From contig JAGOOV010000003.1 in assembly GCA_017992295.1 (NCBI GenBank), positions 1-36,988 of the forward strand: a stretch of 36,988 nucleotides of DNA. The letters are read 5' to 3'. The stretch comes from Candidatus Saccharimonadota bacterium. Its GTDB lineage: Bacteria > Patescibacteriota > Saccharimonadia > Saccharimonadales > CAIOMD01. A program made the translations under genes and the position numbers. Below the pieces are notes generated by a model. The model did no database searches. It had not been told where the DNA came from and was given only the letters and a program-made list of their open reading frames with translations. Below, piece after piece: positions 1 through 36,988 of the stretch (the stretch's first letter is position 1; each line of letters begins with the position of its first letter).

Positions 1-235
1 CCAGTTTGTTCCTTTATCATTCTTTTACAAGAAGTGCTTTCTGTTCATCCCGTAAATATTAAAACAAACCCAATACCTCCCAGATTTCAACATTTACTGA
101 AGCTAGACAATCTAAAACAAACAATTTAAACCCCTTTTGCTCTCCATTTACGGGCTAACCCAGGTATTAATTAAACCAAAAACAAGGCAACCTGGTGGGT
201 TTTTATCAGCATTAATTTAGTTAAAAGTAGTGATT
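1..235. other. Non-coding stretch downstream of yvcK with interleaved inverted repeats
   Basis: No convincing gene is seen on either strand. A perfect 9-base inverted repeat lies at 49-57 (CCCGTAAAT) and 146-154 (ATTTACGGG). A second 7-base pair lies at 72-78 (AATACCT) and 162-168 (AGGTATT). The two pairings interleave, as a pseudoknot would. The stretch could be a long 3' untranslated region, a small structured RNA or chance. No known RNA family was recognised and no clear U-tract terminator was found. Confidence 0.25.
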
Positions 236-1234
236 CTAAGAAAAATAAATTCGCATTAACTGGCGAGCCACTTTATCGGGATCATGTCTAATAAGTGTTC
301 TAACCTTTGCCAGTGGATCGTGTTTTAGGCGTCGACTTTGTACAGTTTTAGAGATAATATTTGCCCCTTTTGGCACATAGTGAGCCCTTTTAAGCGGTTC
401 ATTATCGTAATCGACAGCGTATTCTCCATCGTTGGCATATTTCTCTAACAGTTCTTGGCTCGGTTTTTCGGTGTTAAATATAACATGTGTTAAAAAACGC
501 CCCCCAGCAAAACGCTCTATCTCATCAGCAAAATCGTGCACCTTAAAACCGTCCGTTTGTCCGGGCTTCGTTACTAAATTACAGACATATATTTTTTTAG
601 CCGGTGAGCTCTTTAGTACCCTAAAAAGACCGGGTACTATTAGGGCCGGAGCCAGGCTACCGTACAAATTGCCAGGAGCTATTACTATCATGTCGGCCTT
701 TAAAATAGCATCCTTAGCTTTAGGGTTGAGCTTAGCCTTTGGTTCTAGCCATAATTTAGGTCGTTTTTCTTTAAATTTCATGTAGCCTATCTTGTGTTCG
801 CCCTTAATTTTCTTACCAAACGATGATTTCATGCAGAGTTTGACGTTTGTTAAGGTTATCGGCTCTACTTTGCCAGTAATCCTTAAAACTTCGCTTGCCA
901 GCTCCACCGCTTCGGCGAAATTACCTGTCATTTTTTCTAGAGCCGTTAAGAACAAGTTGCCAAAGCTATGCCCCCTCAAAGTACCGTTATCAAACCGATA
1001 GTCAAACAACTGTCTAATCTTCGAGCTGTTCGACAGCGCTACCAAGCATTGCCTCACATCCCCAGGAGGCAAAACGCCAAGTTCATCGCGCAGCTGCCCG
1101 GTAGAACCTCCGTCATCTGCCATATTCACCAAAGCCGTCAAATCTTGAACATACTGTTTGAGCCCGCTCAGCAAAGTAAACGATCCCGTACCGCCACCTA
1201 TCATAACTACACTCGGACCTTTTGTTATACTCAC
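236..1234 (-). CDS. yvcK: YvcK/CofD-like gluconeogenesis factor
   Basis: This 332-residue protein belongs to the YvcK (UPF0052) branch of the CofD-like fold. The family signature is complete: the glycine-rich loop GGGTG at 13-17, ADDGGSTG at 39-46 and PPGDVRQ at 56-62. In Bacillus, YvcK binds UDP-sugars and is needed for normal cell shape and growth on gluconeogenic carbon sources; it acts in the cytoplasm and links metabolism to wall synthesis. True CofD, the F420 enzyme, is unlikely because the ADDGGSTG form is typical of YvcK and no F420 genes lie nearby. The start is GTG at 1232-1234. It overlaps the TGA of the upstream glycosidase by four bases (GTGA), so the two are probably translationally coupled. 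Family assignment is firm; the role in this organism is inferred. Confidence 0.93.
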   Translation of the reverse strand: MSITKGPSVVMIGGGTGSFTLLSGLKQYVQDLTALVNMADDGGSTGQLRDELGVLPPGDVRQCLVALSNSSKIRQLFDYRFDNGTLRGHSFGNLFLTALEKMTGNFAEAVELASEVLRITGKVEPITLTNVKLCMKSSFGKKIKGEHKIGYMKFKEKRPKLWLEPKAKLNPKAKDAILKADMIVIAPGNLYGSLAPALIVPGLFRVLKSSPAKKIYVCNLVTKPGQTDGFKVHDFADEIERFAGGRFLTHVIFNTEKPSQELLEKYANDGEYAVDYDNEPLKRAHYVPKGANIISKTVQSRRLKHDPLAKVRTLIRHDPDKVARQLMRIYFS

Positions 1235-2493
1235 AGTGTTTTAGCCTCTTTTCTTTTTGCCAATTCTTTTGCCCACCATAAAGCACTTGGGCGTATTTTA
1301 CGTTTCATATTATTTTGGCGGTCAACTTCTACTAAACCAAACTTCGGCCACCAGCCGTCTGCCCACTCGAAATTATCGAGCAAACTCCAGTGTAAGTAAC
1401 CGATTACCGGGATATTTTGAGTCCTGGCAGTGTCTAGAGCTACCATAGTTTCGTGAAGCCACCATTGCCTGTATTGATCTTTAGCATCGGCCACTCCGTT
1501 TTCGGTCACAATTATCGGTTTGTTTGGAAAATGAACATTAACCCTTTCTAATAAAGCAAGTAATCCACCCGGAAACATATAATAACCCAAGTCGCTTATG
1601 GGAGACGTCAAATTAATACGCTTGGTCCCCTTGTAGTAATCGGTAAAATAGTAATTAAAACCGACAAAATCCATTTTATGTCTTATCCTGTTTAGCCACC
1701 ACCAATTCCAAAAATAACGCATTATTTTAACTACCAGTTCGTCGTATGGATGTCCTGGGCGGTAAGCTTGAATGTTGGCAAGTTGCTGAGCTACACCGAC
1801 GTTTATATTTGGATGATACGACTTAATTATCCCGTAGGCTTTCTTATGAGCTAGTGCCAAATTATAGTAAACTTTTATGGCTTTTAGACGACTTTTTTCT
1901 TGTGGCGGCCAAACTCCTTCACTGTAACTAAGACCCATATACACGTTAGGTTCATTGAGCGTTATAACAAACCTCACTTGGTTTAATAACTCTTGCGATA
2001 TTTTTTCTACGTATTCCAGGAAATACTTCAAGTTAGCACGGCGAGCAAAACCACCTTTTTTGGCGAACCACACCGGCATAGTCCAATGCCAAATATTTAA
2101 AAACGGTTCAATGCCTTGGCTCTTGAGCGCCTTAATGTATTCTTTATAATGCTCAATCTCAGCTTGGTCCCAAACTCCTTGATCTGGTTCAATTCTTGAC
2201 CACTGAATCCCGAACCTAAAAGAATTTAGGTTTAGTTGCTTTAATATGTCAAAGTCTTCTCGATAACGATGGTAGTGATCCACTCCGGCTCCACATATGT
2301 AGTTATTTGGGTCAGTGGCCTGTGTTTTAATCTCACTCCAATTAGGTAGATTACCGTACCTTTGGTAGGCTTTCTTGGCCTGCTCTGAACATACTTGTTT
2401 TTCCCACACCGACCACTGGTTCTCGGTGTCTCCCTCAACCTGATGACTAGCTGTAGCCGCTCCCCAATAGAATTTTTGCTTTTTCATATTCAC
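1231..2493 (-). CDS. Glycoside hydrolase family 1 (beta-glucosidase-like)
   Basis: The 420-residue protein is a GH1 retaining beta-glycosidase of the (beta/alpha)8 barrel type. It begins with the family N-terminus FYWGAATASHQVEG (8-21). The acid/base glutamate is E181 in TLNEP, and the nucleophile is E331 in VTENG. The sugar-binding DNFEW stands at 372-376. No signal peptide is seen, so it should act in the cytoplasm on imported beta-glucosides or other short beta-linked sugars. The exact sugar, and whether it is phosphorylated, cannot be read from sequence. It is slightly shorter than the usual 440-480 residues. Two starts are possible: GTG at 2491-2493 or ATG at 2485-2487, both without a clear Shine-Dalgarno. 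It overlaps yvcK by four bases. Confidence 0.93.
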   Translation of the reverse strand: MNMKKQKFYWGAATASHQVEGDTENQWSVWEKQVCSEQAKKAYQRYGNLPNWSEIKTQATDPNNYICGAGVDHYHRYREDFDILKQLNLNSFRFGIQWSRIEPDQGVWDQAEIEHYKEYIKALKSQGIEPFLNIWHWTMPVWFAKKGGFARRANLKYFLEYVEKISQELLNQVRFVITLNEPNVYMGLSYSEGVWPPQEKSRLKAIKVYYNLALAHKKAYGIIKSYHPNINVGVAQQLANIQAYRPGHPYDELVVKIMRYFWNWWWLNRIRHKMDFVGFNYYFTDYYKGTKRINLTSPISDLGYYMFPGGLLALLERVNVHFPNKPIIVTENGVADAKDQYRQWWLHETMVALDTARTQNIPVIGYLHWSLLDNFEWADGWWPKFGLVEVDRQNNMKRKIRPSALWWAKELAKRKEAKTL

Positions 2494-2500
2494 TTCTTAC

Positions 2501-2529
2501 ATTTTACTAGCAAGCTGTAAAAAGACCAA
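2501..2529 (-). promoter_or_regulatory. Candidate promoter of the glycosidase-yvcK pair
   Basis: On the minus strand a TTGGTC -35 (2524-2529) is followed by a 17-base spacer and a TAAAAT -10 (2501-2506). Transcription would begin within a few bases of the GTG start at 2493, giving almost no leader. The -35 is imperfect. Confidence 0.4.
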
Positions 2530-2558
2530 TTACTATCTATATCATGCACATAATGCAA

Positions 2559-3287
2559 TTAACGAACAATTTTTTTGTTCAATTTCATATAGTATTGTCT
2601 CCGTTCTTGCGGAAACTTCTCTAAGGAGTACCTAAGTGCTGTTCGGGGCATTGTAGCAGCGTACTCATCTAAAAATTTACATAGTAACTTAAAGTCAAAT
2701 TTACCCATTTCGCGTAAACTCCAGCCCACGGCTTTTTGTAATAAGTCATGTTTTTCACACAGCAATACTTCTGCCAATTTGTATGTATCCTGGAGCTCAC
2801 CATGTTTCAAAAACCAGAAAGTACTGATTATGCTAACCCGCTTATGCCATAGACTACCTTTTGCTAGTTTATACAAAACGGAACGGTCTTTTTTAAGTAA
2901 ATAGGCACCTACAATTTTAGGACTGGTCAAATCTATTAAATCCCAGTTGTTAATGCCTTTGTTTATATTTTTTATATAAAGCTCAAAGAGTTCTTTTTGT
3001 TTTTGGTTCTCAGCTTTCTCAAATTGTTTCACCATCACAAACAAAGCCGCTTGCCGCACCTCGTGCCACCGGCTTTGTAGTAAGCTGTTTAAGTCTTTGG
3101 CGTTGAGCTGCTTGGTATATTCGATAGCTATTTTACGCACCTTAGGTACCCTTACACCTAAAAACTTGTCGCCTTCGCCATATCCGCCAGGCTCAGTTTT
3201 AAAATAGCGCTGCAAAACCTCGGCTTTAACCGCGTCTTTAGCCAGTTTAAGATCGCAAATTAATTGTTTTGTCGCCAGTAATGTCAC
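2559..3287 (-). CDS. AlkD-like DNA alkylation repair protein
   Basis: The 242-residue, all-helical HEAT-like protein belongs to the AlkD family of DNA glycosylases, which remove N3- and N7-alkylated purines without base flipping. Family landmarks are YFKTEPGGYGEGDKFLGVRV (28-47), the NNWDLID segment near 115, which carries the active-site tryptophan and aspartate, and DLLQKAVGWSLREMGKFD near 180-200. It starts with GTG at 3285-3287 and overlaps the TGA of the upstream gene by four bases, so translation is probably coupled. It adds to the repair genes of the window (SRAP, Y-polymerase, RecO, XseAB). Family assignment is strong; substrate range is inferred from homologues. Confidence 0.9.
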   Translation of the reverse strand: MTLLATKQLICDLKLAKDAVKAEVLQRYFKTEPGGYGEGDKFLGVRVPKVRKIAIEYTKQLNAKDLNSLLQSRWHEVRQAALFVMVKQFEKAENQKQKELFELYIKNINKGINNWDLIDLTSPKIVGAYLLKKDRSVLYKLAKGSLWHKRVSIISTFWFLKHGELQDTYKLAEVLLCEKHDLLQKAVGWSLREMGKFDFKLLCKFLDEYAATMPRTALRYSLEKFPQERRQYYMKLNKKIVR

Positions 3288-3724
3288 AAGCCTATTGCCG
3301 TAACTTGATAGTTAAATTGAAAACCATTAGCCTTGGCCAGTTCTTCGATTTTTTGACGCACCTCTTTATAGTCAAAGTCATATTTATAGTCTTTACCAAA
3401 TAGACTAGACTGCTCCTCTATAGAACCTTCACGGCCGGCGCTGCCGCTTTTATAGACCTCTTTTTTAAATCCAAAACCTGTGCTCATACCCATATCGCTA
3501 TCAAAACCGCCGCTTGATAGACCGCCTCCTTTCTCGGACAGCATTTCCGTGAACTTAACGGTCTTGGACTCGTTATCTATCCTGAACTTGGCGCTATAAG
3601 TTAATTTTTTCTTTGACAAAAAAGCCTTTCGTTCGGCAATTACTTTACTAAACTCCCAAACACCCTTCTTCTCTTTTAAATCTGCGCCAAATTGGGTGGC
3701 AAAATTTTTAATTTCGTCTAACAT
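3284..3724 (-). CDS. Unknown 146-residue protein with glycine-rich centre
   Basis: I do not recognise this family. The N-terminal half reads as mixed alpha/beta (YSAKFRIDNESKTVKFTEML, about 43-62). A glycine/serine-rich flexible patch follows (SEKGGGLSSGGFDSDMGMST, about 63-82), and the C-terminus is a charged helix. There is no signal peptide, membrane segment or cysteine, so it is probably cytoplasmic. The ATG start at 3722-3724 has an AGGAGG ribosome site five bases upstream, among the strongest in the window, which suggests good expression. Its stop overlaps the start of the AlkD-like gene by four bases, so a link to DNA repair is possible but unproven. Confidence 0.75.
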   Translation of the reverse strand: MLDEIKNFATQFGADLKEKKGVWEFSKVIAERKAFLSKKKLTYSAKFRIDNESKTVKFTEMLSEKGGGLSSGGFDSDMGMSTGFGFKKEVYKSGSAGREGSIEEQSSLFGKDYKYDFDYKEVRQKIEELAKANGFQFNYQVTAIGL

Positions 3725-3781
3725 AACGCCTCCTATTTGGCTATATTCTAAACCAAACAGGGTTGTTTTACATCTATCTTT

Positions 3782-4858
3782 TTATTTTTTGGGTAGTAGT
3801 TTTAACGGGTCTTTAACGTTTTGGTTTACCCAAATTGTCGGACCGATACCAAAATGTAAATGGACTGTGTGAGTTAGTCCGGTGTTGCCCATTTCGCCTA
3901 CTTTTTGTCCGGCCACCACGTTTTGACCATAGCGAACATTAACTTTCGAGAGGTGGGCATATATAGAATACAAGCCGTTATTGTGATGTAAAACGACGTA
4001 GTTTCCGTAGCCACCACCACAATTAGAGGCACTTGAGCGGCAGGCAGAGTTTGTAGCTACCACCCGACCGTTGCGTGCAGCATTAATGCGAGTTCCCTTT
4101 TTATTAGCAATATCTATACCCTGATGCATTCTGTATACACCGGTCACCGGCTGATGACGCATACCCACTACTGATACAACCTTGCCTTCTGCCGGCCATT
4201 GCCAACCATTTTTTTGGACTACTTTCGGTTTTTCTTTCAAGATGAAGACAATTATTTTAGTGTCACAGGGTTGGTGCGCCCTAAACCCCTCTTCTGACAG
4301 GTAAGCGTAAATAACCGGTTTATAAGTCCCAGGCTTCTTGTATTCGTGAGCGTGAGCTTTTACCAAATTAGCACCGGATGCCGATTGATGTCCTTTTGCA
4401 CTGTAAGCATCCATAAACGAAATATGAAAATAACCTACGTTTTTGTTGCCACGGGTAGATAACGATACATTAGAAGGCGCATAAGTGCCTTTTTCGACCA
4501 TCACCTCGCCAATCCTACACTTTTCTTTGGCCGTTTTGGTTGCCGATTGGGCCTTGGCTTCGGGTTGAGCCACCGCACTTTGAGGCTCAACCTCCCGCGG
4601 TTTTACGGTGTTAACCGTGGCTGGTTGATTATCGGATATTCTGTTTGCATAAGCCAATCTAGTGTTCTTATTTTCACTTAGAGTGCTACCGAGGCTGTAT
4701 TTAGTTTGCCGCCCTTCTGTATCGGCTAATTTAATCCCAAAAGAGGAAAAAGTTGCTACTAAAGTAACTAAAAACACGGCCAATAGCGCCATTAAACCGA
4801 TAGGCCAAATAGTGGTCGGTAATAGATACTTGGCATAATTTTTAAGTGATCTAATCAT
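3782..4858 (-). CDS. Membrane-anchored M23 (LytM) peptidase with PKD-like domain
   Basis: The 358-residue protein has one N-terminal membrane segment (about 17-42), a low-complexity linker to about 112, a beta-rich PKD-like module (about 115-207, containing HEYKKPGTYKPVIYAYLS) and a C-terminal LytM/M23 domain. Zinc ligands H245 and D249 (HQGID) and H335 (HLHFG) are present, as are the catalytic-type histidines H302 (AHLS) and H333. An intact domain of this kind cuts peptidoglycan cross-bridges outside the membrane; the PKD-like module may position it on the wall or a partner. Four cysteines (C114, C198, C273, C280) could form disulfides. It has its own near-consensus promoter and an AGGGAG ribosome site 11 bases before ATG. 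Confidence 0.9.
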   Translation of the reverse strand: MIRSLKNYAKYLLPTTIWPIGLMALLAVFLVTLVATFSSFGIKLADTEGRQTKYSLGSTLSENKNTRLAYANRISDNQPATVNTVKPREVEPQSAVAQPEAKAQSATKTAKEKCRIGEVMVEKGTYAPSNVSLSTRGNKNVGYFHISFMDAYSAKGHQSASGANLVKAHAHEYKKPGTYKPVIYAYLSEEGFRAHQPCDTKIIVFILKEKPKVVQKNGWQWPAEGKVVSVVGMRHQPVTGVYRMHQGIDIANKKGTRINAARNGRVVATNSACRSSASNCGGGYGNYVVLHHNNGLYSIYAHLSKVNVRYGQNVVAGQKVGEMGNTGLTHTVHLHFGIGPTIWVNQNVKDPLKLLPKK

Positions 4859-4885
4859 CTAATAATACACTCCCTATCTGGATAT

Positions 4886-4914
4886 ATTCTACTATAATAA
4901 GATAATTTTGTCAA
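4886..4914 (-). promoter_or_regulatory. Near-consensus promoter of the M23 peptidase
   Basis: Minus strand: TTGACA (4909-4914), a 17-base spacer, then TAGAAT (4886-4891). The predicted leader is about 20 bases and carries an AGGGAG ribosome site. This is one of the clearest sigma-70-type promoters in the window. Confidence 0.75.
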
Positions 4915-5087
4915 TAGTTTGATATTCTTAATTCACGCTTTAAACGTCATTTAGCTTGTTTAGATTGCTTAAATATTTTAATTTTCCAACCGATGGGGTT
5001 AAAATTAGGTTAGCTGTGCGAGTACCGGCTATCAAGAGCCCTTTCACCCGCAGGCTTTATTTTCGAGCATCAGGCGACTCAAAATTA

Positions 5088-5756
5088 CTACAATTTTTGA
5101 ACTAAGCGTTCACTATTGTTACGAGGATTGTTTACGTCTGAGCTAACTTCGTATATATCTAGCTTATTGTCTTCGTAAGGTTTGAGTATGGACATAATGT
5201 CTGTTTTACCGAGCGATGACTCCAGCCATCGAGCTTCTTCGCTTGGCTTTAGAATCACCGGCATGCGTTCATGTATCGCTGCCATCTCTTTATTAGCATC
5301 CACGGTTATTATTGAAAAAGTCTTTAATTCCAGCCCTTCCGCATCTTTGGATAAGTTCCAAATACCGGCAAAAGTAAACAGTTTCTGATTTTTGGGATGG
5401 ATATAAAATGGTTTTTTAAGTTTATTGTCGCCAACCGCTTGCCACTCGTAAAACCCGGTAGCCGGGATCAAACAGCGACAGTTTAGAATGGCCTGCGACC
5501 ATATCGGCTTTTTAAACAATGTTTCTGCCCTGGCGTTTATCAAACGGTAGCCCATCTTAATGTCTTTAGACCAGCTCGGTATAAAACCCCAGCGCATTAA
5601 GTCCAAAAAATTATTACCGTTGGACAGCCTTAATACCGGCATGGTTTGCCCGGGCGTAACGTTATAATTATCGGCAACCCTAATGGCCGGTTGGTGGGAT
5701 AAATTAAATCTGCTGTTTAAGTCTTGGGTTTGATAAAGAGTGTAGCGACCGCACAT
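5088..5756 (-). CDS. SRAP-domain protein (HMCES/YedK family)
   Basis: The 222-residue protein is a single SRAP domain. These proteins crosslink to abasic sites in single-stranded DNA through the alpha-amino group and thiol of Cys2, protecting the lesion. Cys2 follows Met1 directly (MCGRYTLY), which fixes the start at 5756. The other active-site residues are N74 in INARAET, E104 in GFYEW and H162 in HERMP. It is transcribed divergently from the small protein/Y-family polymerase pair, with only 30 bases between start codons, a context that fits a damage-tolerance role. No LexA-type box was recognised in the gap. No Shine-Dalgarno precedes the ATG. Confidence 0.95.
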   Translation of the reverse strand: MCGRYTLYQTQDLNSRFNLSHQPAIRVADNYNVTPGQTMPVLRLSNGNNFLDLMRWGFIPSWSKDIKMGYRLINARAETLFKKPIWSQAILNCRCLIPATGFYEWQAVGDNKLKKPFYIHPKNQKLFTFAGIWNLSKDAEGLELKTFSIITVDANKEMAAIHERMPVILKPSEEARWLESSLGKTDIMSILKPYEDNKLDIYEVSSDVNNPRNNSERLVQKL

Positions 5757-5764
5757 ATTAATAT
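5755..5764. promoter_or_regulatory. Perfect AT palindrome between divergent repair genes
   Basis: ATATTAATAT is a perfect 10-base palindrome spanning the SRAP start codon and the divergent spacer. A looser 6-base inverted repeat (AAGAGT 5736-5741, ACTCTT 5769-5774) flanks it. It could be an operator shared by both directions, but AT-rich palindromes arise easily by chance. Confidence 0.2.
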
Positions 5765-5786
5765 TTTAACTCTTGGAGGGATTTAT

Positions 5787-6053
5787 ATGCGTGAAATAAT
5801 TAACGAAAAGATTTCGGTAGTTTCTATTTACAGTTCGAAAAAACGTTGTTTTGTGCCTTATAGTCTATCTTGGCAGAACAGAGATTATAAAATTGGCAAA
5901 ATCGGATTTCGACATCAAATTAAAAATGGCAACACCTTGCATCATATTTTTGAGTGTGTCGATAATCAAAATACCGTATGGTTTAGGCTCAACCTTGACA
6001 CAAAAAACTTAAGTTGGACTTTAGAGGTAGTTAGCGATGGACTTGTCGAGTAA
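5787..6053 (+). CDS. Small protein upstream of the Y-family polymerase
   Basis: This 88-residue reading begins at ATG 5787, chosen over an upstream ATG because GGAGGG (5775-5780) lies six bases before it and because the longer form would run antisense through the SRAP start. The pattern is alternating beta strands rich in aromatics (PYSLSWQNRDYKIGKIGF, then HHIFECVDNQNTVWFRL, then LSWTLEVV). It resembles the small DUF6504-like proteins found next to ImuB/DinB polymerases in other bacteria, but this is only a pattern-level resemblance. Its end overlaps the polymerase start by 17 bases in another frame, so the two are co-translated. A polymerase accessory role is inferred. Confidence 0.7.
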   Translation: MREIINEKISVVSIYSSKKRCFVPYSLSWQNRDYKIGKIGFRHQIKNGNTLHHIFECVDNQNTVWFRLNLDTKNLSWTLEVVSDGLVE

Positions 6054-7308
6054 TAAGCCTTTGGCGTTTGATTTACCCTTAAACACGGCTCGACCATTGA
6101 TAATGCATATCGATCTTAACAGCTGTTTTGCCATAATCGAACAACAGGCCAACCCTCTTTACAGACATCGCCCGGTAGCTATCGCAGCTTATAATTCTCC
6201 GAGTGGCGCAATAATAGCCAGTAGTTACGAGGCTAAGGCTTTGGGTATAAAACTAGGTATAAACGTGCGTGATGCTAAACTAATTTACCCTGGCGTGATT
6301 ATTTTAACTCCCGACCCACCAAAATATCGAGAAGCCCACAAACGTTTTAAAAAAATTTTGTTGCGATTTACCAACAATGTTAGACCAAAAAGTATAGACG
6401 AATTTGAAATTGATTTTAGCGGTAGCCAAGTTCTGCGTAACGGTCGCAAATTAGAGGATATCGGCTTGGACATAAAGCAACTCATCAAGCAAGAAATTGG
6501 CGACTACATAACTGTTAACGTTGGCATTGGCACTAACCGATTTTGGGCCAAAACGGCTGCCGGGCTACACAAACCGGACGGTTTAGACGTTATGGATGCC
6601 GGCAATGCCCGAGATATTTACGACACCTTAAAGCTGACTGACTTAACAGGTATAAATGTACGTTACGAAGCTCGATTGAACGCTCTCGGCGTTCACACTC
6701 CCCTGCAATTTTTAGATAAAACCAGTATTTTTTTAAGAAGGCAGGTTTTTAAAAGTAAAATTGGTTTTGATTGGTATTGTCGTTTGCGCGGTTGGGAAGC
6801 CGACAATGTAGTTTGGGGACGCAAAAGCTTTGGCCACACCTATGCTTTAGGTCAAAAAACGACCGATAAACAGGTCTTGAGTCGGCTTTTAATGAAATTA
6901 TGCGAAAAAACCGGTCGACGACTGCGTAGCAGTAACTATATTGCCGGAGGTATTTACTTATCCGTGCTGTTTGGAACTCAAACTTATTGGGCTAAAGGCC
7001 GTAAAACTCATTCGCCCATTTATGCTACTCAAGATATTTATTTACATGCTCAACAGCTTTTAAACCAAATTATTATTCCAGCTAAAGTCACCAATTTGGC
7101 CGTTTCGGTTTACAATTTAGTGCCTGCCTGCCCGTGGCAGGCTAGTCTGTTTGAAGGTACTCGTTTAGATAACCGCAGCTTGGCAGATACTTGTGATGAA
7201 ATAAATGATAAATTCGGCGAGTTTGTAATTACTCCAGCAATTATGATGGGTATGGACAATTTAATATTAGACCGCGTCGCTTTTGGCGGAACAAATATTA
7301 TAAACTAA
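6037..7308 (+). CDS. Y-family translesion DNA polymerase (DinB/UmuC-like)
   Basis: The 423-residue protein is a Y-family polymerase. The palm carries the metal-binding D26 (HIDLNS) and D121-E122 (SIDEFEIDF), with F31 at the steric-gate position that excludes ribonucleotides. A helix-hairpin-helix thumb follows (LTGINVRYEARLNALGV), then a little-finger domain from KSFGHTYAL onward. QASLF at 368-372 matches the beta-clamp binding motif, so it should be recruited by the sliding clamp. It could copy past damaged template bases. The N-terminus has about 20 extra residues before the first strand. The 3' end overlaps the stop of the convergent SRA-HNH gene by a few bases. Whether it is closer to DinB, ImuB or UmuC is not settled; the intact acidic triad argues against inactive ImuB. 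Confidence 0.93.
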   Translation: MDLSSNKPLAFDLPLNTARPLIMHIDLNSCFAIIEQQANPLYRHRPVAIAAYNSPSGAIIASSYEAKALGIKLGINVRDAKLIYPGVIILTPDPPKYREAHKRFKKILLRFTNNVRPKSIDEFEIDFSGSQVLRNGRKLEDIGLDIKQLIKQEIGDYITVNVGIGTNRFWAKTAAGLHKPDGLDVMDAGNARDIYDTLKLTDLTGINVRYEARLNALGVHTPLQFLDKTSIFLRRQVFKSKIGFDWYCRLRGWEADNVVWGRKSFGHTYALGQKTTDKQVLSRLLMKLCEKTGRRLRSSNYIAGGIYLSVLFGTQTYWAKGRKTHSPIYATQDIYLHAQQLLNQIIIPAKVTNLAVSVYNLVPACPWQASLFEGTRLDNRSLADTCDEINDKFGEFVITPAIMMGMDNLILDRVAFGGTNIIN

Positions 7309-7985
7309 ATTATTTTATCGCTTTTACTAAGATTATGTCTTGCACATAAGATCTGAATATTCTCTTCCTTTAGCGAGGTTCCACCTTTTGAAAAAGGAAT
7401 AATATGATCAAAATGAAGATTGTCTTTTGCCCCGCAGATAACACATCGACCCCCGTCCCTTTTGTAAACGGCAAATTTTACTCTTGATGGTATCATTCTA
7501 CCTTGCTGCAATTCGCTAACTCCATTACTTGATGGACCATCGCTATCTAAAATTGTTAATTTAAATTTAATAACTCTTCTCTTGCCAGCCGACTGAAACC
7601 AAGCATCCAGTAATGAAAATGAGCCGTTATAAACCCATATGCCAGGTTTTATTTTTTCATATAATCTAACCGTCTCTTTGTTTTTATTTTTAGCTGCCCT
7701 ATAAAACTTACCGTTCGCTGTAAGTTTACCTGACGGCAACTTAATTGGTTGATCGTATAGCTTAGGGTTGCCTTGTACCAAATCTCTTCTAATGTCATGC
7801 CCTTCGTATATAACAGTTCTTCCACCGTCCTGAACTTCGTCATCATATGGTGAATTCTTTGCAGTACTCATCAATAAGACAGATACGTTGTCCCGGCCAG
7901 TGTGGAAATTCATACCCTGTTGCACCGTAAAGCCTTCAAATACACAAATGTCCGTGTGAGTCACTATATCGCCGGGTTGATACAT
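7305..7985 (-). CDS. SRA (YDG)-like domain fused to HNH endonuclease
   Basis: The 226-residue protein joins an N-terminal SRA/YDG-like domain (about 1-150; YDDEVQDGGRTVIYEGHD and the YNGSFSLLDAWF region) to a C-terminal HNH nuclease (about 165-222). The nuclease keeps C181/C184, D193-H194, N209 and the closing C214-x2-H217-N218. SRA domains read 5-methyl- or hydroxymethyl-cytosine, so this architecture is typical of modification-dependent (type IV-like) restriction enzymes that cut foreign modified DNA. No DNA methyltransferase lies in the window, as expected for that type. The start is two bases after the GlyRS stop and has no Shine-Dalgarno, so expression probably depends on GlyRS translation. 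A repair role for SRA-HNH cannot be excluded. Confidence 0.85.
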   Translation of the reverse strand: MYQPGDIVTHTDICVFEGFTVQQGMNFHTGRDNVSVLLMSTAKNSPYDDEVQDGGRTVIYEGHDIRRDLVQGNPKLYDQPIKLPSGKLTANGKFYRAAKNKNKETVRLYEKIKPGIWVYNGSFSLLDAWFQSAGKRRVIKFKLTILDSDGPSSNGVSELQQGRMIPSRVKFAVYKRDGGRCVICGAKDNLHFDHIIPFSKGGTSLKEENIQILCARHNLSKSDKII

Positions 7986-7987
7986 TC

Positions 7988-9325
7988 TTAACCTATGAAT
8001 AAATCGTTAATCTTGATTCGTTTTTGGACGGTGGTATCGCGGTCGCGTACCGTTACTGTATCGTCTTCTAACGTTTGAAAATCAACCGTCACACATTTTG
8101 GCGTACCAATTTCATCTTGACGACGATAACGTTTGCCAATATTACCATTATCATCCCACATTACAGTTTTGTACTCCTTTTTAAGCCGTTCGTAAATCTG
8201 ACGGGCTTTTTTAACCAACTCCGGCTTATTTTTAAGCAAAGGAAATACTGCCATTTTTACTGGAGCAACATTACTTTTCAGTTTCAAATAGATTCGTTTT
8301 TCGCCATTAACCTCGTCTTGGCTGTAAGCATCTACTAAAACCGCCATCAACATTCTACCTAAGCCAACGGATGATTCTATGACGTAAGGAATGTATTTTT
8401 CCTTTGTTTCTTCGTCGAAATAACTTAAGTCTTTTTTGCTATTTTTTGTATGGTTAGCCAAATCAAAATCTGTTCGATTGTGAGTACCCCATAATTCTTT
8501 AAAACCTTGTGGGTATTTAAAATAAATGTCGTGTGCTTTAGACGCATAATGAGCCCGTTCGTTCGCGTCGTGCTCGTGCCATTGAATACTACGTTCGCTA
8601 ACACCTAACACATCTACCAAAAAGCTCCAGGCCGCTTCTCGCCACCTTTGGTACTCGGCTTCTTGCGAACTTGGATGGATAAAATACTGCAGCTCCATCT
8701 GTTCTAATTCGCGTGTTCTAAATATAAAATCCCGCGGACTAATCTCATTACGAAAGGCCTTCCCTATTTGAGCGATACCAAAGGGTATTTTAGCCCGCAT
8801 AGAGTCACGCACATTATCATAGTTAGTAAAAATAGATCCGGCCGTTTCGGGTCGCAGATAAGCAACCGAAGAATCATTTTCGATAGGCCCAACCCAAGTT
8901 TTCATCATCATATTGTAATATTTGGGCTCACTAAGGCTCTTTTTGCCACAAACAGGGCAAGTCTTATTCTTTAACAACTCTCGAAGCTCGTCTAAATTGG
9001 TAGAATCCGTGTCTGCCAACTGGTCAGCTCGATGACGCGCTCCGCAATTTTTGCAATCAACCAAAGGATCGGTAAAACCTGCCACGTGACCGCTTGCCTC
9101 CCAAAGCTTGGGGTTTTGAATAATAGCTCCATCAATTCCAAATATGTTATCCTGCTGATGGACAAACGTATCCCACCACAGTTGTTTGATATTGTTAGCT
9201 AACTCTACTCCCAATGGACCATAGTCCCAAAAACCTGCCAGCCCTCCATATATTTCGCTAGCCTGGAAAACAAAACCACGTCGCTTAGCGAGGCTTACTA
9301 TATCTTCTAATTTAGTGTTTTTCAT
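7988..9325 (-). CDS. glyS: Glycine-tRNA ligase, dimeric type
   Basis: The 445-residue protein is the single-chain (alpha2) class II glycyl-tRNA synthetase, not the alpha2beta2 form. It shows the N-terminal RRGFVFQASEIYGGLAGFWD (15-34), a four-cysteine zinc-type insert (C91, C94, C123, C126), motif 2 FRNEISPRDFIFRTRELEQM and a motif 3 region ending VGLGRMLMAVLVDAY. The C-terminal anticodon-binding domain is present. It attaches glycine to its tRNA in the cytoplasm. A TATAAT -10 sits only ten bases before the ATG and no Shine-Dalgarno is seen, so the message is probably leaderless or nearly so. The SRA-HNH gene follows two bases after the stop. Confidence 0.97.
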   Translation of the reverse strand: MKNTKLEDIVSLAKRRGFVFQASEIYGGLAGFWDYGPLGVELANNIKQLWWDTFVHQQDNIFGIDGAIIQNPKLWEASGHVAGFTDPLVDCKNCGARHRADQLADTDSTNLDELRELLKNKTCPVCGKKSLSEPKYYNMMMKTWVGPIENDSSVAYLRPETAGSIFTNYDNVRDSMRAKIPFGIAQIGKAFRNEISPRDFIFRTRELEQMELQYFIHPSSQEAEYQRWREAAWSFLVDVLGVSERSIQWHEHDANERAHYASKAHDIYFKYPQGFKELWGTHNRTDFDLANHTKNSKKDLSYFDEETKEKYIPYVIESSVGLGRMLMAVLVDAYSQDEVNGEKRIYLKLKSNVAPVKMAVFPLLKNKPELVKKARQIYERLKKEYKTVMWDDNGNIGKRYRRQDEIGTPKCVTVDFQTLEDDTVTVRDRDTTVQKRIKINDLFIG

Positions 9326-9335
9326 AATTAACTTA

Positions 9336-9363
9336 ATTATATGTTAGAGCACATATTCTACAA
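9336..9363 (-). promoter_or_regulatory. Promoter of glyS with minimal leader
   Basis: Minus strand: TTGTAG (9358-9363), a 16-base spacer, then a perfect TATAAT (9336-9341), ten bases before the glyS ATG. It lies over the last codons of recO. A start about 6-7 bases after the -10 leaves a leader of roughly 3-4 bases. Confidence 0.5.
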
Positions 9364-10024
9364 AACCTCTGATTGCAGGCAACAACTCGGCGGCTAACCT
9401 TTCACCGTTTTTTACTCTGCCCAGCGTAGCCGGATATCTTTTAGATGCCAAAATTATTAATTTTATATGGTTTGGTGTAAAGCCGGCTTTAGATAGCTTA
9501 AACCCCCCTTTGTTGTCTATAAAAGAGTAGAATTGATTATCCGCAAACCTTTCGCCCCCTAGAAGCGATTTGGTATTTATGGAGTGACCTGTAGTTTTTA
9601 GCAAATTCACAAGCCACCACAGTTCAACTACATCTAATGACAATTCTAGTTTTTGTAATGACTCAAGCAGCTTCTTAACCAGCAAATAATAGCTGGCGTC
9701 TACCGAATCTTCGGTAATTTTATTTACCTTTTTGAGAGCTTGGTAAGCAAAGTTCACCCTGGATAGTTGTTTAATAAACCCCCCGTAATAATTAATTAAT
9801 CTTGAACTCACCAGCACCGCTAATTCGCCTCTCGATTCTATAAAACCGATGTTACATGTACAGAAAAGTTCAATGCCACCAGCTAATTTACTTTTTTCTT
9901 TTCTCACTCCGCGAGCAATTACTTTTACTTTACCGAAATCTTTAGTTAATAGAGTAAGTATGCGGTCTGACTCACCATAATTCAGTCTGGATAAAATTAT
10001 ACTGTCGCTATAACGAGCCTGCAT
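9344..10024 (-). CDS. recO: DNA repair protein RecO
   Basis: The 226-residue protein is RecO, which loads RecA at gaps together with RecR and anneals single strands. The N-terminal OB-fold is typical (ARYSDSIILSRLNYGESDRI, then GKVKVIARGVRKEKSKLAGG), and the helical C-terminal domain follows. The zinc-finger cysteines of many RecO proteins are missing; the corresponding stretch reads LLGGERFADNQFYSFIDNKGG. Its ATG directly follows the stop of the pseudo-receiver gene with no spacing, so translation is probably coupled. Being in one transcript with degenerate signalling proteins is unusual for recO. Confidence 0.9.
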   Translation of the reverse strand: MQARYSDSIILSRLNYGESDRILTLLTKDFGKVKVIARGVRKEKSKLAGGIELFCTCNIGFIESRGELAVLVSSRLINYYGGFIKQLSRVNFAYQALKKVNKITEDSVDASYYLLVKKLLESLQKLELSLDVVELWWLVNLLKTTGHSINTKSLLGGERFADNQFYSFIDNKGGFKLSKAGFTPNHIKLIILASKRYPATLGRVKNGERLAAELLPAIRGFVEYVL

Positions 10025-10399
10025 TTAGCGCTTTAAATCCGAAATTATAACCCCAATCAGCTGAGTCAAAGGAGTTTGGTTTTTATAAAAATAGCGCCGG
10101 ATATTGAGACTGTTTAGAATTTTTTTGCTGTTGCCGAAAGACGCTAAAGGTACCGCGCTGTAAATATAAAGTGGAATGTTCGCCCAATCTTCGTAACTTC
10201 GAAATTCGTGCAAAAACTCTATGCCACTATGACCACCCAGCTGCATTTCTAAAACGATGCCGTCAATTTTTTTTGAATCTACTTTTTCGATAGCTTCTTG
10301 GGCACCGTAACAGATTTCGACATTAATTCCCTTTTCTTTAAAGGCTTTTTTGTAAGTTTCGGCCAAAATAAAATCCGGCTCAATAATTAACAGATTCAT
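10025..10399 (-). CDS. Pseudo-receiver protein with Glu at the phosphorylation site
   Basis: The 124-residue protein is a stand-alone receiver (CheY-like) domain. Strand one ends in the acidic pocket IEPD (E7, D9), and S81 and K106 occupy the conserved Ser/Thr and Lys positions. The phospho-acceptor aspartate is replaced by E51 in IVLEMQLGG, a change that often mimics the phosphorylated state. It may therefore be a fixed-state adaptor rather than a switch. It lies between a histidine-kinase-like gene that appears to lack the phospho-donor histidine and recO, with gaps of five and zero bases. No output domain is present. The fold is clear; the function is unknown. Confidence 0.85.
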   Translation of the reverse strand: MNLLIIEPDFILAETYKKAFKEKGINVEICYGAQEAIEKVDSKKIDGIVLEMQLGGHSGIEFLHEFRSYEDWANIPLYIYSAVPLASFGNSKKILNSLNIRRYFYKNQTPLTQLIGVIISDLKR

Positions 10400-10404
10400 A
10401 ATTT

Positions 10405-11148
10405 TTAAACAAAAGAAAGCTGAGAAGACAGCGGTACGTAAAACCCAACACCCTTGTTGCCTCGATGCTTAAAACGCTGCAAACCATTACCAATGTGACG
10501 AGATAAATTATCCGACACCATAAGTCCTAAGCCGCTATGGTTAAAATCACTTGGAGCAATAGAACGAGCACTCAAGATCAATTTTTGCGTCGACTTAATA
10601 ATTGAAGGGCTAATATTTAAATTGGGCGAGTAAATACCCAGTCTTTGGGTTTTCGGAGTGGTTTCTTGAGCTGCCAGTATAATTTGAGGTCGATGTTTAG
10701 CGGACGAAGACTCTCTTGCTTTGGTGATTAAACTAGTAGCTAAACCATATAAAATACCCTTGGCGGCAAGCTTGTTGGTGTATATAGGTTCCAGTTTCTT
10801 TGTTATATCAACGTCTAATTCTACATTGTAAGCTTTAGCTAAACTGTACAGACTGCCGGCAACTTCTTGAGTCAATGCCGAAGCCGACACGTTTTCTAGC
10901 GCCAATTGACCCTGCATAGTATCAATAGACAATAGCGCATAATCTATCATTTGTAGAGCGTGCTTGCTTAATACCTTAATTGTATCTAGATCTGGTTTAT
11001 CTGTTTTGGGCAAGCTGGCTAACGTATTTACCTGCAAAAAATAAGTTTGTAAATCATAAAGTAATGGCGAAATACCCGCCAAATTCTTATTAGAATATCT
11101 ATGTATTTCTTTGTCTTTAGACAACTTCACCCTCTTTTTGTGGTTCAA
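10405..11148 (-). CDS. Degenerate histidine-kinase-like protein
   Basis: The 247-residue soluble protein has the outline of a histidine kinase core: a two-helix region (about 20-85) followed by a GHKL ATPase-like domain. The DHp position where HExRTP is expected reads SNKNLAGISP (19-28), with no histidine there. The N-box region (125-145, NKLAAKGILYGLATSL) lacks a clear catalytic asparagine motif. SGLGL (205-209) still resembles the G2 box and GVGFYVPL the last strand. There is no membrane segment or sensor domain. The start appears to be TTG at 11146-11148. Together with the pseudo-receiver it looks like a two-component pair that has lost phosphotransfer. Relation to histidine kinases is inferred from motif layout. 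Confidence 0.65.
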   Translation of the reverse strand: MNHKKRVKLSKDKEIHRYSNKNLAGISPLLYDLQTYFLQVNTLASLPKTDKPDLDTIKVLSKHALQMIDYALLSIDTMQGQLALENVSASALTQEVAGSLYSLAKAYNVELDVDITKKLEPIYTNKLAAKGILYGLATSLITKARESSSAKHRPQIILAAQETTPKTQRLGIYSPNLNISPSIIKSTQKLILSARSIAPSDFNHSGLGLMVSDNLSRHIGNGLQRFKHRGNKGVGFYVPLSSQLSFV

Positions 11149-11199
11149 TAACTCTAAACCCTATACCAAGGCATATTGTAACATTTTTATAGTCGTTAA

Positions 11200-11928
11200 T
11201 TAAGGAGAGTAAGTAAGATTTTCAAGCACAAAATTATTTAAATCTTTTACAAAAACCTCGTTTTCGGTCCAAATTTTTAAAATTTTGTCTCTTACGGGCA
11301 CGATAATTATTGAACCCTGTTTGCCGGTGGCTATTTGTCCGTCCAATCTGACCCCCACGGATGATCCTTTTACTTGCTTTGGCTTGAAGGGAGAGCTTTT
11401 AATTTGACCTTTGGCTATCTTGCTCTTATACTTGTCAACTTCCGTTTTGTAGCTAGAGCTGGATATTTGAACTCTTAACGCATAATTTGTGCTTGTATTG
11501 GCCGATATACCGGGAACATAATTTGGATAAAAATAACCGTCCAAAGGAGTTGAATCACCTGATTGCTGAATAATGTAAGCGTCCCATGTTTTTGGATAGA
11601 CTATCTTAACACTGCCGTACTGATCCGGCCCGATGAAACTCTTTAGCGGCTCTTTTTCCATTTCTTCAAACTGCGCCTTAAGCACTTTTTCTTGCTCGTT
11701 TTTAGCTATCTCTACCGCTTTAGCAGATTTTTGATCACTATTGTTTTTGTAATCTTTCATTTGTACAAACGACCAGCCGGCAAATATAGCCACTCCCACT
11801 AAAATTAAAAGTAAAATTACAATCACTATGATGTATTTTAGCGATCCGTTAGGTATCTTCGGCTCCTTTGGTAAAGAGTCAATCGGCTGGGGGGTAAATT
11901 GGTTGTTGTAACTCGCTTCGGGAGGCAT
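11200..11928 (-). CDS. Single-pass membrane protein, exported C-terminal domain
   Basis: The 242-residue protein has a proline-rich cytoplasmic N-terminus (1-28), one membrane segment (about 31-55) and an extracytoplasmic part. The latter starts with a charged helix (60-95) and continues as a beta-rich domain (IVYPKTWDAYIIQQ, YALRVQISSSSY, QGSIIIVPVRDKILKIWT). The pattern resembles PsbP/LpqN-type folds often found as cell-surface proteins, but this is not a firm assignment. There are no catalytic motifs or cysteines. It stands about 50 bases from each neighbour, so it may be a single gene. The function is unknown. Confidence 0.7.
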   Translation of the reverse strand: MPPEASYNNQFTPQPIDSLPKEPKIPNGSLKYIIVIVILLLILVGVAIFAGWSFVQMKDYKNNSDQKSAKAVEIAKNEQEKVLKAQFEEMEKEPLKSFIGPDQYGSVKIVYPKTWDAYIIQQSGDSTPLDGYFYPNYVPGISANTSTNYALRVQISSSSYKTEVDKYKSKIAKGQIKSSPFKPKQVKGSSVGVRLDGQIATGKQGSIIIVPVRDKILKIWTENEVFVKDLNNFVLENLTYSP

Positions 11929-11978
11929 TGTACTTATGCTAACTTAACAGCCCTGCATAAAGCAATAGCGCAAGTTCT

Positions 11979-12458
11979 TTAATATTTGTACAAAAAGAAA
12001 CCGGCTTGTTTTTTTACACATTTCTTACCTCTAATTTCGAACCCATAGGACAGTACTTTGATGTTGCGGATATTACGCTCTTTTATATTTTGGTCTAATT
12101 TTCCCATATATTTCTTTAGTAAAAACACATATATGCCATTGGCTTCGGGCCAGTGAGCCTGCCAATAGTTCGCCCACTTAATTGTTATTTGCTGTCTGTA
12201 CTTATAGGTAACCAGCTTTGCAATTACAACCAACAGAGGATTTAATTCATAACCTACACCAACAATTCCTTGTTTGGCGGCCTCCTTAAGTAGCCTGCCA
12301 TCACCACAGCCTAGCTCCAGTAAAACCTGCCCCGATTTAAGATTAAGTAATTGTAAAGCCATGGTTCTACCTTTTCTTAACGTCGGTAAATAAGGAGCGC
12401 CAAACAGTAACACAAACGAGAAACAAAATAATACTACCAGCGCTAATAAGTGAAGCAT
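11979..12458 (-). CDS. Membrane-anchored FAM173-like methyltransferase
   Basis: The 159-residue protein has an N-terminal hydrophobic segment (about 3-24) followed by a small class I SAM methyltransferase domain. The SAM-binding loop is LLELGCGDGRLLKEAA, and the next strand carries GYELNPLLV. That pattern matches the FAM173 family, whose mitochondrial members methylate lysines of membrane proteins such as the ATP synthase c-subunit. The C-terminus has VLSYGFEI, also seen in the family. A membrane-protein lysine substrate is therefore possible but inferred. It follows xseB with no gap. Confidence 0.75.
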   Translation of the reverse strand: MLHLLALVVLFCFSFVLLFGAPYLPTLRKGRTMALQLLNLKSGQVLLELGCGDGRLLKEAAKQGIVGVGYELNPLLVVIAKLVTYKYRQQITIKWANYWQAHWPEANGIYVFLLKKYMGKLDQNIKERNIRNIKVLSYGFEIRGKKCVKKQAGFFLYKY

Positions 12459-12662
12459 TTAATCTTGTGAATCAACTTTTTTTGAAATTACTTGCAGTTT
12501 TTTTTGGCTATCTTCTAAATACCGTTCCATTAGGCTAATTATCTCTTGAGTTCTTTGATATTTCTCAAAAGACTCGTCCAGATTGTGATTGCTGTCTTCA
12601 AACCAACTAATTATCGTCTCTAGCTCTTGCTTGAGTTTAGGATAATCAACGTCTTGGTTCAC
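12459..12662 (-). CDS. xseB: Exodeoxyribonuclease VII small subunit
   Basis: The 67-residue helical protein matches XseB: an N-terminal helix with ELETIISWFED, the NLDESFEKYQR segment and a long C-terminal helix. Several copies bind each XseA to form exonuclease VII, which degrades single-stranded DNA from both ends. Its ATG overlaps the xseA stop by four bases, so the two subunits are co-translated. It is followed without a gap by the methyltransferase. Confidence 0.92.
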   Translation of the reverse strand: MNQDVDYPKLKQELETIISWFEDSNHNLDESFEKYQRTQEIISLMERYLEDSQKKLQVISKKVDSQD

Positions 12663-13810
12663 TTATGAAACTCCTTTCGTATCTTTATTTTATTTAGATT
12701 TATCGATTCTATAGTAGCTTCAAACCCACCGTCTTGCATATTAATTTGTACGTTGGTATTTTTATCGAGCTTGGCTGCTAACCCAACCACACCGCCCTTT
12801 TGTCTTACTATAGAATAGCCCCGCCTTAATATCTCATTAGGGTTGTAGGCTTCGATAATTTTTTTATAATTTTTTATTAAATTTAAAGCACTGCTAATTT
12901 TTTCGTTCATACCACTTACTAGGGTCTTTTTAGCTAATGACAAGTAGCTACTTTCTTCAATAAAACTGTTATTAATCAGTTGATTAATATAGTGCTTTGT
13001 TTTTACCAGACCTTCTAACTCGCTTCCTCTACTCGGAACCATCACCTCGGCAGCGTGACTTGGAGTACTGGCTCTTAGATCGGCCACCATCTCGGCCAAT
13101 AACAAGTCTACCTCGTGACCGATTGCAACCAGTGTTGGCAGTCGGCTGGCCGCAATAGAGCGCGTGACCCTTTCGTCGTTAAAGGCCGATAGGTCGTCTA
13201 GACTACCGCCACCCCTAATCATCACAATCAAGTCCGACATACTGGGGCTATTGTTAGCCGCAGTCACGGCCTTTACTATTTGGTTTACCGCATCTTCGCC
13301 CTGAACTTGCACATCATACAAATTAATTTGTAAATAAGGCCATCTGTTTTCAACTATTTTTATAAAATCGGCATAGGCGGCCGATTCTTTGCTGGTAATC
13401 AAAGATATATTTTTTGGTGGAAAAGGCAGAGACCGCTTTCTGTCTTCGTCGAACAAGCCTTCATTTTTTAGCTTTTCTTTTAGCATCTCAAAGGCTTTCT
13501 TTATCGAACCCTCGCCCGAAGGTTGTATTGTTTGAATATTGATACTAAATCCGTATTGCGGGTGTAAATAAGGACGACCGCCTACTTTTACTTTCATACC
13601 TTCTTCCAGGGGGCCCGGCAAAATATAAATTGATCCAAAACAACTCACCTTGGCTTGGTCGTCTTTTAAATCGAGATATAGCCATTTGTTTTTACTAACC
13701 TTATAATTGGTTAATTCTCCTTCTATAAACACGTGAGGCATTGAAACTTCAAGCACTTGGTTGGTGATAGCTACAAAATCGGTCGGTGTTAGTACCGGTT
13801 CAGACGCCAC
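12659..13810 (-). CDS. xseA: Exodeoxyribonuclease VII large subunit
   Basis: The 383-residue protein is the catalytic subunit of exonuclease VII. An N-terminal OB-fold binds single-stranded DNA (VFIEGELTNYKVSKNKWLYL, 27-46). The catalytic domain carries RGGGSLDDLSAFNDE and GHEVDLLLAEMVADLRASTP. The C-terminal helices that bind XseB follow. It is a little shorter than common homologues of 400-450 residues, mainly in the helical part. The start is GTG at 13808-13810, inside the last codons of the upstream membrane protein (11-base overlap). The enzyme trims single strands in repair and recombination. Confidence 0.95.
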   Translation of the reverse strand: MASEPVLTPTDFVAITNQVLEVSMPHVFIEGELTNYKVSKNKWLYLDLKDDQAKVSCFGSIYILPGPLEEGMKVKVGGRPYLHPQYGFSINIQTIQPSGEGSIKKAFEMLKEKLKNEGLFDEDRKRSLPFPPKNISLITSKESAAYADFIKIVENRWPYLQINLYDVQVQGEDAVNQIVKAVTAANNSPSMSDLIVMIRGGGSLDDLSAFNDERVTRSIAASRLPTLVAIGHEVDLLLAEMVADLRASTPSHAAEVMVPSRGSELEGLVKTKHYINQLINNSFIEESSYLSLAKKTLVSGMNEKISSALNLIKNYKKIIEAYNPNEILRRGYSIVRQKGGVVGLAAKLDKNTNVQINMQDGGFEATIESINLNKIKIRKEFHK

Positions 13811-14843
13811 TCTTGAGCCTTGTTCCGTTTTGTTTTAGAGCAATTTGGTAAAGAATAAATCCGACCGGTATAAATACTACTATGGTCAATATTCGATATA
13901 TCAAAGTGGCCGACAGTGCTAAGGCTTTGGGTACACCGGCACTAGCTAACACGCCCGTCATTAAGGCTTCGTAAACACCAATGCCCCCAGGCAGTATTGC
14001 TATTAAACCGGCAAAACTGGCTACCGAATAGGCCAAAATTACTGCTCCCGGATTGACTGGTTGTCCTAGTGCTATATAGGCCGTGTAAACGGTCATTATT
14101 TCGCTGATGTTAACTATTAAAGACCATACAAACGGCTTTTTCAGGCGGCGCCAGTCTTTAGTTATAGTCATGTAATCTTTATGAAAATCACTAAACAGCT
14201 GCTCTATACGGTTTATATTGATTATTTCTTTTTTGGTTTTAGTAAATGGTTTTGTCACAAAATTAAACAGCTTTGGTAAAAACGCCGTAAAAGCCTTGAT
14301 TCGTTTTTCGTTGCTAAATATATAGGCCGCCACCACTACCGCAAATAAGGTCATAAAGGCAATTGACAAACCTATAAATAGAGCTACTCCGCCACCACTG
14401 GTACCACTGCCAAAACTCAGCAAAAACATCCCAAAGAACAGAATGATTAAAAAGCTGATAAACGTTAGGGCAAAACGGACCACTTGGGCCAATGTCGTTC
14501 TAGCTACGCGGATGTCTTTATCCCGAAGCCGAATACCCAAATAAGAAAAGCCGGCAACACCACCACTGGGAAAGACATGATTTACAAAGTTTAACTCTAG
14601 GGCTATTTTTAGAGCAAACTTTGTTTTTATTTTGTGATTTCCGTCAAAATAGGTTTGGTACACCTTACCAATGGCTAAAAAATTAACTATTTGCAGCGGA
14701 ATCATAAGGCTAATGACTAGCCAATTGGCACTTCCCATCTCTTTAAGGCCAGCTACTATCTGTGGCCATGACACCACTATTAACACTATCAACGCGAAGA
14801 TAGTGATAATGTTAATAATTACTTTAACTTTTTTGGACAACAT
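13800..14843 (-). CDS. YbhN/LPG-synthase-type membrane protein (UPF0104)
   Basis: The 347-residue protein has about eight membrane segments and belongs to the lysylphosphatidylglycerol-synthase transmembrane (YbhN/AglD) family. The family marks are NHVFPSGGVAGFSY (near 88-101) and LPGGIGVYEALM near the C-terminus. It lacks the soluble aminoacyl-transferase domain of MprF, so lipid aminoacylation is unlikely. Members have been linked to lipid or polyprenyl-lipid flipping, but the substrate here is unknown. The ATG lies 14 bases after a TATAAT, with no Shine-Dalgarno. The gene is divergent from the Trm11-like gene. Confidence 0.88.
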   Translation of the reverse strand: MLSKKVKVIINIITIFALIVLIVVSWPQIVAGLKEMGSANWLVISLMIPLQIVNFLAIGKVYQTYFDGNHKIKTKFALKIALELNFVNHVFPSGGVAGFSYLGIRLRDKDIRVARTTLAQVVRFALTFISFLIILFFGMFLLSFGSGTSGGGVALFIGLSIAFMTLFAVVVAAYIFSNEKRIKAFTAFLPKLFNFVTKPFTKTKKEIININRIEQLFSDFHKDYMTITKDWRRLKKPFVWSLIVNISEIMTVYTAYIALGQPVNPGAVILAYSVASFAGLIAILPGGIGVYEALMTGVLASAGVPKALALSATLIYRILTIVVFIPVGFILYQIALKQNGTRLKSGV

Positions 14844-14857
14844 AGATGGCTGGTCTG

Positions 14858-14863
14858 ATTATA
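14858..14863 (-). promoter_or_regulatory. -10 element of the YbhN-like operon
   Basis: A perfect TATAAT on the minus strand, 14 bases before the ATG; no good -35 is seen at 16-18 bases. The predicted leader is only about 7 bases. It lies back to back with the -10 of the divergent gene. Confidence 0.4.
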
Positions 14864-14874
14864 CCTTAATTAGC

Positions 14875-14880
14875 TATACT
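14875..14880 (+). promoter_or_regulatory. -10 element of the Trm11-like/rpmA operon
   Basis: TATACT on the plus strand ends 11 bases before the ATG at 14892. No Shine-Dalgarno fits between them and the -35 is poor. It suggests a leader of only a few bases. Confidence 0.35.
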
Positions 14881-14891
14881 AATTCATAATT

Positions 14892-16055
14892 ATGAGTAGT
14901 TTGTTAGTACTAGGGCGGCAGCCCGACATTGGTTTGGCCGAGCTAGAATCGCTGTACGGTCATGCTAATTTTGAACGCCTTGAACCCGGCATTGCTTTAT
15001 GCAAGCTAGCCGCAGAAGATATAAAATTTTCTCGCCTGGGAGGAGTCGTTAAGTTAGCTGAAGTTATCTCTGTAACGGATAAATCCGACATAAAGTTTAA
15101 AATATCCAACCTACTGACAGATTTGCATCACGCCAAATCTGCCCGCCTTAACTTTGGTATTAGCATTTACGGTGATAGCGGTTTTAGCTTACCTGATATA
15201 AAAAAACTGGCATTTTTCGTAAAAAACAAGCTCATAAAAGAGAAAGTAAATATCCGTTATGTTCAAAACAAGGCTTTAGAACTCAGCTCTGCTCAAATTA
15301 TTCATAATAAATTAACATCTCGTAACAACTTAGAAGTTATTATAGTGAAAAAGAATAAAAGATATATTCTTGCCAAAACAGTTGCCGTTCAAGATATTTA
15401 TGCTTATAGTCAACGTGATCAAAAACGCCCAAAAAGGGATGCTCGTATCGGCATGTTACCACCCAAATTAGCTCAAATTATTATAAATTTGGCCTCGAGC
15501 AATATTGATTTAAATAAAATTGTGCTGGACCCTTTTTGCGGAAGTGGCGTTATATTACAAGAAGCTCTTTTGATGGGTTTTAAGGCTATGGGGTCGGATA
15601 ACGACTCCCGGATGGTCAGTTATTCCAGTCAAAACTTACACTGGTTAGAAAGTAAAAATAACGCAAAATACAACTATAGCCTGTTTAAGCTGGATGCAAC
15701 GAAAGAGTCCTGGCCAAGCGAATTCGATTTTGTGGCCAGCGAAACATATCTGGGCCATCCCTACTCCACTCTGCCATCTCTAAAAGAATTAAACGATAAC
15801 ATCGCAAACACCGACTTAATTATTAAGAGTTTCTTAAAAAATCTACACAAACAATGCCCGCCCAAAACCCGTATATGTTTAGCTTTGCCGGCATGGTTTT
15901 TGGGTAATCAGGTTAAGCATTTACCCACGCTTGACCACTTGCAGGTTTTAGGATACAATCGGGTAGCTTTTAAGCTGGTAAAACAGCACGATTTAATATA
16001 CCATCGGCCAAACCAAACTGTTGGTCGAGAGTTAGTAACACTTATAAGGAATTAG
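14892..16055 (+). CDS. Trm11/TrmG10-like tRNA methyltransferase
   Basis: The 387-residue protein has an N-terminal THUMP-like region and a C-terminal Rossmann methyltransferase. Motif I is DPFCGSG (213-219), the form used by Trm11/TrmG10 enzymes, which methylate N2 of guanosine in tRNA. Motif IV, normally (D/N)PPY, reads SETY (283-286) followed by LGHPY. Either the family uses a variant catalytic loop or this member has changed activity. The C-terminus carries LVKQHDLIYHRP, seen in related proteins. It is followed after one base by rpmA, linking it to the translation machinery. A tRNA substrate is inferred from the family. Confidence 0.8.
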   Translation: MSSLLVLGRQPDIGLAELESLYGHANFERLEPGIALCKLAAEDIKFSRLGGVVKLAEVISVTDKSDIKFKISNLLTDLHHAKSARLNFGISIYGDSGFSLPDIKKLAFFVKNKLIKEKVNIRYVQNKALELSSAQIIHNKLTSRNNLEVIIVKKNKRYILAKTVAVQDIYAYSQRDQKRPKRDARIGMLPPKLAQIIINLASSNIDLNKIVLDPFCGSGVILQEALLMGFKAMGSDNDSRMVSYSSQNLHWLESKNNAKYNYSLFKLDATKESWPSEFDFVASETYLGHPYSTLPSLKELNDNIANTDLIIKSFLKNLHKQCPPKTRICLALPAWFLGNQVKHLPTLDHLQVLGYNRVAFKLVKQHDLIYHRPNQTVGRELVTLIRN

Positions 16056-16056
16056 C

Positions 16057-16329
16057 ATGAGTCACGTCAAAGCAGGCGGCACATCTAAAAACACCAAAGA
16101 CAGCCCGGGCCAGCGTTTGGGTGTTAAGCGCCATAGTGGGCAAAGAGTACGTACCGGAGAAGTTTTAGTACGCCAAGTGGGAAGAACCAAAGTGCCCGGA
16201 AACGGCACTTTTATGAGTCGGAATTTCACTATTCATGCTGCAAAAGACGGAGAGGTGGCTTTTCAAACACGCAAAATAAGACGCTACAGTGGCAAAACCG
16301 AACGCCGCACCGAAGTTGTCGTCGAATAA
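16057..16329 (+). CDS. rpmA: 50S ribosomal protein bL27
   Basis: The 90-residue protein is bL27. The basic N-terminal arm (SHVKAGGTSKNTKDSPGQRL) reaches toward the peptidyl transferase centre, and the core VKRHSGQRVRTGEVLVRQ and the VPGNG segment are characteristic. The N-terminus is not the cleaved form found in Firmicutes. AAGGA about seven bases before ATG is a plausible ribosome site. The usual partner gene for bL21 (rplU) is not adjacent. A strong terminator follows 17 bases after the stop. Confidence 0.96.
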   Translation: MSHVKAGGTSKNTKDSPGQRLGVKRHSGQRVRTGEVLVRQVGRTKVPGNGTFMSRNFTIHAAKDGEVAFQTRKIRRYSGKTERRTEVVVE

Positions 16330-16346
16330 TAAACCTTGCCAACATT

Positions 16347-16376
16347 AAAAACACTGCACGATTTTGCAGTGTTTTT
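16347..16376 (+). terminator. Intrinsic terminator after rpmA
   Basis: A perfect 12-base stem (16347-16358 with 16365-16376) encloses a 6-base loop. The stem ends in A-runs and T-runs on both strands, so it should stop transcription from rpmA and also from the convergent small gene on the minus strand. Confidence 0.9.
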
Positions 16377-16387
16377 ATTAATTGGAG

Positions 16388-16717
16388 TTACTGGCTATCT
16401 TGTCTGTACAGTGGTCGTTCTTGCTGACCGTATTCTTGGGTTGGACCAACAATCACCTGCTTTTCTGCGGGTTTTTCTTTTAGCTTTAAGCGCATCGCAC
16501 TGCTTGCCGGTTTGGGGTCATCTGGATCACCATTGAATTTGATTATTGGCTCAGTATCACCGTTGCTCGGTTTTTTATTATCAAATGGCGGAATCATCAA
16601 ATCTAGGTATTTATCGAACTTTATCGGTAAAATTCTATTTTCGTACTTGTCGCCTTCGTCAGTTGATTTTAGATGATCGTCATTGTTTTTAGGTATATCT
16701 GTTATGTTTTCACTCAT
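16388..16717 (-). CDS. Unknown acidic, probably disordered small protein
   Basis: The 109-residue protein is hydrophilic and rich in Asp, Glu, Lys, Pro and Asn, with little predicted order and no membrane segment or motif. I do not recognise it. It starts at ATG 16715-16717 with a G-rich GGGGGC a few bases upstream and a TATAAT at 16730-16735. It ends 11 bases from the bidirectional terminator. It shares the minus strand with the broken helical-repeat gene, separated by a glycosyltransferase fragment, and may belong to the same acquired segment. The reading could be spurious, but start, promoter and terminator are well placed. Confidence 0.5.
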   Translation of the reverse strand: MSENITDIPKNNDDHLKSTDEGDKYENRILPIKFDKYLDLMIPPFDNKKPSNGDTEPIIKFNGDPDDPKPASSAMRLKLKEKPAEKQVIVGPTQEYGQQERPLYRQDSQ

Positions 16718-16729
16718 TTTTCGCCCCCG

Positions 16730-16735
16730 ATTATA
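16730..16735 (-). promoter_or_regulatory. -10 element of the small acidic gene
   Basis: A perfect TATAAT on the minus strand ends 12 bases before the ATG at 16717. No good -35 was found at 16-18 bases, so this is a single-element call. Confidence 0.3.
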
Positions 16736-16763
16736 TTTAGATTGTAGATTTTAAGACTATGAG

Positions 16764-16897
16764 TCTTGTTTACCGTAATCGCTATCATTGGTATATTTTT
16801 GTTTTATCATACTGCAAAAGAATTAAGTAAACAGTTAAAAGTTAAAAGCTTAGAGCTAAACGTTAGAATTTCTACCCTGCTGTTTATTTTTGTCAGC
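16764..16897 (+). pseudogene. 134-bp fragment homologous to the downstream glycosyltransferase gene
   Basis: These 134 bases match 18541-18674, inside the glycosyltransferase gene, with six differences and no gaps. All six are transitions. Read in the glycosyltransferase frame, five are synonymous and one is Ser to Asn, and the frame stays open. That pattern means the fragment diverged while part of a working gene, so it derives from a paralogue or from another strain's copy, not from a recent local duplication. Both edges are sharp. The antisense strand supplies the last 13 residues and stop codon of the helical-repeat gene. Confidence 0.92.
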
Positions 16898-18140
16898 CAT
16901 AATATAAGCTGTTACTAAATTAACTACTGAAGAGAATTCGTTTATTTTTATTTCCCATTTTTCCATAAGCTTATCAATAGCTTGCTTTGTATACGTATCG
17001 TCTCCAATCTCAATAGCAAGCATACCCATATCGCTGATATCTTGTTCGTCATTACAATTGGAAAGATTATTTTTTAGATATTCCCTTGCACTCTCACTGT
17101 CGCCTAATTTAACAGCAATCATGCAAGCCGATAATTCGTCTCCGATTTCCTGTAAATCAACCATAGTTTTTTTGGCTGTTTTTTTATCACCAGCCTTTGA
17201 TGCAAGTAAACCATATTTCCGGCCGTAAAAACCCCACAACTGCTCTTTAGGTATTTGGCATTCTGCAATACAAGCTTTTGCTTCCTCTACGCAACCTGCT
17301 TCAACTAAAATTTCAATTTTTTGTAATTTGATATGAATCACTTTTCCCTCAATATAGTGATCGGAAGCCCACCGTTCAGTTGCTTCTCTTTCGAGGGTTG
17401 TTTTTAATTGATGGTCAAGTACTCTAATTACCGCATCTACTCCACTAAAACCCATTCTGGCAGCTATCAGACCGACTCGATATTTGTCATATTTGTCATA
17501 ATCATCATATAAAATTTCATTTTTTTTATGTTTTCTAGAAATAACAGCGTCTATTGCTTTTTGGGCTATATCAAAATATCCAGTGTTTGATGCCAGTTCT
17601 GCAGCCTCGCGTAAATGGCCCGATCTTATCATTTGATTTAATTCTGTCTCAGCGTATTCGTCGTGATTAATTGCTCTTGCTACAACTTCGTGCCAAGGTT
17701 GACTCAACCATTCAGTATTAAAGGCACAGATATAATCAGTATCTTTCTTATCTAATAGAGCATCTAATACAGCAGCACTAGCCCGACCATTTTCACCTTT
17801 TTCCCTTAAACCTTCCGTAATACTTAACACGTATTCTCTTTTTTCTATAGCATCTATTTCTCTCTCTACCAATTGACTCGCAGCACCTAAAAGACTTGCT
17901 CGTGATTCTGGTGATAAGTTCTTATTAGTTAAATCATCTTGATATGGTTTTTCAATTAAGGCTAATCTGTGTGCATCTGTAGGATTAGATATTCTTTCAG
18001 GCCATAAATACCTTTTCTGCAGCCTCTTTAGCCTCTTCAATCATCCCTTCTGCTTTTCTCAATTCATATTCACCAACCTGTCTTGCGACTGATTCTCTAT
18101 GAGAGGTATCAGTTGTTTTGCTTTTTTTAGTTTTAAACAT
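16856..18140 (-). pseudogene. Helical-repeat protein gene with frameshift and replaced C-terminus
   Basis: The long open part (from about 18016 down to 16856) encodes an all-helical, TPR-like solenoid, with repeats such as LREAAELASNTGYFDIAQKA and GCVEEAKACIAECQIPKE. The real start is probably ATG 18138-18140, preceded by AAAGG and a good promoter. From there 41 codons of a charged helix (HRESVARQVGEYELRKAEG, then EEAKEAAEK) lead to a run of four A at 18013-18016, where the frame is off by one; with three A it joins the long frame at RYLWPERI. Unshifted, it stops after 47 codons at 17997. The last 13 residues (ADKNKQQGRNSNV) are antisense glycosyltransferase sequence, so the native C-terminus is lost. 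A sequencing error or +1 frameshifting could explain the first defect. Function unknown. Confidence 0.75.
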
Positions 18141-18186
18141 TATTGTAACCTTTTGTTTTTTATTTATATTTTTAAACTATGTGATG

Positions 18187-18215
18187 ATATTAGCATAGTT
18201 TTTATAAATTGTCAA
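18187..18215 (-). promoter_or_regulatory. Strong promoter of the helical-repeat gene
   Basis: Minus strand: TTGACA (18210-18215), a 17-base spacer ending in TGC (an extended -10), then TAATAT (18187-18192). The leader of about 40 bases carries AAAGG before ATG 18140. This supports 18140 as the true start. Confidence 0.65.
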
Positions 18216-18266
18216 TGTTATGATTTAGTATTTCTGGTTTTATTGAATAAAAATGGTTAAACTTAT

Positions 18267-19778
18267 ATGCAGGGCATAAGATTTAAAGTGCAAAAAGTAA
18301 GAGAGTTTTTACTAAGTCGCTGGTTTTGGTTACTAGTTGTTTTAGTATTGGTAATTTCCAGATTCAGTACCTGGTTATTTCCGTTTGATAGTGACCATTG
18401 GATTTTCTATTACATTGGCAAAAAGTGGGCTCAGGGTTCGATTTTATATGTCGATATGTGGGACCATAAATCACCGTTAATTTACGGATATAACGCTATA
18501 ATTCACAATCTACTGGGCTCAAATATATTTTTACACCGAATCTTGTTTACCGTAATCGCCATCATTGGTATATTTTTGTTTTATCATACCGCAAAAGAAT
18601 TAAGTAAACAGCTAAAGGTTAAAAGCTTAGAGCTGAGCGTTAGAATTTCTACCCTGCTGTTTATTTTTGTCAGCAATTTAGCCCAATTTACTAATAGTGG
18701 CAACAATAACGAAAATTTGGCAATACCGTTTTTGCTTGGCATGACGTGGTGTTATTTAATTTACAGGCGCAACATCACAAAATATCAAAATGCGTTGATT
18801 GCCAGCGGTATTCTTGCTGGATTCGTGTTCTTTTTTAAGGCCAATTTTGCAATTTTAATCCTGCCGATTGTGGCAGAAATCATTTACATCAACAGAAAGC
18901 GTTTTTTGAAAATTATATCTAGCCTTTGTCTGTTTGGTTTTGGCACAGTATTACAGCTTTTAATTTGGTTCGTCTACTTTGAAAAATTACATACTTTTAA
19001 ACAATTTTTTGTAGCTTCTTATGAATTTAACAGCAAGTATATCAAAGCTCTAGGCTGGGATTTAAATACTCCCGGAATACTAATTTTTATAGGGATTCTA
19101 TTATTATTACTGGCGTCTTTTGCGCCCTTTATTATTAGAGGACTTATTGGATTTGCAAAACCAGACAAACATATTAAATATTTTTTGGCGCTAATTTCTA
19201 CCAGCTCTTTGATGTTTATCATACTGGCCGGAACGTTTTACTCTCACTATTTCTTGGTAGTTATTCCCTATATGTGCCTTTTATTTGTTGCCTACTGGCA
19301 AACATTTTTTGCTAATAGACGTTATATAAAACTTTTTAGCTTATTAATCATTTTATTAATTATGTTCACCTTAAATCTAAAACTCGGAATCTATAATTTT
19401 TACAAAGGTAGCGCAGCCAGCGACCTAAAAAGCCAAAAATTGGCAGCAGAATATGTTAAACAAAAAACAAGTAAAAATGACAAGATATTTGCAAATATTT
19501 ACGGCGCAACTTTTTATAATCTAGCTAAAAGAGATTCTGGAAGTCGATTTATTAGTGCTTCCCATCCGCTAATAGACTATAAATACAGGCTTGGTTATAA
19601 TTTTAATACCAGGTTTATTGTTGACATGGAACAAGCACAAACCAAGTATGTAGTTATGTCGGCGGATAAAAATGACCTATACCGCACTCAAAATCCGGTT
19701 TTAATGCGTTATTTTCTTCATAATTATCACTTAGAAACTAGAGTTCAAGGATACGAAATTTATAGGAGAAACGAATGA
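18267..19778 (+). CDS. GT-C type membrane glycosyltransferase (GT39/GT83-like)
   Basis: The 503-residue protein has about ten or more membrane segments and a first external loop typical of GT-C enzymes: acidic residues in FPFDSDHW (38-45; D41, D43), then GSILYVDMWDHKSPL (57-71). Such enzymes take sugar from a polyprenyl-phosphate donor and transfer it outside the membrane to lipid, glycan or protein. The short C-terminal region lies outside. The ATG has no clear Shine-Dalgarno. It overlaps the GtrA gene by four bases (ATGA), and the pair probably supplies and uses a lipid-linked sugar. Part of its sequence (18541-18674) is repeated at 16764. The acceptor is unknown. Confidence 0.85.
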   Translation: MQGIRFKVQKVREFLLSRWFWLLVVLVLVISRFSTWLFPFDSDHWIFYYIGKKWAQGSILYVDMWDHKSPLIYGYNAIIHNLLGSNIFLHRILFTVIAIIGIFLFYHTAKELSKQLKVKSLELSVRISTLLFIFVSNLAQFTNSGNNNENLAIPFLLGMTWCYLIYRRNITKYQNALIASGILAGFVFFFKANFAILILPIVAEIIYINRKRFLKIISSLCLFGFGTVLQLLIWFVYFEKLHTFKQFFVASYEFNSKYIKALGWDLNTPGILIFIGILLLLLASFAPFIIRGLIGFAKPDKHIKYFLALISTSSLMFIILAGTFYSHYFLVVIPYMCLLFVAYWQTFFANRRYIKLFSLLIILLIMFTLNLKLGIYNFYKGSAASDLKSQKLAAEYVKQKTSKNDKIFANIYGATFYNLAKRDSGSRFISASHPLIDYKYRLGYNFNTRFIVDMEQAQTKYVVMSADKNDLYRTQNPVLMRYFLHNYHLETRVQGYEIYRRNE

Positions 19779-20242
19779 TTGTAACAAATATTTGGCATCG
19801 GTTTAGTGGTGTTAGGTTTGTGTTTATAGGTTTATTTAATACGTTGGTCGACTTTAGTATTTTAAATGTTTTGATATTTGCTTTTGGCTTAAACAAAATT
19901 GTCGCCAACACCATTTCTGTTTCGATAGCTATGATAATTAGTTTTTTGTTAAACAAATTTATTGTTTTTAGACACAACGAGAAAAACAACACCATCCGAT
20001 TTGTTAAGTTTATTGTCATAACTGCTTTTGGTTTATACGTACTCCAAAATGTAATAGTTTTTTTGTTCACACACCACATTGTATGGCCCGGGTTATTGGC
20101 TACTAACTTAATTCACTGGATAGGATTAAAAAGTTTTAGCGAACAATTTGTTACTATTAACTTCGCTAAAGCTCTAGCCACTGGCGTAACAATGATTTGG
20201 AACTACTTTTTGTACAAAAAATTTGTTTTTAATCAGGAGTAA
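19775..20242 (+). CDS. GtrA-family membrane protein
   Basis: The 155-residue protein has four membrane segments and the GtrA pattern: RFVFIGLFNTLVDFSILN near the start, then FLLNKFIVFRH and a closing WNYFLYKKFVF. GtrA proteins are thought to help flip polyprenyl-phosphate-linked sugars across the membrane, which fits its coupling to the GT-C enzyme. Its stop abuts the stop of the convergent receiver gene with no spacing, and no terminator is seen there. Confidence 0.9.
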   Translation: MIVTNIWHRFSGVRFVFIGLFNTLVDFSILNVLIFAFGLNKIVANTISVSIAMIISFLLNKFIVFRHNEKNNTIRFVKFIVITAFGLYVLQNVIVFLFTHHIVWPGLLATNLIHWIGLKSFSEQFVTINFAKALATGVTMIWNYFLYKKFVFNQE

Positions 20243-20629
20243 TTAGGTCGAGGAAGTAAGACTCAAGTGGTGCTTGATTCGGTCGACCACGTCTGCTATG
20301 ACAACCTGCGATTTTACCAGATATTCGTCCACCCCTAAACTTTGAGCTCGTTGTTTGTCGGTTTCTTGGCTTAATGCTGTTAGCATGATTATTTTAATAG
20401 AGGCTGTTTCTGGCGTGTTGCGTAAAATATCTAACACGTCGAAGCCACTGACTTTGGGCATCATAGCATCTAGCAAAATCAGATCCGGTTTGAATTCGAT
20501 AGCTGCTGCCAAAGCATCCTCACCATTAGGAACTCGGCGAATTGCAAACCCTTCCGCCTCCAATCTGGTTTGGTAGACACTGGCTAACCCGTCGTCGTCT
20601 TCAACTAATAATATCTTTTGTTGGTCCAT
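20243..20629 (-). CDS. Single-domain response regulator
   Basis: The 128-residue CheY-like receiver has a complete site: acidic residues E10-D11-D12, phospho-acceptor D54 in LILLDAMMP, T84 and K106. It has no output domain, so it should signal through protein contacts. No kinase gene lies beside it; the degenerate kinase-like gene at 10.4 kb has its own partner. It lies nine bases after ctpA and is probably co-transcribed. It contrasts with the pseudo-receiver at 10025, which has Glu at the equivalent site. Confidence 0.95.
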   Translation of the reverse strand: MDQQKILLVEDDDGLASVYQTRLEAEGFAIRRVPNGEDALAAAIEFKPDLILLDAMMPKVSGFDVLDILRNTPETASIKIIMLTALSQETDKQRAQSLGVDEYLVKSQVVIADVVDRIKHHLSLTSST

Positions 20630-20638
20630 AAAAGCATA

Positions 20639-21904
20639 TTAAACCATAGGCGTTTTATATACAAGCGACTTTATTTTAGTTTTTAACAACTGAACGGCGG
20701 CATTTAGCTGGGTGTCTTTGCCGTTTTTTATGTCATTTTCGCTTATTTCGACTTTTTTGTTAGGCGAAACACCTTCTTTGTCGATATTTTTACCGGCAGG
20801 CGTAAACCAACGTGCTACAGTTACTTTAAGTACATCGCCGTCAGAAAAGTTGCTAAATTCTTGTACGCTGCCTTTGCCAAAAGATTGTGTACCGACAATA
20901 GTGGCGGCGCCGTTATCCTTCAAAGCTCCTGCCATAATCTCGCTGGCGCTAGCACTACCTTCGTTAAGTAGCACCACGGTTGGTTTGCCTACCAAGCGAC
21001 CATTGCCCTCGTTGGAATAGGTTTGGATGGTTTTACCACCTCGCTTCTCTTTTAATACTATCTGCTTATCTTTTAGCCACTTACCGGATACCTCAACCGC
21101 AGCATTTAAATACCCGCCGGGGTTATTTCTTAAATCTACCACTATTCCTTTAGTATTCTTTGAAGAAAAACTATTAATGGCACTATTCACCAAACCTACC
21201 GTATCTTCCGCAAAACGACTAATTCGTAAATAACCAATATTATCCTCTATAATTTTGTATTCGACGCTGGGAATAGTAATGGTGTCTCTAGTTATAGATA
21301 ACTCCAAACGTTCTTGATTGTTCCGGACGATTATTAGTTTTACTTTGGTGCCCTTTTCTCCACGGATACGCTTAACGGCTTCGTCAACACTTAAACCGGT
21401 GGCATCTTTACTATCTATACCAACAATAATGTCCTTAGCCTTAAGACCGGCTTTTTCAGCGGGAAATCCGGATATCGGCGCGATAACCACTATGTTGTTA
21501 CCTTGTTTGCCTAGTTCTGCTCCTATGCCAACGAAAGTCCCGTTTAGTTGTTCGTTAAAACTTTTAGCATCGCTAGCTTCCATATACACCGTATAAGGAT
21601 CTTCTGCTGCTTCTACCAACCCCTTTTTTAACCCTAATACCAGCTTTTCTTTATTTAGCTTTCCGTCATATTTTCGCTTTAGAGCTTGGTAAACATCATT
21701 AACAGTGTTGTAATTTAACTTTTCTGGTAGGGCCTGGTTTTCTTTAACGGTCGAAAATCTTAGGTTGCTAATAGACCATTTTCCACTACCTACTTGGTAT
21801 CCAGCGGCAAAAACAGCGAAAAAAATGAACGTCGTAAAGAAGCCTAGAAAAAAACCTCTCAAGAAACGTTTCTTTGTTTTTATTTTTTGCTCACGAAAGA
21901 CCAT
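20639..21904 (-). CDS. ctpA: C-terminal processing peptidase (S41, CtpA-like)
   Basis: The 421-residue protein has an N-terminal membrane segment (about 16-37), a PDZ domain (about 120-205, starting near NGTFVGIGAELG) and an S41 protease domain. The Ser-Lys dyad is S319 (GSASASE) and K344 (FGKGSVQ), with Q348 nearby. It should act outside the membrane, cutting C-terminal tails of envelope proteins and possibly controlling wall hydrolases. A TAAACT with TGn upstream lies eight bases before the ATG, suggesting a very short leader. It lies next to the FtsEX-CHAP group, so those proteins are candidate substrates by context only. Confidence 0.95.
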   Translation of the reverse strand: MVFREQKIKTKKRFLRGFFLGFFTTFIFFAVFAAGYQVGSGKWSISNLRFSTVKENQALPEKLNYNTVNDVYQALKRKYDGKLNKEKLVLGLKKGLVEAAEDPYTVYMEASDAKSFNEQLNGTFVGIGAELGKQGNNIVVIAPISGFPAEKAGLKAKDIIVGIDSKDATGLSVDEAVKRIRGEKGTKVKLIIVRNNQERLELSITRDTITIPSVEYKIIEDNIGYLRISRFAEDTVGLVNSAINSFSSKNTKGIVVDLRNNPGGYLNAAVEVSGKWLKDKQIVLKEKRGGKTIQTYSNEGNGRLVGKPTVVLLNEGSASASEIMAGALKDNGAATIVGTQSFGKGSVQEFSNFSDGDVLKVTVARWFTPAGKNIDKEGVSPNKKVEISENDIKNGKDTQLNAAVQLLKTKIKSLVYKTPMV

Positions 21905-21950
21905 ACCGGTTTAGTTTATCACAATAACAATGGCTTGTTTTAATCGGTCT

Positions 21951-23075
21951 CTAGAAATATAAGTACATACTAGGATTAGAGGCGCTCAACACGCGTTGAG
22001 AGTATCTCCCCTGTAAAGCCGGCACCGCGTTGTACTCGCTAATACGTATTTCGCCATTAGAATAGACCTCTTCCACGTAAGCAACATGTCCCCAATAGCC
22101 ACCCCAAACAGCTACGGCACCCACCCTTGGAGTATAGCCTCTTTGACCCATCGGGGTTCGCCACATCCAATCTGCGGCATTACCATAGTACTTTGGCGGA
22201 TTATGACCGGTGGCATACAATTTCCAAGCAACGTAAGAGACACACTGTCGATAACAATACCCCCACGGATCACCATCGTCGCTGTAATTGCAAGAGTCGT
22301 CGTGGTTCCAAGAACCCTCGCGATAATTGGCCCACGGATAGCTACCCGTACCCACGTTAGTGATGACCCGGCTTTGGGCTACTATCTTGGCTAGTAGAGC
22401 TCGCTGTTTCTCGGCTAAGTCTTTCGAAGCATTTCTATAGTTTGCTTCTTGCCCTTCCGTACTATCGAGCAAGGCTTGCCTTTCGCTTCTAGCGTCCGTA
22501 GCAGTTTTTTTAGCGTCTTGTTGTTGCCGGAGTAACACTTTCTGTTGCTCTTGCTGACTCTGAATCTGTTGCTTTAGTTTGATTACCTTTTGAGCAGAGG
22601 CTTGGATACCACTTTTAAGCGTTTCTAAATAAGTTTGGTCGTTTATAAAATCGCTAAAGCTATCACTGCTTACGAGTAGCTCCACCGTTGACACACCACC
22701 CTTTTTATACAAAGCTTTAATGCTGGCTTTGAGCATTCCCTTTTGACGATCCAGCTCCTTCTGAGTTTTTTGCAGTTCCAAATCAAGCTGTTGTAACTTG
22801 GTATTTATTAATGCAATTTGGGTGTCTATCTGATTTATTTGTAAGTCATACTCTGCAATCTTCGTCTTTAAGCTGTCTGCTTGCCTGGCCAATTTGTCTG
22901 CCTCGGCATTGTTGGCATCTATTTGAGATTGTAGTTGATTAGCCTGGGCTCTCAACTCCTCAATAGTCTCAGCTTTCGTACCTCTAGAAACGGTAGTAGC
23001 TAACACTAACATTGCTGCCAGTGCGATATACATAAATACTTTAGCTAGTGTTTCTTTAAGTGTTTGTTTTTTCAT
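21951..23075 (-). CDS. Secreted coiled-coil CHAP hydrolase (PcsB-like)
   Basis: The 374-residue protein has a signal-peptide-like segment (about 12-35), a long coiled coil (about 36-235, rich in Gln, Lys and Leu heptads) and a C-terminal CHAP domain. The catalytic residues are C278 (RQCVSYVAWK), H330 (WGHVAYVEE) and E347 or N349 (ISEYNA). CHAP enzymes are amidases or endopeptidases that cleave peptidoglycan. The order FtsE-FtsX-coiled-coil CHAP matches streptococcal FtsEX-PcsB, where the coiled coil is held by FtsX and activated by ATP hydrolysis. The start at 23073-23075 is preferred because the longer reading from TTG 23120 would cover the promoter -10. Confidence 0.92.
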   Translation of the reverse strand: MKKQTLKETLAKVFMYIALAAMLVLATTVSRGTKAETIEELRAQANQLQSQIDANNAEADKLARQADSLKTKIAEYDLQINQIDTQIALINTKLQQLDLELQKTQKELDRQKGMLKASIKALYKKGGVSTVELLVSSDSFSDFINDQTYLETLKSGIQASAQKVIKLKQQIQSQQEQQKVLLRQQQDAKKTATDARSERQALLDSTEGQEANYRNASKDLAEKQRALLAKIVAQSRVITNVGTGSYPWANYREGSWNHDDSCNYSDDGDPWGYCYRQCVSYVAWKLYATGHNPPKYYGNAADWMWRTPMGQRGYTPRVGAVAVWGGYWGHVAYVEEVYSNGEIRISEYNAVPALQGRYSQRVLSASNPSMYLYF

Positions 23076-23110
23076 GGCCGGTTTGAAGTGCCATATATTA
23101 ACACTAATGC

Positions 23111-23139
23111 ATTCTAGCAAAAAAAACGCTTATGGTCAA
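23111..23139 (-). promoter_or_regulatory. Promoter of the CHAP hydrolase gene
   Basis: Minus strand: TTGACC (23134-23139), a 17-base spacer ending in TGC, then TAGAAT (23111-23116). It lies between ftsX and the CHAP gene, so the hydrolase can be made independently of FtsEX. The leader is about 30 bases without a clear Shine-Dalgarno. Confidence 0.65.
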
Positions 23140-23141
23140 CC

Positions 23142-24080
23142 TCACCAGCGCTTCAATTTTAGATGTTTACTCATTGCTAATATACTTGAAAAAACGCCAA
23201 CCAGAATCCCTGCCGTCATAGCGCCTACAAACAGCATCACTGCGGTACTAAGTTTGGTGAAATAGTTATATGTCGCCGAGAATTCAACTTGCGAGGCTAC
23301 TTTTCCACCTAATGAGTAAATTAACGACAGAGTAACTCCGGCTGCTAAGATACCGGCTAAAATACCGTAAATACACGATTCAATTAAAAATGGTCCTCTT
23401 ATATAACCCGGGGTAGCCCCAATTAATTTCATAATTTTTATTTCTTCACCTCTAGTGAATATCGCCATTCTGATTGTGTTAAATATTATGAGCATACTAA
23501 CTACGCCGAACACGATGGCCGTAATTAGACTAGCTGTCGTTATGTAACGTTGGGCAGCAGCAGCACGGTCGATAGTTTTTTTGGCGTCAGTTTTGCCTAG
23601 CGATACACTGTCGATTATTTTTTGGTATTTTTTTTGTTTGGCGATATCACCAACTTCCCTTATTTTTGACAAATCTTTAACACTTACTTCCAGCGAAGCC
23701 GGTAGAGCACTACCGCCAATTAAAGCCAAACCCTCTAAAAGCTTTTGATCATTTTGGTAGCTGTCGGAGAACTTTTTTTGGGCTTCCTCTTTTATAACGT
23801 GACTAACATCTGCCACGTAACGATTACCTAAAAATTCTTGTCGCATCGCTGATACGTCGGATTCCTTAGCATTGTCCTTTAAGTAAACTGATACTTTTAG
23901 ATTTTTTGACAGCTCCAAAATAGCGTTTTTGGCCGTTACATTTAAAATTATGGTCGTTAATAACATTACTAAAGCTACTACCATCACTGCTGTCGCTGCC
24001 ATGCTTAACCATGAATTGCGAACAAAGTCTTTAGCCCCGGCAATTATCATTCGTCTTAATGTAATTATTTTTCTTTTCAC
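23142..24080 (-). CDS. ftsX: Cell division protein FtsX
   Basis: The 312-residue protein has the FtsX plan: a short cytoplasmic N-terminus, a first membrane segment (about 23-47), a large outer loop (about 48-190, with LKVSVYLKDNAKESDV) and three more segments toward the C-terminus. With FtsE it forms a transporter-like complex that does not move a substrate but drives septal wall hydrolases. The outer loop would be the contact for the CHAP protein. The ATG overlaps the ftsE stop by four bases. Confidence 0.95.
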   Translation of the reverse strand: MKRKIITLRRMIIAGAKDFVRNSWLSMAATAVMVVALVMLLTTIILNVTAKNAILELSKNLKVSVYLKDNAKESDVSAMRQEFLGNRYVADVSHVIKEEAQKKFSDSYQNDQKLLEGLALIGGSALPASLEVSVKDLSKIREVGDIAKQKKYQKIIDSVSLGKTDAKKTIDRAAAAQRYITTASLITAIVFGVVSMLIIFNTIRMAIFTRGEEIKIMKLIGATPGYIRGPFLIESCIYGILAGILAAGVTLSLIYSLGGKVASQVEFSATYNYFTKLSTAVMLFVGAMTAGILVGVFSSILAMSKHLKLKRW

Positions 24081-24757
24081 TGCCTGTAGCTCCCGCTAGC
24101 TTTATCGCTTATAACTTGACCGTCTTTAATAGTTATGACTCGCCTTTTTAGTTTATTTACAATTTCCTGATTGTGCGTCGTTAGTATGACTGTGGTGCCG
24201 TATTTGTTTATCTTTTCCAGTACCGCAATAACGTCCCAAGCGTGCTTGGGGTCCAGATTCCCGGTTGGCTCGTCGGCAATTAATATTCGCGGTTGCCTGG
24301 CTACGGCTCGAGCTATCGCCAAACGTTGACGTTCTCCACCCGACAGCTCCGCCGGATAATTATTCTCTTTTCCGGTGAGTCCTACTATGGCTAAAACTTT
24401 AGGAATAGTATGCCTAATCTCTCGGTTACCCATCCCAACAATCTCTAGAGCAAAAGATACATTCTCAAAAACTGTTTTATTAGGCAACAACTTAAAATCT
24501 TGAAAAACGACACCAATTTTTCGACGTAAATAAGGTATATTACGATTTTTTAAAGTTTCGTAGTCAATACCATTGACGATAATTTTCCCCGAGGTTGGTT
24601 TTTCTTCACGCGTTAACAGTTTTAAAATGGTCGACTTTCCCGCCCCGCTTGGCCCGACAATAATGACAAACTCCTTAGGGTGAATAAATAATGAGACGTT
24701 TTTTAAGGCCGTTCCTCTCCTGTTGTAATTTTTTGTTACGCGATCTAGTAAAATCAT
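24077..24757 (-). CDS. ftsE: Cell division ATP-binding protein FtsE
   Basis: The 226-residue ABC ATPase has Walker A GPSGAGKST (35-43), Q-loop VVFQDFKLLP, signature LSGGE (138-142), Walker B ILIADE with catalytic E163, and the H-loop at H195. The order and the overlap with ftsX identify it as FtsE, not a general transporter ATPase. It powers FtsX in activating septal hydrolysis. A TATAAT sits nine bases before the ATG, with an extended TGT, and no Shine-Dalgarno is seen. The gene follows prfB after about 20 bases. Confidence 0.96.
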   Translation of the reverse strand: MILLDRVTKNYNRRGTALKNVSLFIHPKEFVIIVGPSGAGKSTILKLLTREEKPTSGKIIVNGIDYETLKNRNIPYLRRKIGVVFQDFKLLPNKTVFENVSFALEIVGMGNREIRHTIPKVLAIVGLTGKENNYPAELSGGERQRLAIARAVARQPRILIADEPTGNLDPKHAWDVIAVLEKINKYGTTVILTTHNQEIVNKLKRRVITIKDGQVISDKASGSYRQ

Positions 24758-24766
24758 ACGCTTATG

Positions 24767-24772
24767 ATTATA
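24767..24772 (-). promoter_or_regulatory. Extended -10 promoter of ftsEX with minimal leader
   Basis: Minus-strand TATAAT preceded by TGT (24773-24775), nine bases before the ftsE ATG. The -35 is poor, as is common for extended -10 promoters. It lets ftsEX be read separately from prfB. Confidence 0.5.
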
Positions 24773-24778
24773 ACAAAC

Positions 24779-25870
24779 TTAATTATGGGCGCTTGACCAT
24801 TCTAAAAAACTCATCATAAAGTTATCTAAATCGCCATCCAGTACGGCTTGAGTATCGCTGGTTTCGTACTTGGTTCTTAAGTCTTTAACCATATTATAAG
24901 GATGTAAAACGTAGCTCCGTATTTGGTTGCCCCAGGCTGCTTGCTCGTTGGGACCTTTCAGCTCCTCAATTTTTTCTTTATGTTGTTCGAGCTGCATCTG
25001 TGCCAGTCGTGACCTAATAATTGTTAACGCCGTTTCTTTGTTTTGTAACTGCGACCGCTCATTTTGGATAACCACGCTAATTCCGGTCGGTAAGTGGGTT
25101 ACTCTTACGGCAGAGTCAGTCGTATTAACACTTTGACCTCCCTTACCACCGGATCTGAACACATCAATTTTAATATCTTTGTCATCAAGAACGAGTTCTT
25201 GAGGTTTTTCTATCTTAGGGAGTACCTCAACTTTGGCGAAGCTGGTTTGCCTCAGATTATCGGCGTTAAACGGGCTAAGTCTAACTAGCCTATGCACGCC
25301 ATGCTCACCTTTTAACCAGCCATAACTTAATGGTCCGGATATATCTAAATGCACACTTTTAATACCCGCCTCTTCCCCGGGAGTCGTATCCAGTAATTTA
25401 ATCGAAAAACCTTTTTTTTCTTCCGACCAACGACTGTACATCCTTAACAACATTTCTGCCCAATCTTGGGCATCGGTACCACCGGCTCCGGCATAAATAC
25501 TCAACATACTGTCGTATCCGTCGTATGCACCAGAAAATAAAAGTTCATGTTGTAAATATTGGTATTCACTCTTTATGTCTTCATATTGTTTTTTCAACTC
25601 CTCGAGTAAAGAAACGTCCTCCAGCTTGGCTAATTCTAATAATTCTGTTATCCGATTTTTTAGTTTTTGCCATGGTTCTAAACGGTTTTTTAATTTGTTG
25701 ATTTGCTGGTTTACCTGGCTGGCTTCAGCTCGATTGCTCCAAAAATCTTGAGCTAGAGTGCTAGCTTCCATTTTTGCTAGCTCAGTTTTTAGTTGGTCAA
25801 ATTTAAGTTTGCTTAGTGATTTGTCTATGCTTTCAGACAACGATTTAGTTAGTTTAAAAAATTCTTGCAT
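24779..25870 (-). CDS. prfB: Peptide chain release factor 2
   Basis: The 363-residue protein is a class I release factor. The stop-recognition tripeptide SPF (199-201) is the RF2 form for UGA and UAA, and GGQ (244-246) is the catalytic motif for peptide release. The N-terminal helical domain begins near MQEFFKLTKSLSESIDKSL. The frame is continuous, so the autoregulatory programmed frameshift of many prfB genes is absent. Its presence, with TGA used as a stop in the window, argues against UGA recoding. It lies downstream of the M16 gene after about 100 bases. Confidence 0.97.
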   Translation of the reverse strand: MQEFFKLTKSLSESIDKSLSKLKFDQLKTELAKMEASTLAQDFWSNRAEASQVNQQINKLKNRLEPWQKLKNRITELLELAKLEDVSLLEELKKQYEDIKSEYQYLQHELLFSGAYDGYDSMLSIYAGAGGTDAQDWAEMLLRMYSRWSEEKKGFSIKLLDTTPGEEAGIKSVHLDISGPLSYGWLKGEHGVHRLVRLSPFNADNLRQTSFAKVEVLPKIEKPQELVLDDKDIKIDVFRSGGKGGQSVNTTDSAVRVTHLPTGISVVIQNERSQLQNKETALTIIRSRLAQMQLEQHKEKIEELKGPNEQAAWGNQIRSYVLHPYNMVKDLRTKYETSDTQAVLDGDLDNFMMSFLEWSSAHN

Positions 25871-25906
25871 TGTTATTCTTAAAAAATTAGGTATTCAAAC
25901 CGATCA

Positions 25907-25921
25907 CCGGCAAAAAGCCGG
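25907..25921. repeat. Small hairpin between M16 gene and prfB
   Basis: CCGGC and GCCGG form a perfect 5-base stem around a 5-base loop in the 103-base gap. There is no following T-run on the minus strand, so it is not a standard terminator. It may be a processing or attenuation site, or chance. Confidence 0.25.
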
Positions 25922-25973
25922 ATGCTCTTTCTAAATTCTACCTGATTTAGAGATTAATTAATAAGAATTCCAA

Positions 25974-27260
25974 CTATACCAATGTTTCTTTTACCGTATC
26001 GTATAGGTTGTTTGCATTTATTTTACTTATTGCGCCGTAAAAACCTAGAGCCCACGGGTTTTTCGCTTCTAGAATATTGACAGCAGCATCTACTATATCG
26101 CGTCGTCTTAAAACATTAATTCTGGCAGGTATTTTCAAATAATCTTCAACCTCGTCATCGTATACATATTTTTCGTAATAACCGTCAACGATCTGGCCAA
26201 CCGTTTGGTAGCCTTTCTGAAAATTCCCTAAAGCAAATTGTTTGGTTTGTTTTAATTCGGCCTCACTAAATCTACCGCTGGCAATTGCTTTAAATTCGTT
26301 GGTAATTAGCTTAAATAATTTTTCGATATTGGCTGGCAATACTTGGCCTCCCAGCCACCACAAGTGTTCTCCTCTTGTTCGATATTTGCCATAACGAATA
26401 CTGTAAACCAGACCTTTCTCTCGCGCTTTACCGTAAATTCTAGAATGCAAGGTTCCCAGAGTAGTAGCTAAAAGTGCAGAAGATGCGTCGTCTTGTTTTT
26501 GGCTCAACAAATTACCAAAAGAACGATCTAAACGATAATAGATGTTTTTTACGCTTTTATTTGATCTTTTTATCGGATAGTCAACAATTCTTAATTTTTC
26601 ATCCGGCAATTCTATTCGGTTTTTGCTTTTGATCAAAGCGATTTTTTCGAGCCTATTAATTATGTAATCTTCTCTTGAAGCGATTTTACCGGCTATTATA
26701 AAACGCATGTTCCCCGTAGTATGTGTTCGGTGATACAAATCTTTTATGTCTTTGAGGGTTATATTTTCTAGCTGCTCAGCCCGCTTGGTGTAACTGACGT
26801 CCAGCTGCCCCATGGCCTCACCGACTGCCATGCTAATTCGATTGAAGTGGCTATTACTTAAACCTCTGAGTTCCTCTTTGATGTTAGACTTTTCAGCTCT
26901 GAACTCGCCAGGCAAAAATAGTGGCGCTTCAACAGACAAACACAATAAGTCTAAAATCCTTTCAGCCTCAAAATCGGCGCATTCTGCCACATAACTCATG
27001 TGGTAGGTACTGGTGCTAGCATTGTTATATGCCCCGTTTTGACAAAAATTCTTACTAAATTCTGTGGATTTTTTAAACCGCTCGTTTGCCCCCAACACCA
27101 TGTGCTCCATTAAATGAGAAGTGTCGATTTTATCCGGTGGAGACAGATAATCACCGGCCCTAAAATTAATATCAAAATTCATGACACTGGCATAAGGTAC
27201 ATCTATCAGCAGCCCCCTGGCTCCGTTTTTCAGTTGTATTTCGCGAACGCTGTGTTTCAT
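25974..27260 (-). CDS. M16 family zinc peptidase
   Basis: The 428-residue protein is an M16 (insulinase/processing peptidase) family member. The inverted zinc motif HLMEH (49-53) gives ligands H49 and H53 and catalytic E52, with the third ligand in IKEE (E129). The second, non-catalytic-type domain follows and includes YGKAREKGLVYSIRYG-like sequence. There is no signal peptide, so it is probably cytoplasmic, with an internal chamber for short peptides. The ATG overlaps the secA stop by four bases. Coupling to SecA suggests clearance of signal peptides or failed export substrates, but this is inference. Confidence 0.93.
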   Translation of the reverse strand: MKHSVREIQLKNGARGLLIDVPYASVMNFDINFRAGDYLSPPDKIDTSHLMEHMVLGANERFKKSTEFSKNFCQNGAYNNASTSTYHMSYVAECADFEAERILDLLCLSVEAPLFLPGEFRAEKSNIKEELRGLSNSHFNRISMAVGEAMGQLDVSYTKRAEQLENITLKDIKDLYHRTHTTGNMRFIIAGKIASREDYIINRLEKIALIKSKNRIELPDEKLRIVDYPIKRSNKSVKNIYYRLDRSFGNLLSQKQDDASSALLATTLGTLHSRIYGKAREKGLVYSIRYGKYRTRGEHLWWLGGQVLPANIEKLFKLITNEFKAIASGRFSEAELKQTKQFALGNFQKGYQTVGQIVDGYYEKYVYDDEVEDYLKIPARINVLRRRDIVDAAVNILEAKNPWALGFYGAISKINANNLYDTVKETLV

Positions 27261-29848
27261 CGTCTCTTTCGGCTTTTTCTTCGATTCTGACGCTCAGCTT
27301 TACGCAAAGCTCTCTTTTTCTTGGGAGACTTTTGCCGTTGTTTCTTTTTGATTTCAAAATCTTGCTCTCTAAAACTATCGCCTTGGGTAATAGTGTCGGC
27401 ATTGTCTACAGAGGAACGTGCAGCTCGAGTCAGTTCCGTTTCTCTCATTTGACTTGCGAGCGATTCTTGATTTATCGGTACGGCATGCATAATATTACGC
27501 AACACCTCTCGCCGCAAAAGATATTGCATAGATTCAAACATAGCCTGACCACGCCGTCTGTATTCTACCAGCGGATCACGCTGCCCGATACTAGTCCAGT
27601 GTATGCCCTCGCGCAAGTGCTCCATATCTTCCAGATGCTGCATCCATAAGCTGTCTAAAACTTGGAAGTAAATATCTCGTTCCACCAGTCTCATAATTTC
27701 AGGCGTAAAAGCCGTCTCACGCGCATCATATAATTCGTTAGCCTCCTGGCTTAGAACAGTTGCGAACTTATCAGCTGGCGCATCAAACAGCCTATCGAGA
27801 GTTTCTTCGTCAAACGGAAAGACTTCCGTAATTAACTTTTCGTAATTATCGTCTTGTCCAGGTAAAGACGCCAGGTGTTCGGATTCTTCTTTTACAAAAT
27901 CTCTTATTCTATTTGTGATGATGGCATTTTCTAATAGTGCTCTTCTAGTTTCATAGGTCACTTTTCGGTGGCGGTTCATAACATCGTCGTACTTAACAAC
28001 GTTTTTACGAGCATCAAAGTTAAATCCTTCAACCTTTTTCTGTGCATTTTCTAAGGCTTTACTAACGACTCTGTTTTCTAAAGGCATGTCGTCGCTGACT
28101 TTTAGCCTGTTCATTAGCCCCGCAATTTTTTCTCCTCCAAAAACTCTCATCAAATCGTCTTCAGCACTAACGTAAAACTGGGTACTGCCCGGGTCTCCTT
28201 GGCGCCCGGAACGACCACGCAACTGATTATCTATTCTTCGCGAATCATGCCGCTCGCTACCCAGTACAAACAAACCTCCCGCTTTGCGAGATGCTTCATC
28301 TAAGACTATGTCGGTTCCCCTACCGGCGATATTGGTTGCTAAAGTTACCGCGCCCTTCTGGCCGGCCTTGGCAATGATAGCTGCTTCTTTTTCGTTATTC
28401 TTAGCATTTAGAATTTCGTGAGGAATGCCAGCTTTTTTAAGGGCACTGCCAATTTCCTCGTTACTTTCGATAGATACCGTACCTAAAAGAACCGGCTGAC
28501 CTTTTTGATGTAACTCTTTAACGGCCTGGACAATGGCATTTATTTTTGCCTGTCGGGTTTTATAAATCCGATCCGGCATATCTTTACGTATCAGAGGCTT
28601 GTTGGTAGGGATATCAACTACCTCCAGTTTATAAATTTGATGAAATTCTTCACTTTCGGTAAGCGCAGTACCGGTCATACCGGATAACTTTTCATACAAT
28701 CTAAAATAATTTTGAAAAGAGATGGTAGCTAGAGTCATAGACTCTTCCTGCACAGTAACACCTTCTTTCGCTTCAATTGCTTGATGTAAACCTTCGTTGT
28801 AGCGTCGGCCCTTTAATAGACGTCCGGTAAATTCATCTACAATTACCACCTCGCCTTCGTTAGTAACTACGTAGTCTTTATCTCGTTCAAAAAGGGTTTG
28901 AGCTCTTAGAGCCTGCTCCAGATGATAAATCGTTCTTACATTAGTCTCTTCGTACATACTTTTTATTCCTAGTAGTTTCTCGACTTTTTCGACACCTTCA
29001 TCGGTCAACGACACCCGTTTTTCTTTCTCATCAACCGTATAGTGTTTCGAATCGAGTTGTGAAACGACTCTAGAGAATTGCTGATACGCCTGGGCGCTCG
29101 AAGTACTAGGTGCCGAAATTATTAGTGGTGTTCGAGCTTCATCAATCAATATCGAGTCAACCTCATCAACTATGGCAAAGTGTAGCTCCCTTTGACGGAG
29201 TTGTTCGACCTCTCTAACCATATTATCCCGAAGATAATCAAACCCGAATTCGTTGTTGGTACCGTGGGTAATGTCGGCCCGATAAGCTTCCTGCCTGGTA
29301 CAAGGCTTTAAGTGTCGAAAACGTTCGTCGGAGTGTCCTTCGTTAGTGTAAGAAGGATCATAAATATATGACTCATCCGGGATAATAACTCCCACGCTCA
29401 AACCTAAAAAGTGATATATTTGCCCCATCCAGCCGGTATCACGTTGCGCTAAATAATCGTTAACGGTAACTACATGCACACCTTTGCCTGTTAAAGCGTT
29501 TAGATAAACCGCTAAAGTTGCAACCAAGGTTTTGCCTTCACCCGTTTTCATCTCGGCTATTTTGCCTTCATGAAGCACTATGCCGCCAATTAACTGAACG
29601 TCAAAATGTCTTTGGCCAAGTTTTCTCTTCGCCACTTCGCGTACTACGGCAAAGGCATCAGGCAATATTTTGTCTAAGCTTTCTTTTTTTAGGCGTTCTT
29701 TTAGTATCTCTGTCTGTTTAGAAAGCTCAGTATCTTTCATTTTGGAATATTTCGCTTCCAGTCGATTAATTTCACCGACCCGCTTTTTAAGGCGTCTTAA
29801 TGTTGCCCTTTGGTTATCCCCCAATAGTCTCTTGATAAAATTAGCCAC
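27257..29848 (-). CDS. secA: Preprotein translocase ATPase SecA
   Basis: The 863-residue protein is SecA, the motor that pushes unfolded proteins through SecYEG. Walker A is MKTGEGKT (100-107), Walker B is VDEVD (227-231), and the TNNEFGFDYLRDNM motif (198-211) is intact, with helicase-like motifs and IRA helices following. The usual C-terminal zinc-binding CxC tail is missing; the last 35 or so residues are very basic (ending RKSRKRR). The start is GTG at 29846-29848, with GAGG ten bases upstream and a TATAAT at 29862-29867. It overlaps the M16 gene. Confidence 0.97.
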   Translation of the reverse strand: MANFIKRLLGDNQRATLRRLKKRVGEINRLEAKYSKMKDTELSKQTEILKERLKKESLDKILPDAFAVVREVAKRKLGQRHFDVQLIGGIVLHEGKIAEMKTGEGKTLVATLAVYLNALTGKGVHVVTVNDYLAQRDTGWMGQIYHFLGLSVGVIIPDESYIYDPSYTNEGHSDERFRHLKPCTRQEAYRADITHGTNNEFGFDYLRDNMVREVEQLRQRELHFAIVDEVDSILIDEARTPLIISAPSTSSAQAYQQFSRVVSQLDSKHYTVDEKEKRVSLTDEGVEKVEKLLGIKSMYEETNVRTIYHLEQALRAQTLFERDKDYVVTNEGEVVIVDEFTGRLLKGRRYNEGLHQAIEAKEGVTVQEESMTLATISFQNYFRLYEKLSGMTGTALTESEEFHQIYKLEVVDIPTNKPLIRKDMPDRIYKTRQAKINAIVQAVKELHQKGQPVLLGTVSIESNEEIGSALKKAGIPHEILNAKNNEKEAAIIAKAGQKGAVTLATNIAGRGTDIVLDEASRKAGGLFVLGSERHDSRRIDNQLRGRSGRQGDPGSTQFYVSAEDDLMRVFGGEKIAGLMNRLKVSDDMPLENRVVSKALENAQKKVEGFNFDARKNVVKYDDVMNRHRKVTYETRRALLENAIITNRIRDFVKEESEHLASLPGQDDNYEKLITEVFPFDEETLDRLFDAPADKFATVLSQEANELYDARETAFTPEIMRLVERDIYFQVLDSLWMQHLEDMEHLREGIHWTSIGQRDPLVEYRRRGQAMFESMQYLLRREVLRNIMHAVPINQESLASQMRETELTRAARSSVDNADTITQGDSFREQDFEIKKKQRQKSPKKKRALRKAERQNRRKSRKRR

Positions 29849-29918
29849 TTAAAAAAACCTCATTATAAATTTATTCTCCGTCCGTTAACAGATTTACCTG
29901 ATATATTGTACCCTATTA

Positions 29919-30296
29919 TTATTTCCTTTTGGGTACAATTTTACCAAGCAGACGCCTAACTATCGCCTCACGACTTCCTCTTTTCATAGAAAATGTCGAT
30001 TTGTATCTCCGCAATTGTGATTTTAGCTTCTCTTCTACAATATCAATGGCAGCATACATATTAACCGTTGTTTCCTTGGCACTGATAGTTTCCCCTGGCA
30101 TTGTTAGTACAACTTCGACCGTATACAAAGCTCTAGCCTTAATCTTCTCTTCTCTTAAAACAACTTCCGCTTTAACGCTTTTTCGAGCATGCCGGGACAT
30201 ATACAAATCCAGTCGGCCGATTTTTCGGCGAGCGTACTTCCTAATATCTTCGTCCTTCTCGGTACGAACGGCAGAAATTTCTAGGTTGCTAATCAT
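29919..30296 (-). CDS. hpf: Ribosome hibernation factor, short HPF/YfiA type
   Basis: The 125-residue protein is a short S30AE-family member: the beta-alpha-beta-beta-beta-alpha core runs through DEDIRKYARRKIGRLDLYMS and VYAAID-like helices with a basic C-terminus (SMKRGSREAIVRR). It binds the small subunit's decoding region and silences ribosomes in slow growth. It lacks the C-terminal dimerisation domain of long HPF, so ribosome pairing would need other contacts. Its start overlaps the serS stop by four bases (ATGA), which couples it to a synthetase gene. Confidence 0.88.
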   Translation of the reverse strand: MISNLEISAVRTEKDEDIRKYARRKIGRLDLYMSRHARKSVKAEVVLREEKIKARALYTVEVVLTMPGETISAKETTVNMYAAIDIVEEKLKSQLRRYKSTFSMKRGSREAIVRRLLGKIVPKRK

Positions 30297-31594
30297 ATTA
30301 TTTCTTTACCTCCCATATATTTTTGTAACACTTTTGGAACCTTGATTTTGCCATCACTCATCTGATTGTTTTCAACGATAGCCACTAGGGTTCTACCCAT
30401 TGCAAATGCAGTGGCATCGTTAGTATGCACTAACTCAATGTTACCATCTTGTTTTCTGACACGAGTTTGTAACCTGCGTGCTTGATAGTCAGTCATGTAG
30501 TCTGCAGTATGAGTCTCACGGTATTTGCCCTGACCAGGCATCCACATTTCTAAATCTACACCTCTAGCGTTTGGTTTACCTATATCAGCTGTGCATTTAT
30601 TTATAATATGATAAGGAATCTCAAGCTTTTGTGTCATATATTCTTGCATAGCTATCATCAAATAATGCTCCTGTAGCCCAGTTTTGGCTGTAGAAAAAGT
30701 CTCAAATTCTAACTTATCGAATTGATGCATTCGAATAATACCCTCTGTATCTTTGCCATAAGTACCAGCCTCTCGACGAAAACTAGTTGAATAACCTACA
30801 TATCTCAAAGGTAAATCTTTTTCATCCAGAATTTCGTCCTTATACATGCTCCCAAGCGTATGTTCGGCGCTACCCGTTAACCATAAATTATCATCATCGC
30901 CATCTATATGATAACGATCTTCGCGAGGCTCTAAACGATCCATTTGATCATATACATCTTCTTTTATCAACACCGGTGGCAATATAGGTTCAAAAGGACT
31001 GTCTTTTATCTCTAATTTGTTATCCGCAATTACTTTTTTAATAACTTCTCTGTCTGTAACCTGATTCAATACAAATTGAATTAGAGCAAATTGTAACTCT
31101 ACCAGAGGGCCTTTTATATAAGCAAAACGACTGCCGCTGACTTTGGCCGCTCTAATTTTATCTATTAGATCTCGTTCTTCAGCAATTTTCCAATGGCTTT
31201 TAGGATGAAAATCAAACTCGGGTTTTTCACCCCAAATTTTTGTTTTTACATTTTCTTCTTCACTGCTACCAATAGGTACATCATCTAAAGGCAAATTCGG
31301 TACTTTTTTAAGTAGGTCAAGCCAGCTACTTTCGGTTTCTTTTAACGTACCCTCAATTAGGGCAAGTTCATCTTTTATTTTTTTGCTTTTAGAAATGAAT
31401 TTTTCATCTTTACCATTTTTTAATTTACTGGTAATCTCATTTCTTTGGCATCTTAGGTTCTCTACTTCAGCCAATAAGCTGCGCCTGCTTTCATCGCGAC
31501 GTAAAAGCTCATCGATATCGACCTCGTAACCCTTTTGTTTCGCTGCTAATTTATATTTTTCTGGGTTTTTTCTTAATAACTGTATATCTATCAT
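30293..31594 (-). CDS. serS: Serine-tRNA ligase
   Basis: The 433-residue class II synthetase has the long N-terminal coiled-coil arm for tRNA-Ser (about 28-105), motif 2 in STSFRREAGTYGKDTEG and motif 3 in FAMGRTLVAIVENNQ. Length and motif order are normal for bacterial SerRS. It also charges selenocysteine tRNA where that exists, but no selenium genes are seen here. A TATAAT lies nine bases before the ATG and no Shine-Dalgarno is present. It is co-translated with hpf. Confidence 0.97.
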   Translation of the reverse strand: MIDIQLLRKNPEKYKLAAKQKGYEVDIDELLRRDESRRSLLAEVENLRCQRNEITSKLKNGKDEKFISKSKKIKDELALIEGTLKETESSWLDLLKKVPNLPLDDVPIGSSEEENVKTKIWGEKPEFDFHPKSHWKIAEERDLIDKIRAAKVSGSRFAYIKGPLVELQFALIQFVLNQVTDREVIKKVIADNKLEIKDSPFEPILPPVLIKEDVYDQMDRLEPREDRYHIDGDDDNLWLTGSAEHTLGSMYKDEILDEKDLPLRYVGYSTSFRREAGTYGKDTEGIIRMHQFDKLEFETFSTAKTGLQEHYLMIAMQEYMTQKLEIPYHIINKCTADIGKPNARGVDLEMWMPGQGKYRETHTADYMTDYQARRLQTRVRKQDGNIELVHTNDATAFAMGRTLVAIVENNQMSDGKIKVPKVLQKYMGGKEII

Positions 31595-31603
31595 ATTATT
31601 TCT

Positions 31604-31609
31604 ATTATA
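31604..31609 (-). promoter_or_regulatory. -10 element of serS-hpf with minimal leader
   Basis: A perfect TATAAT on the minus strand, nine bases before the serS ATG and immediately after the stop of the nuclease gene. No good -35 is seen at 16-18 bases. Confidence 0.45.
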
Positions 31610-31611
31610 GA

Positions 31612-32409
31612 TTATTTTTTATTAGCTTTTACTCTTTTGTTCAAATGATCAATAGTCAATTGGGTGCGGGCTTTGGCGTAAGCGCAATGTTCGCAAGGAC
31701 CGCCCATGACCGCCTTACCAACCCTAGGCATGTCGCTTTCGAGACATTTTTTGATTTTTACTAACGTTGGTTCAATCCAACTATCGTCACCTTTGTAAGC
31801 GATTATTTTGGTTTTAAATTCAACCTTATTAAAAAAACCGGCAGCATCGCTGATGCCGTTGGTATATATAAAATAGGCTGTGTCGTTAACCCCAAAACCA
31901 TTTTTTCTAAATAGCCACTGGTAAATTTCCATTTGGCGCTTATAGATAACCTGCCAGTCAGAGTCTAAATTAACCTCGCTTTTCTTAGAGGTGGCCTTAT
32001 AGTCAACAATTATTAATTCACCCTTGGAATTAATCCACACATCATCTATTGCACCGAACACTAAAAGGTTTGTCGGCTTATGTAAATATTGGATGCCCAC
32101 AAAGTTTTCCCGCCATTTATTTAACTCGCTATGTTTATATGGGATTGCATCAATTTTGTGTTCAACTATCCACGGATGCGGTTTCTGTTGTTTGCGAAAA
32201 CTGTCGAATTCTCGTTTTAGCAGTTCGTCTATAGCTTTATTAATTTGGAACGGAGCCGTGCTGGGTCTTTTAATGCCCTTAACTCTATCCAGCCAGAAAC
32301 ACCGCGGACATTCTACAAATAAGTCTATTTTTGAACGACTTATTTTAAAAGGTGCGGATTGTCCTTTTTTATAAGTCGTGTCGTGCTTTTTGAACCCCAT
32401 GTTGTTCAT
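31612..32409 (-). CDS. RecB/Cas4-like PD-(D/E)XK nuclease with four-cysteine cluster
   Basis: The 265-residue protein has a PD-(D/E)XK nuclease core: D122 in GAIDDVW, D136-Y-K138 in IIVDYKAT and the RecB-type QMEIYQWL (Q159, Y163). Two cysteine pairs, C34/C37 (ECPRC) near the N-terminus and C239/C242 (PCEHC) near the C-terminus, are spaced as in Cas4 and AddB, where four cysteines hold an iron-sulfur cluster. No cas genes or helicase are nearby, so it is probably a repair nuclease, not a CRISPR factor. It overlaps rsmE by four bases. Confidence 0.88.
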   Translation of the reverse strand: MNNMGFKKHDTTYKKGQSAPFKISRSKIDLFVECPRCFWLDRVKGIKRPSTAPFQINKAIDELLKREFDSFRKQQKPHPWIVEHKIDAIPYKHSELNKWRENFVGIQYLHKPTNLLVFGAIDDVWINSKGELIIVDYKATSKKSEVNLDSDWQVIYKRQMEIYQWLFRKNGFGVNDTAYFIYTNGISDAAGFFNKVEFKTKIIAYKGDDSWIEPTLVKIKKCLESDMPRVGKAVMGGPCEHCAYAKARTQLTIDHLNKRVKANKK

Positions 32410-33116
32410 TGTAGCAGCTTAGCCGCTGCCGCTATACAGGCAGTCTCAGCTCTTAATGTAAACCAGCCCAGTCTTAAAAAGCTAACCTGTTGTGTGTTAA
32501 ATAATTCTCGCTCAGAATCACTCCAGCCGCCTTCGGGTCCAATAAACACGGCCGTTTTATCCACCTTTTCGTCTTTGTAATCACCAGGCTCTTTCGTATC
32601 ACAAACATAGACTTTAATGTCGCTATAGTCGGCCAAAGCCCTTTTTAAAAAGACTGGTTCGGTAATAGTTGGAATATCAAACCTCCCACACTGCTCACTA
32701 GCTTCTATAGCAATGGTCCTGGCTCTTTCAATGTCAAAGACTGTTTTTTCGCATCTTTCGGTTAGTATCGGTACAAATTTTTTTATCCCAATTTCGGTTG
32801 CTTTTTGGATTACCAATTTATTTTTGTCATTTTTGAGTAAAGACCAGCATAGGATTACGTTTTTTTTGGGAATATTTTTTTCAAGTTCGGTTACGGCCAG
32901 TAACTTCACGGAACTAGGCGGTTCAATCTTTATAATTTGGTATATTTTTTCGTGGCTATCGTTGAACAGTATTAATTCATCACCTACTTTGTATCTTAAT
33001 ACTCTAAGCCACTGATTCAACAGTTTAGTATTGTTAACCCACAGTTCATGATTTAGCGTTAGTTTGCCATTTTTATCACGTATATTGTTTACGTAAAACC
33101 TGTGTAGCTTCATCAC
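32406..33116 (-). CDS. rsmE: 16S rRNA (uracil-1498-N3) methyltransferase
   Basis: The 236-residue protein is RsmE of the SPOUT family. An N-terminal PUA-like domain (HRFYV near the start) is followed by the knotted methyltransferase domain with ILTERCEKT, GPEGGWSDSE and LRLGWFTLRAETA. It methylates U1498 near the decoding site of 16S rRNA. The start may be GTG at 33114-33116 or the next codon, ATG at 33111-33113. It is translationally coupled to the downstream nuclease gene. Confidence 0.94.
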   Translation of the reverse strand: MMKLHRFYVNNIRDKNGKLTLNHELWVNNTKLLNQWLRVLRYKVGDELILFNDSHEKIYQIIKIEPPSSVKLLAVTELEKNIPKKNVILCWSLLKNDKNKLVIQKATEIGIKKFVPILTERCEKTVFDIERARTIAIEASEQCGRFDIPTITEPVFLKRALADYSDIKVYVCDTKEPGDYKDEKVDKTAVFIGPEGGWSDSERELFNTQQVSFLRLGWFTLRAETACIAAAAKLLQ

Positions 33117-33211
33117 ACTTCTATCTTTGTATTATTAAACGAATTCGACATGGTTTTGTAAGATAGTCCTTGTTCAACGTTTCTTGCCTATAACATGATG
33201 AATCAGTGCTA

Positions 33212-34735
33212 TTATTGTTGCCCCAGTAGTTTGGATATGTCCGGGTAAATGGCTTTTGTAACGTTATCAATTTCTGATCGTAATTGTGGAAATGGTACTC
33301 CCTCACGAGCAGATACGCCTTCAAAAACCCAAAATACCCTCTCGCTATTCCCCCAGCCACAAGCCGGTGGCATCCCATACTCAAGCATCTCTACAAAGTC
33401 AATATCCAGCATCATAGCCTCTTCATCACCAGCTTCACGCATTTTTTGTTGCTCAACGAACCTGTTTAATTGCTCTATTGGATCGTTTAATTCGCTGAAG
33501 CCGTTACCCAACTCGCTACCGGCAATTATAGGTTGAAATCTTTGAACAGTCTTAGGATTTTCGGGATTAGTTTTAGACAGAGGGCTGATAAAAAGCGGCG
33601 TATTTACTAACCACACCGGCCCCGCTACGTCTTTGCGGATATTTTTCCATAACTTATCAATAGATCTGGCTTTATTGTCTGTTTTAGCGACTTCTAAACC
33701 ATTATCGGCCAAAACTCTTTTAACTTGGTCTAGAGAGGATTCAAATACATCAATGCCGTAATGTTTCTTTATAACTTCGTTATAATCCCATTCTTCCCAT
33801 TCTTTATCGAGATCGACTTCGAACTTGTCAATTTTAAAACGGAGTTTGCCATAGACTTCTTTTAGAACGTATTTAAACAGCCCCGTTGACAATTCCATTC
33901 CGTCACGCCAATTAGCGTAGGCCCAATACCACTCCATGGCAACATGCTCCGGCAGATGTTCCTCGGAGTAATTCTCATTTCTAAAACGAGGACCTATATC
34001 AAACACCTTTTCATAACCACCACCCAGTAATCTTTTTAGTGGTAGTTCGTGGCTTATTCGCAAATAAAAATCCTGATCTAGAGCGTCCATATGAGTTGTG
34101 AACGGACGGGCATCAGCGCCTCCAGTGGTATGTTCTAAAACTGGTATGTTTATTTCAAAAAAGCCCTTTTTTAGCAAATACTCTCTAGTCGCCTGCCAAA
34201 ATAGACTGCGCCTAATATATCGCTCGTAAACGTCTTTATTAATGTTGGTATCTATATAGCGTCGGCGTAAACGTTCTTCTTTATTTTTAAATCCATCATA
34301 AGAGGTCGGCATTGGTCTTAGCGCCTTGGCTAACAAACGCAAATTAGTTACTTCTACCGATATTTCGTCCGTTTGTGTTTTTATTACTTTGCCCTTAGCC
34401 TCCACAAAATCACCCGTATCTAACAAATTTAGTTGCTTTATACCCAGCTGACTGGTTTTAGCATGCAAATCTTCTATAATACCCTCTTTCACAAACAACT
34501 GTAGCTGACCACTATCATCTTTAATAACCAAGAAGGCTATTTTGCCAAATTTTCGTATACTCACGACACGGCCAACGACACCAACGGTTTGATTTTGTAG
34601 CGCTTCAAAGTCGTTTGTTATCTCTGACAACTTGTGTGTGCGGTTGGTTTTGGATGGATAGGCGTCCACGCCTAAGCTTTTTAACTCCTCAAGCTTACGC
34701 AAACGCTCATCGCGTAGTTCTTTTAGTGTAGCCAT
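33212..34735 (-). CDS. lysS: Lysine-tRNA ligase, class II
   Basis: The 507-residue protein has the N-terminal OB-fold for the anticodon (VGVVGRVVSIRKFGKIAFLV), the class II core with motif 2 (FRNENYSEEHLPEH) and a C-terminal motif 3 region. Motif 3 is atypical: GWGNSER (460-466) and SAREGVPFP replace the usual GxGIDR and IRDVILFP, though the arginine R466 is kept. About 20 residues follow it. It should charge tRNA-Lys. An extended -10 (TGT TATACT) sits nine bases before the ATG with no Shine-Dalgarno. Confidence 0.93.
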   Translation of the reverse strand: MATLKELRDERLRKLEELKSLGVDAYPSKTNRTHKLSEITNDFEALQNQTVGVVGRVVSIRKFGKIAFLVIKDDSGQLQLFVKEGIIEDLHAKTSQLGIKQLNLLDTGDFVEAKGKVIKTQTDEISVEVTNLRLLAKALRPMPTSYDGFKNKEERLRRRYIDTNINKDVYERYIRRSLFWQATREYLLKKGFFEINIPVLEHTTGGADARPFTTHMDALDQDFYLRISHELPLKRLLGGGYEKVFDIGPRFRNENYSEEHLPEHVAMEWYWAYANWRDGMELSTGLFKYVLKEVYGKLRFKIDKFEVDLDKEWEEWDYNEVIKKHYGIDVFESSLDQVKRVLADNGLEVAKTDNKARSIDKLWKNIRKDVAGPVWLVNTPLFISPLSKTNPENPKTVQRFQPIIAGSELGNGFSELNDPIEQLNRFVEQQKMREAGDEEAMMLDIDFVEMLEYGMPPACGWGNSERVFWVFEGVSAREGVPFPQLRSEIDNVTKAIYPDISKLLGQQ

Positions 34736-34744
34736 TCAAAAATT

Positions 34745-34750
34745 AGTATA
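34745..34750 (-). promoter_or_regulatory. Extended -10 promoter of lysS with minimal leader
   Basis: Minus-strand TATACT preceded by TGT (34751-34753), nine bases before the lysS ATG, in the 33-base gap after greA. The -35 is poor. Confidence 0.45.
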
Positions 34751-34768
34751 ACAGATTAACAGTTTTGC

Positions 34769-35230
34769 TTATTCTATTTTTGTTACTTTGTAGGTCATAG
34801 TTTCGTTCGGCAAGATAATTTCTACATCATCTCCAACCTTTTTGCCTATAAGAGCTTTACCAATGGGCGATTCGTCGCTTATTTTACCTTCTAGTGGATC
34901 GGCCTCTACGGTGCCCACCACTTGATATTCTTTTGTGTCTCCGACCAGCGATTTCAACTTAACAGTTGAGCCTAGCCGCACTTTGTTATTAGTTTTAGGC
35001 GTTGTTATTTTCTCTACGTTTTTTAATATATGTTCGATTTCCGCAATTCTGGCCTCGGATCTTTCTTGTTCGTTCTTGGCGGAAGCATATTCAGCGTTTT
35101 CGCTCAAATCCCCCAATTCTCGTGCACTTTTAATTCGTTCGGTAATCTCTGTTCTTTGACTAATTAAATCGTCGCGTTCTGCGACTAGCTCGTCTATACC
35201 CTCCTGGGTCAATTTGTACTGTTTTTTCAT
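34769..35230 (-). CDS. greA: Transcription elongation factor GreA
   Basis: The 153-residue protein has the GreA plan: an N-terminal coiled coil with the acidic tip GDLSENAEY (about 40-48), whose D and E residues reach the polymerase active site, and a C-terminal FKBP-like domain (DESPIGKALIGKKVGDDVEI). It rescues backtracked RNA polymerase by stimulating transcript cleavage. Unlike its synthetase neighbours it has a normal leader with a strong AGGAGAG ribosome site about seven bases before ATG. Confidence 0.97.
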   Translation of the reverse strand: MKKQYKLTQEGIDELVAERDDLISQRTEITERIKSARELGDLSENAEYASAKNEQERSEARIAEIEHILKNVEKITTPKTNNKVRLGSTVKLKSLVGDTKEYQVVGTVEADPLEGKISDESPIGKALIGKKVGDDVEIILPNETMTYKVTKIE

Positions 35231-35315
35231 TTGTTACTCTCCTAAAAGACAATTCTAATTCTATCTCTACCTCTATAAATACAATTCAGATGCGCCTAGT
35301 ATATAGTAAAAAACA

Positions 35316-36569
35316 TTAAAGGGCCAGGCTTTTTATTGCATTGTTTCGACTAACCAGTTTCACCTCTGGTAAAGTACGCTTTTTTATTTCGCAATTGTCG
35401 TTTGTAACCGTGTTTTTGCTTACTACCAGTCTGTTAGGAATACCTAGTAAATCGGCATCAGCAAACTTCACCCCCGGGCGCTCGTTTCGATCATCCCATA
35501 AAACCTCTATACCCTTAGATGTTAAAGTGGTGTAAAGTGATTGGCATTCTTTTTTAACTTCTGCCTCTGTACCTATTTGAACTAGACATACATCAAATGG
35601 CGCCACGCCTTCCGGCCACACTAACCCTTTGTCGTCAGCAAAGTACTCTGCCAGCAAACCTACTATACGGCTGACGCCAATACCGTAGCACCCCATAATT
35701 ATTGACTGTTTTTGACCCCGTTCGTCCGCATAGTGTACGCCTAAGGCGTCGGTATATTTTGACTCTATGTGGAAAGTATTACCCGCCTCAACGCCTTTTT
35801 TTTGCACTAAATTCTCTTTTCTAAAGCCCAGTTTGTCTAAATTCTCGGTATTGTATATTTCAGCGTTTATGGCTAGTTTTCTCGCCTCGTCAATATATAC
35901 GGTATTTTCACCGGCTTCACAAACGGTTGTCCATTCGTCGCTAAATCGCTCAGTAAAGATACCCCCGTCGGCAAATGTTCGATACGTTTGATTACCAATT
36001 TGCAACCTGTCAAATACCCTCTTATAGGCTTCGATAGCTTGTTCGTAAAGCTGTTCGTGCTCTTGTTGAGTTCGAGCAAAAGAGTACATGTCTTTCATTA
36101 CGAATTCTCTACCCCTTAACAATCCACCTTTGGCTCGCAACTCGTTACGAAATTTGGTTTGAATCTGGTATACAAATAGTGGAAGATCTTTATACGAATG
36201 AATATACTCACCCAACATATCCACTACCGGTTCCTCGTGAGTTAACCCCACCCCCAACTCCGTGCCGTTAAACAATTTGGTTTTAAACCAATTGTCAACT
36301 TTGGTGTCATCCCACCGATCGGTCTTTTCCCATATATCTCGCGGTTGCAAAATGGTCATTTGTACTTCTTGCCCGCCAATCGCATTCATTTCTTCACGAA
36401 TAATATTTTTAACGTTCTCCAACACTCTAAGCCCTAACGGTAAAAAGGCGTACACCCCCGACATTTCTTTATGAATAAAGCCGGCTTTTATCAGCAACTG
36501 GGCGTTTTTAGCCTGCTCATCAGCCGGATAGGCTCTACCGGTTTTAGTAAATATTTGACTGTATCTCAT
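35316..36569 (-). CDS. proS: Proline-tRNA ligase lacking the editing insert
   Basis: The 417-residue class II synthetase is of the prokaryotic type (MRYSQIFTKTGRAYPADEQA start, motif 2 in RGREFVMKDMYSFAR, motif 3 in GCYGIGVSRIVGLLAE, C-terminal anticodon domain). The usual bacterial enzyme has about 570 residues because an INS editing domain of about 150-180 residues sits between motifs 2 and 3. Here only a short linker is present, so mischarged Ala-tRNA-Pro cannot be cleared by this protein. An extended -10 promoter lies nine bases before the ATG with no Shine-Dalgarno. Confidence 0.95.
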   Translation of the reverse strand: MRYSQIFTKTGRAYPADEQAKNAQLLIKAGFIHKEMSGVYAFLPLGLRVLENVKNIIREEMNAIGGQEVQMTILQPRDIWEKTDRWDDTKVDNWFKTKLFNGTELGVGLTHEEPVVDMLGEYIHSYKDLPLFVYQIQTKFRNELRAKGGLLRGREFVMKDMYSFARTQQEHEQLYEQAIEAYKRVFDRLQIGNQTYRTFADGGIFTERFSDEWTTVCEAGENTVYIDEARKLAINAEIYNTENLDKLGFRKENLVQKKGVEAGNTFHIESKYTDALGVHYADERGQKQSIIMGCYGIGVSRIVGLLAEYFADDKGLVWPEGVAPFDVCLVQIGTEAEVKKECQSLYTTLTSKGIEVLWDDRNERPGVKFADADLLGIPNRLVVSKNTVTNDNCEIKKRTLPEVKLVSRNNAIKSLAL

Positions 36570-36578
36570 CTTGTTTAG

Positions 36579-36608
36579 ATTCTACCAGTTAGTGTGCACT
36601 AAAAACAA
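36579..36608 (-). promoter_or_regulatory. Promoter of proS with minimal leader
   Basis: Minus strand: TTGTTT (36603-36608), an 18-base spacer ending in TGG, then TAGAAT (36579-36584), nine bases before the proS ATG. It lies over the end of the CPBP gene. Confidence 0.55.
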
Positions 36609-36988
36609 AGATTACCAAAAAAGCCAGGAAGTTCTTGAGCGTATGCAGACCTACACACATCCACAAATTTTTGGTTTTCTCGTATAAGAAAACTAATACC
36701 AAAGACAATACAAAAACGTCAACACCGACGTTCCACTGAAAATGAACCAGTGCGAACAGCAAACTGGAAACCAAGGCCGCCACAATTTTTGGCCATTTGC
36801 TTTTTAACCCACGATACAGATAACCTCTAAAAAGCATTTCTTCTACGAGCGGGGGCACAATTACCAAACCCATAAATGCCAGACTCAGTTGCCAGCCAGT
36901 TGCATTTTTATAACCTATGCTCTGAGCTTGGTCTCCGTTAAATCCCGGTATCAGAGTAGCTAACATTAAGGCAACTACTAAAAATACA
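36589..36988 (-). CDS. CPBP (CAAX-like) intramembrane protease, cut by the right edge
   Basis: The frame stays open to the window edge with hydrophobic residues upstream of the first visible Met (36966), so the N-terminus is missing. The visible part has the CPBP/ABI motifs: EEMLFRGYLYRG with the paired glutamates, a second motif with H in ALVHFQWN, and GLHTLKN near the end. These are intramembrane metal-dependent proteases; bacterial roles include protein processing and self-immunity to bacteriocins. No substrate can be inferred here. It ends 19 bases before proS. Confidence 0.88.
   Translation of the reverse strand, partial: VFLVVALMLATLIPGFNGDQAQSIGYKNATGWQLSLAFMGLVIVPPLVEEMLFRGYLYRGLKSKWPKIVAALVSSLLFALVHFQWNVGVDVFVLSLVLVFLYEKTKNLWMCVGLHTLKNFLAFLVIFVFSAH

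Follow-up and report, generated by a model that had tools for sequence, protein, structure and literature searches.

In naturally competent bacteria, new DNA can be joined to the chromosome at a non-homologous end that lies beside a homologous stretch, a process called homology-facilitated illegitimate recombination (PMC3240628, PMC2884548). Small variable segments that lie between conserved backbone genes have also been attributed largely to illegitimate recombination (PMC2884548). In the arrays of Vibrio, sequential gene replacement leaves leftovers behind, which are present as remnants of gene displacement (PMC5361080). Natural competence has been demonstrated in cultured Saccharibacteria (PMC10633639). 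A search for short-patch double illegitimate recombination found no description of it in the literature covered.

The stretch of DNA analyzed here (36,988 nucleotides; "the window") is all of one contig (contig 28) of a draft Saccharibacteria genome of 691 kb in 53 contigs. It contains a membrane glycosyltransferase (GT) gene and, 1.8 kb away, a fragment of the same gene. The coordinates of these and of the surrounding features are given in Table 1.

Table 1. Features in and around the interval between rpmA and the response-regulator gene (positions in the window).
Feature	Position	Strand	Basis and remarks
rpmA (ribosomal protein L27), left border of the variable site	16057..16329	+	found in 117/119 order genomes
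Palindromic hairpin with T runs on both strands	16346..16378		sequence; self-complementary match 16346-16377
Low-complexity acidic ORF, 109 aa	16388..16717	-	probable second gene of a minus-strand operon; purine-rich site before the ATG
GT gene fragment, 134 bp, codons 92-136 of the GT	16764..16897	+	same orientation as the intact gene; 96% identity to 18541-18674
Orphan all-helical protein gene	16856..18140	-	reading frames, codon-usage scan; last 13 codons and stop lie in the GT fragment
Promoter-like site, TTGACA-17-TAATAT, TG before the second hexamer	18187..18215	-	sequence match; upstream of ATG 18140
Intact GT gene, PMT_2 (PF13231) membrane glycosyltransferase, 503 aa	18267..19778	+	Pfam match
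Counterpart of the fragment within the intact GT gene	18541..18674	+	alignment to 16764-16897
GtrA-like membrane protein, 155 aa	19775..20242	+	overlaps the GT stop codon; weak NCBIfam gtrA_1 match
Response-regulator gene, right border of the variable site	20243..20629	-	convergent with rpmA; tblastn synteny

The fragment and its counterpart align without gaps and are identical at 128 of 134 positions, with 37 bp as the longest exact run common to both. A BLAST search with the fragment against its own genome finds these two places only (E 1e-65 and 2e-57), values that exclude a chance origin of the match. There is no third copy among the 53 contigs, and no other repeat of at least 45 bp was found in the 37-kb contig. 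Both ends of the fragment are abrupt: the flanks outside the match agree with the donor context at 7/15 and 4/15 positions, and at neither end is there convincing microhomology to that context. The piece thus has the recognizable origin and the abrupt, non-homologous ends that characterize a short patch of illegitimate recombination, and the original prediction of a recombination scar beside the intact gene is supported by this unique repeat and its two abrupt ends. In homology-facilitated illegitimate recombination, one of the ends is homologous, whereas here neither end continues into homology; consequently, at least two illegitimate joins, or the insertion of a patch, are needed. As with the Vibrio remnants, the leftover sequence lies beside a newer gene and would record an earlier exchange, but it is a 134-bp piece rather than a whole gene, and the genes involved are of another kind.

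The product of the intact gene matches the PMT_2 profile with 32.5 bits, above the gathering cut-off of 26.1, and can be placed in this family. Its best relative, which is 39% identical, is encoded at an unrelated locus in another family of the same order (G137), and there are four weak ones besides; no homologue was found in the rest of the family, in GTDB contigs, in viral contigs, or in plasmids. The adjoining GtrA-like protein, whose match to gtrA_1 lies below the cut-off (E 0.005), is the probable partner of the GT.

The two copies of the repeat differ at positions 16783, 16813, 16835, 16840, 16858, and 16860 of the fragment. As had been noted from the sequence, and as the alignment agrees, all six differences are transitions, and in the GT frame five of them are silent. 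The sixth changes residue 124, which is S in the intact gene and N in the fragment; since the 39% relative has Gly at this residue, the direction of the change cannot be polarized. At all six positions the fragment carries A/T and the intact gene G/C.

It had also been proposed that the fragment diverged under selection as a real gene. In the absence of constraint, five or more synonymous differences in six have a probability of 0.035 when all transitions are treated as equal, and of 0.10 when the intact copy is allowed to change only from G/C to A/T. A simulation that allowed for transversions, for an AT bias, and for selection acting on the intact gene gave a probability of 0.05-0.10 for at most one nonsynonymous difference in six under decay in place, versus 0.38-0.74 when both lineages are constrained. 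In this simulation, which is limited to six data points and few parameter values and was picked after the data had been seen, the joint pattern (one nonsynonymous difference and A/T in the fragment at all six sites) is ~5 to 18 times as probable if the donor was constrained, although it is rare under both models. Overall, divergence under coding constraint is favored ~5- to 10-fold over decay in place by simulation, which gives moderate support to, but does not prove, a donor allele or a lost second copy. The proposal therefore stands at moderate strength, held back by the small number of differences and by the A/T pattern in one direction. In the comparison of possible donors, the genus is represented by a single genome, and the GT is absent from all other members of the family.

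On the opposite strand, the fragment supplies the end of the helical gene. The reading frames agree with the original prediction that the last 13 residues and the stop of this gene are antisense to the GT piece: the ORF from 18040 to 16856 enters the fragment for 13 codons and stops at the TAG at 16858-16856. This stop needs one of the six differences (16858); with the CAG of the intact allele, translation would end two codons further on. The join at 16897/16898 does fall on a codon boundary, as had been pointed out; however, this is a coincidence with a probability of 1/3, and it was rejected as evidence.

The other end of this ORF was placed at TTG 18040, a start that is almost certainly wrong. 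In a codon-usage scan trained on the window's other genes, one frame appears to be coding from 18140 to ~18010 and another from there to ~16870. An AAAGG site (ribosome-binding site) precedes ATG 18140, and the promoter-like site lies farther upstream. Together these signals point to ATG 18140 as the start, with TTG 18040 almost certainly an artefact of a frameshift. As assembled, the gene contains a +1 frameshift near its 5' end, between ~18055, where the downstream frame has its last stop, and 18000, where the upstream frame has its TGA; its cause may be an actual lesion or an error in the sequence, and recoding is less likely. Judged by its reading frames, both ends of the assembled gene are damaged, and, barring a sequence error behind the frameshift, the gene would now be decaying. 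A single-sequence structure model of the protein is all helix, with low confidence (pLDDT 65, pTM 0.45), and Foldseek returned weak matches to it (best E 0.007), PPR and TPR entries among them. Profile searches against Pfam, PHROGs, NCBIfam, PADLOC, and PDB gave nothing convincing and nothing above cut-off, and no homologue was found in the family, in 393 order and 380 phylum genomes, in GTDB contigs, or in viral contigs. The sole match in the homologue searches, of 13 bits and with five stops, was judged spurious.

Downstream of the helical gene lies the 109-aa ORF, which has no homologue in 385 order genomes. When the fragment is removed in silico, the helical ORF reads ...TAYIM-LIVLKSTI and then a stop, that is, it ends after 8 more codons, 20 nt from the ATG of the 109-aa ORF and with a GGGGGC site in between. 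Given this spacing, the piece resembles a short illegitimate insertion into a two-gene operon, or a replacement of part of it, although the open 8-codon continuation could be a chance product. The context is also like that of an operon, with the promoter-like site upstream of the helical gene and the hairpin after the 109-aa ORF; from its sequence, the hairpin probably terminates both rpmA and the minus-strand operon. Thus, the helical gene and the 109-aa ORF may have formed one operon before the fragment arrived.

On balance, the 134-bp piece is probably the scar of a short illegitimate recombination whose source was a GT allele ~4.5% diverged from the resident one. In such an event, a fragment of the allele would have entered the final codons of the helical gene, without clear microhomology at either end, and would have either extended or replaced the native C-terminus of that gene. 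The donor allele may have evolved as a working gene, either in another strain or as a second GT copy that was later lost. By analogy with the cultured relatives, natural competence may have been the route in this genome and may have supplied the donor DNA. What counts against this explanation is the direction of the six differences, which relaxed, AT-biased decay would also give. The A/T pattern is instead what might be expected of an intragenomic copy, made from the resident GT by replication slippage, by template switching, or from self-DNA, that diverged later as an unconstrained, AT-drifting fragment while the gene remained under purifying selection. The donor for such a copy adjoins it in the same orientation, and a hand count, which ignores transversions and the gene's nonsynonymous changes, gives a probability of 0.17 for at most one nonsynonymous difference. 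However, the fuller simulation lowers that probability and finds both this count and the joint pattern likelier with a constrained donor, and an intragenomic copy is considered unlikely.

Constrained divergence could also be explained without another strain if the fragment were the remnant of a second full-length GT, a former neighbor of the present one that was truncated on either side as the helical gene and the 109-aa ORF came in. The orientation and the adjacent position of the fragment would fit such a remnant, yet two independent truncations are then required, the helical/109-aa pair resembles an operon interrupted by the fragment, and the segment yielded no further remnant of a GT or GtrA gene; this origin seems distinctly doubtful. 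An assembly or library chimera might be suspected in a draft genome, given that the repeat lies on a single contig and that a frameshift is present in the same gene. However, an exact stretch of 37 bp is short for graph misjoins at large k, and both flanks are unique with no overlap with the donor context, so that two real joins would be needed. A simple assembly misjoin is unlikely, and a chimera of either kind is very improbable. Two further readings were rejected. The piece has neither terminal inverted repeats nor a third copy, and thus does not look like a mobile element, for which terminal inverted repeats, a target duplication, and multiple copies would be expected. Campbell-type integration at the repeat fails because crossing-over between the direct copies would delete the 5' part of the GT gene; consequently, the repeat was not left by simple integration into an intact GT.

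The scar of illegitimate recombination favored above lies within a site of variable content, bordered by the convergent rpmA and response-regulator genes. In this genome the interval is 3.9 kb and holds the 109-aa ORF, the helical gene, the GT, and the GtrA-like gene; the other family members have no homologue of any of the first three. In two of these relatives (G001 and G002), the two border genes are convergent neighbors with 55-57 bp between aligned ends, which represents an empty site, and in two others (G003 and G004) the site contains ~1.0-1.1 kb whose ORFs bear no relation to the ones in the window. The acquired segment had been placed at 16.4-18.2 kb, which is too small: given the empty junction in relatives, it comprises the whole interval (~16.38-20.24 kb), including the GtrA-like gene and the GT that had been taken as the resident reference. 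Across the order, the response regulator is seen in 19 of 31 rpmA loci, always convergent and with an interval of 0 to >1.4 kb; as 1.5 kb was fetched for each locus, it lies further off or past the contig end in the other 12. Like the small variable segments described previously (PMC2884548), this site has short gene content that varies among relatives at one fixed position; unlike that work, which concerned strains of one species, the comparison here is between genera.

The convergent junction with variable content, at 16330-20242 of the window, is also present in L008, L011, L033, L035, L038, L043, L045, L047, L049, L054, L056, and L059. When ten ORFs from the site were scanned against Pfam, one Fic and one SMODS-associated NUDIX domain were found, with nothing above cut-off in the rest. 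The Fic domain, just over the Pfam cut-off, belongs to a 401-aa ORF (L038:285-1487, plus strand). The NUDIX ORF (L033:2508-3161, minus strand; Sa_NUDIX E 6e-10) also matches PADLOC effector and RT-associated NUDIX models and is a possible defence gene. Several genomes contain a short low-complexity acidic ORF opposite rpmA; these ORFs are perhaps fast-evolving counterparts of the 109-aa ORF.

From these locus counts, in which this junction alone was compared, the junction would appear to be an order-wide hotspot. Tentatively, it can be pictured as a site of gene turnover throughout Saccharibacteria, at which orphan and sometimes defence-like genes might be swapped by DNA uptake, with the scar as the trace of one exchange between co-resident strains.

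The scar is a known and ordinary kind of event, and the variable site that surrounds it is mildly interesting. For annotation, it means that both ends given for the helical ORF are unreliable; the scar alone leaves the picture of gene function unchanged. It also preserves a legible record of illegitimate recombination in an uncultured lineage that has reduced genomes and naturally competent cultured relatives, and it drew attention to a fixed chromosomal site whose content varies across the order.
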